Positions 1-56,848 of a stretch of 56,848 nt of DNA are shown in pieces. The DNA comes from Cyanobium sp. (GTDB lineage Bacteria; Cyanobacteriota; Cyanobacteriia; PCC-6307; Cyanobiaceae), in assembly GCA_014191755.1 (NCBI GenBank), contig BJHE01000010.1, positions 12,058 through 68,905 of the forward strand, given 5' to 3'. Below the pieces are notes generated by a model. That model did not search any database. It had not been told where the DNA came from and was given only the letters and a program-made list of their open reading frames with translations. A program made the translations under genes and the position numbers. How positions within the stretch are numbered: position 1 is the stretch's first letter; every line of letters begins with the position of its first letter.

Positions 1-202
1 GCACCGGATCACCGGAGGTTGGGTTGCCGCTATCCAGGTCGTGACCGCCGCCGCGGGGCGAATCCTTCGCGGCCGAGGCTCGGCCCCGGGTGCAGCAAAG
101 GCTTCAGCGCCCCTGGTTCGGCCCTGCACCAGCCCCCACAGTGGGGCGACTCCAGCGAACAGGCCCCCTGAAATCCCCTGACGACGCCCTGGCAACGGCC
201 CC
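1..202. other. No gene seen upstream of ruvC
   Basis: I see no convincing coding region. Long open frames here on the minus strand run antisense through ruvC and the next gene and look like GC-driven shadows. The last bases may carry the ruvC promoter, but I see no clear -10/-35 pair or strong Shine-Dalgarno. Confidence 0.5.
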
Positions 203-706
203 ATGATCATCCTCGGCATCGACCCCGGCCTGGCCCGGGTGGGCTATGGCGTGATCGAGGTGCAGGAGCGGGCCCCCTGGCGGCCGGGGGAGCCCCGGGC
301 CGAACCAGGCGTTCAGCGCCTGCTGGACTGCGGCATGATCCGCACCGATCCCGGCCGCAGCGAAGGCGAGCGGATGGTAGAGATCGCCGCCGACCTGCGC
401 TGGCTGATCCGCCGCTGGCGGCCCGAGCTGGCGGCGGTGGAGAAGTTCTTCTTCTACCGCTCCAGCACCACCATCGCCGTGGTGCAGGCCAGAGGGGTGG
501 TGATCATGACCCTGGCGCGCTTCGCCATCCCGGTGGTGGAGTTTCCGCCGATGCAGATCAAGCTGGCCCTGGCCGGCCATGGCCACGCCGAGAAGGATGA
601 GGTGCTGGCGGCGGTGATGCGGGAGCTGAACCTGGAGCATCCCCCGCGGCCCGACGACGCCGCCGACGCCCTGGCGGTAGCCCTCACCGGCTGGTTCCAG
701 CGATGA
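203..706 (+). CDS. ruvC: Holliday junction endonuclease RuvC
   Basis: RuvC is the resolvase that cuts four-way DNA junctions made during homologous recombination, working with RuvAB. The 167-aa product has the family length. It opens with the IDPG motif carrying the first catalytic aspartate (D7). A second acidic residue follows in AVEKFFF (E80), and the C-terminal DDAADALA motif gives D152 and D155. Together these form the four-acid RNase H-like metal site. The ATG start sits directly before the conserved strand, so no upstream extension is needed. The stop overlaps the next start (ATGA), which implies co-translation with the folate gene. Assignment is firm. Confidence 0.97.
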
Positions 707-1428
707 GCGGACCGGGAATCGCAACCGTGGCGGGTGAGGGGCTGCCGCCACCGCACAACAGAGAAGCGCTGCGGCGCCACTTCCGGACCCTGCGGGCGAC
801 GGCCCTGGCCGCTGCCGAGCCCGGGATCCTGGCGGCGGCGCAGCGGGAGCTGCCGGAACTGCTGCCGGCACACCATCACCTGGGGCTCTACTGGCCCCTG
901 CAGGGCGAGCCCGACCTGCGGCCCCTGGCCCCGGCCCACCGGCATCTGGCTCTCCCCGCCGTGGAGGGAGATCCGCCCCGGCTGCAGTACCGGCCCTGGC
1001 GGCCTGGCATGCCTCTCGCCCCAGACCGCTACGGCATTCCGGCACCCGCGGCCCCGCTGGCGAACGGGCCTGAGCAACAGCCCGAAGCGCCGCCGCCACC
1101 GCCAGCGCTGCCAGCACCGGCTTCGGGCTGGGAGCTCTCCCCCCACGCTCTCGGTCTGCTGCTGGTGCCGGCCCTGGCCTTCGATCCCCACAGCGGCATC
1201 CGGCTGGGCTACGGCGGTGGCTGGTACGACCGGCTGCGGGCCGATCCGGCCTGGCGGGCTGTGCCGGCCCTTGTGGTGTTGCCATCCGCCTGCCTCAGCG
1301 CCAACCTGCCGCGGGAACCCTGGGACGTGCCCTTCCAGGGCTGGCTGGATGAGCATGGCGTGCACGGTTGTGCTGGCCGCTCCGCTGGCAAGCCGGAGAA
1401 CGGCCAGCCGGCTCCCAACTGCTTGTAA
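703..1428 (+). CDS. 5-formyltetrahydrofolate cyclo-ligase
   Basis: This enzyme uses ATP to convert 5-formyl-THF (folinic acid) to 5,10-methenyl-THF in one-carbon metabolism. The signature GYGGGWYDR lies at residues 169-177, preceded by a VPALAFD strand typical of the family. At 241 aa it is longer than the usual 190-200. The excess is explained by an N-terminal extension, a Pro/Ala-rich insert at about residues 115-143 and a C-terminal tail. The start overlaps the ruvC stop by 4 bp. The insert lies just before the conserved core, so activity is probably kept. Confidence 0.9.
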
Positions 1429-1814
1429 CGCATCGCAGCAGCTTTCTCACCACGGCCGGGAATTTGCCAGGATCAGCGGGTTACGTCCCTGCGTTTCCTT
1501 GGAACCTCTCCGCACCGCCCCCTGGAACGCAGCACCCCACGCAACAGCGCACGCAGCACCCCAAGCAGCCGCATACCCAACCCGTCCCGCAGCCCGTCTG
1601 GTCTCGGATCAGAGCGGCAGTTCCGCCAGCCCCAAGGCGCTCACCGCCTCCGAAAGGGTGATCGCCGCCGAACTTCAGGCCCGTGGCCAGGCCTGCGATG
1701 CCCTCTCGATGATGGTGAGTTCGGTGGCCAGAATGGTGCAGGCCGGCCGTTGCAGCGAGAATCGCTGGAATGCCGGCTGACCCCGGCTCCGGCCTCCCCA
1801 TCCACCCGTCCACC
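1429..1814. other. Intergenic region with a short direct repeat
   Basis: About 390 bp with no gene I would defend. The overlapping open frames are low-complexity (Pro/Gln/Ala or Cys/Gly rich) and look like shadows. It contains a 13-base direct repeat ACGCAGCACCCCA at 1527-1539 and 1550-1562, embedded in a C/A-rich stretch. Any promoter for the following gene would be here. Confidence 0.4.
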
Positions 1815-2306
1815 ATGCGCCGCCCCCTCCTTACGGTTCTGCTCGGAGCAGCAACCCTGGTTCTCGCCCCAGGCCTGGTGCGGGCCCATGCCATCCAGAC
1901 CGACCTCACGGTGGTGGGGCATTCCCACAGCCACTTGGAGGCCAGCCTTCCGGCCGCGGGCAGCAAGCTGGAACTGGCCAGCCACTTCTCCACGGGCCTG
2001 CCCGCCCGCGATGCCAGCGTGCGCCTGATTCCGGCCCAGGGGGGAACCCCGATTGAGCTGGGCCGCACCAACGCCGATGGCCGTCTGGCCTTCGCCCTAC
2101 CCGCCGGCACCGGCCGTGATGCCGAAATCCAGGTAGATGCCGGCGCCGGTCACCGCGACTGGATCGAACTCTCTGAGCTGGGCCGTCCGGTCCGTCAGGC
2201 CGCTGTGCCCTGGGGCGCCCTGCGCGGCAACCTGCTCACCCTGGCTCCCCTCGCCGCCCTGGGCCTGCTCGGTGGCCTGGCCCGCCTCAACCGCCGCCGC
2301 GGTTGA
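1815..2306 (+). CDS. Secreted/membrane-anchored protein with His-led mature end (possible metal carrier)
   Basis: The ATG at 1815 begins a clear signal peptide (MRRPLLTVLLGAATLVLAPGLVRA). An upstream in-frame start at 1770 would bury it. Predicted cleavage leaves a mature protein starting HAIQTDLTV, followed by GHSHSH. The middle looks like a beta-sandwich of the carboxypeptidase-regulatory/DUF4198 kind (LIPAQGGTPIELGRTNADGR). The C-terminus has one membrane helix at about residues 138-156 and a basic RLNRRR tail. A free N-terminal histidine plus His clusters recalls periplasmic nickel-uptake partners such as NikL/NikK, but this is inference. It overlaps or abuts sufE. The 163-aa protein could equally be an unrelated envelope protein. 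Confidence 0.7.
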   Translation: MRRPLLTVLLGAATLVLAPGLVRAHAIQTDLTVVGHSHSHLEASLPAAGSKLELASHFSTGLPARDASVRLIPAQGGTPIELGRTNADGRLAFALPAGTGRDAEIQVDAGAGHRDWIELSELGRPVRQAAVPWGALRGNLLTLAPLAALGLLGGLARLNRRRG

Positions 2307-2320
2307 AGGGCTCCTCTGGA

Positions 2321-2818
2321 ATGGCGAGCACCGGCAGCGCAGCACTGGATCGCATCGTGGAGCGGCTGGGCGCCGCCGCCGACCCCAAACGCCGCTACGA
2401 ATACGTGCTCTGGCTGGCCAAGCGCCTCGATCCCCTGCCCGAGGCGCTGCGCAGCGAGGAGCGCAAGGTGCGCGGCTGCGTGTCCCAGGTGTATGTGGTG
2501 GGCGACCTGGTGGAAGGGAAGCTCCACTGGCAGGGTGATTCCGATGCCCAGATCACCAAGGGGCTGCTGGCGCTGCTGATCGAGGGCCTGGAGGGGCTCA
2601 CGCCCCAGCAGGTGGTGGCGATCGATCCAGCCTTCATCGCTGCCACCGGCCTGCAGGCGAGCCTCACTCCCTCGCGGGCCAATGGCTTCCTCAACATCCT
2701 CCGGGCCATGCAGGCCCAGGCGGCGGCCTTCGAGGCTGGACGATGGGCTTCGCAGGAGGCCATCGGAGCGCAGGGTGGCGGCAGCGAGGGATCGCCTGAG
2801 GACGGCAGCAAGGGTTAA
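2321..2818 (+). CDS. sufE: Cysteine desulfurase sulfur acceptor SufE
   Basis: SufE takes persulfide sulfur from the desulfurase SufS and passes it to the Suf Fe-S cluster scaffold. The active cysteine sits in KVRGCVSQVY, near residue 53 from this start. The flanking YEYVLWLAKRL helix and the SRANGFLNIL C-terminal motif are typical. I chose the ATG at 2321, about 10 bases after a GAAGGG that could serve as ribosome binding site. A TTG at 2303, overlapping the previous stop, would add six residues. The C-terminus has a short Gly/Ser-rich tail of about 30 residues beyond the family core. Confidence 0.93.
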   Translation: MASTGSAALDRIVERLGAAADPKRRYEYVLWLAKRLDPLPEALRSEERKVRGCVSQVYVVGDLVEGKLHWQGDSDAQITKGLLALLIEGLEGLTPQQVVAIDPAFIAATGLQASLTPSRANGFLNILRAMQAQAAAFEAGRWASQEAIGAQGGGSEGSPEDGSKG

Positions 2819-2941
2819 CGAGCAGGGCTCCGCCCCAGGGAGCTCCGCCCCAAGGGGCACCGCGCTCAGGACGTGCGCTGCATGGCGCCGATCTCCCGCG
2901 GGCCGAAGCCACTGCCGGCCGATTTCTAGGATCAGTGGATT

Positions 2942-4273
2942 ATGGAATTGGGCCCGATGGCGATCGGTGTTGGCCTGCTGGGGCTGGGAACGGTGGGGGC
3001 GGGCGTCGCCGCGATCCTGATGGGTCCGGAGGGCCGCCATCCCCTGGTGGGTGAATTGGCGCTGCAACGGATAGCGGTGCGCGATCTTGAGCGACCCCGC
3101 TCCCTGAATCTCGATCCGCAGCTGCTCACCACCAGCCCCGAAGCGGTGATCGACGATCCCGCCGTGGAGATCGTGGTGGAGGTGATGGGCGGCCTGGAGC
3201 CGGCCCGCAGTCTGATCCTGCGGGCGATTGCCGCCGGCAAGCCGGTGGTGACCGCCAACAAGGCGGTGATCGCCCGCTACGGCGAAGAGATCGCCGCGGC
3301 CGCCGCCGAGCGGGGCGTGTATGTGCTGATCGAGGCGGCGGTGGGAGGCGGCATCCCGATCATCGAGCCACTGAAGCAATCGCTGGGGGGCAACCGCATC
3401 CAGCGGGTGAGCGGCATCATCAACGGCACCACGAATTACATCCTCAGTCGCATGGCCGATGAGGGCGCCGCCTATGGCGACGTGCTCGCCGATGCCCAGC
3501 GGCTGGGCTATGCGGAGGCCGATCCGGCCGCCGATGTGGAGGGCCACGACGCGGCCGACAAGATCGCGATCCTGGCGGGCCTGGCCTACGGCGGCCCCGT
3601 GGCCCGCGAAGCGATCGCCACCGAGGGCATTGATCGCCTCCAGGCCCGCGATGTGGCCTATGCCGCCCAGCTGGGCTACGTGGTGAAGCTGCTGGCGGTG
3701 GCCCAGCGAGAGGGGGAGGCTGAGCCGCTGCCGCTCGATGTGCGCGTGCATCCCACCCTGCTGCCGAAACACCACCCACTGGCGGGGGTGCATGGGGTGA
3801 ACAACGCGATCCTGGTGGAGGGCGATCCGGTGGGAAGGGTGATGTTCTATGGCCCGGGCGCCGGTGCCGGCCCCACGGCCTCGGCGGTGGTGGCCGACAT
3901 CCTCAACATCGCCGGCATCCGCAAGGTCACCGGCTCCCAGGCCGGCGCCCCCCTCGACCCGCTGCTGGCGGCTAGCAGCTGGCGCCGCTGCGAGCTGGTG
4001 GATGGTTCCGCCACCAGCCATCGCAACTACGTGCGCCTTCAGACCCGCGATGAAGCCGGCGTGATCGGCCGGATCGGCACCTGCTTTGGGGAGGCGGGGG
4101 TGTCGATCCAGTCGATCGTGCAGTTCGAGGCTCGCGATGCGGAGGCAGGCGGCGGCGCCGAGATCGTGGTAATCACCCACGAGGTGCGCGAATCAGCCTT
4201 CCGATCCGCCCTGGCGGCGATCGACGCCCTGGAGGAGGTGCGCACGGTGGCGGCCTGCCTGCGCACGCTCTGA
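2942..4273 (+). CDS. hom: Homoserine dehydrogenase
   Basis: The enzyme reduces aspartate semialdehyde to homoserine with NAD(P)H, the branch step toward threonine and methionine. The Rossmann glycines are GLGTVG at 14-19. The catalytic domain carries the family stretch with SGIINGTTNYILSRM and a conserved lysine region (AADKIAILA). From about residue 362 to the end is an ACT domain (YVRLQTRDEAGVIGRIG), the usual site of threonine feedback control. Length 443 aa is normal. An in-frame ATG at 2957 is an equally possible start. It appears to be transcribed alone. Confidence 0.95.
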   Translation: MELGPMAIGVGLLGLGTVGAGVAAILMGPEGRHPLVGELALQRIAVRDLERPRSLNLDPQLLTTSPEAVIDDPAVEIVVEVMGGLEPARSLILRAIAAGKPVVTANKAVIARYGEEIAAAAAERGVYVLIEAAVGGGIPIIEPLKQSLGGNRIQRVSGIINGTTNYILSRMADEGAAYGDVLADAQRLGYAEADPAADVEGHDAADKIAILAGLAYGGPVAREAIATEGIDRLQARDVAYAAQLGYVVKLLAVAQREGEAEPLPLDVRVHPTLLPKHHPLAGVHGVNNAILVEGDPVGRVMFYGPGAGAGPTASAVVADILNIAGIRKVTGSQAGAPLDPLLAASSWRRCELVDGSATSHRNYVRLQTRDEAGVIGRIGTCFGEAGVSIQSIVQFEARDAEAGGGAEIVVITHEVRESAFRSALAAIDALEEVRTVAACLRTL

Positions 4274-4278
4274 ACCAT

Positions 4279-4308
4279 AAAAAATGCCCCCGCCAAAGGG
4301 CGAGGGCA
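4279..4308 (-). terminator. Intrinsic terminator of the 4356-5045 gene
   Basis: On the minus strand a 9-bp stem (arms 4299-4307 and 4286-4294, one mismatch) with a 4-base loop is followed by six T (4284-4279). It lies just past the stop of the minus-strand gene. The plus strand lacks a T-run, so it serves hom poorly. Confidence 0.8.
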
Positions 4309-4355
4309 ACGAGAGATCCGAAAGGTGAAATCAGCCGGGTGAGGAACCGATGGCC

Positions 4356-5045
4356 TCAGGCCCCCCGAGCGGCCAGCACACGAGTGCGCAGGCGACGGGA
4401 GAAGCCGAAGGCGGCACCGGCTCCGAGCAGGGGCAGAGGGCTGGGGACTTTTTCTGGGTCCCCGCCATCGACCTGGGTGAAGGAGTTCTGGAATGAGTTA
4501 ATCGACCCCTTGGTCACACTGTAATCATCTCTAACGCGGGTTGTTTTAATGAAATCGTCGAACAGGGCTATACTATTGTTATCGATTTCATCACCCATGA
4601 TCATGCCCGGCACATCAGTGGCGGTCTTAATCACCTTGAATTGTGGGGAGCCCACAGGAGGACCAATGATGGCCAATCCAGCTTCAAAGAAATAGTTTTT
4701 GTTAAGAGGTTGGGGATCGATTGTGAGATCGTATGTTAAGAATCCTGGCCCAGCTGGAGCCATCAAATCTTCAACAAAGTCCACGTCCACCACGTAGACT
4801 CCCGGGGATTGTTGGGCGAACTGAATCGTACCTTTGCCTACTGTTGGCAAGTCTACCAATTTGAGGGTCTTGTCACCCACCTTGTCGAAGGCGAAGGTAT
4901 CGGAACAAGCTGCAAAATCAGTATTGCCCCCAAAAGAGCAGGTACTGCCCGCTGCTCGCACCGAAGCAGGCGAGAGGGCGCTAACACCAGCCAACAATAA
5001 AGACGTTGTCAGTAAGCCAACGCTGCGATTGCTAAGCGATTTCAT
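4356..5045 (-). CDS. Secreted protein with PEP-CTERM-like sorting tail (1)
   Basis: A 229-aa exported protein. The ATG at 5045 starts a signal peptide (MKSLSNRSVGLLTTSLLLAG, cleavage near SVRA-AG). A TTG 30 bases upstream is also open. The mature domain has an early cysteine pair (TCSFGGNTDFAACSD), shared with the other two tail proteins in this locus. The C-terminus carries Pro-rich VPSPLPLLGAGAAFGFSRRL, a short hydrophobic helix and an Arg cluster. This is the tripartite layout of cyanobacterial exosortase substrates. Function of the mature domain is unknown. It has its own terminator. It is lower in GC than the flanking core genes. An exosortase 2.4 kb away probably processes it (inference). 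Confidence 0.85.
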   Translation of the reverse strand: MKSLSNRSVGLLTTSLLLAGVSALSPASVRAAGSTCSFGGNTDFAACSDTFAFDKVGDKTLKLVDLPTVGKGTIQFAQQSPGVYVVDVDFVEDLMAPAGPGFLTYDLTIDPQPLNKNYFFEAGLAIIGPPVGSPQFKVIKTATDVPGMIMGDEIDNNSIALFDDFIKTTRVRDDYSVTKGSINSFQNSFTQVDGGDPEKVPSPLPLLGAGAAFGFSRRLRTRVLAARGA

Positions 5046-5378
5046 GGATGGTTCAAAGAGAAATGAACTCCGCAAAGATAAACGGCAACGGCCTGAGTAA
5101 AAGGGCTCAAAGCAGCACTAACGAAGCTGAAATGATGCATGCATTCTATCAGCGGAACATGGCACCTTATCCGCATAGCCAATGCTGCCCATCTGCCTCA
5201 GTCGTTCACTCATGCACACACTTGTTGCCGGCCCCGCCCAACCGCTCCCGCCCCTGATCTCGGTATCCGCACAAACATTCCGAACCGCTCGCCGCGAACA
5301 CCCGGTCTGTGATGCAGTAGGAATGCTTAAGAAATACCAGGGGTCCTCCCCCACCTGCCCCCCGCCCATCAACCACCC
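5046..5378. other. Intergenic region upstream of a PEP-CTERM-type gene
   Basis: About 330 bp that should hold the promoter of the minus-strand gene ending at 5045. It contains the self-complementary ATGCATGCAT run near 5132-5141. The small open frames here have no recognisable content. Confidence 0.4.
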
Positions 5379-5669
5379 ATGGACCTCCAGCAGGGCACCT
5401 GCATCCTTCTTGAGCCTGAAGCCGTCGATGACCTGGCGATCGAAGGCCTGGACTCCGCCTCCTTATCCATCCGCCAAGCAGGGGCCGACCAGGGCCAGGC
5501 TGAGGTGATGTTCCAGGTGATCGGCGTGGACCACAGTGGCGATCGCTGCTGGTTGCGGCGCTGGCCCTTGGCGCGCCATGGCTCACCGGTGTTTGAGATC
5601 TCGCTGCATCAGCTCGAGGCCAGGAGGCACCACAGGCCTTCAGCGCGGGTCGGCGGCGGCGAGGCCTGA
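5379..5669 (+). CDS. Small conserved-looking hypothetical protein
   Basis: A 96-aa frame beginning MDLQQGTCILLEPEAVDDL. The first 80 residues have balanced composition, with a repeated beta-strand feel (AEVMFQVIGVDHSGDRCWLRRWPLARHGSPVFEI) and no GC-shadow look. The last 15 residues are low quality and run 30 bp into the end of the convergent gene. I do not recognise the family with certainty. The absence of cysteine motifs, membrane segments or a signal peptide suggests a small cytosolic protein. Reality of the gene is moderately supported by amino-acid composition only. Confidence 0.45.
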   Translation: MDLQQGTCILLEPEAVDDLAIEGLDSASLSIRQAGADQGQAEVMFQVIGVDHSGDRCWLRRWPLARHGSPVFEISLHQLEARRHHRPSARVGGGEA

Positions 5670-6482
5670 GGAGCGGAGGCGCTGCTCAGGTGGCGCGAAG
5701 TTACTCCCGGGCCGGAGATCGCCCCGGCGCGAGCGAAGGAGACGAAGCCGACGACGCAGACGCCGGCTGTAGCCGAAACCGATACCAACGCCCCAGAGGG
5801 GCAGGGGAGCAGGCACGGGCACGGCTTCTGGAGGATCAATGTAAAAGATCCCAAAACCATTGTGGATGCTGCCTATGTTGCCGCTATGGAGGGTGTACTG
5901 ACCCAGGAGCGTGATCGATTTGAGTGGATCGGTCTCGCTGTACAAGCTCACCGGGTAAGCATCGCTGGCACTGAGGCTCAGGTTGGCTTCGGGAATCTGT
6001 TGCACCAGCGTGATCGCCGCAGGTTCGGGGGGCGGATCTTCAAGCGGAGGGGTGATGGATAGGCTGGCGCTCAAAAAATAGTCGGTGTCGAAGGGGGAGA
6101 TCGAGAGCTGGTAGTTGAACGCACCGCTGAGCGGAGAGCTTGAGCCGGCCCTCGCCAGCGGGGGCAGCGGGGGGATGAACTTCACATCCACCGCGATGAT
6201 CTCATCGGAATTGGTGAGGGTGAAGTCGATCGTGCCCGCACCCTGCGTGGGCAAGGTGATGATGCGTAGATAGAACCGATCGATCAAGGCAAAGGAGAAA
6301 GCGGGATCGCTGCAAGCGGGCAGCTCCCCAGCCAGACTGGCGGGTTCGCCAAACCAGCAGCTGTTGGCGGCCAGTGCCGGTGCCGCTGGCAACCAGACGG
6401 CGGCACCCAGCAAGAACGCCGCCATCACCAGCAAGCGGGGAGGGCGGGCATGGCATGCCTCAGGCCAAGGATCGCGGGTCAT
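5640..6482 (-). CDS. Secreted protein with PEP-CTERM-like sorting tail (2), extended C-terminus
   Basis: From the ATG at 6482 the product is 280 aa with a signal peptide (LLVMAAFLLGAAVWLPAAPALA). The mature start has the paired-cysteine block SCWFGEPASLAGELPACSD, matching the other tail proteins here. The sorting block is VPVPAPLPLWGVGIGFGYSR followed by RRLRRRLRLLRSRR. Unlike the others, about 30 more residues follow the Arg cluster, ending in AAADPR, so the sorting tail is internal. This may be a lost stop codon or a real extension. A TTG start at 6575 is open but would place 31 odd residues before the signal. A fragment of this gene recurs at 7084-7165. Confidence 0.8.
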   Translation of the reverse strand: MTRDPWPEACHARPPRLLVMAAFLLGAAVWLPAAPALAANSCWFGEPASLAGELPACSDPAFSFALIDRFYLRIITLPTQGAGTIDFTLTNSDEIIAVDVKFIPPLPPLARAGSSSPLSGAFNYQLSISPFDTDYFLSASLSITPPLEDPPPEPAAITLVQQIPEANLSLSASDAYPVSLYSETDPLKSITLLGQYTLHSGNIGSIHNGFGIFYIDPPEAVPVPAPLPLWGVGIGFGYSRRLRRRLRLLRSRRGDLRPGSNFAPPEQRLRSSGLAAADPR

Positions 6483-7083
6483 GGCGTTGCCGGAACTAGA
6501 GAAACCTCCGCCTGATGGCGGGGTCAGCTGCTGTGGCGTGGAGGAAGGCCCGAAGGCCAACCTCAGGCGCGTCAAAACTCCAACTAGGCGTGCCCCCTTG
6601 ATCCGGCTGCGGATCCGACGCGACTTCCAAGGCGCTCACTTGCTGGTTAAACACAAGCGTGTAATTGATCATTTCGTTGATCATTGATCCAATGGTGAAA
6701 CGGCCATTGGAGTTGATTGCGAGCATATTTTTGAACACATAAGAAGCTGCATGCCTATCCGTAATCAGGAAGGACTCTATACCATCGATCACTGGCGTCA
6801 CTGAATGCCTCAAGGCTGCGGAAAAGATGCTGCATCCGCGTCCAAATTCGTCGCAAACTGCTCCGCGATGATGCCGATTTGCCGCCCTGGTTGCTTGCCA
6901 TTTTCACCTCCATGGCAAGCAACTCACACACAACCAATCAATTCTGGGCCCTCGCCGCAGGGATTCGCGCCCGCCCCCTCCCTTAACCACATCCCTTGAA
7001 TGGAGCCTCTGAATGGGTCCTCATCACCACCTGCGCCCGTCCCTTCGGGCTCGCTGCACAAGCAAAGCGAGGAAGCTCGCTGG
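6483..7083. other. Accessory intergenic region with a dubious minus-strand ORF
   Basis: No firm gene. A minus-strand frame at 6496-6813 (105 codons, only a TTG start) reads like protein in its middle (IESFLITDRHAASYVFKNML, INEMINYTLVFNQQ). It ends GLRAFLHATAADPAIRRRFL, which resembles the first helix of Nif11-type leaders. It may be a decayed gene upstream of the tail-protein gene. Bases 6857-6889 match 10119-10151. Local GC is lower than in the core genes. Confidence 0.35.
6857..6889. repeat. 33-bp dispersed repeat, copy A
   Basis: Begins ACTGCTCCGCGATGA and matches 10119-10151 in the same orientation with two mismatches in 33 bases. Each copy lies 190-410 bp upstream of the start of a minus-strand PEP-CTERM-type gene. 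Weaker similarity continues for over 100 bp, to a CCCTTGAATGG shared near 6997 and 10280. Confidence 0.65.
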
Positions 7084-7165
7084 CTTTGAGGCTCAGGTTG
7101 GCTTCGGGATCTGTTGCACCAGGGTGATTTCGCCGCAGGTTCGGGGGCTGATCCTCAAGGTGAGG
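7084..7165 (-). pseudogene. Fragment of a PEP-CTERM-type protein gene
   Basis: About 80 bp closely match the inside of the intact gene at about 5966-6050. Read on the minus strand, the fragment encodes GEITLVQQIPK where the intact gene encodes AAITLVQQIPE. Small insertions and deletions break the frame and nothing else of the gene is present. It is a relic of a duplication within the exosortase island. Confidence 0.7.
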
Positions 7166-7423
7166 GCTTGCAGGGCGAAGTACAAATAGATTCGTTTTGG
7201 AGCAAATTTGCAGCGAATCAGCCTCGAAAGCGCGACTTCAATACCGGAACTCTCTAAACTCTTACTCAAATCTAAAACGTCACATTCTATGTTTGGCTTT
7301 AACATGGCAAAAATTCAGGCTTGCCGATCAGCTGTTCATGGGGGTCAACCGCTCGTTGATCTGAACAATTTAAGCTGCCCAAACCCTTCGATTGCCTGCC
7401 GGGATTGATGCAAGGCTGACGCC
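7166..7423. other. Upstream region of the exosortase gene
   Basis: About 260 bp of lower GC with no gene. A minus-strand open frame (7093-7305) merges into the relic at 7084-7165 and is probably not expressed. Promoter elements for the exosortase operon are expected here but I cannot point to a specific one. Confidence 0.35.
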
Positions 7424-8311
7424 ATGAAAAATTCTCTCCAGGCGATGTCATTGCCGGCCCTTATCCGCCGCTGGCATTCACTCGATGATCGCAATCTATG
7501 GGCTCTGCTGGTTGGCTTGGTCGCATTGTATTTGATGCTGATCAGCATGCTCACCCAGCCGCCGGATGTGGTGCTCAATTTGGTCCTGGTGATGGGCGGG
7601 GCACTGTTGGTGCTCCATGACCCCCCCGCCGGCTGGCAGCCTCGGCCGGGTCGCATCGGGCGCTGGGTTGGGGTGGCCCTGCTCGTGGCGATGCTCTGGT
7701 TCGGCCAGCGCCTCATGAACTCGGTTTTCCCCTCCAGCCTGCTGCCCCTTTTGGCCGGGATGGCACTGGCCCTGCTGGCGGCGCCAGCGAGCAAATTGCG
7801 TCCCTTTCTGCCATCTCTTTCCGTGCTGGCCCTGTTGCCGGTTGTCCGTGCCGTGGATTCGCTGACTCCACTAGGCCCTCTATCGGTGGCGACCGCTTGG
7901 CTCACCCAACAGATTCTCATGTTAGGCGGCACCACAGCAGAGCAGGTTGGAACCTTGGTGAAACTGCAGGGCGGAGGGGTGATTGTGTCTGGCGCCTGCG
8001 CAGGGTTGAACATCCTGCTGCAGTTGCTGCTGGTGGCCGTGATTTTCGCGATGGCGTTTCCGATGCGCCATCGCTGGCACAACGGCCTGATGATCGTGGT
8101 GGCTCCCTTGATCGGGATGGTCGTCAACGGGATGCGGATCACGCTGTTGGCCTTGCTGATCACCAGCAGCCTGCCCAACAGGCAATGGTGGTTTGATTTC
8201 TTTCATGATCACTGGGGCTCGCTGCTGTTCAGCGGTCTTGGCATGCAGCTGTTTGTGTGGCTCTACCTGTATTGGATGGCGCGGCAGGTGGCCGCCCTGG
8301 GGACCCGATGA
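7424..8311 (+). CDS. Cyanobacterial exosortase (PEP-CTERM sorting transpeptidase)
   Basis: An integral membrane cysteine protease/transpeptidase expected to cleave the C-terminal sorting tail of exported proteins. The 295-aa chain has about eight hydrophobic segments. It carries the exosortase triad in order: Cys192 in VSGACAGLNILL, Arg238 in VNGMRITLLAL, and His261/His263 in FFHDHWGSLLF. The Cys residue lies at a membrane edge, as in the family. The gene overlaps the next by 4 bp (ATGA), and that partner is typical of cyanoexosortase systems. Three likely substrates lie within 3.5 kb. I cannot tell cyanoexosortase A from B without a profile search. Confidence 0.93.
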   Translation: MKNSLQAMSLPALIRRWHSLDDRNLWALLVGLVALYLMLISMLTQPPDVVLNLVLVMGGALLVLHDPPAGWQPRPGRIGRWVGVALLVAMLWFGQRLMNSVFPSSLLPLLAGMALALLAAPASKLRPFLPSLSVLALLPVVRAVDSLTPLGPLSVATAWLTQQILMLGGTTAEQVGTLVKLQGGGVIVSGACAGLNILLQLLLVAVIFAMAFPMRHRWHNGLMIVVAPLIGMVVNGMRITLLALLITSSLPNRQWWFDFFHDHWGSLLFSGLGMQLFVWLYLYWMARQVAALGTR

Positions 8312-9102
8312 GCAGCTCCTCGCAGTCGAGCGCTAACCAGAAGCGCGATCACGACCCCTTTCCCCTGAGGCACCTGCTGGCTGGGCTGGCGCTGCTCACA
8401 GTGTTGGTGACTTTCGAGAACGTGGTGGGGCCCTCGGCCCCCATGCCAACAGTCGAGCCCCCCGCCAGATTCCTCATGGCGGGCTACCGCATCAGCACCC
8501 TGCCGAGCTCGGCGTCCCGGCGGGGCCGCGATCTCAGCTTCGGCACGATGCGCCAGTTCCGCTTGCTGCCGCTATCAGGTGAACCGCCGTTGACGTTGAC
8601 CCTGCTGCCTGTGCGCAGCCGCACGGGCACGAAATTGAGCACCACAACGCTTGGGGGCAAGGCCCTGGGCATGGAAGAGCTGGGGACCTTGGTTCCCGGC
8701 TTCGCCTTTCAGAAACAGCGCATGGTCTTTCAACCTCTCGCCAAAGCCGGGGGTTCGGCGCCCCGGGCCGATCAGCTCGCCCTGGGGCGCGGCGCAGCGG
8801 ATCCAGCCGGCAGCACCACTCGCCTGCAAACCTGTCTCACCCGCTCGGGAGTGGCGGCGTTTAATGGTGATCTCCTGCGGATCAACTTGGCAACTGGCAT
8901 GACCGAAAACCGCTGGTCGACGAGCCGCCTGCTGCGCGTCCTAGGCCTCCAACAAGCCCGCTATGAGTGCCTGGCGGTGCAATTGGAGAGTGGATCTGCT
9001 GGTGGTGCCAAGGGTGGAAGTGGGAGCGGGGATCGCCAGCGGCAGCTGGAGACGGTGTGGACGGAACTGCGCGGGGTATTGGTGAAGGGTGAGGGAGCCT
9101 GA
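8308..9102 (+). CDS. Exosortase-system-associated membrane protein
   Basis: A 264-aa protein starting at the ATG that overlaps the exosortase stop. A frame-open start at 8257 would overlap the exosortase more and lacks support. One N-terminal membrane segment at about residues 22-40 (LLAGLALLTVLVTFENVVG) is followed by a soluble extracytoplasmic domain. This is the layout of the small partner proteins encoded directly after cyanobacterial exosortases. Cysteines at about 171 and 218 could form a disulfide. The C-terminal part has a Gly/Ser linker. Role is unknown; assistance in sorting or processing is inferred from position. Confidence 0.8.
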   Translation: MSSSSQSSANQKRDHDPFPLRHLLAGLALLTVLVTFENVVGPSAPMPTVEPPARFLMAGYRISTLPSSASRRGRDLSFGTMRQFRLLPLSGEPPLTLTLLPVRSRTGTKLSTTTLGGKALGMEELGTLVPGFAFQKQRMVFQPLAKAGGSAPRADQLALGRGAADPAGSTTRLQTCLTRSGVAAFNGDLLRINLATGMTENRWSTSRLLRVLGLQQARYECLAVQLESGSAGGAKGGSGSGDRQRQLETVWTELRGVLVKGEGA

Positions 9103-9126
9103 GGAGGGAGTCTTAAACGGTTGCAT

Positions 9127-9154
9127 AAAAAAAGCCCCCGCCAATGGCGGGGGC
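9127..9154 (-). terminator. Intrinsic terminator of the 9177-9923 gene
   Basis: Perfect 9-bp stem GGCGGGGGC type (arms 9134-9142 and 9146-9154, 3-base loop), followed on the minus strand by seven T at 9133-9127. It lies 22 bp past the stop of the minus-strand gene and also separates it from the convergent exosortase operon. Sequence resembles the terminator at 4279-4308. Confidence 0.9.
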
Positions 9155-9176
9155 CCTGGGATCCGAGCAGGGATCC

Positions 9177-9923
9177 TCAACCCATGGAGAAGGTCTTCAG
9201 CTGGGAGGAGAATTTCCGCAGCTTGCGGATCGAGCCAAAGACGGCACCGACGCCAAGAAGGGGCAGCGGGGCGGGGACTTGGGTGAAGGAATTGCTGATT
9301 GATGAGATTGTACCCGTATTTGGATCTATATCCCATGAATCCGTCACTTTAATAGAGGTGTAACCCTTAATGGTGGGGTCGGGCCCATCGGGCATACCAT
9401 TTATGGATTCCAAAGTAACAATATCTCCGCCCAAAGCATCCTCAACTAATTTAGTTGCTTTTGTGCCGCTTCCCGCATGATCTGAGTCAAGTTCTACCGT
9501 TTCAAACGTCCAACCCGACTGTGTGATTGCGAGATTGTAGGAATAGGATCCTGTTGGGGGAGGCCCAATCGCGGGGTCAAATGTTGCCAGAGTCGTCCAC
9601 TCGTCATCGAGCAGACCCGGACGGCCAAACTCATCCCAGATAAAGGAAAAAGTTCCGCTTGGTGGTGCGTCTGCTGGACCAATTCCCGGAAAGTAGGTTA
9701 GGTTCGTTAAATTCTTATCCTTAAGGGTCCATCCCGTCGCCCAGTCGATAACACTGCATAAGGTATGTGCCGTTGAGTTGCCAAAGGAGCAATCCCTTTG
9801 CTCGCTCGCCGCTTGAGCTGAGCCAGCGGCGAGGGTGGAGAGGGCAGCGCCGCCCAGCAGGCCGGCGGTGAGGAGGGTCTTGGAGAGCGTGGTGGCACGC
9901 CGCTTGTGGGTGGCTTTGAACAT
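9177..9923 (-). CDS. Secreted protein with PEP-CTERM-like sorting tail (3)
   Basis: A 248-aa exported protein with signal peptide (LLTAGLLGGAALSTLAAGSAQA, cleavage near residue 38). The mature N-terminus again shows the CSFGNSTAHTLC cysteine pair. The sorting block is VPAPLPLLGVGAVFGSIRKL, followed by a basic KLRKFSSQLK stretch and a few residues. Between them is an Asp/Thr-rich beta-type domain (TDSWDIDPNTGTISSISNSF). A FNSFTQV-like motif just before the sorting block is shared with the 4356-5045 product. The ATG at 9923 is the only good start. It faces the exosortase operon tail-to-tail. Ligand or structural role is unknown. Confidence 0.88.
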   Translation of the reverse strand: MFKATHKRRATTLSKTLLTAGLLGGAALSTLAAGSAQAASEQRDCSFGNSTAHTLCSVIDWATGWTLKDKNLTNLTYFPGIGPADAPPSGTFSFIWDEFGRPGLLDDEWTTLATFDPAIGPPPTGSYSYNLAITQSGWTFETVELDSDHAGSGTKATKLVEDALGGDIVTLESINGMPDGPDPTIKGYTSIKVTDSWDIDPNTGTISSISNSFTQVPAPLPLLGVGAVFGSIRKLRKFSSQLKTFSMG

Positions 9924-10240
9924 GATTATGGAGGGTGAAGGCTATTGAAAATGGGCAGATCCTGAAGAACCATACTTCCAGTTGCAAGAACTGGAGGGGC
10001 TCTACAGGTAACCGCTCGCCTAACTATAAGGCGATCTTTAGTGGTGAGAAATTAGCGCCTTTTCACAAGCATCGGGAGTGCAACATCGCCGCCACATCTA
10101 CGCCGCAGTTCACCGCATACTGCTCCGCGATGAAGCCGATTTACCGCCCTGTATTGCCACCTTTATGGCGATTCACTCACCACAAATCGATGCGGCGCCT
10201 GCGCCGCTCCAGGCCCCTTTGCGCCCCAGCCCACGCCTCC
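9924..10240. promoter_or_regulatory. Hairpin-bearing upstream region of the third sorting-tail gene
   Basis: No gene. Two clean inverted repeats sit upstream of the minus-strand start: TCCAGTT/AACTGGA at 9977-9983 and 9989-9995 (5-base loop), and TCGCCT/AGGCGA at 10016-10021 and 10029-10034 (7-base loop). They could be operators or RNA hairpins in the 5' leader; this is inference. The 33-bp repeat copy B (10119-10151) follows. Confidence 0.4.
10119..10151. repeat. 33-bp dispersed repeat, copy B
   Basis: Matches 6857-6889 at 31 of 33 bases, same orientation. See copy A. It lies about 200 bp upstream of the start of the minus-strand gene at 9177-9923. Confidence 0.65.
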
Positions 10241-10430
10241 TCCAGCTCCCGCCGCCGAGAATCCCGCCCGCCGACTCCCTTGAATGGGGCTGTGTTGAGC
10301 ATCTGGGCTTGCCACCCGCCAGATCGTGCCGCCGCGTCCGCACCGCCCCCATCCCGCCGGCACCTTGATCGTGGCCAGCAAGGCCCGAATCGATTCGCTC
10401 GATGCCCTTCGTGGCAGCCCGGCCATGGAC
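10241..10430 (+). pseudogene. Truncated copy of the start of the ABC substrate-binding gene
   Basis: This stretch matches the region before and at the start of the intact gene at 13722. Upstream blocks such as CGCCGCCGAGAAT, CTTGAATGGGG and CCAGATCGTG recur near 13590-13675. Then GATCGTGGCCAGCAAGGCCC and GATTCGCTCGATG (10370-10405) match about 13802-13840. The lipoprotein signal region is deleted. Coding homology fades after about 10430, where a short unrelated frame runs to 10535. It is a relic, not a functional gene. Confidence 0.65.
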
Positions 10431-10601
10431 CTTCACCAGGGCGACTACATCCAGCTCCCGCTTGCTGCCATCGGGGACAAGGCAGGGATGGCGGAAGCCT
10501 GCGGAGAGTCGCCGAGGCGGGTGGCTGCATCGTAAGGGGAAGAGCAACGGCCTGAACTCAGGGCACGGCTGGTTGCCCTGGCCCTGTGGGGGTTGATGGA
10601 T

Positions 10602-11198
10602 TCAGAGATCGGGATCTATTGGGGCGGTTTGGCTCAACAAATTCAGGAAGGTTTGCAATCGGACGCGGTTGGTGTCTGAGGGATCGAGCTGGACTCGGGC
10701 GGAAAGCACAGCTGCCTGACGGATGCATTCAAGGTTTTCAGCCTGGCGTTCTCTTGCCTCAGCTGCTCTATTTCTTTCTCGATCAGCTTCGTTCTCTCTT
10801 TGCTCCGCTCGATCGCGATCCGATTTTCGTTCATCCGCTGCTCGTGCAGCACGATGCTCTTCTCGTAGCCGGGATCCCGTCGCCAGTTGAGCATCGACAA
10901 AAACGATCGCCACCGAGGCAGCGATGAGGGGAATACCCCACTGCTGGGGGATGGCGATGTTGCGCCCTGCGAAGGTGAGGTGGTCATAGGAGGAGAAGAG
11001 GGCGATCAGGCCAAGAGCAAGGCCACCAATGGCCTGGGTGAGGCCGAGCCGATCGAGACCGAGCCGGTCGAGTCCGAACCGGCCAAGACCTAGACGGTCA
11101 GTGCCCGGCCAGGAAGGACGTGTTGCCGGTAATTCTGGCGGCGGCGGCGGCTCCTCGCTGCCGGCTGGTGGATCGGCGGCGCCGGGCAGTGGGGGCAC
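10602..11198 (-). CDS. Small membrane protein with coiled-coil, paralogue 1
   Basis: A 198-aa product from a GTG start. It has a Pro-rich N-terminus, imperfect repeats GLGRFGLDRLGLDRLGLTQ, then two hydrophobic helices (about residues 55-72 and 85-103). A long charged Arg/Glu/Ala helix follows (REEHRAARAADERKSDRDRA onward to about residue 160). It closes with SARVQLDPSDTNRVRLQTFL. The tandem copy at 11610-12206 has exactly the same length and plan. I know of no function; it looks like an inner-membrane protein with a cytoplasmic coiled coil. A second frame of 114 codons overlaps it, but the membrane helices and the family-wide C-terminal motif favour this frame. Confidence 0.65.
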   Translation of the reverse strand: MPPLPGAADPPAGSEEPPPPPELPATRPSWPGTDRLGLGRFGLDRLGLDRLGLTQAIGGLALGLIALFSSYDHLTFAGRNIAIPQQWGIPLIAASVAIVFVDAQLATGSRLREEHRAARAADERKSDRDRAEQRENEADRERNRAAEARERQAENLECIRQAAVLSARVQLDPSDTNRVRLQTFLNLLSQTAPIDPDL

Positions 11199-11290
11199 GG
11201 GGTTGGGGCGGAGGCGGGGAGCGAGGGCTCCAAGGGATCAGTGCCACCAGCCGGCTCAGGATGTCGCAGGCCCCTTTTGCCGCAAGGGAT

Positions 11291-11446
11291 TCAGGCCCCT
11301 TCTACTGGCCCCCCTGGAAGAGTTGCAACGTGGTGCTCCTTGGAAAGTCCCTCGCTAATCAATGCCTCCAGCGTGCGCCGAAAAAGCTCCTGGTTGCCAT
11401 CGGTCCCGGCGCGCGCGATGTCGATCAGCAGGTCAGCCCGGGCCAT
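11291..11446 (-). pseudogene. N-terminal fragment of an AAA-family ATPase gene
   Basis: The minus-strand frame from the ATG at 11446 reads MARADLLIDIARAGTDGNQE, continuing LFRRTLEALISE and KEHHV. This is the helical N-terminus I associate with a group of bacterial AAA ATPases (MARADLL..LFR..VEAIIAEE..K.HHVLA). After KEHHV the similarity ends and no Walker motif follows. Assignment rests on memory of the family pattern. Confidence 0.5.
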
Positions 11447-11463
11447 GGCGGGGACAAGGCACG

Positions 11464-11590
11464 GGTGGCGGGCGCGGGGTTGAACATCCTGTTGCCGCTG
11501 GTGGTGGTGGCGCTGCCCTTCGCCAAGGGGCTTCCGGTGCGCCTCTGCTTGCAAAACGGCATGATGCTGCTCATTGCTCCTGTATGGATC
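11464..11590 (+). pseudogene. Exosortase gene fragment
   Basis: Plus-strand translation gives AGAGLNILLPLVVVALPFAK, then LPVRL and QNGMMLLIAP. It aligns with CAGLNILLQLLLVAVIFAMA, MRH and HNGLMIVVAP of the intact exosortase at 7424-8311, residues about 191-229. The catalytic cysteine position is lost (AGAG for GACAG) and nothing flanking it matches. It is a relic of a second exosortase gene. Confidence 0.65.
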
Positions 11591-11609
11591 GATCCAGGAG
11601 CCTGTGGCT

Positions 11610-12206
11610 TCACCGATCAGAATCCGCGTCTGGGATTGGGTTTAGGAAGGCAAGAAAGGTTTGGAGCTTGGTTCGATTGCTGTCTGAAGGATCAAGGAGG
11701 ACTCGGGCGGAAAGCAGAGAGCATCGATCGAGGCGAGCAGTTGCCTGCCTTTGACGTTCTGCTGCCTCAGCTGCTCGGTTTCTTGCCTCAGCTGCTCGGT
11801 TTCGTTCTCGATCCGCTCGCTGTCGTTCTTCACTCGCAAGATGTCGCTCTCGAGTTGTTTCATCCGCTGCTCGTGCTGAATCTTCCGCTGCTCGTGCAGC
11901 ACGATGCTCTGCTCGTAGCCGGGATCGCGACGCCAGTTGAGCGTCGACAACAATGATCGCCACCAAGGCAGCGATGAAGGGGATGCCCCATTGCTGCTGG
12001 AGCTGGAGGGTGCGGCCGTGGAGGGCGATGTGGTCATAGGAGGAGAAGAGAGCGATCAGGCCAAGGGCAACACCGCCGAGGGCCTGGGTGAGCCCGAGGC
12101 GGTCGAAGCCAAGCCAAGGGAGCTGCTGATCCGTTGAGTCTGACGGAAGCGAGGGCTGTTCGCTGCCGTCGGCTGAACCGCCAGGCGGGGGGATGGAGAA
12201 AGGCAC
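11610..12206 (-). CDS. Small membrane protein with coiled-coil, paralogue 2
   Basis: The GTG at 12206 gives 198 aa, exactly the length of the copy at 10602-11198. Longer open upstream sequence (to 12362) has no counterpart in the other copy, so I reject it. The plan is the same: Pro/Ser-rich start, WLGFDRLGLTQALGGVALGL, two membrane helices, then a longer Arg/Glu/Ala coiled coil (RDRNRAAEARNRAAEAAERQ type). It closes with SARVLLDPSDSNRTKLQTFL. The central VDAQLA.RSRLR.EHRAARAA block is nearly identical between copies. Function unknown. A 131-codon second frame overlaps it. Confidence 0.65.
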   Translation of the reverse strand: MPFSIPPPGGSADGSEQPSLPSDSTDQQLPWLGFDRLGLTQALGGVALGLIALFSSYDHIALHGRTLQLQQQWGIPFIAALVAIIVVDAQLASRSRLRAEHRAARAAEDSARAADETTRERHLASEERQRADRERNRAAEARNRAAEAAERQRQATARLDRCSLLSARVLLDPSDSNRTKLQTFLAFLNPIPDADSDR

Positions 12207-12388
12207 AGAGAGCTGGTGGGAGCAGGGGGCGAACAGAAGCCCCCACACCCCAATGCCACCCCCGGTCGCACGCCATGCGCCGCAGGCCTGTGAAGCCAAA
12301 CCAACGGCATTCAGCCGTCCATCCCCGCCAGAATGTCCAGGCCCTCCATCCAGCCAAACCACCGATGCAGGACCTGATCTAGCTGCCG
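12207..12388. other. Spacer between paralogue 2 and a broken gene
   Basis: Probable 5' region of the minus-strand gene and of the plus-strand pseudogene that follows. No feature recognised. Confidence 0.35.
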
Positions 12389-13187
12389 GTGGATCACACA
12401 GCGCTTGAGGCGATCTATGCGCTGCTGCGGAGGCGGGATGTGCTCACCTCCGGCTATGAACATCTGGGAGTCGATGCCTACAACCCTGCGACCTATCTCC
12501 ACGACCAGCTGCTGGAGGAGACGAGCTTCTGTTTCCGCTACGACCGCAATGTGCTGAGCCCCTGGTGGAGGTGGTGCAGGGCAAGCCATTGAGAAAGGAG
12601 CATCGGGTGGCTTGCGGCATTCAGGCACTGGCGCAGATCACTGAGGCGGTGGTGGAGCCAAACATTGCGTTGTATGAGTTGGGATCAGGCTGCTCCCATG
12701 CCGATGCTCAGGAGCAACTGGCCTTATTTCGGCGGATTGATCACACCCATCCGCAGCACTGGGCCGATCTGGCGATGGGCCGGACTGCCGGATGTGCCAA
12801 CGAGCAACTGGCCGAGTCGCAAAGCCAGAGCATTAAGGAGTCCACCTACGCCAAGACGTTGAATCGATGGAGGGCAAGTTATGCGGCCTGCCTGAAGATT
12901 GCCGCCTTGGAACTGAGTGCGATGGGAGCGGAGGCCAAGATGATAGAGTTCACTCGCTGGATGGAAGAGGATCTCTGTTTCCTAGTTCCTGGAGTGATTC
13001 TGGCAAATCGCTACTTGGCTCCCAATGCCAATCGCAATGGCCTGTTCAAACAGCTGCGCAGCGCGGATCGCAACAAGGCTTTGCAGGGGGTTCGTAACCA
13101 AGCCTGGGATCTCACGTTGATCTATGCCTGGATGGACGACATTCGCAACATTGATGCCACTGGCAGGATTGATTCTGCCAAGGTGAA
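12389..13187 (+). pseudogene. Frameshifted and truncated hypothetical gene
   Basis: Two frames together read as one natural protein. The first, from a GTG at 12389, gives TALEAIYALLRRRDVLTSGY through FRYDRNVLSP. The second continues LVEVVQGKPLRKEHRVACGI and on to LIYAWMDDI. The switch falls at a run of four C (12559-12562); five C would restore one frame. The 3' end is lost where an IS3-family remnant begins near 13188. The core has EAVVEPNIALYELGSG, faintly like a PIN-type nuclease acidic motif, and a Lys/Arg-rich helical part. I do not recognise the family firmly. It could be an assembly error plus a real truncation. Confidence 0.6.
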
Positions 13188-13563
13188 CTCAGGGCCGTTG
13201 TCCATCCGCAGATGGGTGGGGGCTGGATACTGCCCGAGGAGGTCCTCAAGGGCAGCAATCACATCCACCGCCTTGCACCTCCTGGCGACACGAATGGCCA
13301 GGCAGAAGCGGCTGTATTCATCGAGAATATTCAGGAATTTCAGTCTGCGGCCATCCATAGACTGATCAAATTGAAAATCAATCGCCCATACATGGTGCGG
13401 GTACTCAGCTCGCAGCAGCATTTGGAGCCGTCCGATGACCGAGCGCGTTTCCGCTTGTGCGGTAGGGGCGCTGCAGCCCTTCCTCACGCCAGATCTGTTG
13501 TACCCGCTTGTGATTGACCTCCCAGCCCTCCACTCTCAGGCGCCTGTAGACCAGCCGTCGGCC
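13188..13563 (-). mobile_element. IS3-family transposase remnant (OrfB part)
   Basis: On the minus strand the piece begins RRLVYRRLRVEGWEVNHKRV with IWREEGLQRP, the HTH part before the IS3 integrase core. Another frame continues RAEYPHHVWAIDFQFDQ and LNILDEYSRFCLAIRVARR to RMDNGPEF. This supplies two of the three DDE residues. At least two frame changes separate the halves, and the third catalytic Glu region is missing after NGPEF. No terminal repeats are visible. It cuts off the gene on its left and abuts the transporter upstream region on its right. Confidence 0.75.
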
Positions 13564-13721
13564 CCACCCCACGCCCCCTCCAGCCCCCGCCGCCGAGAAT
13601 TCCGCCCCCCGACCCTCTTGAATGGGGCCGATTCGAGCATTCGGGCTTGCCTCCCGCCACCGGCCAGATCGTGCCCGCCGCGTCTCCACGCCCCCCGTCG
13701 CCAACCGCCGCGTTGGGTGGG
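13564..13721. other. Upstream region of the transporter gene
   Basis: Shares several blocks with 10241-10345 (see the pseudogene there), so it was duplicated together with the start of the substrate-binding gene. No gene of its own. Confidence 0.4.
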
Positions 13722-15293
13722 ATGGCCCGCCTCCTGGCCGGACTGCTGGCCCTCGGCTGCCTCAGCACCGCCTGCGCGCCGCCCCATCCCGGCTCCAGCC
13801 TGATCGTGGCCAGCAAGGCCCGCATCGATTCGCTCGATCCGGTCCAGGCCTCGCGCTCCGGCCAGATGCAGGTGCTCAGTGCCCTGGGCGATCCCCTCTA
13901 TGCGATCACAGCCGCTGGCACAATCGAGCCGCGGCTGGCCAGCGGGCCGCCGGTGCTCAGCGCCGAGGGCCTGCGGGCCCGGATCCCCCTGCGCAAGGGC
14001 GTGCAGTTCCACGACGGCACCCCCTTTGATGCCGCCGCGATGGTGTTCTCGCTGCAGCGCTTCATGGCGATCGGCACCCTCGGCTACCAATTCAGCGACC
14101 GCGTCAAAGCCGTCCGGGCCACCGGCAACCACGAGATCGAGCTGGAGCTCAAGGCCCCCTTCAGCCCCCTGCCCCGCCTGCTCTCGGCCATCTTCCTCAC
14201 CCCCGTCTCCCCCACCGCCTACCGCAGCCACGCCGACAAGCCCCTCAACGACCGCTTCGTGGGCACCGGCCCCTACAGCCTCAGCTTCTTCAACGGCCAG
14301 CAGCAGCGGCTCACCCCCTTCCCCGGCTATTGGGGAGCCCGCCCCGCCAACGGCGGCATCGTCCTGGTGACCCTCAGCAACTCCACCGCCTTGCTGGGGG
14401 CCCTGCGCAGCGGCGAAGTCGACGTGCTGCTGGCCAGCGGCCTCGAGATCGACCACCAGCAGGCCCTCCACCGCGATGCCGCCGCCGGCCGTCTGCGCGA
14501 AGGCAGCGGGCCGGCGCTCTCGATCGGCTTTTTCTCCCTGCTCACCGACCAGCCGCCGCTCAACAACATTGCCCTGCGCCAGGCCCTGGCCCGCAGCCTC
14601 GATCGCGCCACGATCACCGAGCGGGTGAGCCTGGGGATGCGGCCGCCCCTGCGCCAGTTGATTCCCCCCAGCCTGCCCGGCTCCGACCCCGAAGCCTGGC
14701 CCGCCTACGACCCCGCCGCCGCCCGCGCCCTCTACCGCCAGGCGGGCTACTGCAACGGCAAGGTGCTGGGCCTGCCGCTCACCTTCCGCTCCGATATCCC
14801 CTCCGATCGCCTGCTGGCCCTCACTTGGCAGGCGCAGGTGCGCCGCGATCTGGGCGATTGCCTGGAGCTCCAGGTGAGCGGCATGGAATCCACCACCGCC
14901 TACGACCAGCTCGGCAAAGGCGCCCTCACCCTCTTCTTCTACGACTGGATCGGCGACTACCCCGATCCAGAGAACTTCCTGGCCCCCCTGCTGGGCTGCG
15001 AAAAGGCCGAAGGCGATCGCTGCGCCAAGGGCAACAGTGCCCTGAGCGGCTCCTTCTGGAGTGCCCCCGGCCTCGATGCCGAGCTGCTGCGCAGCAGCCG
15101 CATCGATGGGCCCGAGCGGGCGCGGCTGCTGCGGGCGATCCAGCGGCGCACCGCCGCCGCGGTGCCCTACCTGCCGGTGTGGCTGATGGCTGAACAGGCC
15201 TGGAGCGGCCGCCAGATCAGCGCGCCGCAGTTCGATGGTTCCGGCCGCCTGCGGCTCGATCAGCTGCGGCGGCTGCCGGAGGCCCGCCGATGA
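13722..15293 (+). CDS. ABC transporter substrate-binding lipoprotein, family 5 (peptide/nickel type)
   Basis: It binds a peptide, nickel complex or similar solute outside the membrane for uptake. From the ATG at 13722 the 523-aa product has a lipoprotein signal with lipobox LSTAC (Cys18). An earlier in-frame start at 13647 would hide this. The SBP_bac_5 body shows the usual LRKGVQFHDGTPFDAAAMVF, VGTGPYSLSFF, NNIALRQALARSLDR and the C-terminal VPYLPVWLMAE. The stop overlaps the permease start (ATGA). The substrate cannot be read from sequence. Confidence 0.9.
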   Translation: MARLLAGLLALGCLSTACAPPHPGSSLIVASKARIDSLDPVQASRSGQMQVLSALGDPLYAITAAGTIEPRLASGPPVLSAEGLRARIPLRKGVQFHDGTPFDAAAMVFSLQRFMAIGTLGYQFSDRVKAVRATGNHEIELELKAPFSPLPRLLSAIFLTPVSPTAYRSHADKPLNDRFVGTGPYSLSFFNGQQQRLTPFPGYWGARPANGGIVLVTLSNSTALLGALRSGEVDVLLASGLEIDHQQALHRDAAAGRLREGSGPALSIGFFSLLTDQPPLNNIALRQALARSLDRATITERVSLGMRPPLRQLIPPSLPGSDPEAWPAYDPAAARALYRQAGYCNGKVLGLPLTFRSDIPSDRLLALTWQAQVRRDLGDCLELQVSGMESTTAYDQLGKGALTLFFYDWIGDYPDPENFLAPLLGCEKAEGDRCAKGNSALSGSFWSAPGLDAELLRSSRIDGPERARLLRAIQRRTAAAVPYLPVWLMAEQAWSGRQISAPQFDGSGRLRLDQLRRLPEARR

Positions 15294-16309
15294 GCCGCCG
15301 CTCCGACCTGCTCCGCTACCTCGGCGCCCGCCTCGCCCTGGCGCCCTTGATGCTCTGGCTGATCAGCAGCCTGGTGTTCCTGCTGCTGCGGGTGGCGCCG
15401 GGGGATCCGATCGATGCGTTGCTGGGTCCGAAGGCCCCCGCCGCCGCCCGCGCCGCCCTGCGCCAGCAGCTCGGCCTCGATCAGCCCCTGACGGTGCAAT
15501 ACGGCCGCTTCCTGGGCGATCTACTGCACGGAAACCTGGGGGTCTCGCAGGCAAGCAAGGAGCCCGTCACCTCGATCATCCAGGGCAGCCTGCCGGCCAG
15601 CCTCGAGCTCGGCCTGGTGGCCCTGCTGATCGCCGCGGTGCTGGGCCTGGCGGTGGGCTTCAGCGGCATCGCCCGGCCCGAGGGCAAGGTGGATCTGGCC
15701 GGCCGCCTCTTCGGCATCGGCACCTATGCCCTGCCCCCCTTCTGGGCGGCGATGGTGGTGCAGCTGGTGTTCGCCGTGTGGCTCGGCTGGCTGCCGGTGG
15801 GCGGCCGCCTGCCCGCCACCGTGCTGCCGCCACAAGGAACGGGCTTCTATCTGTTCGACAGCCTGCGGGCCGGCAATCTCCAGCAGCTGCAGGGGGCCCT
15901 GCGCCACCTGGTGCTGCCCGCCTCCACCCTGGGCCTGCTCCTGAGCGGCATCTTCACCAATGCCCTGCGCCTCAACCTGCGCCGCGCCCTCAGCTCCGAC
16001 TACGTGGAGGCGGCCCGCAGCCGCGGCCTCAGCGAAACCCGGGTGGTGCTGCGCCACGCCCTCCCCAATGCCCTGCTGCCGGTGCTCACGATCACCGGCA
16101 TCACCGTGGCCTCCCTGATCGGCGGCGCCCTGCTGATCGAGGTCACCTACTCATGGCCTGGCATCGCCGCCCGGCTCCAGGAGGCGATCGCCCAGCGGGA
16201 TTACCCCGTGGTGCAGGGGATCGTGGTGGTGGTGGCGGCCCTGGTGGTGCTGATCACCGTGGCGGTGGACCTGCTGGTGGCCCTGCTCGATCCGCGGGTG
16301 CGCTTCTGA
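15290..16309 (+). CDS. ABC transporter permease, DppB type
   Basis: A 339-aa inner-membrane protein with about six helices, an N-terminal periplasmic loop and the DppB family start (LLRVAPGDPIDALLG). The EAA loop that docks the ATPase is EAARSRGLSETRVVLRHALP, near residues 238-257. It is coupled by a 4-bp overlap to the substrate-binding gene. No DppC partner or ATPase gene follows, so the rest of the importer must be encoded elsewhere or be shared. Confidence 0.92.
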   Translation: MSRRSDLLRYLGARLALAPLMLWLISSLVFLLLRVAPGDPIDALLGPKAPAAARAALRQQLGLDQPLTVQYGRFLGDLLHGNLGVSQASKEPVTSIIQGSLPASLELGLVALLIAAVLGLAVGFSGIARPEGKVDLAGRLFGIGTYALPPFWAAMVVQLVFAVWLGWLPVGGRLPATVLPPQGTGFYLFDSLRAGNLQQLQGALRHLVLPASTLGLLLSGIFTNALRLNLRRALSSDYVEAARSRGLSETRVVLRHALPNALLPVLTITGITVASLIGGALLIEVTYSWPGIAARLQEAIAQRDYPVVQGIVVVVAALVVLITVAVDLLVALLDPRVRF

Positions 16310-16338
16310 GCGGCGGGCGCCGTCGGCCGCCCCATGCC

Positions 16339-17997
16339 TCACAGCTCCGAGCGCCAGAGGCGGGCCGCCGCCGGATCGAGCACATAGGCCGTGATGCCCT
16401 CCTGCAGCCTGCGTTGGGGCGGTAGCGGCTCCGCCGGGGTGCGACGCCCAACGCCTCCCTCCGCACCGGTCTGCTCCAGTGAGCCCAGAAAGGCGCTGGT
16501 GACATCGAGCAGCACCCCCTGCACCCGCAGCGGGTCCGCCCCCACCAGCTCCCTTCCCAGCCGCAGCAGCGCCTCATCGCGCTGGGTCATCCGCAGCGGC
16601 GAGAAGTGGCTGGCCCCCTGCACCACCACCAGCCGGCTGCGGCGATCACGCACGGCCAGGAACAGGGCCAGCTGTTCATCGAGCGGTGGCGTGACCAGAT
16701 CCAGGCTGCCGCCCACCATCAGCAGCGGCACCGGCAGGGCCCCCAGGCCGGGCTCGGGCCAGAGCAGACTGCCGAACCCATTGAAGAGAACCAGGGCCCG
16801 CAGGTCGGCGGGCGGCCGGGAGGGAGGGGGCAGGGCCCGCTCCGGCAGCTGGCACTGAATCAGGCGGGAGGGGTTATGGATCGGCAGGCGTTCCAGAGCC
16901 GTGCGGCAACGACCCTCCAATCCAGGCTGGGGGGCGATTCCCGCCGCCAGCAGCGCCGTGAGCCCTCCGAGCGAATGGCCGGCCAGCACCAGGCCCGAGC
17001 CGTTCACCGGCAACCTCCCCAGCCGCTGGGCGGCCACCACCGCCTCCACATCGGCCAGGCGGATGCCCAGGGTTTCGGCTCCCGGAGGTGGTTGCTGCCC
17101 ATTGAGGGCAGCCCGCAGGGCCAGCCCATCGCTACCAGGGTGCTGCACCACCACCACCGGCCAGCCCCGCTGGGCCAGGGCCCTGGCCAGCCAGCCCAGT
17201 TGGTCGGCGTTTCCGCCCAGGCCAGGCATCATCAGCACCCAGGGTTGGTTGGGGCGGCGCTCGACGCTGGCAGCCCAGATCTCCAACGGCAGGCCTTCGC
17301 GCCGGCCCGGCACCGCAAGCTGCAGCCGCAGCGGCGGCGGAGCGGGGCGGCCCGCCTCGGCAGCGGCGTTCTCCCCGGCGGAGGCAGGAGGCTGGATCAG
17401 CGGCAGGGGCAGCCTCCCCAGGCGCACCATCGCCTGCTGCTGGCGCTTCAGCTGAAAGCGCCAGCGCTGGCCCAGGCTCACCAGGGCATCGAGGCGGAGA
17501 TTCAGGGTCTGCGGCGGCAGTGCCTCCAGCAGCTCCAGCAGCGTGACCTCCCGCCGCTGCTCCAACAGCCGCCGCAGGGTGATCTGCAGCAGGGTCGTGG
17601 TGCTGCCTCCATCCGCCGTGGTGAGCAGGTTCCCCAGCTCCTCCAGCAACTGCCGACCAGCCCAGGTGTCGAGCAACTGGCGGCCGAAGCTCTGATCCCT
17701 GAGCAGGGGGGCCCGCAGCATCCGATGCAGGTCGGCGCGGCTGCGGGCATCGAGCAGGCCGAGCCACGGCCCCAGATCACCCGCCAATGGCCCATCACTT
17801 GCCGGCTGCCGGCTCCAAGCCGCCAGCTGGCCGAGGTGGATCGGGATCTGGAGGGAGTCGATGCGCAACTCCAGCAGCTCGGCCGCCTGCACCGAGCGCG
17901 GCGGCAGCGCCAACGGCAAGGCCACCAGGCCGATCAACAGACCACAAACGGCGCCCCTACGACGACGACCCGCGGTGGTGAGAGGCGCAGGGCGCAT
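16339..17997 (-). CDS. Secreted alpha/beta hydrolase with DUF1400 N-terminal domain
   Basis: A 552-aa protein with a signal peptide (about residues 16-38, ending SVQA-AE). The region to about residue 200 is the helical DUF1400 domain common in cyanobacteria (ELLELRIDSLQIPIHLGQLA). The hydrolase domain follows: WVLMMPGLGGNADQ oxyanion region, nucleophile elbow GHSLGG (Ser342), a GGSLDLVTPPLDEQ acid region and the GASHFSPL histidine near residue 465. Substrate is unknown; lipase or esterase activity is likely. It stands alone between convergent and divergent neighbours. Confidence 0.85.
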   Translation of the reverse strand: MRPAPLTTAGRRRRGAVCGLLIGLVALPLALPPRSVQAAELLELRIDSLQIPIHLGQLAAWSRQPASDGPLAGDLGPWLGLLDARSRADLHRMLRAPLLRDQSFGRQLLDTWAGRQLLEELGNLLTTADGGSTTTLLQITLRRLLEQRREVTLLELLEALPPQTLNLRLDALVSLGQRWRFQLKRQQQAMVRLGRLPLPLIQPPASAGENAAAEAGRPAPPPLRLQLAVPGRREGLPLEIWAASVERRPNQPWVLMMPGLGGNADQLGWLARALAQRGWPVVVVQHPGSDGLALRAALNGQQPPPGAETLGIRLADVEAVVAAQRLGRLPVNGSGLVLAGHSLGGLTALLAAGIAPQPGLEGRCRTALERLPIHNPSRLIQCQLPERALPPPSRPPADLRALVLFNGFGSLLWPEPGLGALPVPLLMVGGSLDLVTPPLDEQLALFLAVRDRRSRLVVVQGASHFSPLRMTQRDEALLRLGRELVGADPLRVQGVLLDVTSAFLGSLEQTGAEGGVGRRTPAEPLPPQRRLQEGITAYVLDPAAARLWRSEL

Positions 17998-18053
17998 CCG
18001 GGGTCTTCAGCCTGGTGACACCACTCTCCCGCAGCCCTGCAGGGGAGTGGTGA

Positions 18054-18296
18054 TCATGCGGGATCCGCTGGCGTGGACTCGGCCAGCTTCCAGGCCTCCT
18101 GGGGCAGGGGCTCAGTGCCGTACTCCCAGTCGTCGTAATCGGGATCGTTGCGGATCTGGCGATGCACCTCCTTCTGCACACTGAAGTTATGCGGGTGTTC
18201 CTCGGCTTTGGGCTGCGGAGCTCCGGAATCGGAGCCGCCGTCGGAGCCGGGGCCGAGGGGGCCGGCCGCAGGGGAGGTGCCGGACACTTGGCTCAT
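18054..18296 (-). CDS. Small conserved hypothetical protein
   Basis: An 80-aa protein from the ATG at 18296. The first 35 residues are Gly/Pro/Ser-rich. The last 45 (HNFSVQKEVHRQIRNDPDYD, then WEYGTEPLPQEAWKLAES) have the look of a conserved picocyanobacterial peptide. Acidic and aromatic residues dominate, and there is no membrane segment. Function unknown. The upstream open extension to 18416 looks like a shadow. Confidence 0.6.
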   Translation of the reverse strand: MSQVSGTSPAAGPLGPGSDGGSDSGAPQPKAEEHPHNFSVQKEVHRQIRNDPDYDDWEYGTEPLPQEAWKLAESTPADPA

Positions 18297-18498
18297 GGCA
18301 GGGGCTAGGGAGAACCGGGCAGAACCATCCTCACCGATCGCGGCGAAGCCCCCCCGTGGAAGCACAGCGTCCGTCAGGCCGGCGAGCAGCACCACCCCGC
18401 CAGCAGCCGCATGCAACGCCGGCAGGCGCGGAGCTGGCGCAGGAACTCAACCCGCCGCCATCAAGATCGCCTCAAGCGCCGGATAAAAAAAAGATGCA

Positions 18499-19590
18499 TC
18501 AGACGTTGAACAAAAACTCCATCACATCCCCCTCGGCTACCACATATTCCTTCCCCTCGCTGCGCAGCCAGCCCCGGTTGCGGGCCTCCGCCAGGGAGCC
18601 AGCCTCAAGCAGCTGCTGCCAAGCGATCGTCTGGGCGCGGATGAAGCCGCGCTCGAAATCGGTGTGGATCACACCGGCAGCCTGGGGGGCCGTCATGCCG
18701 GTGCGGATCGTCCAGGCGCGGGTCTCCTTTTCGCCGGTGGTGAAGTAAGTGCGCAGACCCAGCAGTTCATAGGTGGCCCGGATCAGGCTCTGCAGGCCGC
18801 CCTCGCTCACCCCCAGGCCCGCCAGAAACTCGCTGCGCTCCTCCTCGGGCAGTTCAATCAGCTCCGCTTCCACCTGGGCCGAGATCTTCACGCAGAGGGC
18901 ACCCTCCTGCTCTGCCAGGGCCTTCACGGTTTCCACGAAGGCATTGCCGCCGGCCAGGTCGTCCTCGCTCACATTGGTGGCATAGATGATCGGCTTGGCG
19001 GTGAGCAGGCCCAGGGGCCGAATCAGGACCTCCTCCTCCTCAGCCAGGACCACCGAACGGGCGGCGCCGCCCTTCTCCAGCACCGCCTGGATGCGCTCCA
19101 GGGCGCCATCCTCGAGCTGGGCCTCCTTGCTGGTGCGCAGTTGCTTCTTGAGGCGCTCGCGGCGCTTCTCCACCTGGGCCAGATCGGAAAGCCCAAGCTC
19201 CAGGTTGATGATCTCGGCATCGCGGCGAGGATCCACCGAGCCCGAAACGTGAATCACGTCATCGTCCTCGAAGCAGCGCACCACATGCACGATGGCGTCC
19301 ACCTCGCGGATGTTGGCCAGGAACTTGTTGCCCAGGCCTTCCCCCTGGCTGGCGCCCTTCACCAGGCCGGCGATGTCCACAAACTCCACCCGGGTGGGGA
19401 TGATCTCCTTCGAGCCCGAGAGAGCGGAAAGCTGCTGCAGGCGCCCATCGGGCACGGCCACCACTCCCGAATTGGGCTCGATCGTGCAGAAGGGGAAATT
19501 GGCAGCGGTGGCCTGGGCGTTGGCCACCAGAGCATTGAAGAGGGTGGATTTGCCCACGTTGGGCAGCCCCACGATTCCGGCTTTGAGCAT
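18499..19590 (-). CDS. ychF: Redox-regulated ATPase YchF (OLA1 family)
   Basis: A ribosome-associated P-loop protein that prefers ATP over GTP. The 363-aa product has GLPNVGKST (8-16), switch/G3 [10 protein letters not shown], and ATNVSE in place of the GTPase NKxD, which is the mark of this family. The C-terminal TGS domain includes [20 protein letters not shown] and the FERGFIRA and [12 protein letters not shown] end. Length and start are normal. It is divergent from the efflux adaptor. Confidence 0.97.
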
Positions 19591-19733
19591 GGCTGGAATC
19601 TACGCGGGCCGGTTCTGCCCTCCTGCCCGGGCCGGCATGGCTTCGGCTCTCCGCCACCCACCAGCGGGCGCGACCGGCGAGACTGACGGCAGCTTGGCCG
19701 CTTCCGATTTCCGCCTCTTCCTCCCTCCGACCC

Positions 19734-20897
19734 GTGGGCGCGCCCACCACCCCTCCGCTGGCGCCGGCGCCCCCGATCGCCCTGCCGACTCGCCGGGCTG
19801 CCTGGCGGCGCTGGCGCCCCTGGCTGCTGCTGGCCGTGGTGGCCGCCCTGCTGGCCGGCCTGGGCCTCTGGCAGCGCCAGCAGAAGGCGGGCGGCCGCGA
19901 TGTGGCACCGTACACGGTGCTGGCCCAGTCCGGCGAGCTGCCAGGGGTGGTGACCGCCGCCGGTGAACTGGATGCCGTGGAGCGGGTGAATGTGAGCCCG
20001 AAACGGCAGGGCCTGATCGAGGAGCTCTTTGTGGACGAGGGCGACACGGTGAAGGCCGGCCAGGCCATTGCCCGCATGGATGCCGGAGACCTGCGCGATC
20101 GGGCGCAGGAGCTGGCGGCCAACATCCGCTCCGCCGAAGCTGAGCTGGAGCGCAGCGCCAGTGAGCTGCGGCGCAATGAACCTCTCTATCGCCAGGGAGC
20201 GATCAGCTTCAACGACCTCAGCCGCTTCCGCGCCGATGAGAAGGTGAAGCGGATGGCGGTGAACGCAGCACGGCAGCGGCTGGAGCAGCGCTATGTGGAA
20301 AAAGAGGAACTGATCGTGCGGGCTCCCTTCGACGGGGTGATCAGCCAGCGCTTCGCCAATCCGGGCGCCTTCGTGACCCCCACCACCACGGCGTCGGCCA
20401 GCGCCGGTGCCACCAGCTCCTCGATCGTGGAGCTCTCCCAGGGCCTGGAGGTGCTGGCCAAGGTTCCCGAAAGCGATCTGGGCCGCCTGCGGCTGGGTAT
20501 GCCCGCCAGTGTGCGGGTGGATGCCTTCCCCGACCGCCGCTTCGCCGCCCGCGTCCGCCAGATCGCTCCCCGGGCCGTGAAGACGAACAACGTGACCTCC
20601 TTTGAGGTGAAGCTCGCGCTGGTGGATCCCGCCCCGGAACTCAGGATCGGCATGACCGCCGACGTGGACTTCCAGACCGGGCGGCTTCAGGCCCGCACCC
20701 TGGTCCCCACGGTGGCGGTGGTGACCGAAGAGGGCAAACCCGGGGTGCTGCTGGTGGGTAAGGAGAGCCAACCCACGTTCCGGCCGGTGGAACTGGGCGT
20801 GAGCAGCGGCCGCAACACCCAGATCATCGCCGGACTGGAGCCCGGCAGCCGCGTGTTCATCGACCTGCCGCCCTGGGCGAAGAAACGCAAGAACTGA
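19734..20897 (+). CDS. Efflux membrane-fusion (HlyD/MacA-type) protein
   Basis: This periplasmic adaptor would link an inner-membrane pump to an outer-membrane channel. The 387-aa chain starts at a GTG and has one helix ([17 protein letters not shown], about 29-45). It then has a biotinyl-lipoyl half ([20 protein letters not shown]), an alpha-helical hairpin with coiled coil, and the second half ([20 protein letters not shown]). A beta-barrel with [13 protein letters not shown] closes it. No MacB-like partner is next to it, so the pump is not identified here. A DevB-like role is possible. Confidence 0.85.
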
Positions 20898-20946
20898 GCC
20901 CCCGACCAGCCCCGTTGCTCTGGCCCGACTGCTCAGGCCCGATTGC

Positions 20947-22119
20947 TCAGGCTACGGGGGCAACGGCCTCGAGGTAGCGCCGGGTGGTCTCCACGATGCG
21001 GCCACTGGCCAGACCATCCCCGAAGGGGTTGTGGGCCCTGGCCATCGCCTCATAGGCCGCCCGATCCTCCAGCAACCGGGAGCTCTCCTCAAGGATCGTG
21101 GCGCTGGCGGTGCCGATCAACCGGGCGGTGCCGGCCTCCACAGCCTCAGGACGCTCGGTGGTGCGGCGCAGCACCAGCACGGGCTTACCCAGGGCCGGGG
21201 CTTCCTCCTGCAGCCCACCGGAATCGGTGAGCAGCAGGGTGCAACCCCGCATGGCCGCCACCAGGCGGTCGTAGTCGAGGGGTTCGGTGAGGAAAGCGCG
21301 GGGGTGGGTGCCCAGCAGCTCCTGCAACGGCTCCCGCACGGTGGGATTGCGATGCAAGGGGAGCAGCAGGGCGGTGTCGGGGAAGCGCTCCAGCACGGCC
21401 AGGAAGCCGCGGCCGATGTCCTGCAGCCGGTCACCCCAGTTCTCGCGTCGGTGCACCGTGGCTAGCAACACCCGCTGCCGCTCCCAGTCGAGGCCAGGGA
21501 TCTCCAGGGTGGGGGCCTTCTCGGCCATCAGCAGCAGCGCATCGATCACCGTATTGCCGGTGGTGGTGATCTCCCCCACCACGCCGGAGGCACGGAGGTT
21601 GGCAGCAGAGCGCTCGGTGGGGGCGAAGTTGAGCTGGGCCAGCTGGGAGATCAAACGGCGGTTGGCCTCCTCCGGAAAGGGGTCGAACAGGTTGTCGGTG
21701 CGCAGACCCGCCTCCACATGGCCCACCGGGATCTGCTCGTAGAACGCCGCCAGGGCACTGGCGAAGGCCGTGGTGGTGTCGCCCTGAACCAGCACCAGGG
21801 CGGGGCGATGCAGGCTGAACTCCTGCTTCAGGCCCTGCAGGGAGGCACAGGTCACATGGGTGAGGGTCTGGTTGGGGGCCATCAGGGCCAGATCGTGGTC
21901 GGCCCGGAGGTCGAACAACTCCATCACCTGGCTCACCATCTCGCGGTGCTGCCCGGTGAGCACCACCCGGGTGCGGAAGGCGGAGGAGGCCTGGAAGGCC
22001 AGGATCACCGGCGCCAGCTTGATCGCTTCAGGGCGGGTACCCAGCACGATGCTCACCAGGGGCGCGCCTGGGGATGCGGCCTGGGAAGTGGGGGATGCGG
22101 CAGCGGAGACAGCAGACAA
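20947..22119 (-). CDS. wecB: UDP-N-acetylglucosamine 2-epimerase (non-hydrolysing)
   Basis: It interconverts UDP-GlcNAc and UDP-ManNAc for surface polysaccharides. The 390-aa protein has the family start VLGTRPEAIKLAPVI, QGDTTTAFASALAAFY, HVEAGLRTDNLFDPFPEE, the VHRRENWG loop and the TDSGGLQEEAPALGKPVLVLR nucleotide-binding stretch. About 17 Ala/Ser-rich residues precede the core and a later start is possible. It faces the efflux gene convergently and is divergent from the PilT-like gene. Confidence 0.95.
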   Translation of the reverse strand: MSAVSAAASPTSQAASPGAPLVSIVLGTRPEAIKLAPVILAFQASSAFRTRVVLTGQHREMVSQVMELFDLRADHDLALMAPNQTLTHVTCASLQGLKQEFSLHRPALVLVQGDTTTAFASALAAFYEQIPVGHVEAGLRTDNLFDPFPEEANRRLISQLAQLNFAPTERSAANLRASGVVGEITTTGNTVIDALLLMAEKAPTLEIPGLDWERQRVLLATVHRRENWGDRLQDIGRGFLAVLERFPDTALLLPLHRNPTVREPLQELLGTHPRAFLTEPLDYDRLVAAMRGCTLLLTDSGGLQEEAPALGKPVLVLRRTTERPEAVEAGTARLIGTASATILEESSRLLEDRAAYEAMARAHNPFGDGLASGRIVETTRRYLEAVAPVA

Positions 22120-22275
22120 GACCAGGCCGCAGACCCTCTAATCCTACGGATCTCCGCCCGATGCCCCCTCACTCCAGCGCTGAGCCGCTGACGCCCTCCG
22201 GCAGAGCATTCAGCGACGGTGGCAGTGCCGGGGGAACGGTGCGACCATTGGCTCTAAAGCCTCCGCCCCGGAGCC

Positions 22276-23556
22276 ATGGCCGAACTGCCCTTTGCGTTCA
22301 GCCCCAGCACACCACCGGCGGCGCCGCCCCCGCCCCAGCCCACTCCCACGCCAGCAGCCTCCCCCCCCCTGGAGGAGGGAAGCCAGCTGGGAACCAGAGC
22401 CGCCATCCCGGCTGCGCCACCACCTCCGGCTGCCCCCGCCCCTCCGACCACCCCGGCCCGGGTGAACCCGGAACCTCCCGGCACCCCGGCCGAACCGCCG
22501 GCCAACCTTGAGGCGATCGTGCAGATCGCCTTCATCAACAACTATTCCGATATCCATCTGGGCGTTGGCGAGGTGCCCCGCTTCCGCAGCCTTGGGGACA
22601 TCGTGGCCACCCCTTGGCCCGTCACCAACGCCGATACATTTCGCGACTGGCTGCGAGAAGTGCTCAACCCCGGCCAGTTGGACAGCTTCAAGCGGCAGAA
22701 GGAATTCGATGGATCACACTCCTTCTCCTTCGTGAGGGTAAGGATCAATCTGCTCGAAACGGTGCAGGGTCCGGCCATGGTGCTGCGCCTCATCCCCAAG
22801 GAGATACCCAGCCTTTCAAACCTGGGAATGCCGAGCGTGATCAAGGACCTCGCTGCCAAGCCGAAAGGAATGATCCTGATCACCGGAGCTACGGGCTCGG
22901 GCATCACTACCACCCTGGCGGCGCTGATTGATCATATCAATACCACCATGAAGAAGCATGTGCTCACCATCGAAGATCCGGTGGAGTTCGTGCACAGCAG
23001 CAAGCAGTCTCTCATCCGTCAGCGGGAGGTTGGCAGCCACACCAAGCTGTTTCAGAATGCCCTGAGATCAGCCCTGCGCGAAGATCCGGATGTGATCCTG
23101 ATCGGTGAGATCCGCGACCAGGAAACCTTCAGTACTGCTATCAAGGCCGCCCAGACCGGTCATCTCGTGCTCGGCACCCTCCACGCCACTTCCGCCGTGC
23201 GCACGCTGGAATTGGTGCTGAGGATGTATTCCCCCCACGAGCAGGAGGGTATGCGGCGGGCCATTGCCGAAACGCTCCTGGGGGTGATCTCCCAGGGTCT
23301 GATCAAGACCACCGACGAAAAAAGAACCGCCTTCCACGATATCTTGATCAACACTGATACCTGCCGCGACTATATTATCAGCGGCAAACTCGATGAGATT
23401 GATGCGATCATGAACCGCAGCGCCTTCGACGGCATGCAGACCGCCAATCAGTCCTTGGCCCGCTTGGTGCAGGAGGGAAGAGCCACCGCCGAAGAGGTGA
23501 TCTCCAACAGCAACCGGCCGGGCGAACTGGAGCAGACCCTTCGCGGCAGTACCTGA
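22276..23556 (+). CDS. PilT-like type IV pilus ATPase with altered Walker A
   Basis: A GspE/PilT secretion-ATPase family protein of 426 aa. Residues 1-75 are a Pro/Ala-rich extension. A PilT N-terminal domain follows (NNYSDIHLGVGEVPRFRSLG). The Asp box (REDPDVILIGEIRDQET, 268-284), the TIEDPVEFVH stretch (231-240) and the His box (TGHLVLGTLHATSA) are intact. The P-loop is GATGSGITTT at 203-212: the invariant lysine is Ile210, codon ATC at 22903-22905. ATP binding or hydrolysis should be impaired. It may be a regulatory or hetero-oligomer subunit of the retraction motor. No pilus genes adjoin it. Confidence 0.9.
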   Translation: MAELPFAFSPSTPPAAPPPPQPTPTPAASPPLEEGSQLGTRAAIPAAPPPPAAPAPPTTPARVNPEPPGTPAEPPANLEAIVQIAFINNYSDIHLGVGEVPRFRSLGDIVATPWPVTNADTFRDWLREVLNPGQLDSFKRQKEFDGSHSFSFVRVRINLLETVQGPAMVLRLIPKEIPSLSNLGMPSVIKDLAAKPKGMILITGATGSGITTTLAALIDHINTTMKKHVLTIEDPVEFVHSSKQSLIRQREVGSHTKLFQNALRSALREDPDVILIGEIRDQETFSTAIKAAQTGHLVLGTLHATSAVRTLELVLRMYSPHEQEGMRRAIAETLLGVISQGLIKTTDEKRTAFHDILINTDTCRDYIISGKLDEIDAIMNRSAFDGMQTANQSLARLVQEGRATAEEVISNSNRPGELEQTLRGST

Positions 23557-23601
23557 AAGCCTCCGCAGCAACCGGTGGGCCGTCACGCCAGAAGTGGGGC
23601 T

Positions 23602-23862
23602 TCAGTTGGTGTGTCCTGTGAGTCTTGCCACCAGCAATACGGTGAGGCCCACCGAGAGTCCAAGCATCGCAAGTCTGCCGTTCCAGATCTCGGCTTGGGG
23701 AGTGAAGCCCCGCCGCCAAGAATTGAGCTCCTCCTGAGAGACTGGCTCAGGTCCGCCGGATCTCACCACGGCCGGCGGTGCAGCACCGACCTGCATCCCG
23801 GCGGAAGGGATCGGAGCTGATTCAGGGGTGGAGTCGTACGGCACGGGATTCGCCGGGGCCAT
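23602..23862 (-). CDS. High-light-inducible (Hli/Scp) chlorophyll-binding protein
   Basis: A single-helix relative of plant light-harvesting proteins that binds chlorophyll and carotenoid and protects photosystem assembly. From the ATG at 23862 it is 86 aa. The first 50 residues are a Pro/Ser-rich soluble tail. The conserved block is GFTPQAEIWNGRLAMLGL, with Glu and Asn-Gly-Arg as chlorophyll ligands, and the helix continues SVGLTVLLVARL. It lies 53 bp downstream of tsaD, perhaps co-transcribed. Upstream open sequence to 24060 is antisense overlap and rejected. Confidence 0.9.
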   Translation of the reverse strand: MAPANPVPYDSTPESAPIPSAGMQVGAAPPAVVRSGGPEPVSQEELNSWRRGFTPQAEIWNGRLAMLGLSVGLTVLLVARLTGHTN

Positions 23863-23915
23863 GGGCACTGACGGCCTGGAGCCGTGCCTGCAGGGATCAA
23901 TACACCCTAGGGCTA

Positions 23916-24971
23916 TTAAAAGCAGGGCTGGGTTTCGTAAAGCCGATCGGCCTCGGCCAGGGCCAGCCGGGGGGCCACCCCGAGGCTGATCGGGCTGCTG
24001 CAACCGCCCCTCAGCCGCTCGCACGCCGCCACACCCACCATGGCGGCGTTGTCGGTGCACCAGGCCAGGGGGGCCACCCGCCAGCCCAGGCCGACCGCTC
24101 CGGCCCGCTCCGCCAGCAGCGCCCGCAGCCGCCGATTGGCGGCCACCCCGCCCACCAGCACGAGGGTGTCGAGCCCCTCATCGAGGGCACAGCGGCAGCT
24201 GCGCTCCACCAGAACCTCGGCCACAACCTGTTCGAAACTGGCGGCCAGATCGGCAAGGGGCAGGGGGATCCCGGCGGTCGTCAGGGCCTCCACCTGCCGC
24301 AGCATGGCGGTCTTGAGGCCGCTGAAACTGAAGTCGTAGGGGTGGAAACCGCCGCCGGGCCGCGACACCCGGCCCTTCGGCAGGCGGAAGCGGTGGGGAT
24401 CACCTGGGCGGGCGGCGGCCTCGATCGCGGGCCCACCGGGATAGGGGAGTCCGAGCAGGCGAGCCACCTTGTCGAAGCACTCACCGGCCGCGTCATCGTG
24501 GCTGCGCCCCAACCGCCGATAACGGCCTGGCCCGTCGACCCGCACCAGTTCAGTGTGGCCGCCGCTCACCAGCAGCACCAGGGTCGGCCCCTCGGGCGGA
24601 TCCTCCCCGAGCCGCACCGAGGCGAGATGCCCCTCCAGGTGATGGATGCCCAGAAAGGGCTTGCCATGGAGACGGGCCAGGGTGCGGCCGGTCACCGAGC
24701 CAACCAGCAGGGCACCCACCAGGCCGGGCGCCACGCTGGCGGCGATGGCATCCACGGCGGCGAGGTCCACGCCGCTCTCGGCCACGACCCGCGCCACCAG
24801 GCCCGGAAGGGCCTCCACATGGCGGCGGGAGGCGATCTCGGGCACCACCCCACCCCAGCGGGCGTGCTCCTCGATCTGGGAGGCCACGGCGCTGGAAAGC
24901 ACCCTGCGGTCGGTCACAATCGCCGCCGCCGACTCGTCACAACTTGTTTCGAGCGCCAGAACGGTGGGCAT
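23916..24971 (-). CDS. tsaD: tRNA N6-threonylcarbamoyladenosine transferase TsaD
   Basis: TsaD transfers the threonylcarbamoyl group to A37 of ANN-decoding tRNAs, working with TsaB and TsaE. The 351-aa protein starts [17 protein letters not shown]. It has the metal-binding HHLEGH motif (His111 and His115), the VSGGHTELV substrate loop and [20 protein letters not shown]. The C-terminal TDNAAMVG metal aspartate is also present. Start and length are normal. It diverges from psaF. Confidence 0.97.
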
Positions 24972-25044
24972 CGGCTCCAGAGGGCTCCCCTACTGTCCGC
25001 TGGTGACATCCTGCCCTGCCGCAGTCCCTGCCCGGCTCCTCCCC

Positions 25045-25524
25045 ATGCGCCGTTTCTTCGCTGTACTCCTCTCAGCCTTCCTGGTTCTCGGCTTCGCGCC
25101 GGTGGCCCACGCCGACATCGGCGGCCTCACGCCTTGCGCCGAAAACGCTCGCTTTCAACAGCGGGCCGGCACCGCCACCACGACCCAGGCCAAGCGCCGC
25201 TTCGAGATGTACAGCAAGGCACTCTGCGGCACCGATGGCCTGCCCCACCTGATCGTGGACGGCCGCTGGAGCCACGCCGGTGAATTCATCATTCCCGCCA
25301 TCGCCTTCCTTTACATAACCGGCACCATCGGCTGGGCCGGTCGCACCTACCTCCAGGCCGTGGCCACCCGCAAGGACGCCACCATGCACGAGATCCAGAT
25401 CGACGTGCCATTGGCCTTCAAGAGCACCCTGGCCGCCGCCAGCTGGCCCCTGGCCGCCTTCGGCGAGTTGACCAGCGGCAAGCTCACCCAGGCCGACAGC
25501 AAGATCACTGTGTCGCCTCGCTGA
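25045..25524 (+). CDS. psaF: Photosystem I subunit III PsaF
   Basis: A transmembrane photosystem I subunit on the lumenal, plastocyanin-facing side. The 159-aa precursor has a signal peptide MRRFFAVLLSAFLVLGFAPV, cleaved before DIGGLTPC. The conserved lumenal cysteines are in TPCAENARF and YSKALCGTDGLPHLIVDG. The trans-membrane FIIPAIAFLYITGTIGWAGR and the C-terminal DVPLAFKSTLAAASWPLAAF complete the family pattern. A longer frame to 24646 is antisense to tsaD and rejected. It is followed 87 bp later by psaJ. Confidence 0.97.
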   Translation: MRRFFAVLLSAFLVLGFAPVAHADIGGLTPCAENARFQQRAGTATTTQAKRRFEMYSKALCGTDGLPHLIVDGRWSHAGEFIIPAIAFLYITGTIGWAGRTYLQAVATRKDATMHEIQIDVPLAFKSTLAAASWPLAAFGELTSGKLTQADSKITVSPR

Positions 25525-25611
25525 TTCACCCCGCTGAATACCCCGAGTTGATTGCTGGCTTCAGCAGAGATTGATTCGCTCATTCCACCCGCATCCCCGA
25601 CTTCCAAAACC

Positions 25612-25728
25612 ATGAAAAAGTTCCTCACCACAGCTCCGGTTTTTTCGGCGATCTGGTTCACCATCACCGCCTTCATCATGATCGAATTCAACCACTTCTT
25701 CCCCGATATGCTGTTCACCCCCTTCTGA
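25612..25728 (+). CDS. psaJ: Photosystem I subunit IX PsaJ
   Basis: A 38-aa single-helix subunit beside PsaF. The sequence begins [20 protein letters not shown], has [12 protein letters not shown] and ends MLFTPF, the standard PsaJ pattern. An in-frame ATG at 25612 is the only sensible start. It is co-transcribed with psaF and ends before a strong terminator. Confidence 0.96.
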
Positions 25729-25784
25729 ATCCTTTTGAATCAGACGCTGGTACTTCACTCCAGCCGAGCACATCCAAACCACCG

Positions 25785-25810
25785 ACGACCCTTCGGGGTC
25801 GTTTTTTTTT
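25785..25810 (+). terminator. Intrinsic terminator of psaFJ
   Basis: Seven-bp perfect stem ACGACCC/GGGTCGT (25785-25791, 25796-25802) with a stable TTCG loop, followed by about nine T. Confidence 0.95.
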
Positions 25811-25820
25811 GGACCTTGGC

Positions 25821-25843
25821 TTTGATTGGTTTGATTGGTTTGA
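25821..25843. repeat. Short tandem repeat after psaJ
   Basis: TTTGATTGG occurs twice head-to-tail (25821-25829, 25830-25838) and a partial third follows. It lies between the psaFJ terminator and the gmk stop. Confidence 0.7.
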
Positions 25844-25885
25844 GGTTTCGAGCTGATCCGGGAACTGGATTCAAGCCGAGCGGCA

Positions 25886-26461
25886 TCAACCAGCCACCGC
25901 CAATCCCATCAGCTCCTCAAGCTTCAGCAGGGCGGTCTCAAGATCGGAATTCACCAGCACCGCGTCGAATTCTGTCGCCGCCTCCAGCTCCACCCGCGCC
26001 CGGGCCAGGCGCCTCTGGATCGCCTCCTCGCTATCGGTGCCGCGGCCGCGGATACGACGCTCCAGCTCGGCGAAGCTGGGGGGAGCCACGAACAGCTGAA
26101 ACGCCCCGGGGAAACTCTGGCGCACTTGGCGCGCACCCTCCAACTCAATCTCCAGCAGCACGGGATGCCCCGCCGCCAGCTGGGCCTCCACCGGCTGCCG
26201 CGGCGTTCCGTAGAGGTTGCCGGCGAATTCAGCCCACTCCAGCAGTCCGCCGCGGCCCACCAGCTGCTCGAAGGCCGGCCGCTCCATGAAGAAGTACTGA
26301 ACCCCCTCCTCCTCGCCAGGGCGAGGAGCGCGGGTGGTGGCCGATACAGAGAGCCACATTGCGGGATGGCGCTCCAGCAGCAGGTTGACCAGGGTGCCCT
26401 TGCCGACGCCACTCGGTCCGGTGATCACGGTGAGCCGGCCGGGGCTGGGGGTGGAGGACAT
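25886..26461 (-). CDS. gmk: Guanylate kinase
   Basis: It phosphorylates GMP to GDP. The 191-aa protein from the ATG at 26461 has the P-loop [11 protein letters not shown] (13-23 region), the GMP-binding [20 protein letters not shown] and the lid/C-terminal [20 protein letters not shown]. Upstream in-frame sequence to 26692 is antisense to the next gene and unlike kinase. The two genes diverge with 50 bp between starts. Confidence 0.97.
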
Positions 26462-26511
26462 GGCACGGAGAGGTCTGGCCGCAGAGTAGAAGCTGCAAAG
26501 CGGCACGATCC

Positions 26512-28299
26512 ATGGCGGCGATCCAGGCGATCGATGCAACCACCCTGCGGGCCCTGCTCGCCGAACTGCGGGGCAGCCTGCTGCCGAGCCGCTTCGAGAA
26601 GGCCCAGCAGAGCGATCCCCACACCCTGCAACTGGCCCTGCGGGGCCTGGAGGGGTGTCGGTGGATCGAGCTGGGGTGGCAGGCGGAGGCACCCCGACTC
26701 CACGGCATCAGTGCTCCGCCCCGGCAGGGGGAGGGCAGCACCCTGGCCCAGCAGCTGCAGCACGGCCTGCGGGGTCTGGCGCTGGTGTCGATCGAACAGC
26801 AGGGCTGGGAGCGGGTGGTGGAGCTGGGCTTCGCCCGGCGGCCGGGGGAGCCCGATCAGCGCTGGCTGGTGCTGGAACTGATGGGCCGTCGCAGCAACCT
26901 CTTCCTGCTCGATGAACGGCGACGGGTGGTGGCGGCAGGGCGGCAGGTGCGGCCAGAACAATCGCGGTTGCGGCCGATCGGCACCGGAGACCCCTACAGC
27001 CCCCCGCCACCACTGGCCGGCGAGCCGCCCAGAAGCGAGGAATCCTTCGACGACTGGCGCCGCCGCCTCAGCCTGGTGCCCCTGCCGCTGCAGCGGGCCC
27101 TGCAGGACACCTACCAGGGCATCAGCCCAGGCCTGGCAAGGCAGCTGGTCGATGGGATTGAAGTCGAGCCCGGGCCGCCGCTGCTGGAGCGGCCAGTGAC
27201 GGATCTCCAAGCCGCCGACTGGCAGGCCCTGCACCGCCGCTGGCGAGGCTGGCTGCTGGCGGTTGAGCAAAAGCGGTTCCGGTACCGCGAAGGGGGTGGC
27301 TGCGATTACCGCTGCTGGATTGGCGATCAAGCCGGGGCTCGCGGGGTCAGCGGGGCCGGTGATGGCGCAGAGGCGGTGGATCCCGTGCCGCACTCCCCGG
27401 CCGCAGGTCCGATCAACCGGGCCCTGGCGCACTACTACGGCTCCCGGCTGGCCAGCCGGGAACTTGAACAGCGTCGGGCGACCCTGCGGCAGCGGCTGGC
27501 GACGGCGGCCAGCCGGGAGAGCCGCGACGCCGATCTGCAACGGAGCCTGCTGGAGGCCGCCGCCGGCAGCGAGGCGCTGCAGCTGCAGGCCGATGCTCTG
27601 CTCTGCCAGGGGAATCCCCCGAAGGAGGTCATCGCCCAGGCCCAGAAGCTCTACAACCAGGCCCGCCGCCTGCGCCGCTCGGTGGCCGCGATCGAACCCC
27701 GCCTGGCCCTGCACCGGCAGCGGCTCGACTGGCTGGAGACCAGCCTTCATTTCCTCGATCAAAGCGCATTCCTGGAGCAGAGCGAAGCGGTCGGGGCCCT
27801 GCGGGAATTGGAACAGGAGATCGAGGAGCAGCTCGAGCCCCGCCAGGGTCAACGCCGTCGTCGCCGCGAGGCCCCCACCCCCCAGCCGCTCGAACTGCGC
27901 AGCCCCGGGGGCCTGCGGCTGCAGGTGGGCCGCAACCATCGCCAGAACGAATGGATCAGCCTGCGCCAGGCCCGGCGGGGGGATCTCTGGTTCCACGCCC
28001 AGGAATGCCCCGGCAGCCACGTGGTGCTCAAGGGCTCCGAAGCCAGCCCCCGGGAAGACGATCTGGAGGCCGCAGCCGACCTCGCGGCCCACTTCAGCCG
28101 CGCCCGCGGCAACAGCCGGGTGCCGGTGGTGATGGTGGCGGCTGAAACGTTGCAGCGGATCGCCGGCGCCGGCGCTGGCACGGTGCGCCACGGGAGCGGC
28201 AAGATCCTCTGGGGAGAACCGGAGCGGGGCCTGAGGCTGCTCGCCCCGGGGCGGGAAGACAAGGCCGGCCGTGGGTCGGGCGGAGAGCCAGGGGCCTGA
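26512..28299 (+). CDS. rqcH: NFACT-family ribosome quality-control protein (RqcH / FbpA type)
   Basis: RqcH binds stalled 50S-peptidyl-tRNA and adds alanine tails that mark nascent chains for decay. The 595-aa protein has the NFACT-N domain ([37 protein letters not shown]) and a long helical coiled coil at about 315-445. The NFACT-R domain follows ([29 protein letters not shown]). It is in the fibronectin-binding FbpA-like superfamily. Start at ATG 26512. It diverges from gmk. Confidence 0.9.
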
Positions 28300-28353
28300 T
28301 TCCAAGGGGCTGATTCCCCCCGCCGCCGATCGGAGCCATCGCCTCGGTGGCAG

Positions 28354-28379
28354 AACCATGAACATGAACCATGAACATG
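28354..28379. repeat. 13-bp perfect tandem repeat
   Basis: AACCATGAACATG twice in a row between rqcH and tatC, then decayed AATGTGAAAAAGAACCATGA. The spacing copies ATG triplets, none followed by a long frame. Confidence 0.75.
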
Positions 28380-28482
28380 AATGTGAAAAAGAACCATGAA
28401 GCGAAGGACGGGCAGAAGCGGCCATTCAGACCGTTGAAGCACCAACTTCTGAACCAGCCGCCTCCACGCCGCAACCGCAGCG

Positions 28483-29466
28483 GTGCTCCCTCCTGCCCAG
28501 GCACAATTTCAGCAGTCCCCCCGAGACGCACCCCCTTTGTCCGATCCCGACCTCCAGCCGGAGGCCGCCCCGGCACCAGCGCCCCTCTCCCCGCCGCCGG
28601 CGTCCGCTGGGGTGCAGGCTGGTACCACCTCCGAGCACCATCCGTTGCCCCCCCCGAGCGACGCCAGCGCATCGAGAACCGCGGCAGCGGAGGTCAGCGC
28701 TGTGCCGGTCTCAGCCACCGCTCCGCTCCCCCACGCCGACAACGAGTTTCCTGGCGAGGTGGAGATGACGCTGGTGGAGCACCTCGAGGAGCTGCGCTGG
28801 CGTGTGCTGCGCAGCCTGCTGGCGGTGGTGATCGGGGCCGGCCTCTGCCTGTTGTTCGTGCGGCCCTTGGTGCGCTGGCTGGAGATGCCGGCCGCCGGGA
28901 TCCGCTTCCTGCAGCTGGCCCCGGGGGAGTTCCTGCTGGTTTCCCTCAAAGTGGCGGGCTACGCCGGTCTCACCCTTGCCCTGCCCTGGGTGCTGTTTGA
29001 GCTGCTCGCCTTCGTACTGCCCGGCCTGACTCGGCGGGAGAGGCGGCTGGTGGCCCCCGCCGTGGCCGGTTCTTCTCTCCTCTTCCTGGCTGGGCTGGCC
29101 TTCGCCTGGTGGGCCCTGGTGCCGGCAGCCCTGCGCTTCCTGGTGAGCTACGGCGCCGATGTGGTGGAGCCGTTCTGGTCGATCGAGCGCTACCTCGACT
29201 TCGTGCTGCTGTTGATGGTGGCCACGGCCCTGGCCTTTCAGCTGCCGGTGCTGCAGTTGCTGCTCGGTGCCCTGGGATTGATCGACGCGCCCACAATGCT
29301 CCGGGCCTGGCGATGGGTGGTGCTCGGCAGCGCCCTGGCGGGGGCGGTGCTGACGCCCTCCACCGATCCGATCACCATGCTCCTGCTCGGCGGAGCGATC
29401 ACGGCCCTTTATCTGGTGGGGGTGGGCCTGGTGGCCCTGAGCGGCTCACGGCCCGCTAGGGCCTGA
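28483..29466 (+). CDS. tatC: Twin-arginine translocase subunit TatC
   Basis: TatC recognises twin-arginine signals and moves folded proteins across the thylakoid and plasma membrane. The conserved core begins MTLVEHLEELRWRV and has six helices. It includes the LALPWVLFELLAFVLPGLTR loop region and the YLDFVLLLMVATALAFQLPV segment. The GTG start at 28483 adds a Pro/Ala-rich extension of about 90 residues, while the ATG at 28765 would give the bare core. Petite extensions like this occur in picocyanobacteria. The petC product, which has an RR motif, is a likely substrate. Confidence 0.93.
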   Translation: MLPPAQAQFQQSPRDAPPLSDPDLQPEAAPAPAPLSPPPASAGVQAGTTSEHHPLPPPSDASASRTAAAEVSAVPVSATAPLPHADNEFPGEVEMTLVEHLEELRWRVLRSLLAVVIGAGLCLLFVRPLVRWLEMPAAGIRFLQLAPGEFLLVSLKVAGYAGLTLALPWVLFELLAFVLPGLTRRERRLVAPAVAGSSLLFLAGLAFAWWALVPAALRFLVSYGADVVEPFWSIERYLDFVLLLMVATALAFQLPVLQLLLGALGLIDAPTMLRAWRWVVLGSALAGAVLTPSTDPITMLLLGGAITALYLVGVGLVALSGSRPARA

Positions 29467-29551
29467 GCGGGATAAGCACCTCACCCGATCGGATCCGGCT
29501 CAAGCCTGAGCCAGTCCGCAACCGCGGCGGGATCGCGGCTGGCCCTGGGGC

Positions 29552-29896
29552 TCAGAGCAGAAATTCGCTGGCGCGGCCCTCCGGCAGCTGGAGCGGCAAC
29601 GAGAGCGCCTTGCCTAGCCGGGGTCTGTCGCGGGTGGTGGCCAGCCACTGACGCACCTGGGCCGCCACGCCCAGGCCATTGAGGCTCGCCACGATGGCTG
29701 CAAGCTTCTCGCCGTAGGCCTCGGCGGTGAGCGGAAAGGACTGCTGCTCGAGATGGCCCCACATCACATGCAGGTAAAGGCGTCCCTGGCGCCGCACCAG
29801 CTGGAGGTCGTAGGAGGCCTGCCAGCGCCCCCGCAGCAGGGAAAGCAGCTCCTCCACGCTGAGGGGTGCCCCACCGGCGGCCTCGCATTCCGACAT
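29552..29896 (-). CDS. DUF3067 family protein
   Basis: A 114-aa protein conserved in cyanobacteria and plastids, of unclear function. From the ATG at 29896 it starts MSECEAAGG, and the core LSVEELLSLLRGRWQASYDL and LHVMWGHLEQQSFPLTAEAY is the family pattern. Upstream open sequence to 30031 runs into the petC promoter region. It lies between tatC and petC, divergent from petC, an order I recall from picocyanobacterial genomes. Confidence 0.75.
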   Translation of the reverse strand: MSECEAAGGAPLSVEELLSLLRGRWQASYDLQLVRRQGRLYLHVMWGHLEQQSFPLTAEAYGEKLAAIVASLNGLGVAAQVRQWLATTRDRPRLGKALSLPLQLPEGRASEFLL

Positions 29897-30058
29897 GGGC
29901 CATGGCCGCGGCATACGGTCAACTCTGGCAGGCCCCCCCGTGGCCGCGCGCCCAGCTCTTCGTGAAGCGTTCCATCCAGGGCCCGCCCGCGGCCCCGCTC
30001 GGGACCGGACGCAGTTCATAATGGCCCCCAAAGCTCCTTTGACACCGGAAAGGTTCTT

Positions 30059-30616
30059 ATGACCCAGATCCCTGCGGCCTCCTCCAACCCATCCAATGGG
30101 GATGTGCCCGGCATGGGTCGCCGGCAGTTCATGAACCTGCTCACCTTTGGTTCGGTGACAGGCGTGGCCCTAGGCGCTCTCTACCCGGTGGTCAACTACT
30201 TCATCCCCCCCCGGCCCGCCGGTGGCGGCGGCGGTACCACCGCCAAGGATGAGGCCGGCAACGCGGTGACTCTCTCCGGCTGGCTCGCCGGCCATAAGGA
30301 GGGTGACCGCTCCCTGGTGCAGGGGCTCAAGGGAGATCCCACCTATCTGGTGGTGGAGGGTCCCGAGGCCATCGGCAACTACGGGATCAACGCCATCTGC
30401 ACCCACCTGGGTTGTGTGGTGCCCTGGAACAGCGGCGCCAACAAATTCATGTGCCCCTGCCACGGCAGCCAGTACGACGCCACCGGCAAGGTGGTGCGCG
30501 GCCCTGCTCCGCTCTCCCTGGCGCTCGCCCACGTGTCGACCGAGAACGACAACGTGTTCCTCAGCCAGTGGACCGAGACCGACTTCCGCACCGGTGACAA
30601 GCCCTGGTGGGCCTGA
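30059..30616 (+). CDS. petC: Cytochrome b6f Rieske iron-sulfur protein PetC
   Basis: Electron carrier of the b6f complex, from plastoquinol to cytochrome f. The 185-aa precursor has a twin-arginine-type N-terminus ([11 protein letters not shown]) and one membrane anchor (residues about 30-50). A Gly-rich hinge (PAGGGGGT) precedes the Rieske head. The head carries the 2Fe-2S motifs CTHLGC and CPCHGS. It is followed closely by petA, forming the usual petCA unit. Confidence 0.97.
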
Positions 30617-30675
30617 TTCCCGTTCCCAACCCTGCGCTTCACCCCCTGCCGCCCGCGTCCGCCCGATCCTCCGCC

Positions 30676-31620
30676 ATGCGACGTTCCATCTCCTCCCTGC
30701 TCGGCTGCCTGCTCTCCCTCACCCTCGGGGCTGGGGTGCTTTTGAGCGGCGCCAGCGCCAGCTGGGCCTATCCCTTCTGGGCCCAGCAGAACTACGCCAG
30801 CCCCCGCGAAGCCACGGGCAAGATCGTCTGCGCTAACTGCCACCTGGCCAAGAAGATCACCCATGTGGAGATTCCCCAGGCCGTCTTCCCCGACACGGTG
30901 TTCAAGGCTGAGGTCGAAATCCCCTACGACTCCAGCATCCAGCAGGTGGCCGGCGACGGCAGCGCCACGGGCCTGAACGTGGGCGCTGTGGTGATGCTTC
31001 CCGACGGTTTTCGCCTTGCTCCCCCCGAGCGCCTGAGCGAGGAGTTGAAAGAGGAGACCGCCGGCATCTACTACACCCAGTACAGCGAAACCCAGCCCAA
31101 CATCCTGCTGGTGGGTCCCCTTCCCGGTGACCAGCACCAGAAGATTGTCTTCCCGGTGCTCTCACCCGATCCCGCCACCGACAGCAGCATTCACTTCGGT
31201 AAGTACCAGATCCACGTGGGAGGCAACCGCGGCCGCGGTCAGGTCACCCCCACCGGTGAGAAAACCAACAACAACCTGTTCACAGCTCCTGCGGCCGGCA
31301 CGGTGAGTGCCATCACCGCCGGCGAGAACGGCGCCACCATGGTGGAGATCAGAACCTCCGATGGCAGCGTCACCGAGACCATCCCCGCCGGACCCACCCT
31401 GGAGGTGGCAGTGGGTGATGTGGTGGCTGCCGGGGCTCCCCTCACCAACGACCCGAATGTGGGTGGTTTCGGTCAACTGGACGCCGAGGTGGTTCTACAG
31501 AATCCCGTTCGTATCTACGGTCTGTTGGCTTTCTTCGCCCTGGTGGCCCTCTCCCAGATTCTGCTGGTGCTGAAGAAGCGCCAGGTGGAAAAGGTGCAGG
31601 CTGCCGAAGGCACCATCTGA
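30676..31620 (+). CDS. petA: Cytochrome f (PetA)
   Basis: The c-type cytochrome of b6f. From the ATG at 30676 it is 314 aa. A signal peptide is followed by mature [17 protein letters not shown], whose N-terminal Tyr amine is the axial heme ligand. The heme site is CANCH. The large lumenal domain is followed by one C-terminal helix ([20 protein letters not shown]) and a [12 protein letters not shown] tail. An upstream start at 30607 is open but would spoil the signal peptide. Confidence 0.97.
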
Positions 31621-31666
31621 TCGATCTCTCACGCTGGCTGCCTTCCCCCACGCCACAACCGTGGCC

Positions 31667-32554
31667 ATGCTGATGTCGCTGGAAGCGCCCATGCTGGCCG
31701 CGTTCACCTCCCCGGGCCCCCTGGTCTTCCAGCTGGGGCCCTTGGCTGTGCGTTGGTATGGGCTGCTGATCGCTACGGCTGTGCTGCTGGGTCTGCTGTT
31801 GGCCATGCGGCTGGGCCGGCGCCGCGGCATCGACCCGAACCTGATCGCCGATCTGCTGCCGGTGCTCGTGGCCGGTGCCGTGATCGGGGCCCGCGCTTAC
31901 TACGTGGCCCTGGAGTGGCGCCAATACCAGGGCCACTGGCTCGATGCCCTGGCAATCTGGCGGGGTGGCATCGCCATTCACGGAGCCCTGATCGGCGGCA
32001 GCCTGGCCACCGTTCTCTTTTGCCGCTGGCGGCGGCAGCCCTTCTGGCCCCTGCTCGATGTGCTGGTGCCGGCGGTGGCGCTGGGCCAGGCGATCGGCCG
32101 CTGGGGAAACTTCTTCAACTCCGAAGCCTTCGGGCTGCCCACCGAGCTCCCCTGGAAACTCAGCATCCCGATTCAGAACCGGCCGATCGAGTTTCTCAAT
32201 GCCGAAACCTTCCACCCCACCTTCCTGTATGAATCGCTCTGGAACCTGGGCGTGCTGGCCCTGTTGCTCGCCCTGTTCCGTGCCGCCTCCCGGGGCCGCA
32301 TCCAGCTTCCGGCCGGTGCCCTGAGCTGTGTTTATGTGATGGCTTACAGCAGTGGGCGTCTCTGGATCGAAGCGCTGAGGCTCGATCCCCTTTGCCTCCT
32401 CTCCGATCCGCCGTTCTGTCAGGGGGGCCTGCGCATGGCCCAGCTGGTGAGCCTGCTGCTCATCTGCGGCGGCGCCCTTGGCCTTTGGTGGCTTTACGAC
32501 CAGCGCCGGGCCCTGCCGGATCCCGCCCTCGCGAGCGGAGATCTCAACCCTTGA
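31667..32554 (+). CDS. lgt: Prolipoprotein diacylglyceryl transferase
   Basis: It adds diacylglycerol to the lipobox cysteine of prolipoproteins. The 295-aa protein has about seven helices. It has the signature [17 protein letters not shown] with the essential Arg and Asn, and the [11 protein letters not shown] motif. Start candidates are a GTG at 31661 and ATGs at 31667 and 31673; the choice is not critical. One substrate in this window is the binding lipoprotein at 13722. Confidence 0.95.
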
Positions 32555-32565
32555 ACCTCACCCCG

Positions 32566-33345
32566 ATGACAGCCGCGGCCGAACGCCCCTTTGTCCAGAT
32601 CGTAGGAGCCGGGCCGGGTGCCACCGATCTGCTCACCCTGCGGGCCGCCAGGGCGATCGAAGCAGCAGAGGTCCTGGTGTGGACCGATTCACTGATCAAT
32701 CCCCAGATCGCCGCCCTGGCTAGGGAGGGTTGCCAAAAGATCCGCACCAGCACCCTCACCCTGGAGGAGGTGCTGGCGGTGGTGGTCGAGAAGGCTCGCG
32801 CTGGCCTCCGCGTCGTGCGGCTGCACGATGGCGATCCCTGCCTCTACGGCGCCCTGGCGGAACAGATCTGCCGGCTTGCCGATGCCGACATCGCCGTGGA
32901 GGTGGTGCCCGGCCTGAGCGCCTACCAGGCCACGGCCTCCGCCCTGGGCCAGGAACTCACGATCCCCGGACTGGTCCAGACCATCGTGCTCAGCCGGGCC
33001 GGCGGCCGCACCGGGGTACCGGAGCGCGAATCGCTGCAACGGCTGGCCGCTCTGGGAGCCTCGCTCTGCCTCTATCTCAGCGCCCGCCACGTGGAGGAGG
33101 TGCAGCAGGAGCTGCTGCTCCACTATCCCCCCGAAACCCCTGTAGCGATTGGCTATCGGGTCAGCTGGCCCGATCAATGGCTCTCGGTGGTGCCGCTGGC
33201 GGCCATGGCCGCCACCAGCCGGGAACGGGAGCTGATCCGCACTACCCTTTACATCGTGAGCCCCGCCTTGGCGGCGACTGGCGAAACCCGCTCCCTGCTC
33301 TACTCGGCCAGCCACAACCACCTGTTCCGGGGCGGTGCTGATTAA
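32566..33345 (+). CDS. cobM: Precorrin-4 C11-methyltransferase
   Basis: A SAM-dependent tetrapyrrole methylase of the cobalamin (or pseudocobalamin) pathway. The 259-aa protein has the TP_methylase start VQIVGAGPGATDLLTLRAAR, the RLHDGDPCLYGALAEQ substrate/SAM loop and VEVVPGLSAYQATASALGQE. The CobM-type C-terminus has the RRTTLYIV-like REREL-IRTTLYIVSPAL. It begins 12 bp after lgt ends. Distinguishing CobM from CobJ/CbiF relatives rests on the overall pattern. Confidence 0.9.
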   Translation: MTAAAERPFVQIVGAGPGATDLLTLRAARAIEAAEVLVWTDSLINPQIAALAREGCQKIRTSTLTLEEVLAVVVEKARAGLRVVRLHDGDPCLYGALAEQICRLADADIAVEVVPGLSAYQATASALGQELTIPGLVQTIVLSRAGGRTGVPERESLQRLAALGASLCLYLSARHVEEVQQELLLHYPPETPVAIGYRVSWPDQWLSVVPLAAMAATSRERELIRTTLYIVSPALAATGETRSLLYSASHNHLFRGGAD

Positions 33346-33370
33346 GGCAGGCCATCAGGACTCGATCCGC

Positions 33371-34840
33371 CTAAGCAGCCTGGGGTGTGACCTCAGCCGA
33401 GCCTCCGTCGCCGGGATTACCCAGGAGTTCGGCCTCCAGCCGCCCTCGATCGAGATGACAGCCCAGCCGGGCCGCGATCGCCTCCACATCCCGCAGGGCG
33501 TTGCCCAGGCAGCAGGTGCCCCCCGGCGACGGCGTGACATTGAAGCTCAGGCCGGGCATCGCCTCGATCCGGATCTCGCCGAGCAACAGGCGTTGGGAGC
33601 GGCGATCGATCAGCTGGGGTCGGATACCGCCGTAGCCCCGAGCGAAGCTGAGATCCTCCAGCTGCAGGGAGGGAACGATCTTGCGGGCATCGGCGAGGAA
33701 GAGCCGGCGGCGCAGCCAGGGAACCTCGAACAGGAGATTGCGGAGGATGTAGTTGCGGATATCGGCCACGCCGAAGAGCTGCCACAGCACGGCCAGAACG
33801 GCCCCATCCAGCCGCAGCACCCGCAGGAACTCCCAGAAGGAAGCGGGCCGATAGCGCTCCAGCAGCGGCAACAGCAGGGCCGTGGGACCGAAGCGGGTCT
33901 TCCCTGGGGCCCGCACATCGGGATCTCCATGGATGGCGGCGAAGGGGAGTTTGTCGTTCTGCACGGTGTAGACCTTGCCGTTGAGCAGGTCAGGGGTGAA
34001 GTAGAAGCTGCCCGCCACCGGCAGGCAGGAATACTCCAGGCCATAACCAAGGCGCTGGGCCAGCAGCAGGCTGTGGGCACCAGCGGCCACCACCACATGG
34101 CGGGCCCGCAATTCACCGGGGGCCACCGCACTGCCGGGCCCCGGTCGCAGGCGAACCCGGAAACCATCCCCTTCCGGCTCGATCGCCTCCACCATCGTGC
34201 CGAGCCGCAGATCAAGCTCACGGGCGGAACCGGCGAGCTCGCGCCGGGCCTCGGCCACAAAGGATTCGGCCAGGGCTTCGTAATCCACCGCCGTTGGGGA
34301 GTTGCGGATGCCGATCGCCACAATCGGCTCGGGGCGGAACTCGCCGTTTATCAGGGCCACCCGCGGCTCCCATTCGGAGATCGCCTCGGGCTCCAGCAGT
34401 TCCATGGCCGGAAAATGGGGCGAAAACTGCTCGAAACGGCGGCGCAGCAGGGCGCACTCAGCCTCCCCCACCGCCAGCACCATCTTCGGCGTGCGGAACA
34501 CGCAGCGATCGCGCACGGCCGGGTCGAGGAGCTCGCCGTAGCGGCCGATCATCGCGGCGGTGCGCTGCACGCTGAGGGCCTTCTCCAGGGTGTAGTTGGT
34601 CTCGATATCGCCGCAGTGGATGGTCTGACTGTTGCTGCTGGCCCTCGAATTCACCTGGGCCAACCGGCCGTAGCGCTCGACCAGGGCCAGGCGGGATAGG
34701 TCCGTGTAACGGGCCAGCTCGAACAGCAGGGCCGTTCCGCACACGCCACCGCCCACGATCAGCACATCCACCCTGTCCGCCGCCGCACCGGGGTTGGGCG
34801 TATCAGGAGAAGCGATCGGATTGGGCACGGAGGAAGGCAC
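33371..34840 (-). CDS. mqo: Malate:quinone oxidoreductase-like FAD enzyme
   Basis: It would oxidise malate to oxaloacetate and reduce quinone. The FAD fold starts VDVLIVGGGVCGTALLFELA. Family motifs follow: NSRASSNSQTIHCGDIETNY (Mqo signature), YNCLP-like YSCLPVAGSFYFTPD, KTRFGPTALLLPLL and GLSFNVTPSPGGTCCLGNAL. Start is uncertain: frames open to 34963, and a GTG at 34840 or 34828 is nearer the FAD fold. The family is often about 490 aa, and this start gives 489. It stands between cobM (convergent) and the tRNA. Confidence 0.88.
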   Translation of the reverse strand: MPSSVPNPIASPDTPNPGAAADRVDVLIVGGGVCGTALLFELARYTDLSRLALVERYGRLAQVNSRASSNSQTIHCGDIETNYTLEKALSVQRTAAMIGRYGELLDPAVRDRCVFRTPKMVLAVGEAECALLRRRFEQFSPHFPAMELLEPEAISEWEPRVALINGEFRPEPIVAIGIRNSPTAVDYEALAESFVAEARRELAGSARELDLRLGTMVEAIEPEGDGFRVRLRPGPGSAVAPGELRARHVVVAAGAHSLLLAQRLGYGLEYSCLPVAGSFYFTPDLLNGKVYTVQNDKLPFAAIHGDPDVRAPGKTRFGPTALLLPLLERYRPASFWEFLRVLRLDGAVLAVLWQLFGVADIRNYILRNLLFEVPWLRRRLFLADARKIVPSLQLEDLSFARGYGGIRPQLIDRRSQRLLLGEIRIEAMPGLSFNVTPSPGGTCCLGNALRDVEAIAARLGCHLDRGRLEAELLGNPGDGGSAEVTPQAA

Positions 34841-35091
34841 GGCGGCGGAATCGGACGGTGAAGGGAAGCGCCCAGGGTTTTGCCCCACCCCTTGCTGGCG
34901 ATCGGAGCATGATCCGGTCACCCGGTCCGAAGGTCTCCATGCCGGAATCTGCGGGAGCCACAACCAGAGACGACAAGCGCAAATTATCGTGATGGATAGC
35001 AGCCTGGCCTGGCTTGGCCGCTGCCAGGAAAGGGATCGGATGGTGGTGATCTATGCTTGACCCACGGCAGCAGCGCGAAGCGCGGCCAGTC
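34841..35091. other. Region between mqo and tRNA-Val
   Basis: No gene seen. It should contain the mqo promoter (minus strand) and the tRNA promoter. Confidence 0.4.
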
Positions 35092-35163
<72 letters not shown>

Positions 35164-35250
35164 TCCCATTTGAGTGCCGATGAACACCATCCTGCGGTGA
35201 TTCGGTGATTGAGTTGTCATACTTTCCTGCATCCAGGATTTCTACCTGCC

Positions 35251-36168
35251 GTGCCCGACGAACCGGTACCTCCGACCGGCCCCGATTCCACCCTCTCCCA
35301 GGACGCCCCTGCCCCCATCCCTGAACTGGTGGCCCTCGGGCGCCAGTTCAGGGCGGCCAGACAATCCCGCGGCCTCGATCTGGAGGCTTTGGCCGAACGG
35401 CTCTGCATCGGCCATGAGCAGCTCAAGGCGCTCGAAAACGCCGACACCAGCCGCTTGCCGGAGTTGGTCTTCGTGATCGCCCTGGTGCGGCGGGTGGCGG
35501 CGATCCTCGGGGTGGACGCGGAGGAGGCGGTAGCGGCCCTGCGGGCCGCCGCCCCGGCCTGGACCAAGGAAGCCACCCCATCACCGACTCGGCGGTCGCG
35601 AGCCCAGCCGGCCCAAGCCGGCCGAGCCCCCACTCCAGCCCGTGCGCGGGCCACGGAACGGGCTGGCAGCAGGCCGCCGGGGCCACTGCTCGCCGGTGCC
35701 GCCCTGCTGCTCAGCACCGTTGCCGTGGGGCTAGGACTCCTATGGCAGCGCAGTCCTTCGGCCCCTGGCAACACTGGGCAGGTCAGCAGCAGCGCTCCAC
35801 AGGCCAGCTCCGCTCCGACCACCGCTCCTGCAACCCCCCCCGCTGCACCAGTGGCCAAGGCACCGGCCACAGCCGGCCCCGCCCTCCTGGTACTCCGCAG
35901 CCAGGAACCCAGCTGGCTGGAGGTGCGCAACAGCCAAGGTGCCACTCTCTTCGAGGGCACTCTGCAGGGAGAGAAGCGATTCCCGCTGGGCCAAGGGCTG
36001 CGAGTGATGGCCGGTCGGCCGGATCTGGTGCGGGCGGCGGTGGAGGGCCAGGAACCCCGGGTGCTGGGGCCCATCAACCAGGTGATCTGGCGCTCCTTTG
36101 CCGTAACCCCGCAACGTGCCGAGGCAGCGGCCGCGGCGCCGGATTCGCCTAAGGCTCCGGCACCCTGA
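35251..36168 (+). CDS. RodZ-like helix-turn-helix membrane protein with DUF4115 domain
   Basis: A 305-aa protein from a GTG start at 35251. An HTH/Xre-like domain occupies about 25-95 (LGRQFRAARQSRGLDLEALA, IGHEQLKALENAD). A basic Pro/Ala-rich linker precedes one helix (GPLLAGAALLLSTVAVGLGLL, about 150). The outer part has an Ala/Pro linker and a DUF4115-type beta domain (LLVLRSQEPSWLEVRNSQGA to QVIWRSFAV). RodZ-type proteins anchor the MreB cytoskeleton; whether that applies here is inference. It starts 88 bp after the tRNA. Confidence 0.8.
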   Translation: MPDEPVPPTGPDSTLSQDAPAPIPELVALGRQFRAARQSRGLDLEALAERLCIGHEQLKALENADTSRLPELVFVIALVRRVAAILGVDAEEAVAALRAAAPAWTKEATPSPTRRSRAQPAQAGRAPTPARARATERAGSRPPGPLLAGAALLLSTVAVGLGLLWQRSPSAPGNTGQVSSSAPQASSAPTTAPATPPAAPVAKAPATAGPALLVLRSQEPSWLEVRNSQGATLFEGTLQGEKRFPLGQGLRVMAGRPDLVRAAVEGQEPRVLGPINQVIWRSFAVTPQRAEAAAAAPDSPKAPAP

Positions 36169-37786
36169 GGCGCAGGTCCGAAGCCTCCAGCACGGCAGGC
36201 GCGCAGGAGCGCAGGCTCCACCGCTCCAGGCTCAAGTCGGCGGGGGTCTCCCCCGCCGCGACTGTGGGCAGCAGCCTCACCGCCAGCCCGGTGGTACCCG
36301 CACTGCGGGATCCCTCAGCCTCCACCTCCAGGCCGGCGACCACGGCCGCAGGCCGCCGGTCGAGGGCCGCCGCGAGCCGCAGGAGCAGGGCCATCGAAGA
36401 CACGGTCTGGCGATTCTCCCGGCCCTCGATCACCTGCCATGACTCGTGACGCTTCTTGGGCAGGCCGCGGCGGTGGTAGCGGGCGATGGCGGCCACCATC
36501 AGGTGCTCCGCCTCGGTGTAGCCCAGAAGTTCCCCGTGGCGGATCAGGTACCAGGTGTGCTTGTGGTATGAGGCGATGTTGATTTGCTTGCCGCAGGTGT
36601 GGAGCTGGGCCGCGGCCCACAGCAGCTGGCGGCCCTCGCCGCGGTCGTCATGAAGCAAACCCCGGGTCTGGTCGTAGAGGGCTAAGGCATGGGCAGCCAC
36701 CCGATCGGCTCGCACCGCATCCACGGCATGGGTGCGAGCCAGGTGGCGCACGGTGCGCTGGCGGATCGTGCTCTGAAAGGCGAAGCGGTCTGCCAGCAGG
36801 CCATTACGCAGCATCCAGTCCACGATCAGGCCCTCCCTCAGGGCCCGGTCGCACACCACCAGCTCGGTGGCGCCGAGCATGGCCATGGCCGTCTGCAGGA
36901 TCAGGGCTCCCGGCACGATGATCTCGGCCCGGCGGTCATTGATCGGAGCCAGGGCCTTGCGCTGCTCCGGGGTGAGGGCCACGAGCCGGGCCACCAACTG
37001 GTCGACCCGGGTGCGACTGAGGCGATACCCATTGAGCTTCAGGGTGGACTTGGGATCCTCGGCGGCCGCCAGGGCCGCCAGGGCCATCGCCGTGCCACTG
37101 GTCCCCACCAGCACGGGCGTTTCGCCCGCCTTCAGCTGCCCCTTCACCTCGGCTACTGCCGGATCGAGCGAGCCCTGGATGTAAGCCTCCAGGAAGGCGC
37201 GGCGGCTGGCAGGGAGCGGATCGACCTGGCAGAACTCCCGCTGCAATCGCACCGCACCAATGCGGGTGCTGGTGAGGGCCCGGGCCTCGCCGCGGCCGTC
37301 CGCCAGGATCAGCTCGGTGGAGCCGCCCCCAATGTCGAGGATGTAGTGGGGCGCCTCGCCGAAGGGAAAACCCGAGAGCACGCCGAGATAGATCAGGCGG
37401 GCCTCCTCCGGCCCGCTCACCAGATCCACCGCCAGGCCCAGCTGATCGTCGAGCGCCTGCAGGAACTCGCGGCCATTGGGGGCCTCCCGCACGGCGCTGG
37501 TGGCGGCGGTCACGATCTGTTCCACTCCATTGCTGAGAGCCAGATCACGGCAGTGGCGCAGGGTAAGAAAGGCCCGCTCGATCGATTCGGGAGACAGGGC
37601 GCCGGTCTCCGGGTCCCGATCGCCGAGGCGGGTGGTGGATTTCTCAACCAACACCACGTTGAAGGAATGCAGAGCCGGATCGATCGACGCGATCAGCAGA
37701 TGGATCGAATTGGTGCCGATGTCGATGGCCGCCACCCGGCGCTGACCATCGGCCGGGGCCACATCCGCCAGGGGGGTCTGGGCCAT
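36149..37786 (-). CDS. ppx: Exopolyphosphatase / guanosine pentaphosphatase
   Basis: Ppx/GppA family, 545 aa, removing phosphate from polyphosphate or pppGpp. The actin-like fold has the phosphate loops DIGTNSIHLLIAS (23-35 region) and LDIGGGSTELILA. Conserved acidic SGPEEARLIYLGVLSGFP is present. A C-terminal HD-type region (TCGKQINIASYHKHTWYLIR) gives the long Ppx form. The ATG at 37786 was chosen; open sequence to 37942 overlaps the divergent ubiA. Tail-to-tail overlap with the RodZ-like gene is 20 bp. Confidence 0.93.
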   Translation of the reverse strand: MAQTPLADVAPADGQRRVAAIDIGTNSIHLLIASIDPALHSFNVVLVEKSTTRLGDRDPETGALSPESIERAFLTLRHCRDLALSNGVEQIVTAATSAVREAPNGREFLQALDDQLGLAVDLVSGPEEARLIYLGVLSGFPFGEAPHYILDIGGGSTELILADGRGEARALTSTRIGAVRLQREFCQVDPLPASRRAFLEAYIQGSLDPAVAEVKGQLKAGETPVLVGTSGTAMALAALAAAEDPKSTLKLNGYRLSRTRVDQLVARLVALTPEQRKALAPINDRRAEIIVPGALILQTAMAMLGATELVVCDRALREGLIVDWMLRNGLLADRFAFQSTIRQRTVRHLARTHAVDAVRADRVAAHALALYDQTRGLLHDDRGEGRQLLWAAAQLHTCGKQINIASYHKHTWYLIRHGELLGYTEAEHLMVAAIARYHRRGLPKKRHESWQVIEGRENRQTVSSMALLLRLAAALDRRPAAVVAGLEVEAEGSRSAGTTGLAVRLLPTVAAGETPADLSLERWSLRSCAPAVLEASDLRLRVPEP

Positions 37787-37929
37787 CGGGAAGGAAGCGG
37801 CCTGTCGGGGCCACACTTTGCCACCGCACCGCGGCTCCCCCACGCCCCAGAGGTGGGAACGCAAACCCGGCTGGTAACGCAAAGACATATGCAGCAGGCT
37901 CCTAGGGTGCCGCCACCTCCGGATCGGCC

Positions 37930-38808
37930 ATGGCCACGGCACAAGCCCTGCTGGAGCTGGTTCGTTGGCACCGGCCGAGCGGCCGCCTGATCCTGCTGAT
38001 TCCGGCCGGCTGGGCCCTGTGGCTCAATCCCCAGGCCCCGCCGCCTGCACCCCTGGTGGGCTGGATCGTGCTGGGCGGCCTGGCGGTGAGCGCCGCGGGC
38101 TGCATCGCCAACGACCTCTGGGATCGCCGCATCGACCCCCTGGTGGAACGCACCCGCAACCGCCCCCTGGCCTCGGGCCGGGTCGGGGTGCCCACCGCCT
38201 TCGCCTTGTTGCTGGTCTGCCTGCTGGCCGCCCTGCTGGTGGTGCTGGCCCTGCCGCAGGCCGTGCGGAGCCTCTGCCTCGCCCTGGCCCTGGCCACCCT
38301 GCCGCCGGTGCTGCTGTATCCCTCCGCCAAGCGCTGGTTCCCCTACCCCCAGCTGGTGCTGGCCCTCTGCTGGGGCTTCGCGGTGTTGATCCCCTGGGCA
38401 GCCGCCAGCGGCAACCTGGCTGGCGGCTGGCCCCTGCTGCTGGTCTGGCTGGCCACCCTGGCCTGGACCTTCGGCTTCGACACGGTGTATGCGATGAGCG
38501 ACCGGGACGACGATCGGCAGTTGGGGGTGCGCAGCAGTGCCCTGAGCCTGGGCAAGGCGGCTCCCACGGTCGTGGCCGGCTGCTACGGGCTCACGGCCGC
38601 CGCCCTGGGCGGTGCCGCCCTGCTCTGCGGGCTGGGGGGCGCCGGGTTTTGGCTGGCCTGGGTGATCGCCTCGGCCGGCATGCTGCGAGAAGCCTGGCAA
38701 CTCCGCCGCCTCGACCTGCCCCGCTCGGCCTATGGGCTCCACTTCAGCCGTCAGGTACAGCTTGGTGCCCTGCTGCTGCTGGGCCTGATCCTGGCCAGCA
38801 GGGGCTGA
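37930..38808 (+). CDS. ubiA: 4-hydroxybenzoate polyprenyltransferase-like (UbiA family)
   Basis: An integral membrane prenyltransferase of about eight helices; in cyanobacteria this type makes the plastoquinone ring precursor. The 292-aa protein has two Asp-rich motifs, NDLWDRRID (near residue 61) and DTVYAMSDRDDD (near residue 184). These bind the prenyl diphosphate through magnesium. The RNRPLASGRV loop is also standard. Its promoter is shared with divergent ppx. Confidence 0.92.
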   Translation: MATAQALLELVRWHRPSGRLILLIPAGWALWLNPQAPPPAPLVGWIVLGGLAVSAAGCIANDLWDRRIDPLVERTRNRPLASGRVGVPTAFALLLVCLLAALLVVLALPQAVRSLCLALALATLPPVLLYPSAKRWFPYPQLVLALCWGFAVLIPWAAASGNLAGGWPLLLVWLATLAWTFGFDTVYAMSDRDDDRQLGVRSSALSLGKAAPTVVAGCYGLTAAALGGAALLCGLGGAGFWLAWVIASAGMLREAWQLRRLDLPRSAYGLHFSRQVQLGALLLLGLILASRG

Positions 38809-38915
38809 AACCCACTGCTCTCCTCACCCCAGCGAAAATCGGCCTACTCCACCCGGCAGTAGAACCTGGGAGAATCCGCCGATTCAGGGTCACCCAAGCG
38901 ACTGGCCGCCGTTCC

Positions 38916-39899
38916 ATGGACCCTGCGATTTCCCGCGCGATGCCCCCAGCCATCGACCGAACCGCCCAGTCGCTCGCCCTCCCGCCACCCCTGCAGCACG
39001 GTGACCGGGTTCGGCTGGTGGCAGCCAGCTCGGCCCTAGCCGATGGCGAACGGCTGGAGGCGGGGGTTGCCCTGCTGCGCCAGTGGGGCCTGGCGGTGGA
39101 GGAACGGCCCGCCTTGGTGGGCCGCCGTTGGGGCTACCTCGCTGGCCGTGATCACGAACGGGCGGCCGATCTATTGCCCGATCCGGAATCCGCTCCCACC
39201 GCCCCGCCAGCGGCCCTGCAGGCCTGCGTTCGGGGGGGCTGGGGGTCAGCGCGGCTGCTGGAGCATCCCCTGGCCCAACCGGAGGGCTGGCTGCTGGGCT
39301 TCTCCGATGTCACCTCCCTGCTCTGGGACCGAGTGAACCGGGGCCAAGGCGGCGCGGTGCACGGGCCGCTACTCACCACCCTGGCGGCCGAGCCCGCCTG
39401 GAGCATCGAGCGGCTGCGGGCCCTGCTGTTCGGCGAACCGGTGGACGACCTCGAGGCGGTGGGCTGGCGCGGTGGCGTGGCCGAGGGGCCGCTGCTGGTG
39501 GCCAACCTCACGGTGGCCACCCACCTGCTGGGAACACCCCATCTGCCCGCCCTGCGCGGCGCGATTCTGGTGTTCGAGGACGTGGGCGAAGCGCCCTATC
39601 GGATCGAGCGGATGCTCACCCACTGGCGCCTCAGCGGAGCGCTGCAGCAGCTCGCCGGCATCGGCTTCGGAAGCTTCGAAGGCTGGCGGGAGGCCGATGG
39701 CCGCGCCGAAGAGCCCGCCGACCATCGCTTCGATCTGGATCAGGTGCTGCGGGAGCGCAGCCTCGATCTGGATATTCCGGTGGTGGCCCACCTACCCGTG
39801 GGCCACAGCCCCGGCAACGCCGCCCTGCCCCTCGGGGTGATGGCGCGGCTGGACGGGGGGCGGGGGCATCTGGGGCTGCTTCCGCCCGGAGCGGGCTGA
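38916..39899 (+). CDS. ldcA: LD-carboxypeptidase (peptidase S66)
   Basis: It trims the terminal D-Ala from murein tetrapeptides in peptidoglycan recycling. The 327-aa protein has the S66 features: GDRVRLVAASSAL start, RGGWGSARLLEH, nucleophile GFSDVTSLLW (Ser), the Glu-containing LVFEDVGEAPYRIERML and the His in PVGHSPGNAALPLG. The start ATG at 38916 was chosen; 38940 is close. No signal peptide is seen, as expected for the cytosolic enzyme. Confidence 0.9.
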   Translation: MDPAISRAMPPAIDRTAQSLALPPPLQHGDRVRLVAASSALADGERLEAGVALLRQWGLAVEERPALVGRRWGYLAGRDHERAADLLPDPESAPTAPPAALQACVRGGWGSARLLEHPLAQPEGWLLGFSDVTSLLWDRVNRGQGGAVHGPLLTTLAAEPAWSIERLRALLFGEPVDDLEAVGWRGGVAEGPLLVANLTVATHLLGTPHLPALRGAILVFEDVGEAPYRIERMLTHWRLSGALQQLAGIGFGSFEGWREADGRAEEPADHRFDLDQVLRERSLDLDIPVVAHLPVGHSPGNAALPLGVMARLDGGRGHLGLLPPGAG

Positions 39900-39965
39900 G
39901 CCCTCCGAGCCAGGCTCCGGACGGGGCGAAGGCGGCTTCACCGTTCCGCCCCCCTTCAGCCACGA

Positions 39966-41810
39966 TCAACCGAATTCGCCACCGCCCGCCTGGGGCCCAA
40001 AGGCGACGGAGCGGGGCGGCGGCGGCGGCACGGTGCTCTTGCCGCCCTCCCGATTGGCCTGGTAAAGCGGGGAGAGGATCTCCACACCGGCCTCAGCAAA
40101 ACGGTCCTGCAGGGAGGCCAACAGCTCCGAGAGGGTTTCCCGGTAGAGCTGCACATCCCGCACGCTGGCATTCAGCTCGTAGCTGATGTGGAAGTCGTTG
40201 AGGGAGGTCTGCAACACCAGGGGAGGCGGATCCTCCGCGATGCCGGGCACAGCGCGGGCGGCGGCGAGCATCAGGGCATGCACCTGCCGCCAGGGAACGT
40301 CGTAGCCGATCGTGATCGTGGTGGCCAGCGCCACGGGCCGCTGGATCTCCCGCCGACCGAAGCTGAAATTGAGAATCGACGAGGTGATCACGGTGGCGTT
40401 TGGGATGCTTACCAGTTCGTTGCGCGGGGTCTGGATGCGGGTCACCAGCAGATCGCGGTCCTGCACCACCCCCACCACCCCATTGATCTCCACCCGATCG
40501 CCCTCGCGGAAGGCCCGGGTGTAGATGAGCATCAGGCCACTGATCACATTCGTGGCCACGGCGCTGGAGCCCAGAGCCGCCAGCAGGCCCACGAACAGGC
40601 CCGCTCCCTGGAACGCCCGGCTGCCGGAACCCGGGATGTAGGGATAGGCCGTTACCAGACCGGCCAGCAGCACCCCTGCCGCCGTCAACCGCCCGGTGGG
40701 CCGCGCCCACTCCCGGTAGAAGCCCGGAAACTGAAGCTGGCCACGCTCGATCGCCCCGAACCAGTCGAGGCAGGCCCGCATCACCAGGCGGGTGATCAGC
40801 AGGATCAGCAGGATGGCAAGCAGGTTGGGGATCGCGGCCACCACGCCGTCGAGCAAACGTTCCAGCACTCCCCGGATGTGGCCACGCAGCCCTTCGGCCA
40901 CCATCTGGGTGGGCGGAAAGAAGCCCAGCAGCGAAGGGATCAGCAGATAGCTGGCCAGCAGCAGCAGGCCCCAGTGCACCACCTTCAGCAGGCGCAGCAG
41001 GGCAGCGCGCTCCTGGGAGCCATCCAGCACCTTGCTGCCCGCCAGTTTCAGTCCCCCCAGCCAGGGGGTGGGTGCGGCGGCAATCCAGTGGCGAGCACGG
41101 CGCACCAGCAACCCCTGCACCTGCACCCAGGCCAAGTAGCTGCCCAGGATCAACAGGGCCAGAGCGGTGCTCCGCAACCAGGCTCCGAGGGTGTGGCTGC
41201 TGCGGTACTGACGCAGCGCCCCCCGCAGCTGGTCGCGGTAGCGCTCGGCCAGCTCCTCGCGGGTCGTGTCGAAGGCCCGGGCCGCCCGGTCATCCACGGC
41301 GAGCAGCGGTGTGAAACGACCGTTCGCCTCCAGCCCCAGCATCGAATAGGGCGGATCCTCCCGAATCTCCAGCTGCTCCGGTGCCACCGCCGGGTTGTCG
41401 GCCAGCTTGCGCAACACCACGGTGCCCCGCTCCGCCACGGACTCGGGGGTCTGGGCGCCGGCGGCGGCGCGGATCTCCAGGATCCGGCGCCCCTCCAGGG
41501 TCACCCAGGCGGCGGGTGGCTGGGGAGAGGAGCCGCCGGCCACCGGTCGTGGGGCCGGAGCCAGCCCCGCAACTCCCCGGGCTGGAGGGCTTGAAGGCTG
41601 GAGTCCAGAGGGGCTGGAGGGGCCCGTCAGGGTCGCTTCAGCGACCGCGGCAGCAGGCAGCGGCCGGGCCGATGCTCCGCCCCTCTCCCCTGCCAAGGGC
41701 GCCAGGGAGAGGGGCAGCCCCAGCAGCAGCACGACCCCCAGCAGGAGCAGTAAGCGGCGCAGCCGGCGCGGGAACCGGCCAGCGATCCACAGGGGCATAG
41801 GGGCGGCCAT
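39966..41810 (-). CDS. MscS-family mechanosensitive channel, large form
   Basis: A 614-aa protein with a signal peptide or first helix (LLLLLGVVLLLGLPLSLAPL) and a Pro/Ser-rich linker. A periplasmic domain of about 150 residues follows (VTLEGRRILEIRAAAG). Then come several helices, ending in the MscS pore/TM3 region (GLFVGLLAALGSSAVATNVI) and the beta domain (VGVVQDRDLLVTRIQTPRNE, VSIPNATVITSSILNFS). This suggests a channel with an extended sensor. Role in osmotic release is inferred. It diverges from marC. Confidence 0.88.
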   Translation of the reverse strand: MAAPMPLWIAGRFPRRLRRLLLLLGVVLLLGLPLSLAPLAGERGGASARPLPAAAVAEATLTGPSSPSGLQPSSPPARGVAGLAPAPRPVAGGSSPQPPAAWVTLEGRRILEIRAAAGAQTPESVAERGTVVLRKLADNPAVAPEQLEIREDPPYSMLGLEANGRFTPLLAVDDRAARAFDTTREELAERYRDQLRGALRQYRSSHTLGAWLRSTALALLILGSYLAWVQVQGLLVRRARHWIAAAPTPWLGGLKLAGSKVLDGSQERAALLRLLKVVHWGLLLLASYLLIPSLLGFFPPTQMVAEGLRGHIRGVLERLLDGVVAAIPNLLAILLILLITRLVMRACLDWFGAIERGQLQFPGFYREWARPTGRLTAAGVLLAGLVTAYPYIPGSGSRAFQGAGLFVGLLAALGSSAVATNVISGLMLIYTRAFREGDRVEINGVVGVVQDRDLLVTRIQTPRNELVSIPNATVITSSILNFSFGRREIQRPVALATTITIGYDVPWRQVHALMLAAARAVPGIAEDPPPLVLQTSLNDFHISYELNASVRDVQLYRETLSELLASLQDRFAEAGVEILSPLYQANREGGKSTVPPPPPRSVAFGPQAGGGEFG

Positions 41811-41910
41811 GGACGTTCGCAGGGGCACGGCCCGATCCTGGCGAGGCTGGCCCGCTGCGCCCACGGTTCAGCCTGCATACGGTGCCGGCGAACCGTTCTC
41901 CAGACCCACC

Positions 41911-42861
41911 ATGCGGCCAGCAGCCCCGCACCAGCGGCCTCCGGCAGAGCGGCTGGAGGCCGCTGCCTGCCTGGGCTGGCTGGGCCGTCTCCTGGCCCTG
42001 GCCTTGCTGGCTGTGCTCGCGGTGGGAATCCCGGCATCCCTCGGCTCGCCTGCCCAGGCGGCCACGGCGGCCGTGGCTCCCACCGGCGTGCCGACCACCA
42101 CCCTCACCGAGCTGCCTTCGGCCTCCGCCTTCGAAGCCCAGGCCAAGCTGATCCCCAAACTGCGCCAGTTCTATGGCGGCTCTGGTGCCGTGCGGGGGCT
42201 GGTGCCGATTCTGATCCTGATGGTGGGTCCGATCAAGGTGATTCCCGCCTTCCTGCGCCTCACCGCCCGGGCCAGCGAGCCGATGCGGCGCCGGATCGCC
42301 TGGAACGGCTTCCTGCTTTCGACGGCCACGGTTCTAGTGCTCGCGTTGTTCGGCTACCGCCTGCTGGTGAATTTCAACATCCCCCTCACCGCGATCCTGG
42401 CCTCGGCGGGCCTGGTGATGGTGTTGGTGGCCCTGAGGCTGGTGATGGCCGAATACGGCAACGACGGCGTGTTCGGCGACCACCCCCATGGGCACGGTGA
42501 TGGCCTGGAGAGCTCCCTGGCCCTGCCGCCGCCGGAGAATCCCGGCCTGGATCTGGTGGTGCAGCCACTGGTCTTCCCGATCATCCTCACGCCCTACGGG
42601 CTGGCGGTGGTGATCACCCTTGCCGCCCTGGTGCGCGAACTCGAGGGCAGCCCGGCCACCCTGATCGCGATTTTGCTGGTGATCATGGTGCTCAACCTGC
42701 TGGCCATGCTCTTCGCCCGACCGATCCTGGCGGTGATCCGGCCCCGGGTGCTGCAAATGCTGGGCCTCATCCTGGGGATCATCCAGCTGGCGCTCGGGAT
42801 CGGCCTGCTGTTCACAGCCTTGGAAGTGCAGGCCCTGGCGATTCAGGAGCTGCTGCGCTGA
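41911..42861 (+). CDS. MarC family integral membrane protein
   Basis: A 316-aa protein with an N-terminal hydrophobic segment ([20 protein letters not shown]) and a Ser/Thr/Pro-rich linker. The MarC domain has about six helices ([40 protein letters not shown]). A His-rich loop [13 protein letters not shown] separates the halves. Function of MarC proteins is not settled. The last 50 bp overlap the convergent ispD. Confidence 0.85.
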
Positions 42862-43546
42862 ACCGTTCGGCCAGCACCGCCGCGGCGATGGTGAGGTCGA
42901 AGCCGGTGGTGAGTTTGATGTTGGAGGGGGGAGCCGCGAGCACCCGCACCGGCAGGCCGAGCCGCTCAAACAGGCCCGCGTCGTCGGTGACGCTCCAGCC
43001 CTCGGCGCTGGCGGTGCCATGCGCTCGCCGCAGCTGGGCCACCCCGAAACCCTGGGGGGTCTGGGCCGCCCAGAGCCGGCTGCGGTCGGGCGTGGCACGG
43101 ATGGTGCCGTCCTCCACCTCCTTGATCGTGTCGGTCACCGGGGTAGCGGCCACGATGCCCGCCCCTTCGTGCATCGCCCGTTCCAGGGCCGTCACACAGG
43201 CCGCCAGCAGGGCCGGCTCCACCAGGCAGCGGGCGCCGTCATGAATCAGCACAGCCTCCGCCTCAGCCGGCAAGGCCTCGAGCCCCCGGCTCACCGATTC
43301 CTGCCGCGTTTCGCCGCCCAGGATCCACTCCACCGGACGATCGGGCCGGGCCGCCGCCACGAGGGCCCCGATCGCGTCGGCATCCTGGGGCTGGCCCACC
43401 ACACCGATCCAGCGGATCGCCGGGCAGGCCAGGGCGGCATCCAGGGTCCAGGCCAGCACCGGACGCCCCGCCAGGGGGAGCAGGAGCTTGTTGCGGTCGG
43501 CCCCCATGCGGCGGCCGCTGCCGGCGGCGGCGATCAGCAGATGCAC
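42812..43546 (-). CDS. ispD: 2-C-methyl-D-erythritol 4-phosphate cytidylyltransferase
   Basis: It makes CDP-ME in the MEP isoprenoid pathway. A GTG start at 43546 sits 7-8 bases after AGGGAG, a good ribosome site, and gives [20 protein letters not shown] directly. Conserved parts include [33 protein letters not shown] and WAAQTPQGF with DDAGLFE. Length is 244 aa, close to the usual 230. A longer frame starts at 43591 with junk. Its 3' end overlaps marC by 50 bp. Confidence 0.95.
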
Positions 43547-43627
43547 AAGCAGCTCCCTCTTAACGGAAGAATCAGGACCCTCTCCATACAATCAGGCCGA
43601 GGCCCAGTTCCCGGCGAGACCAGAACG

Positions 43628-44470
43628 ATGCGTGCAGTATTTCTGATCCCGGGAGCTGGCGTCGATCAGCTCCAGGCCCTCCCGGCGGTGGCCGCCACCG
43701 CCGAGGCGCTGGGCTTTGCAATCCAGGTGGCCTGTCCGCCGGAACAGGCTCCGATCTGGAAACTGCTGCCGGCGGTGGAGAAGGTGATCCCCTTCGCCTA
43801 TGGCGACGCCTCCCTGGCCGACTGGACCAACCTGCTCGGCTGCGTGCGCGATCCCGACTTCCAGGTGGCCGTGAACCTGGCGCCAAGCCGCCAGATGGAC
43901 CTGATGCTCTCGATGAGCCACATCCCCACCCGCATCGCCAGCGCCGGCTTCTCCGCCACGGAAACCGTGGCCGCCACCACCGCTGGCTGGCCGGCCCAGG
44001 CCCTGGCGGGCCACCTTCGCCCCATCGGCGTGGAGCTCCAGGCCGGTGCCTTCCGGCTACCGCTGGCCCCCAGCGCCCTGGCTGAAGCCACGGCGGCCCT
44101 GCCGGCGGGAGATGGTCCGATGCTGCTCCTCGCTCCCGGGGGCGGCCCCAACGACTGGCCGGACGCCCGCTGGCAGGAGCTGCCGGAGCGGATCCGGGCC
44201 AGCCTGCCGGGCCTGCGCAGCACGGTGGTTGCCCCCGCCGCAGCCGGCCAGGCGGGCCGGCGGGCAGCCGAGGTGGCCGCCAGTGACGTGGTGCTCTCCA
44301 GCGATCCCCTCACCACGGAGCTGGCCCTCCTCTGCGGCACCCCGGTGGTGGCCCTGGGCCGCAGCCCCGCCAGCCTGCCGGAACGGGCCGGTGTGCGGGG
44401 CATCGGGGCCGCCGAAGACCTCCCCTCCCTGGGGGTGGACGCCGTGCTCCAGGCCCTCGGGCTGGCCTGA
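43628..44470 (+). CDS. Glycosyltransferase family 9-like (ADP-heptose:LPS type)
   Basis: A 280-aa GT-B fold protein resembling the ADP-heptose transferases. The start is FLIPGAGVDQLQALPAVAAT, and the nucleotide-sugar half has MLLLAPGGGPNDWPDARWQE with DPLTTELALLCGTPVVALGR. The family's usual heptosyl acceptor contacts cannot be judged by eye, so the sugar is uncertain. It follows ispD divergently and is 14 bp before the channel gene, with which it is likely co-transcribed. Confidence 0.75.
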   Translation: MRAVFLIPGAGVDQLQALPAVAATAEALGFAIQVACPPEQAPIWKLLPAVEKVIPFAYGDASLADWTNLLGCVRDPDFQVAVNLAPSRQMDLMLSMSHIPTRIASAGFSATETVAATTAGWPAQALAGHLRPIGVELQAGAFRLPLAPSALAEATAALPAGDGPMLLLAPGGGPNDWPDARWQELPERIRASLPGLRSTVVAPAAAGQAGRRAAEVAASDVVLSSDPLTTELALLCGTPVVALGRSPASLPERAGVRGIGAAEDLPSLGVDAVLQALGLA

Positions 44471-44484
44471 AGGGAGCGGGGGGG

Positions 44485-45630
44485 ATGCATCCGGTTCCAC
44501 GCCCTCCCCAGTACGGGGCCAACAGCAGGAGAACCCAGCGCTTCGGCGGCTTCCGGAAGCCTGGCTCTCCCCTGCGCCGCACCCGCCATCCCTGGCGCAG
44601 GCCCCTGCTCGCCTTGGTGGCGATCGTGAACCTGGCAGCCCTGGCCTACCGCACCACGGAAGGCTGGGACTGGGGAAACGCCTATTGGATGGTGGTGATC
44701 ACGCTGAGCACCATGGGCTTCAGCGATGCCAACACCAAGACCCTCAGCGCCAGCGGTCGGGTGATAACCACTCTGCTCATCGTGGGGGGGTTGGTGGTGG
44801 TGCAGCTCACGATCCAGGGCTTCCTGGCCCTGAATGAATCGGGCTACTTCCGGCTGCTGAGCGAACAACGCTTTCGAAGGAGACTGCAACGCATGCACAA
44901 TCACGTGATTCTCTGCGGCTATGGCCGCATCGGCCGCGAGATCGCCGAACAGCTCACCCGGGAAGGGGTGCAGCTCCTGGTGGTGGAAACGGATCCCGAG
45001 AGCCGCGATGCGGCCGAGGAGCGAGGCCTGCTGGTGCTGAATGCCGATGCCACCCTGGATGAGACGCTCCTCGATGCCGGCATCCACAATTGCCGGGCCC
45101 TGGTGGCGGCCCTCACCAGCAATGCCGCCAACCTCTACGTGGTGCTCAGTGCCCGCGGCCTGGCGCCCGGCTGCCGCCTGATCGCCCGGGCGGAAAGCGA
45201 CGAAGGGGAGCGCAAATTGCGTCAGGCCGGAGCCAGCCAGGTGGTGAGTCCCTATGTGGCCGGCGGTCGCACCATGGCGGCCACCGCCCTGCGGCCCTTG
45301 GCCGTGAACTTTATGGAGTTGCTGTCCGGTTCGGACTGTGAAGTGGACGAGTTCCAGCTCAGCGACGACCCCGCCCTGCTGGGTGACCTGAACGGCAGCA
45401 CCCTGGCGGAACTGGAGCTCAGGCGCCGTACCGGAGCCCTCGTGCTCGCCGTACGCACCGCGGATCCGCTGCTGAATCGTGGAGAGAGCCGGTTGATTGC
45501 TAATCCCGGTGGCGACGTGCGGCTGGGGCCTGGCCAGCTGCTGGTGGTGCTGGGAAGCCAGCCCCAGTTGGCCAGCTTCGCCAAGCTGCTGGGCACGGCC
45601 CTCGTGGATGTGGCCGAAATGCCGCGCTAA
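44485..45630 (+). CDS. Two-helix potassium channel with TrkA/RCK domain
   Basis: A 381-aa protein with two helices (LLALVAIVNLAALAY and IVGGLVVVQLTIQGF), a pore loop and a cytoplasmic RCK domain. The filter is STMGFSD (75-81) instead of the canonical TVGYGD. RCK-N has the Rossmann motif CGYGRIGREIAEQL. A C-terminal RCK-C region ends RLGPGQLLVVLGSQPQL. It forms K+-sensing gating tetramers in relatives. A Lys/Arg-rich 40-residue N-terminus precedes the first helix. Confidence 0.88.
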   Translation: MHPVPRPPQYGANSRRTQRFGGFRKPGSPLRRTRHPWRRPLLALVAIVNLAALAYRTTEGWDWGNAYWMVVITLSTMGFSDANTKTLSASGRVITTLLIVGGLVVVQLTIQGFLALNESGYFRLLSEQRFRRRLQRMHNHVILCGYGRIGREIAEQLTREGVQLLVVETDPESRDAAEERGLLVLNADATLDETLLDAGIHNCRALVAALTSNAANLYVVLSARGLAPGCRLIARAESDEGERKLRQAGASQVVSPYVAGGRTMAATALRPLAVNFMELLSGSDCEVDEFQLSDDPALLGDLNGSTLAELELRRRTGALVLAVRTADPLLNRGESRLIANPGGDVRLGPGQLLVVLGSQPQLASFAKLLGTALVDVAEMPR

Positions 45631-45688
45631 AGCGCGCTGCCACGTCCCCCTGGCGCCATACGATCCCCGCAACCCGAGCAGCATCGCG

Positions 45689-46492
45689 ATGGTGGCCAGC
45701 ATCCAGGACTCCGCGAACCCCGAGCAGGCCCCCGATGCCCCACTCCAGCCTCAAGCCAAGCCGGCCCCTGTGGCTCTGGTCACCGGGGCCAGCCGAGGCA
45801 TCGGCCGTGCCATCGCCTTGGAGCTGGGCCGTTTCGGGGCAACAGTGGTGGTCAATTATTCCAGCTCCCCCGATGCCGCGGAGTCGGTGGTGGCGGAGCT
45901 CACGGCGGCTGGCGGCCGGGCCTGGAGCGTGCGGGCCGATGTGGCGGATGAGGAGCAGGTGGAGGCGATGGTGAAGACGGTGCTGGAGCGGGAGTCCAGG
46001 TTGGATGTGCTGGTGAACAATGCCGGCATCACCCGCGATGGCCTGCTGATGCGGATGAAAACCGACGATTGGCGCCAAGTGCTCGATCTGAACCTCACCG
46101 GTGTCTTCCTCTGCACGCGGGCGGTGAGCCGCAGCATGCTCAAGGCCCGCCACGGCCGCATCATCAACATCACCTCCGTGGTGGCCCTGATGGGCAACCC
46201 AGGCCAGGCCAATTACAGCGCCGCCAAGGCCGGTGTGATCGGTCTGACTCGCAGCACCGCCGCCGAATTCGCCAGCCGCGGTATCACTGTGAACGCTGTG
46301 GCCCCGGGCTTCATCGACACCGACATGACCCAGGAGCTCAACCAGGAGCCGATCCTGGCGGCCATTCCGCTGGGACGCATGGGCCAACCGGCGGAGGTGG
46401 CCGGGGCGGTGCGCTTCCTGGCCTTTGATCCGGCGGCCGCCTACATCACCGGCCAAGTACTGCAGGTGGATGGCGGCATGGTGATGCGTTGA
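45689..46492 (+). CDS. fabG: 3-oxoacyl-[acyl-carrier-protein] reductase
   Basis: It reduces beta-ketoacyl-ACP with NADPH in fatty acid synthesis. The 267-aa protein has TGASRGIG, NNAG (NNAGITRDGLLMRM) and the catalytic Ser-Tyr-Lys: ITSVV and YSAAKAG. The FIDTDMT helix and VDGGMVM end are standard. About 25 residues precede the core; the ATG at 45689 was chosen as in frame. It overlaps nothing and is convergent with the next small gene. Confidence 0.96.
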   Translation: MVASIQDSANPEQAPDAPLQPQAKPAPVALVTGASRGIGRAIALELGRFGATVVVNYSSSPDAAESVVAELTAAGGRAWSVRADVADEEQVEAMVKTVLERESRLDVLVNNAGITRDGLLMRMKTDDWRQVLDLNLTGVFLCTRAVSRSMLKARHGRIINITSVVALMGNPGQANYSAAKAGVIGLTRSTAAEFASRGITVNAVAPGFIDTDMTQELNQEPILAAIPLGRMGQPAEVAGAVRFLAFDPAAAYITGQVLQVDGGMVMR

Positions 46493-46726
46493 TCAGGCGA
46501 TCGGCTGGCGAAGATCCTGGCGCAATCGCCTGATCTTCTGCAGCAACTTCAGCCTACGGCTACGGGCAGTGATCGTGAGAAAGAGACGGATGGGGACATA
46601 CACCAGGGCCATGGCCAAACCCAGGGTGGTGATCACCAAAAACACCATGCCATTGGTGGAGGATGAAGGATCCAGACCACTTCCTGCAACGGCTTCTTCC
46701 AGGGTTTGCTGCAGGATGTCTTCCAT
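46493..46726 (-). CDS. Small conserved membrane protein
   Basis: A 77-aa protein from the ATG at 46726. It has an acidic start (MEDILQQTLEEAVAGSG), one helix (GMVFLVITTLGLAMALVYVP), and a basic tail (RSRRLKLLQKIRRLRQDL). The layout is a single-span membrane peptide with an inside-positive C-terminus. It abuts the fabG stop. Function unknown. I recall small proteins of this kind in picocyanobacteria, but I cannot name the family. Confidence 0.6.
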   Translation of the reverse strand: MEDILQQTLEEAVAGSGLDPSSSTNGMVFLVITTLGLAMALVYVPIRLFLTITARSRRLKLLQKIRRLRQDLRQPIA

Positions 46727-46800
46727 CGACAAAAACGGTCTTCTTCATGCTAGTCAGGTCGATCGATCCCTGTTTCTGAACCGCCGTTGGCGCGAGGCCC

Positions 46801-47994
46801 TCAGAACCACTCGGCCACGGAATCCTCTGAGCTGTTCACATTGGCCTCCGGAGTGGTGCGACTGAAGGCCAGGGTGATGGAGCGCTTCTGCACGCCATCG
46901 GCTGCCACGGCGCTGATCGGGTAGATCTGCTCGCCATCGCGAAAGGGAACCTGCACCTTGAAGGTACCGTCGCTGGAGAGGGGAACCACCTCCTCCCCGA
47001 TCCGCAGCAGGGCGGAGGGTTCGGTGGCGCCGTAGACGATCAGTTCGGCGTCGGCCACTAACCAGAAGCTGCGCTGGCGGGCCGCCAGGCCGGCACCGGA
47101 GTCGTTACGGCCACTCGCCCAGAGGCCAACCCCGGAACGCTGGCCGGCGGCGGCGGCCCCCTCCTCCTGTCGCTGCTCCAGGAAGGCCTCGGAGCCGTGG
47201 CCCAGCCGACGATGGGCACCGCTGGCCTGCTGGTAGACGCGTTCGTGGAGCCCCAGGGATGGGTTGGGAGGCCCTTCAACGGGGGTGCTCGTCACCCCAT
47301 CGAGGGAGAAGGGGATGAACCGATCGGCCACGATTCCGGCGGGGCCCTGGGCCGGCATCCTGGCCACACCCGACACCGCCAGGGAGATCAAGCCACCTCC
47401 ATTGCGGCGGAAGCCCAATTCCACTCGGTAATCCCGATCGCTCATGGGCACCGGCAGATACCACTCGTGGGCGCCGGCATCCACCACCACTTCCTGAAGG
47501 GTGTGGGGATGGGCGTGACCATCCTGACGGCCGGTGACATCTTCAAGCCGCAGCACCAGCGGCCCAGCACCGGCCGCCAGAGCGGACTCTCGATCCGCCG
47601 GGCAGATCTGCCAAAACACATAGGCCCACTGGGGATCGCGGGGGAGGAACACCACCCGGGTCTCCCCTTGTGACGCGGGGCGGGGAGGAAGCTGGGCCCC
47701 AAGCCCGGACAACGGCTGGGCTTCGCCAGCGGCGGACGATGGGAACTCTCCTCCAGGAGCAGGGCCCGATGCAGCGGCGGCACTGGGAAGCCCTAAGTCC
47801 CGAAGGGGCTCGGCTTCAGGGGCGCTGCCCTCGGCTTCAATCGCAAGCAGCCACTGGCGCTTGAGGCTGCGGCTCAAGCGACCGATCCCCAGGCGACTCG
47901 CAACATCCCGCAACGAAAACAGGCTCAATAGACCCAGGTTTTCCGAGGGAAATCCGGAAGCCGCCATGAAGTCGCGTTGCGAAAGTTGACCCAT
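46801..47994 (-). CDS. DUF4912 domain protein
   Basis: A 397-aa protein with no signal peptide. The DUF4912 region lies at about 115-290 (VVFLPRDPQWAYVFWQI, HEWYLPVPMSDRDYRVELGF). A second stretch near the C-terminus (ELIVYGATEPSALLRIGEEV, YPISAVAADGVQKRSITLAF) looks like the second copy-like beta domain. A Ser/Gly-rich linker separates them. The function of DUF4912 is not known, though it often co-occurs with carbohydrate-related domains. It is divergent from the hydrogenase leader. Confidence 0.75.
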   Translation of the reverse strand: MGQLSQRDFMAASGFPSENLGLLSLFSLRDVASRLGIGRLSRSLKRQWLLAIEAEGSAPEAEPLRDLGLPSAAAASGPAPGGEFPSSAAGEAQPLSGLGAQLPPRPASQGETRVVFLPRDPQWAYVFWQICPADRESALAAGAGPLVLRLEDVTGRQDGHAHPHTLQEVVVDAGAHEWYLPVPMSDRDYRVELGFRRNGGGLISLAVSGVARMPAQGPAGIVADRFIPFSLDGVTSTPVEGPPNPSLGLHERVYQQASGAHRRLGHGSEAFLEQRQEEGAAAAGQRSGVGLWASGRNDSGAGLAARQRSFWLVADAELIVYGATEPSALLRIGEEVVPLSSDGTFKVQVPFRDGEQIYPISAVAADGVQKRSITLAFSRTTPEANVNSSEDSVAEWF

Positions 47995-48433
47995 CGTCTA
48001 GGGACAAGCGACTTTCACGCCGCTATGTCAGCAGATGGCCACGTTCTCCGGGAGCGAGCCCAGCCGACGCCTCTTGGAGCGCCAATTCAACTCTGCTGTG
48101 AAGAGCAGCATCCTGAAGCATCACTGCAGCAGCAACACTGCCGCTTCAACGCTCAAGCTGCAGCGCTGAGCTGATTCCCCTGTCAGCAGATCAAAGTTTC
48201 TCGAACCTGGCAGCTTCAGCAGAGCCGCGCCAACAACAATCAATCAACAACCAATCAACAATCGATAACGTTGTTGCAGGCGTCTGCCTGGCGGAGTTTG
48301 TTGAACGCAAAAACCGCTGGTCCCACCCAAGGCCTGGTGGGCCAGTCACGAACTGGCTCACCCAAGCCGCGGCAGCTGTCTACGTTGAAACAGCGGATGG
48401 GGAGCAGGTGTTGCCCAACGCGATCCCGGTGCG
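47995..48433. promoter_or_regulatory. Leader region upstream of the hox operon
   Basis: 440 bp without a convincing gene. It holds AATCAACA-type direct repeats near 48229-48265. Three inverted repeats follow: CAACAA/TTGTTG at 48256-48261 and 48271-48276; CAGGC/GCCTG at 48277-48281 and 48286-48290; GCCAGT/ACTGGC at 48341-48346 and 48352-48357. They may be regulator sites or 5' RNA hairpins. I see no certain -10. Confidence 0.5.
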
Positions 48434-49000
48434 ATGGCCAACTCGGTAGCCGAAGTGATGCCCACAGCAAGGTCTGAACATCTGGCTGGGGCAGCCGCCC
48501 CTGGGGGGCAAGCCTTTGAAGCCCTGGAGCCGATCCTGCGCCGTTATCACCGCAGCCCCGACAGCCTGATCGAGATCCTCAACCAGTCCCAGGAGCTCTA
48601 CGGCCACCTCAGCGACGATCTGCTGCGCCATGTCGCCGGCAGCCTGGAGCTGCCGCTCAGCCGCGTCCATGGCACGGCCAGCTTCTACCACCTGTTCCGT
48701 TTTCGCCCGCCGGCGCGGCACAGCTGCGTCGTCTGCAACGGCACGGCCTGTGAGGTGAAGGGTGCGGCCCCCTTGATCGAGGCCCTGGAGCAGGAGTTGC
48801 GGATCGGGCTGGGTGCCTGTAGTGCCGATGGCTGGGTGAGCCTGGGATCGGTGCGCTGCCTGGGCACCTGCAGCGCCGCGCCAGTGGTGGTGATCGACGG
48901 CGCGGTTCGCAAACACCAGACCGTCAGCTCCGTGCTGGCGGCGGTGCGTGAACTCGATGCGGAGCACGGGCCTGAGGGCGAAGCGGAACCCCAGCCATGA
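48434..49000 (+). CDS. hoxE: Bidirectional hydrogenase subunit HoxE
   Basis: HoxE is the NuoE-like 2Fe-2S subunit of the cyanobacterial Hox complex. The 188-aa protein has a helical N-half (LEPILRRYHRSPDSLIEILN). The thioredoxin-like cluster-binding half has cysteines in CNGTACEVKG and CLGTCSAAP, four ligands as in NuoE. The stop overlaps hoxF (ATGA). It starts the operon after the leader region. Expression would be regulated by cues at 47995-48433. Confidence 0.95.
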   Translation: MANSVAEVMPTARSEHLAGAAAPGGQAFEALEPILRRYHRSPDSLIEILNQSQELYGHLSDDLLRHVAGSLELPLSRVHGTASFYHLFRFRPPARHSCVVCNGTACEVKGAAPLIEALEQELRIGLGACSADGWVSLGSVRCLGTCSAAPVVVIDGAVRKHQTVSSVLAAVRELDAEHGPEGEAEPQP

Positions 49001-50667
49001 CCACCCTCTCCCAGGCCCACGCCTCCCCGACCCCGAGCTCCCCGAGCCCGACCTCCGTGATGCGGGTCCGTTGTTGCAGCTCCGCCGGCTGCCTGGCCGG
49101 AGGTGCCGCCGAGCTTCGCCAGGGGCTCACCGCCGCCGTGGCCCGGCGGGAGCTGCAGGAACGGGTGGCGATCACCGGGGTGGGCTGCCTGGGTCCCTGC
49201 AGCCAGGGCCCGCTGCTGGCGATCGATCCCGATGGCACCCTGTTCGCCGGGGTGACGGCCGCCGACGCCGACGGCCTGATCGCAGCCCTGGCCCACCGCC
49301 TGCAGGCCGTCAGTGCCGCCGAATGGGAGGCCCCCCTGGCCTGGAGGCCGGCGGCGGGGGAGCAGGTCGACACCGGGCGGCCCTTCTTCACGCGGCAGCG
49401 GCGCGTCGTGCTGGAGAACTGCGGCCTGATCGACCCGGAGCGGATCGAAGCGGCGATCGAGCGCGGCGCCTACGAGCAGCTGCGCCACACCGTGACGGAT
49501 CGGACCCCGGCTGAGGTGGTGGACACGATCCGCCGCAGCGGCCTGCGGGGCCGCGGCGGCGCCGGCTATCCCACCGGTCTGAAATGGGCCACGGTTGCCA
49601 AGATGCCAGGGGAGCGCAAGGTGGTGGTCTGCAACGCCGATGAGGGCGACCCCGGCGCCTTCATGGATCGCAGCGTGCTGGAGGGGGACCCGCACCGTGT
49701 GCTGGAGGGCATGGCGATCGCCGCCTACGCCGTGGGGGCCGATCAAGGCTTCATCTACATCCGAGCCGAATACAAGCTGGCCATCGTCAACCTGCGGCGG
49801 GCGATCGAGCAGGCCCGTCGGCGCCACCTGCTCGGTGCGGGGCTGTTCGGCTCCCCCTTCGGCTTCACGGTGGAGTTGCGGGTTGGGGCCGGCGCCTACG
49901 TGTGTGGGGAGGAAACGGCCCTGATTCACTCGATCGAGGGCCAGCGCGGCACCCCGCGGCCACGCCCTCCCTACCCGGCCGAAGCGGGGGTCTGGGGGCG
50001 GCCAACCCTGATCAACAACGTGGAAACGTTGGCCAATGTGGTGCCGATCCTGCGCGAGGGCGCCGGGTGGTTCGCCGCCATCGGCACGGAGGGCAGCAAG
50101 GGCACCAAGGTGTTCTGCCTCACCGGCAAGGTCCGCCGGGGCGGGCTGGTGGAAGTGCCGATGGGCACCAGCCTGGCCACGATCGTGAGCGAGATGGGGG
50201 AGGGATGCCCGGATGGAGCCGGCCTCAAGGCGGTGCAGACCGGCGGCCCCTCCGGTGGCTGCGTGCCGGCCTCCCTGCTCCACACATCAGTGGATTACGA
50301 GAGCCTGCAGGCGCTGGGCACGATCATGGGCTCCGGCGGCATGGTGGTGATGGACCACTCCACCGACATGGTGGCGATCGCCGCCTTCTTCATGGCCTTC
50401 TGCCGGGATGAATCCTGCGGCAAGTGCGTGCCCTGCCGCGCCGGCACCGTGCAGCTCCATGGGTTGCTGCAGAAGCACCTGGCCGGCGATGCCACGGCCG
50501 CCGATCTGGCCCAGCTTGAAGCCCTCTGCCCCATGGTGGCCGAAACCAGCCTCTGCGGTCTGGGCCAGAGCGCTCCCAAGCCGGTGCTCAGCACCCTGCG
50601 CTATTTCCGCGAGGAGTACGTGGCCCGGCTGAAGCCGGGGCCCACGGCAGCGGCAGCCGGCCGATGA
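48997..50667 (+). CDS. hoxF: Bidirectional hydrogenase diaphorase subunit HoxF
   Basis: The NAD(P)H/FMN-binding subunit. The 556-aa protein adds an N-terminal 2Fe-2S thioredoxin-like domain ([10 protein letters not shown] and [10 protein letters not shown]) to a NuoF body. The body has [16 protein letters not shown], the FMN site [20 protein letters not shown], and the 4Fe-4S motif [11 protein letters not shown] with a later cysteine. Four-bp overlaps on both sides suggest tight translational coupling to hoxE and hoxU. Confidence 0.97.
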
Positions 50668-51380
50668 GCGTCCGCACCCTCAGCATCAATGGCCACGCCG
50701 TTGCGATGGCCACGGGCACCACCCTGCTGGCGGCGGCGCGGGAGGTGGGGGTGCCCATCCCCACCCTCTGCCACCTGGAGGGGCTGAGCCCGGTGGCCGC
50801 CTGCCGGCTCTGTCTGGTGGAGATCGAGGGCAGCGGCAAGCTGCAACCCGCCTGCCTCACCCCGGTGGCGGAGGGGATGGTGGTCCACACCGACACCCCG
50901 CGGCTGCAGGACTACCGGCGCACGGTGATCGAGATGCTCTTCACCGAGGGCAATCACGTCTGCGCGATCTGCGTGGCCAACGGCCACTGCGAGCTGCAGG
51001 ACCGTGCCGTGGAGGTGGGGATGGACCACTCCCGGCTGCCCTACCGCCATCCGGATCGCCCCGTCGACCTCTCCCATCCCCTGTTCGGGCTCGACCACAA
51101 CCGCTGCATCCTCTGCACCCGCTGCGTGCGCGTCTGCGATGAGGTGGAGGGGGCCCATGTCTGGGATGTGGGCTGGCGGGGCGAGCACTGCCGGATCATC
51201 GCCGGGCTGAACGAGCCCTGGGGCGCGGTGGATGCCTGCACCGACTGCGGCAAGTGCGTGCAGGTGTGCCCCACCGGCGCCCTGTTCGACAAGGCCGACA
51301 CCACCGGCGAGAAGCACGCCGACCCCGCCCGGCTGGGGGCGTTGGTGCGGGCCCGGGCCAGGGGACAGCAGACACGATGA
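50664..51380 (+). CDS. hoxU: Bidirectional hydrogenase diaphorase subunit HoxU
   Basis: HoxU carries electrons between HoxF and HoxY. The 238-aa protein is NuoG-N-like. It has a ferredoxin-type 2Fe-2S ([20 protein letters not shown] then LQPAC), a His/Cys cluster ([15 protein letters not shown]) and two 4Fe-4S sets ([11 protein letters not shown] and [14 protein letters not shown]). It overlaps hoxF and hoxY by 4 bp each. Confidence 0.97.
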
Positions 51381-51922
51381 AGCTGCGCTTTGCCACCGTC
51401 TGGCTGGCCGGCTGCTCCGGCTGCCACATGTCGTTCCTCGATCTCGACGAGTGGCTGATCGAGCTGGCGCAGCGGGTTGATGTGGTGTTCAGTCCGGTGG
51501 CTTCCGACATCAAGACCTACCCCGAGGATGTGGATGTCTGCCTGGTGGAGGGAGGCGTCGCCAACGCCGACAACCTGGAGCTGATCCTTCAGGTGCGCGC
51601 GCGCACCCGGCTGCTGGTGTCGTTCGGAGATTGCGCGATCACCGCCAACGTGCCGGGCATGCGCAACAGGCTGGAAGGAGCGGAGCCGGTGCTGCGCCGC
51701 GGCTACCTGGAGCTGGCCGATGGCAGCGGCCAGCTGCCCCACGCCCCTGGACTGGTGCCCGACCTGCTGGAGCGGGTGCTGCCGCTGCATGAGCTGGTGC
51801 CCGTGGATCACTACCTGCCAGGCTGCCCGCCTTCGGCCGCCCGCATCCGCGCCTTCCTCGAGCCGCTACTGCGGGGCGAGCCACCACTGATGGAGGGGGC
51901 GGCGATGATCCGCTTCGGCTGA
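51377..51922 (+). CDS. hoxY: Bidirectional hydrogenase small subunit HoxY
   Basis: The small hydrogenase subunit holding a 4Fe-4S near the NiFe site. From the ATG overlapping the hoxU stop it is 181 aa. Cluster cysteines lie in [14 protein letters not shown] (Cys13, Cys16), SFGDCAI and LPGCPPS. It lacks the long C-terminal domain of uptake hydrogenases, as is usual for group 3d. It lies 3 bp before hoxH. Confidence 0.97.
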
Positions 51923-51925
51923 GCC

Positions 51926-53359
51926 ATGGCCCGCACCATCCTGATCGACCCGGTGACGCGGATCGAAGGCCACGCCAAGATCACCATCCAGCTGAACGAG
52001 GCCGGCGCCGTGGAGGGCGCCCGCTTCCATGTGGTGGAGTACCGGGGCTTTGAGGCGTTCTGCGAGGGGCGGCCGTTCACCGAGATGGCGGCGATCACCG
52101 CCCGCATCTGCGGCATCTGCCCGGTGAGCCACCTGCTGGCCGCCGCCAAGACCGGCGATCGGATCCTGGCGGTCACGATCCCGCCGGTGGCGGAGAAGCT
52201 GAGGCGGCTGCTGAACCTGGCGCAGATCACCCAGTCCCATGCGCTGTCGTTTTTTCATCTGAGCAGCCCCGATTTCCTGCTGGGCTGGGATAGCGATCCC
52301 GCCAAGCGCAACATCTTCGGCCTGATTGCCGCCGACCCGGAGCTGGCCCGCGGCGGCATCCGCCTGCGCCAGTTCGGCCAGGACCTGATCGAACGGCTGG
52401 GAGGCCGCAAGATCCATGCCGCCTGGGCGGTGCCGGGAGGGGTGCGCACCCCCCTGGATCCGACCGATCGCGACGCCATCCGCGCCCAGCTGCCGCAAGC
52501 CTTCGCCACCACCCTTGCGGCCTTGCAGCGCTTCAAGGGTCTGCTGGATGGACCATTGGCGACGGAGGCCAGCACGTTCGGCTGCTTCCCCTCGCTGTTC
52601 ATGGGCCTGGTGGGCGCCGATGGCCGCTGGGAGCACTACGACGGCCAGCTGCGCCTGATCGACCCCGACGGCACCGTGCTGGCCGAGGCGCTGCCGCAGC
52701 AGCGGATCAGCGAGGCGCTGGCGGAGGCGGTGGAACCCTGGACCTACCTCAAGTTCCCCTATTTCAAGCCGCTCGGGCCGGAGGCGGGCAGCTACCGGGT
52801 CGGCCCCCTGGCGCGGCTGAATGTGTGCGAGCGCATCGGCACGGAGCGGGCCGATGCCGAGCTGCTGGAGCTCCGGGAGCGCGGCGGCCGTGTGGTGACC
52901 AGCTCCTTCCATTACCACCTGGCGCGGCTGATCGAGATCCTGGCGGCCCTGGAAGCGATCGAGCTGCTGCTCAACGATCCGGAGATCTGCGCCACCCACG
53001 TGCGCGCCCATGCGGGAGTGAACGCCTTCGAGGCGGTGGGCGTGAGCGAGGCGCCGCGCGGCACCCTGTTCCACCACTACCGGGTGGATGCCAACGGCCT
53101 TATCGAGGCTGTGAACCTGATCATCGCCACCGGCCAGAACAACCGGGCGATGAACCGCACCGTCACCCAGATCGCCCGCCAATGGATCACGCCGGGGGCG
53201 ACAGAGATCAGCGAGGGCCTGCTCAACCGGGTGGAGGCGGGCATCCGCTGCTTCGATCCCTGCCTGTCGTGCTCCACCCACGCGGCGGGCCAGATGCCGT
53301 TGCATGTGCAGCTGATCGGCCCCAACGGGGAGATGCTGCAGGAGCGATGGCGGCAGTGA
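51926..53359 (+). CDS. hoxH: Bidirectional hydrogenase large subunit HoxH
   Basis: The catalytic NiFe subunit that makes or splits H2. The 477-aa protein has the two cysteine pairs that hold the metal: [10 protein letters not shown] (Cys62, Cys65) and DPCLSCSTH (Cys446, Cys449). After His452 a 25-residue C-terminal peptide remains, to be cut by the protease once nickel is in. The N-terminal [15 protein letters not shown] is typical. It is followed with overlap by hoxW. Confidence 0.98.
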
Positions 53360-53853
53360 GCCCCGGCGCAACAAGCCGGGAGCGGCGCTGCGATCTGCTG
53401 ATTGGCTGGGGCAACGGCCTGCGCCAGGACGATGGAGTGGGAGGCGCCATCGCTGCCGCCGCCGGGAGCTGGGAGCTCGCCAGCCTGGCGGTGATCGAGC
53501 GGACCCAGCTCACCCCCGAGCTGGCGCCGCAGCTGGCCGCCGCCCGGCGCGTGCTGTTCGTGGATGCGGAACCGCCAGCGGCGGCGGGCCCGGGCGGTTG
53601 GCGGCTGGAGCCGCTCCTACCCCAAGCGGCTGAAGGCGCTGATGCAGGCGACTCGGCTGGACTGTTCAGCCACCACGTCAGTGCGGATCAACTGTTGCGA
53701 CTGGCTGAATGCCTCTATGGGCGCCGTCCGCCGGCCTGGCAACTGCTGGTGGCGGCCCACGGCTACGGCTTCAGCACCCGGCTCTCGCCCGCCACCGGGG
53801 CCGTGCTGGAGGAGGTGCTGGCAGCGGTGCGCCACTGGTGCGGCGATGCATGA
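53347..53853 (+). CDS. hoxW: Hydrogenase maturation protease HoxW
   Basis: It removes the C-terminal peptide of HoxH. From the ATG at 53347 it is 168 aa, with the family start [16 protein letters not shown] (Asp binding nickel). The second acid is in VLFVDAEPP, and the His in [11 protein letters not shown]. The ATG lies 13 bp inside hoxH; a GTG at 53356 is also possible. Divergence from consensus is high but motif order is clear. Confidence 0.9.
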
Positions 53854-54187
53854 ACTGGCGCTGATGGAGGAACTGCAGCGCATCGCCCTGGCGACGGCCG
53901 CAGCCCAGGGTGCCCAGCGGATTCACACCGTGATGCTCCGCGTGGGGCGACTCTCGGGGGTGGATCCAGACGCGCTTGCCTTCGCCTTTGAGGTGGTGAT
54001 GGCGGGCGGAATCAGTCAAGGGGCAACCCTGGAGCTGGAGGTGGTGCCCACGCAGTGCCGCTGCGGCGGATGCGGCCAGCGGTTCGAGCCGGTGGATGTG
54101 ATCTTTGCCTGCCCAATCTGTGGAGAGCTGTCGGCGGACGTGCTGCGGGGCCGGGAGCTGGAGCTGACGGGATTGGAGGTGTCGTGA
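53846..54187 (+). CDS. hypA: Hydrogenase nickel incorporation protein HypA
   Basis: It delivers nickel to the large subunit. The 113-aa protein starts [10 protein letters not shown], with the nickel-binding His2. The zinc site has two CxxC pairs, CGGC (Cys73, Cys76) and CPIC (Cys89, Cys92). The start lies 8 bp inside hoxW. Other hyp genes (B-F) are not present here, so maturation is split between loci. Confidence 0.93.
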   Translation: MHELALMEELQRIALATAAAQGAQRIHTVMLRVGRLSGVDPDALAFAFEVVMAGGISQGATLELEVVPTQCRCGGCGQRFEPVDVIFACPICGELSADVLRGRELELTGLEVS

Positions 54188-54340
54188 AGGGGGAGGAATC
54201 GGCTGGCTTATTCATCGTTGGCTAACGCTCCAGATCGGAAGCGAGCGGCGGAAGATCAGAACGGGCTCCATCTCTTGGCCCCGCCTTCTGCATCACGGCT
54301 CAGCATTTCGCGCAGAGGAGGAAGATCCAGCAAGGTCAAG
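54188..54340. other. Region between hypA and the minus-strand terminator
   Basis: No gene or clear hairpin seen between the hypA stop and the terminator at 54341. The hox operon lacks its own plus-strand T-run here. Confidence 0.4.
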
Positions 54341-54366
54341 AAAAAAGCCGGCCTTGTTCGGCCGGC
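54341..54366 (-). terminator. Intrinsic terminator of the 54434-56512 gene
   Basis: Perfect 7-bp GCCGGCC/GGCCGGC stem (54347-54353, 54360-54366) with a 6-base loop and six T on the minus strand at 54346-54341. It is convergent with the hox operon and may not stop it. Confidence 0.9.
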
Positions 54367-54433
54367 TCAAGGAAACAGAAGCTGCCGCCGGGTGCCCCCA
54401 GCGGGAGTGGGCAGCAGAACCAGTTCCGAGTCT

Positions 54434-56512
54434 CTATCGCAAGCAGAATCCGATCGACTGAACAGCCGAAGAATTGCCGAAGTTGGTGTTATTCACAATC
54501 GTTCGGTCAACCGCCCATGCCTGGACCACGTATCCGCACTTGTCAAGCTTTCCTGTGATCACCTGCCAGGTGCCGGCCTTCTGGGTGTCTGTGGAGAGCG
54601 AGTAGGTCTTGCTCGCAACACCGAAAGGAGCGACAGAGATCTGAACATCGCCCATGTGCGGATCATTCGCCGTAAATGTGCCCGTAATAAGTTGTCCCAC
54701 CTTGATGTCTGAACAAGGTGTCTGATCCATGGTGAATGTCAGATTGGGAGCTGCGTTATCGATCATCAGCTTCACCGAATTGGAGGGGATAATCGCCAAC
54801 GTCGTGGGATCTTCCACATCGATCCGGATCCAGTGGGCACCCTGGCGAGAAGCGGTGAAGAAGCGGAACAACACATTCTCGTCCACGAAGGTGAAGTCGG
54901 GGCCGATCGCGTCCATTTGATAGGCATAGAATCCTTCGCTGTCAACCTCCTGCCTAAGATCAAACTGCGTCACCACGGCGCCCACCCAGCGATCCACACT
55001 GATGTCAAAGGATTCGATGGCGGGAGCAAAGTTTATGCCATCGCTAGAAATCATCACCTTGTAGCGAAGTTTCGCGCCACCACTACTGTAATTGGGATGG
55101 TTCAGGATGTAACCACTGATCATCACCTCGCCTCCAAATGGTGCCTGGTTGACCACGAAGGGGGAAAGGGCAGTCGCTAGTCCCGTGAGGGGATTGATCT
55201 TGTCGGTGGACACCCGGCCGGCGGCGGTGATGAACGGCGTCAGTTTGTCTGTGTCTTCCTTGTTGCTTAAAGGTGAAAGCAGCACAGTCGTATCCTCCCG
55301 CCCCCCCCAGGCAGGCACCCAGTTGGGGTCCACAGGTGGTGGCGTTTCCCAGGAGAGGATTGCCCGCAGCTTCACCACCACAGCCTGTTCACATTTCTTG
55401 CGATAATTGCGCAGATCCGTAGGCAGATAAGCGGTATAACGAAGACCATCTGCAGGGATCGAGGCAATATCGTGGACGCGCACTGAGGCCGTCCCCATAT
55501 ACTGCCAGCCACTGCCAAAGTCCATGTAATAGGCAATGTATTCGCGACTGCCCTTTGTGCATAAGCCCCCATTGAAACCAGCTGACTTCTTGACATTGAT
55601 AATCCCCACCAGAGTATCGATGAAACCGCCTGTCTGCAAACCGATGCAGGTGAGCTGCTCATACTCCTGATTGCCATCGCCGCTGAACAGGAGCTGATCG
55701 CTGATTTTCTCCAGGTCTACGGCATAGATTTTGGCGATAGCGGCCAGCTGTGGATTGCTCGCCAGCGCCGTGAGCGCTGAAGGATTGGCAAGGGCTGCCT
55801 GGAGATGGGGGTGTAGTGTCCGCTTAACAGGAACTTTGGCTTCCAAATAGGCTTTGGCCGTGGCCTCTAACGGCAGATCAAGGCTCTTCAACTTCAAGGT
55901 TTGGGCACCATCAAGCAGAGCGAGAACGTTCGCATCCAGCTTCACAACATCGCTGATCTTAACCAGCCGCTTCGGAGCGACCTGGATGGTGGCTTCGGAG
56001 CGATTGCCCCAGACAGGTAGCCAATTCGGATCAGCGGGCGGCGGCACCTCCCAGGAGAGGATGGCACGCACCCGGAGCAGGTTCTCCGATCGGCAGATGC
56101 GCTGGGCAGGATTAATAGCTTTCTCAACCGCGTATTCGAGGCGACTGGCATGGTCTACATTATAAACTTGGAGGCTGGTTAAGCCTTGATCTTGCCAGGT
56201 AACTCCATCGTCGCTTGAAAGGAAGAATCGCACGTACTCGGTGCTACCGATACCGCACAGCCCGCTTCCGTATCCTGTCGTCTGATGGATGTAAATCACG
56301 GCCTTAAGCATATTCAGCTCAGGCTGAAAACCAATACACCCCAAACGCTCGTAAACGGTATTTGATTTAATTGATATGCTTGATACTAGGCTTGACTTGC
56401 CACTGTTCCCAAAGTGATTAGGGTTCAACGCTAGCAGGCTCTTGAAATTCTGACGGAGTTTTGGAAACTCCTTGGCAATCGCCTCCCTCTCAAACGGCTT
56501 GAGGCTGGACAT
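54434..56512 (-). CDS. Large two-repeat protein of unknown function
   Basis: A 692-aa protein with no signal peptide or membrane helix. The ATG at 56512 lies 7-8 bases after AGGAGG, by far the best ribosome site in the window. A longer frame to 56608 has no such support. Two related domains lie at about 55-178 and 284-406. They share ERLGCIGFQ / EQLTCIGLQ, GYGSGLCGIGSTEYVRFF / GFNGGLCTKGSREYIAYY, and RAILSWE(V/T)PPP(A/V)DPNW with W-G-N/G. A Leu/Ala linker with LHPHLQAALANPSALTALAS sits between them. The rest (410-692) is beta-rich and Asp/Thr-rich. Cys appears repeatedly near the motifs. The gene has lower GC. I do not recognise a named family. The neighbourhood (IS1595-type start) suggests an acquired patch. 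Confidence 0.75.
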   Translation of the reverse strand: MSSLKPFEREAIAKEFPKLRQNFKSLLALNPNHFGNSGKSSLVSSISIKSNTVYERLGCIGFQPELNMLKAVIYIHQTTGYGSGLCGIGSTEYVRFFLSSDDGVTWQDQGLTSLQVYNVDHASRLEYAVEKAINPAQRICRSENLLRVRAILSWEVPPPADPNWLPVWGNRSEATIQVAPKRLVKISDVVKLDANVLALLDGAQTLKLKSLDLPLEATAKAYLEAKVPVKRTLHPHLQAALANPSALTALASNPQLAAIAKIYAVDLEKISDQLLFSGDGNQEYEQLTCIGLQTGGFIDTLVGIINVKKSAGFNGGLCTKGSREYIAYYMDFGSGWQYMGTASVRVHDIASIPADGLRYTAYLPTDLRNYRKKCEQAVVVKLRAILSWETPPPVDPNWVPAWGGREDTTVLLSPLSNKEDTDKLTPFITAAGRVSTDKINPLTGLATALSPFVVNQAPFGGEVMISGYILNHPNYSSGGAKLRYKVMISSDGINFAPAIESFDISVDRWVGAVVTQFDLRQEVDSEGFYAYQMDAIGPDFTFVDENVLFRFFTASRQGAHWIRIDVEDPTTLAIIPSNSVKLMIDNAAPNLTFTMDQTPCSDIKVGQLITGTFTANDPHMGDVQISVAPFGVASKTYSLSTDTQKAGTWQVITGKLDKCGYVVQAWAVDRTIVNNTNFGNSSAVQSIGFCLR

Positions 56513-56748
56513 GATGATCCTCCTGGGTTGTGTGATGGGGGAAAGGCTTCCTCCTTCATTACCGTAATTTCCCCTACAACCAGATCCATTGACCAAGATC
56601 ACAGCCAACAGTGAGATTGGTCACAACTTAACCGCGTTGGTCTTGGTACTGAAGACGTTTAGCTTGGCATCTGCCATCTTGATTAGGCAGCAAGCTCCGC
56701 GAACGGCCTCTCAGACTAAATTGGTACGCATGTACCAATCCTGATTCC
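56513..56748. promoter_or_regulatory. Upstream region with a perfect inverted repeat
   Basis: Carries the promoter region of the minus-strand gene. A perfect 7-bp inverted repeat TTGGTAC (56721-56727) / GTACCAA (56732-56738) with a 4-base spacer lies 10 bp before the plus-strand transposase start. It might be an operator, part of an IS end, or chance. Confidence 0.4.
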
Positions 56749-56848
56749 ATGCCCATGAACCGGATCCAGTTCCAGCCTGGAATGTCATTGTCGCAGTTCC
56801 TTGAGCTGTACGGCACCGAGGAGCAATGCGAGGCAGCCCTAGAGCAAA
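56749..56848 (+). mobile_element. IS1595-family transposase, 5' part (cut by window end)
   Basis: The frame from 56749 (or the ATG at 56755) reads MNRIQFQPGMSLSQFLELYG then TEEQCEAALEQ. This is the N-terminus of IS1595/ISXO2-type transposases. The zinc-binding CxxC and DDE domains would lie beyond the window. Terminal repeats cannot be defined from what is present. Confidence 0.8.

Follow-up and report, generated by a model that had tools for sequence, protein, structure and literature searches.

Does a PilT-like protein that has lost the lysine of its P-loop remain a motor, persist in some other capacity, or simply decay? This question is raised by a pilT2-type gene (22276-23556, plus strand) in the window, by which we mean the whole 56,848-nucleotide stretch of the Cyanobium sp. 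contig BJHE01000010.1 that was analysed. Its open reading frame translates to 426 amino acids with no internal stop, and the product matches Pfam T2SSE as well as the full-length PilT/PilU family model TIGR01420 (scoring 408 bits, above the curated cut-off of 319.1, and spanning residues 78-415). Here, the Walker A motif or P-loop (GATGSGITT, residues 204-212; 22885-22911, plus strand) does not follow the GX4GK[ST] pattern, as it reads GATGSGIT with isoleucine for lysine. Codon 210, which aligns with Lys136 of Pseudomonas aeruginosa PilT, is ATC (22903-22905, plus strand) where AAG or AAA would be expected, just as the earlier note had reported. Since the Walker A lysine is absent, we assign the protein to the PilT/PilU family by descent and fold, and make a correspondingly lower claim for its being an ATPase.

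Identity as PilT2 and genomic setting

Three members of the PilT superfamily are encoded in this genome (3.5 Mb, 92% complete), and these are the window protein, a canonical PilT (PilT1, 43% identity) on contig C4, and the PilB adjoining that PilT. The PilT1 gene, whose product has the P-loop GPTGSGKTT, lies between those for PilB and a T2SSF/PilC protein, and thus on a different contig from pilT2. A secretin, a sub-threshold match to PilM, and three pilin-like signals are also found, while the Pfam PilN model gave zero matches in the genome. Judged from this gene content, the genome probably encodes a type IV pilus machine. Between the PilM-like frame and the secretin there are two open reading frames with no Pfam match (L110:4436-6057), which are probably divergent picocyanobacterial versions of PilN and PilO.

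The PilT2 of cyanobacteria is a second PilT defined by a proline-rich N-terminus (PMC12288463). As for the window protein, it is a second PilT, it is encoded apart from pilBTC, and its N-terminal extension (residues 1-75; 22276-22500, plus strand) has the corresponding composition, with proline content ahead of the core at 36%, compared with a median of about 30% in the orthologues and 0% in five PilT1 rows. Moreover, the gene order wecB-pilT2-hli-tsaD-psaF is kept in relatives that have the lysine. By these sequence-based measures, the window protein is an orthologue of cyanobacterial PilT2, a name that we set by tree, proline-rich N-terminus, and gene position, with the Synechocystis PilT2 being compared by description only. 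Both the proline-rich extension of 75 residues and the lack of adjacent pilus genes, which had been remarked upon beforehand, are therefore real but ordinary, as the former is a common PilT2 trait and the latter a position shared with lysine-bearing relatives. Immediately downstream of pilT2 on the minus strand (23602-23895) is a short gene that resembles one for a high-light-inducible protein, and this adjacency is kept in the genus members that were compared.

Origin of Ile210 and further changes at the active site

The nearest relative, a Lac Pavin MAG (G010; record JAPLIE010000006.1) with an 88% identical protein, has the same ATC codon within the P-loop GATSSGITT, and so the substitution is indeed shared by a close relative, a point which the earlier note had left for checking. 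Outside this pair, lysine occupies the position in 50 of 50 aligned orthologues, and every one of the 27 further genus members that were codon-typed encodes it by AAG or AAA. The two genomes are sisters with 100% support in the PilT2 tree and likewise in the PilT1 tree, and the next to branch in both is G026, whose PilT2 has the lysine and is about 70% identical. The G026 gene (L039) is itself unusual in that, with its lysine kept, the P-loop reads GSTGTGKST and is accompanied by E251Q and A362S, and hence some loosening may predate the loss of the lysine.

When 400 genomes of the family were scanned with a DNA pattern specific for the isoleucine P-loop, matches were confined to the two sister genomes. 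A broader scan of 390 genomes of the class with non-lysine P-loop patterns returned, apart from the window, eight matches that all lay outside P-loop ATPases, and hence no sign of convergent loss in these genomes, although the patterns require the flanking P-loop residues and would miss lysine losses combined with other changes in the loop. Because ATC is shared by the sister species and lysine is found in all others examined, the codon comparison indicates that the replacement is one two-nucleotide event in the common ancestor of a two-species clade of freshwater picocyanobacteria. Relatives with the lysine had been named in advance as grounds for giving up the original observation; these turn out to be every one of the 50 more distant orthologues, and not the sister, a distribution that places the change in time and leaves the observation standing.

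The remaining ATP-site motifs were earlier described as intact, and this is only partly so. The Asp box (EDPVEF, residues 233-238; 22972-22989, plus strand) is unaltered, as is the Walker B region (REDPDVILIGEIRD, residues 269-282; 23080-23121, plus strand) with its GEIRD stretch. In the His box (TGHLVLGTLHATSA, residues 294-307; 23155-23196, plus strand), both histidines are kept within TGHLVLGTLH, but the adjacent Thr304 has become alanine. Moreover, codon 313 (23212-23214, plus strand) is TTG for leucine, and both Thr304 and an arginine at position 313 are present in all orthologues examined outside the sister pair. By sequence alignment with P. aeruginosa PilT, Ile210 corresponds to Lys136, Glu278 to Glu204, His303 to His229, and residue 313 to Arg239, with the latter situated at the closed interface among residues most of which abolish twitching if mutated (PMC6858323). 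In fact, along the stem leading to the two species, sites invariant in the 27 other genus members underwent L185M, R195K, V202I, K210I, S211T, R227K, T304A, V311L, and R313L, of which K210I falls in Walker A and T304A in the His box. After the split, the Lac Pavin copy added G207S in the P-loop and G277D just before the Walker B glutamate, while the window copy acquired G348E and other changes, with Glu278, the Asp box, and both His-box histidines retained. The Walker B stretch in the Lac Pavin copy (L038) consequently reads IDEIRD rather than IGEIRD, an AAA-like 'DE', alongside the serine in place of P-loop Gly207.

As stated in PMC6762196, ATP binding requires the Walker A lysine, and PilT proteins of other species become inactive in vitro once it is substituted. 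Because Lys210, Thr304, and Arg313 are all lost, we consider ATP hydrolysis by the window PilT2 to be unlikely. The fold, on the other hand, looks intact in an AlphaFold2 prediction of the core made with 20 homologues (mean pLDDT of 78.5, pTM of 0.73), which is PilT-like and says nothing on activity. Its best matches in the PDB are Thermus thermophilus PilT2 (5fl3; TM of 0.85 with 39% identity) followed by Geobacter metallireducens PilT4, and with core residues 158-183 at a pLDDT below 50, we draw no detailed site geometry from the model.

Selection since the two species diverged

As Ile210 is common to both species, their divergence postdates the loss of the lysine and can be used to gauge the selection acting on the altered gene. 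Over a core of 347 residues, the two copies differ by 37 replaced codons and 49 synonymous codon differences with no stops, whereas simulating neutral change at the synonymous rate seen between them gave on average 140.5 replacements (118 at the least) and 4.8 stops, and 0.6% of the runs lacked a stop. Replacements are thus about 4-fold below the neutral level, which rules out a neutrally evolving pseudogene. In fact, neither an interrupted frame nor a dN/dS near 1 is found, as the frame is open in both species and dN/dS is 0.207. Two further genus members do have apparent frameshifts in pilT2, G024 (L043) near residue 337 and G007 (L045) near residue 125, and these are either assembly errors or independent losses.

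Nevertheless, the constraint is looser than in other close pilT2 pairs, among which this dN/dS is the highest (controls of 0.03-0.14, maximum of 0.139), the controls being restricted to closer pairs with NG86 dS looking saturated in the more distant GC-rich ones. For PilT1 of the same two genomes, dN/dS is 0.110, which is likewise the highest among the pairs compared, and the control pairs span the PilT2/PilT1 replacement ratio of 2.4 found here. Some of the looseness therefore belongs to the lineage as a whole. The neighbouring genes of this pair, taken in their apparent coding frames, mostly give a dN/dS of about 0.08-0.35, with one fast putative coding frame at 0.50 and apparent antisense shadow frames reaching 1.8 and 5.8. 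Moreover, 10 of the 37 post-split replacements, several of them outside the ATP site, fall at positions invariant in the 27 other genomes, which is the highest among 61 pairs, albeit in a comparison biased by the close relatives that most control pairs have in the set (for the two control pairs that are isolated, the counts are 0/22 and 2/14). Taken as a codon-level estimate, purifying selection on pilT2 persists but is relaxed. The earlier view of an inactive subunit as opposed to simple decay thus gains from the shared two-nucleotide change and the low dN/dS, and loses from the greater looseness and the number of invariant residues that are changing.

Retention, decay, and comparison with known pilus motors

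With catalytic residues lost and the gene under purifying selection, yet of a relaxed kind, the protein is a candidate pseudoenzyme. We lean slightly toward the explanation that PilT2 lost its ATPase in the common ancestor and has since been retained as a non-catalytic PilT-fold subunit or partner of the PilT1 machine. In such a scheme, K210I, T304A, and R313L would have ended ATP hydrolysis in that ancestor, and the lysine-less protein would still assemble into a ring or join PilT1 or the PilC platform in a mixed complex. It might then modulate pilus behaviour by docking, coupling, or holding a state, and PilT1 would supply all of the energy, with canonical PilT1, PilB, and PilC being present in the genome. 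Only tentatively would we go on to call it a naturally arisen PilT-family pseudo-ATPase whose dedicated task, performed without catalysis, is to regulate or couple the type IV pilus retraction machine, the structural role having been split from the motor role. Counting against retention is that, in model cyanobacteria, mutants in PilT2 are still piliated and transformable (PMC12288463), and hence its selective value may be small.

The main and serious rival, a possible account that would look similar at the present stage, is slow decay, wherein the lineage ceased to need PilT2, catalysis was lost, and the gene is now on its way to becoming a pseudogene, with only residual constraint against, for example, toxic misfolding or poisoning of PilT1 rings. 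The top-ranking dN/dS, the changes at invariant sites that are both scattered and within the ATP site, the two further glycines lost in the Lac Pavin copy, and the interrupted frames in G024 and G007 (whether assembly error or real decay) are all in keeping with this. Against it stand the lack of stops and frameshifts in two species, the shortfall of replacements relative to neutrality, and a PilT1 that is similarly loose with a replacement ratio typical of the controls. Considerably less probable is that the window PilT2 still hydrolyses or binds ATP, with other residues or a neighbouring subunit giving the phosphate contact. While Glu278, the Asp box, and the two His-box histidines would suit such a role, the P-loop has no obvious new lysine, Thr304 and Arg313 are gone as well, two ATP-site glycines have been lost in the sister copy, and substitution of the equivalent lysine kills PilT activity in vitro elsewhere, as stated in PMC6762196. 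Accordingly, the suggestion in the earlier note that nucleotide may be bound in another way is unsupported. Finally, although both assemblies are fragmented (220 and about 210 contigs), a sequencing, assembly, or binning error is scarcely credible and, for sequencing, ruled out by an identical ATC codon, two nucleotides from lysine, in two distinct species whose copies differ at synonymous sites nearby and whose flanking genes are conserved.

To return to retention as a non-catalytic subunit, if two species do keep a PilT2 incapable of using ATP, then at least part of the PilT2 job would be independent of ATP hydrolysis, whereas if the gene is decaying instead, PilT2 would be dispensable in their lineage. 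This matters mainly because the role of PilT2, which is widespread in cyanobacteria with a mutant phenotype described as unexplained in a 2025 review (PMC12288463), is in need of an explanation, and the lineage suggests a testable non-catalytic one. PilT2 and pseudoenzymes are each already known, and our literature search, limited in scope, found no papers on degenerate Walker A PilT proteins or pseudo-ATPase pilus motors, nor a fixed lysine-less PilT paralogue in a natural lineage.

When set beside cyanobacterial PilT2 (PMC12288463), the window protein is orthologous by tree and has the same gene position in the genus, proline-rich N-terminus, and separation from pilBTC, but differs in being without the Walker A lysine, His-box threonine, and closed-interface arginine that other orthologues examined have kept. 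Thermus thermophilus PilT2 (5fl3), though the closest match in fold, has a canonical P-loop lysine. PilU, the PilT-dependent accessory retraction ATPase, is similarly an accessory PilT paralogue alongside a canonical PilT, and the same review suggests that PilT2 may act like it (PMC12288463), but PilU depends for its work on Walker A and Walker B motifs of its own, whereas the window protein has no Walker A lysine. A parallel can also be drawn with the laboratory K136A mutants of Vibrio cholerae PilT, in which the same residue is lost and an intact paralogous motor is present in the cell. Here, Walker A-dead PilT keeps its function with PilU (PMC6821130, PMC6762196), as K136A supports retraction so long as its paralogue PilU is active, and binding to PilU is kept by PilT Walker A mutants (PMC6821130). 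In contrast, the loss in the window protein is natural and fixed, involves isoleucine plus further site changes, and affects the accessory paralogue rather than the main motor. By analogy, then, the window PilT2 would be a mirror of the V. cholerae case, where PilT is dead and PilU drives retraction, and, if retained as we propose, it would match in nature the laboratory result in which retraction by a partner was supported by a dead PilT.
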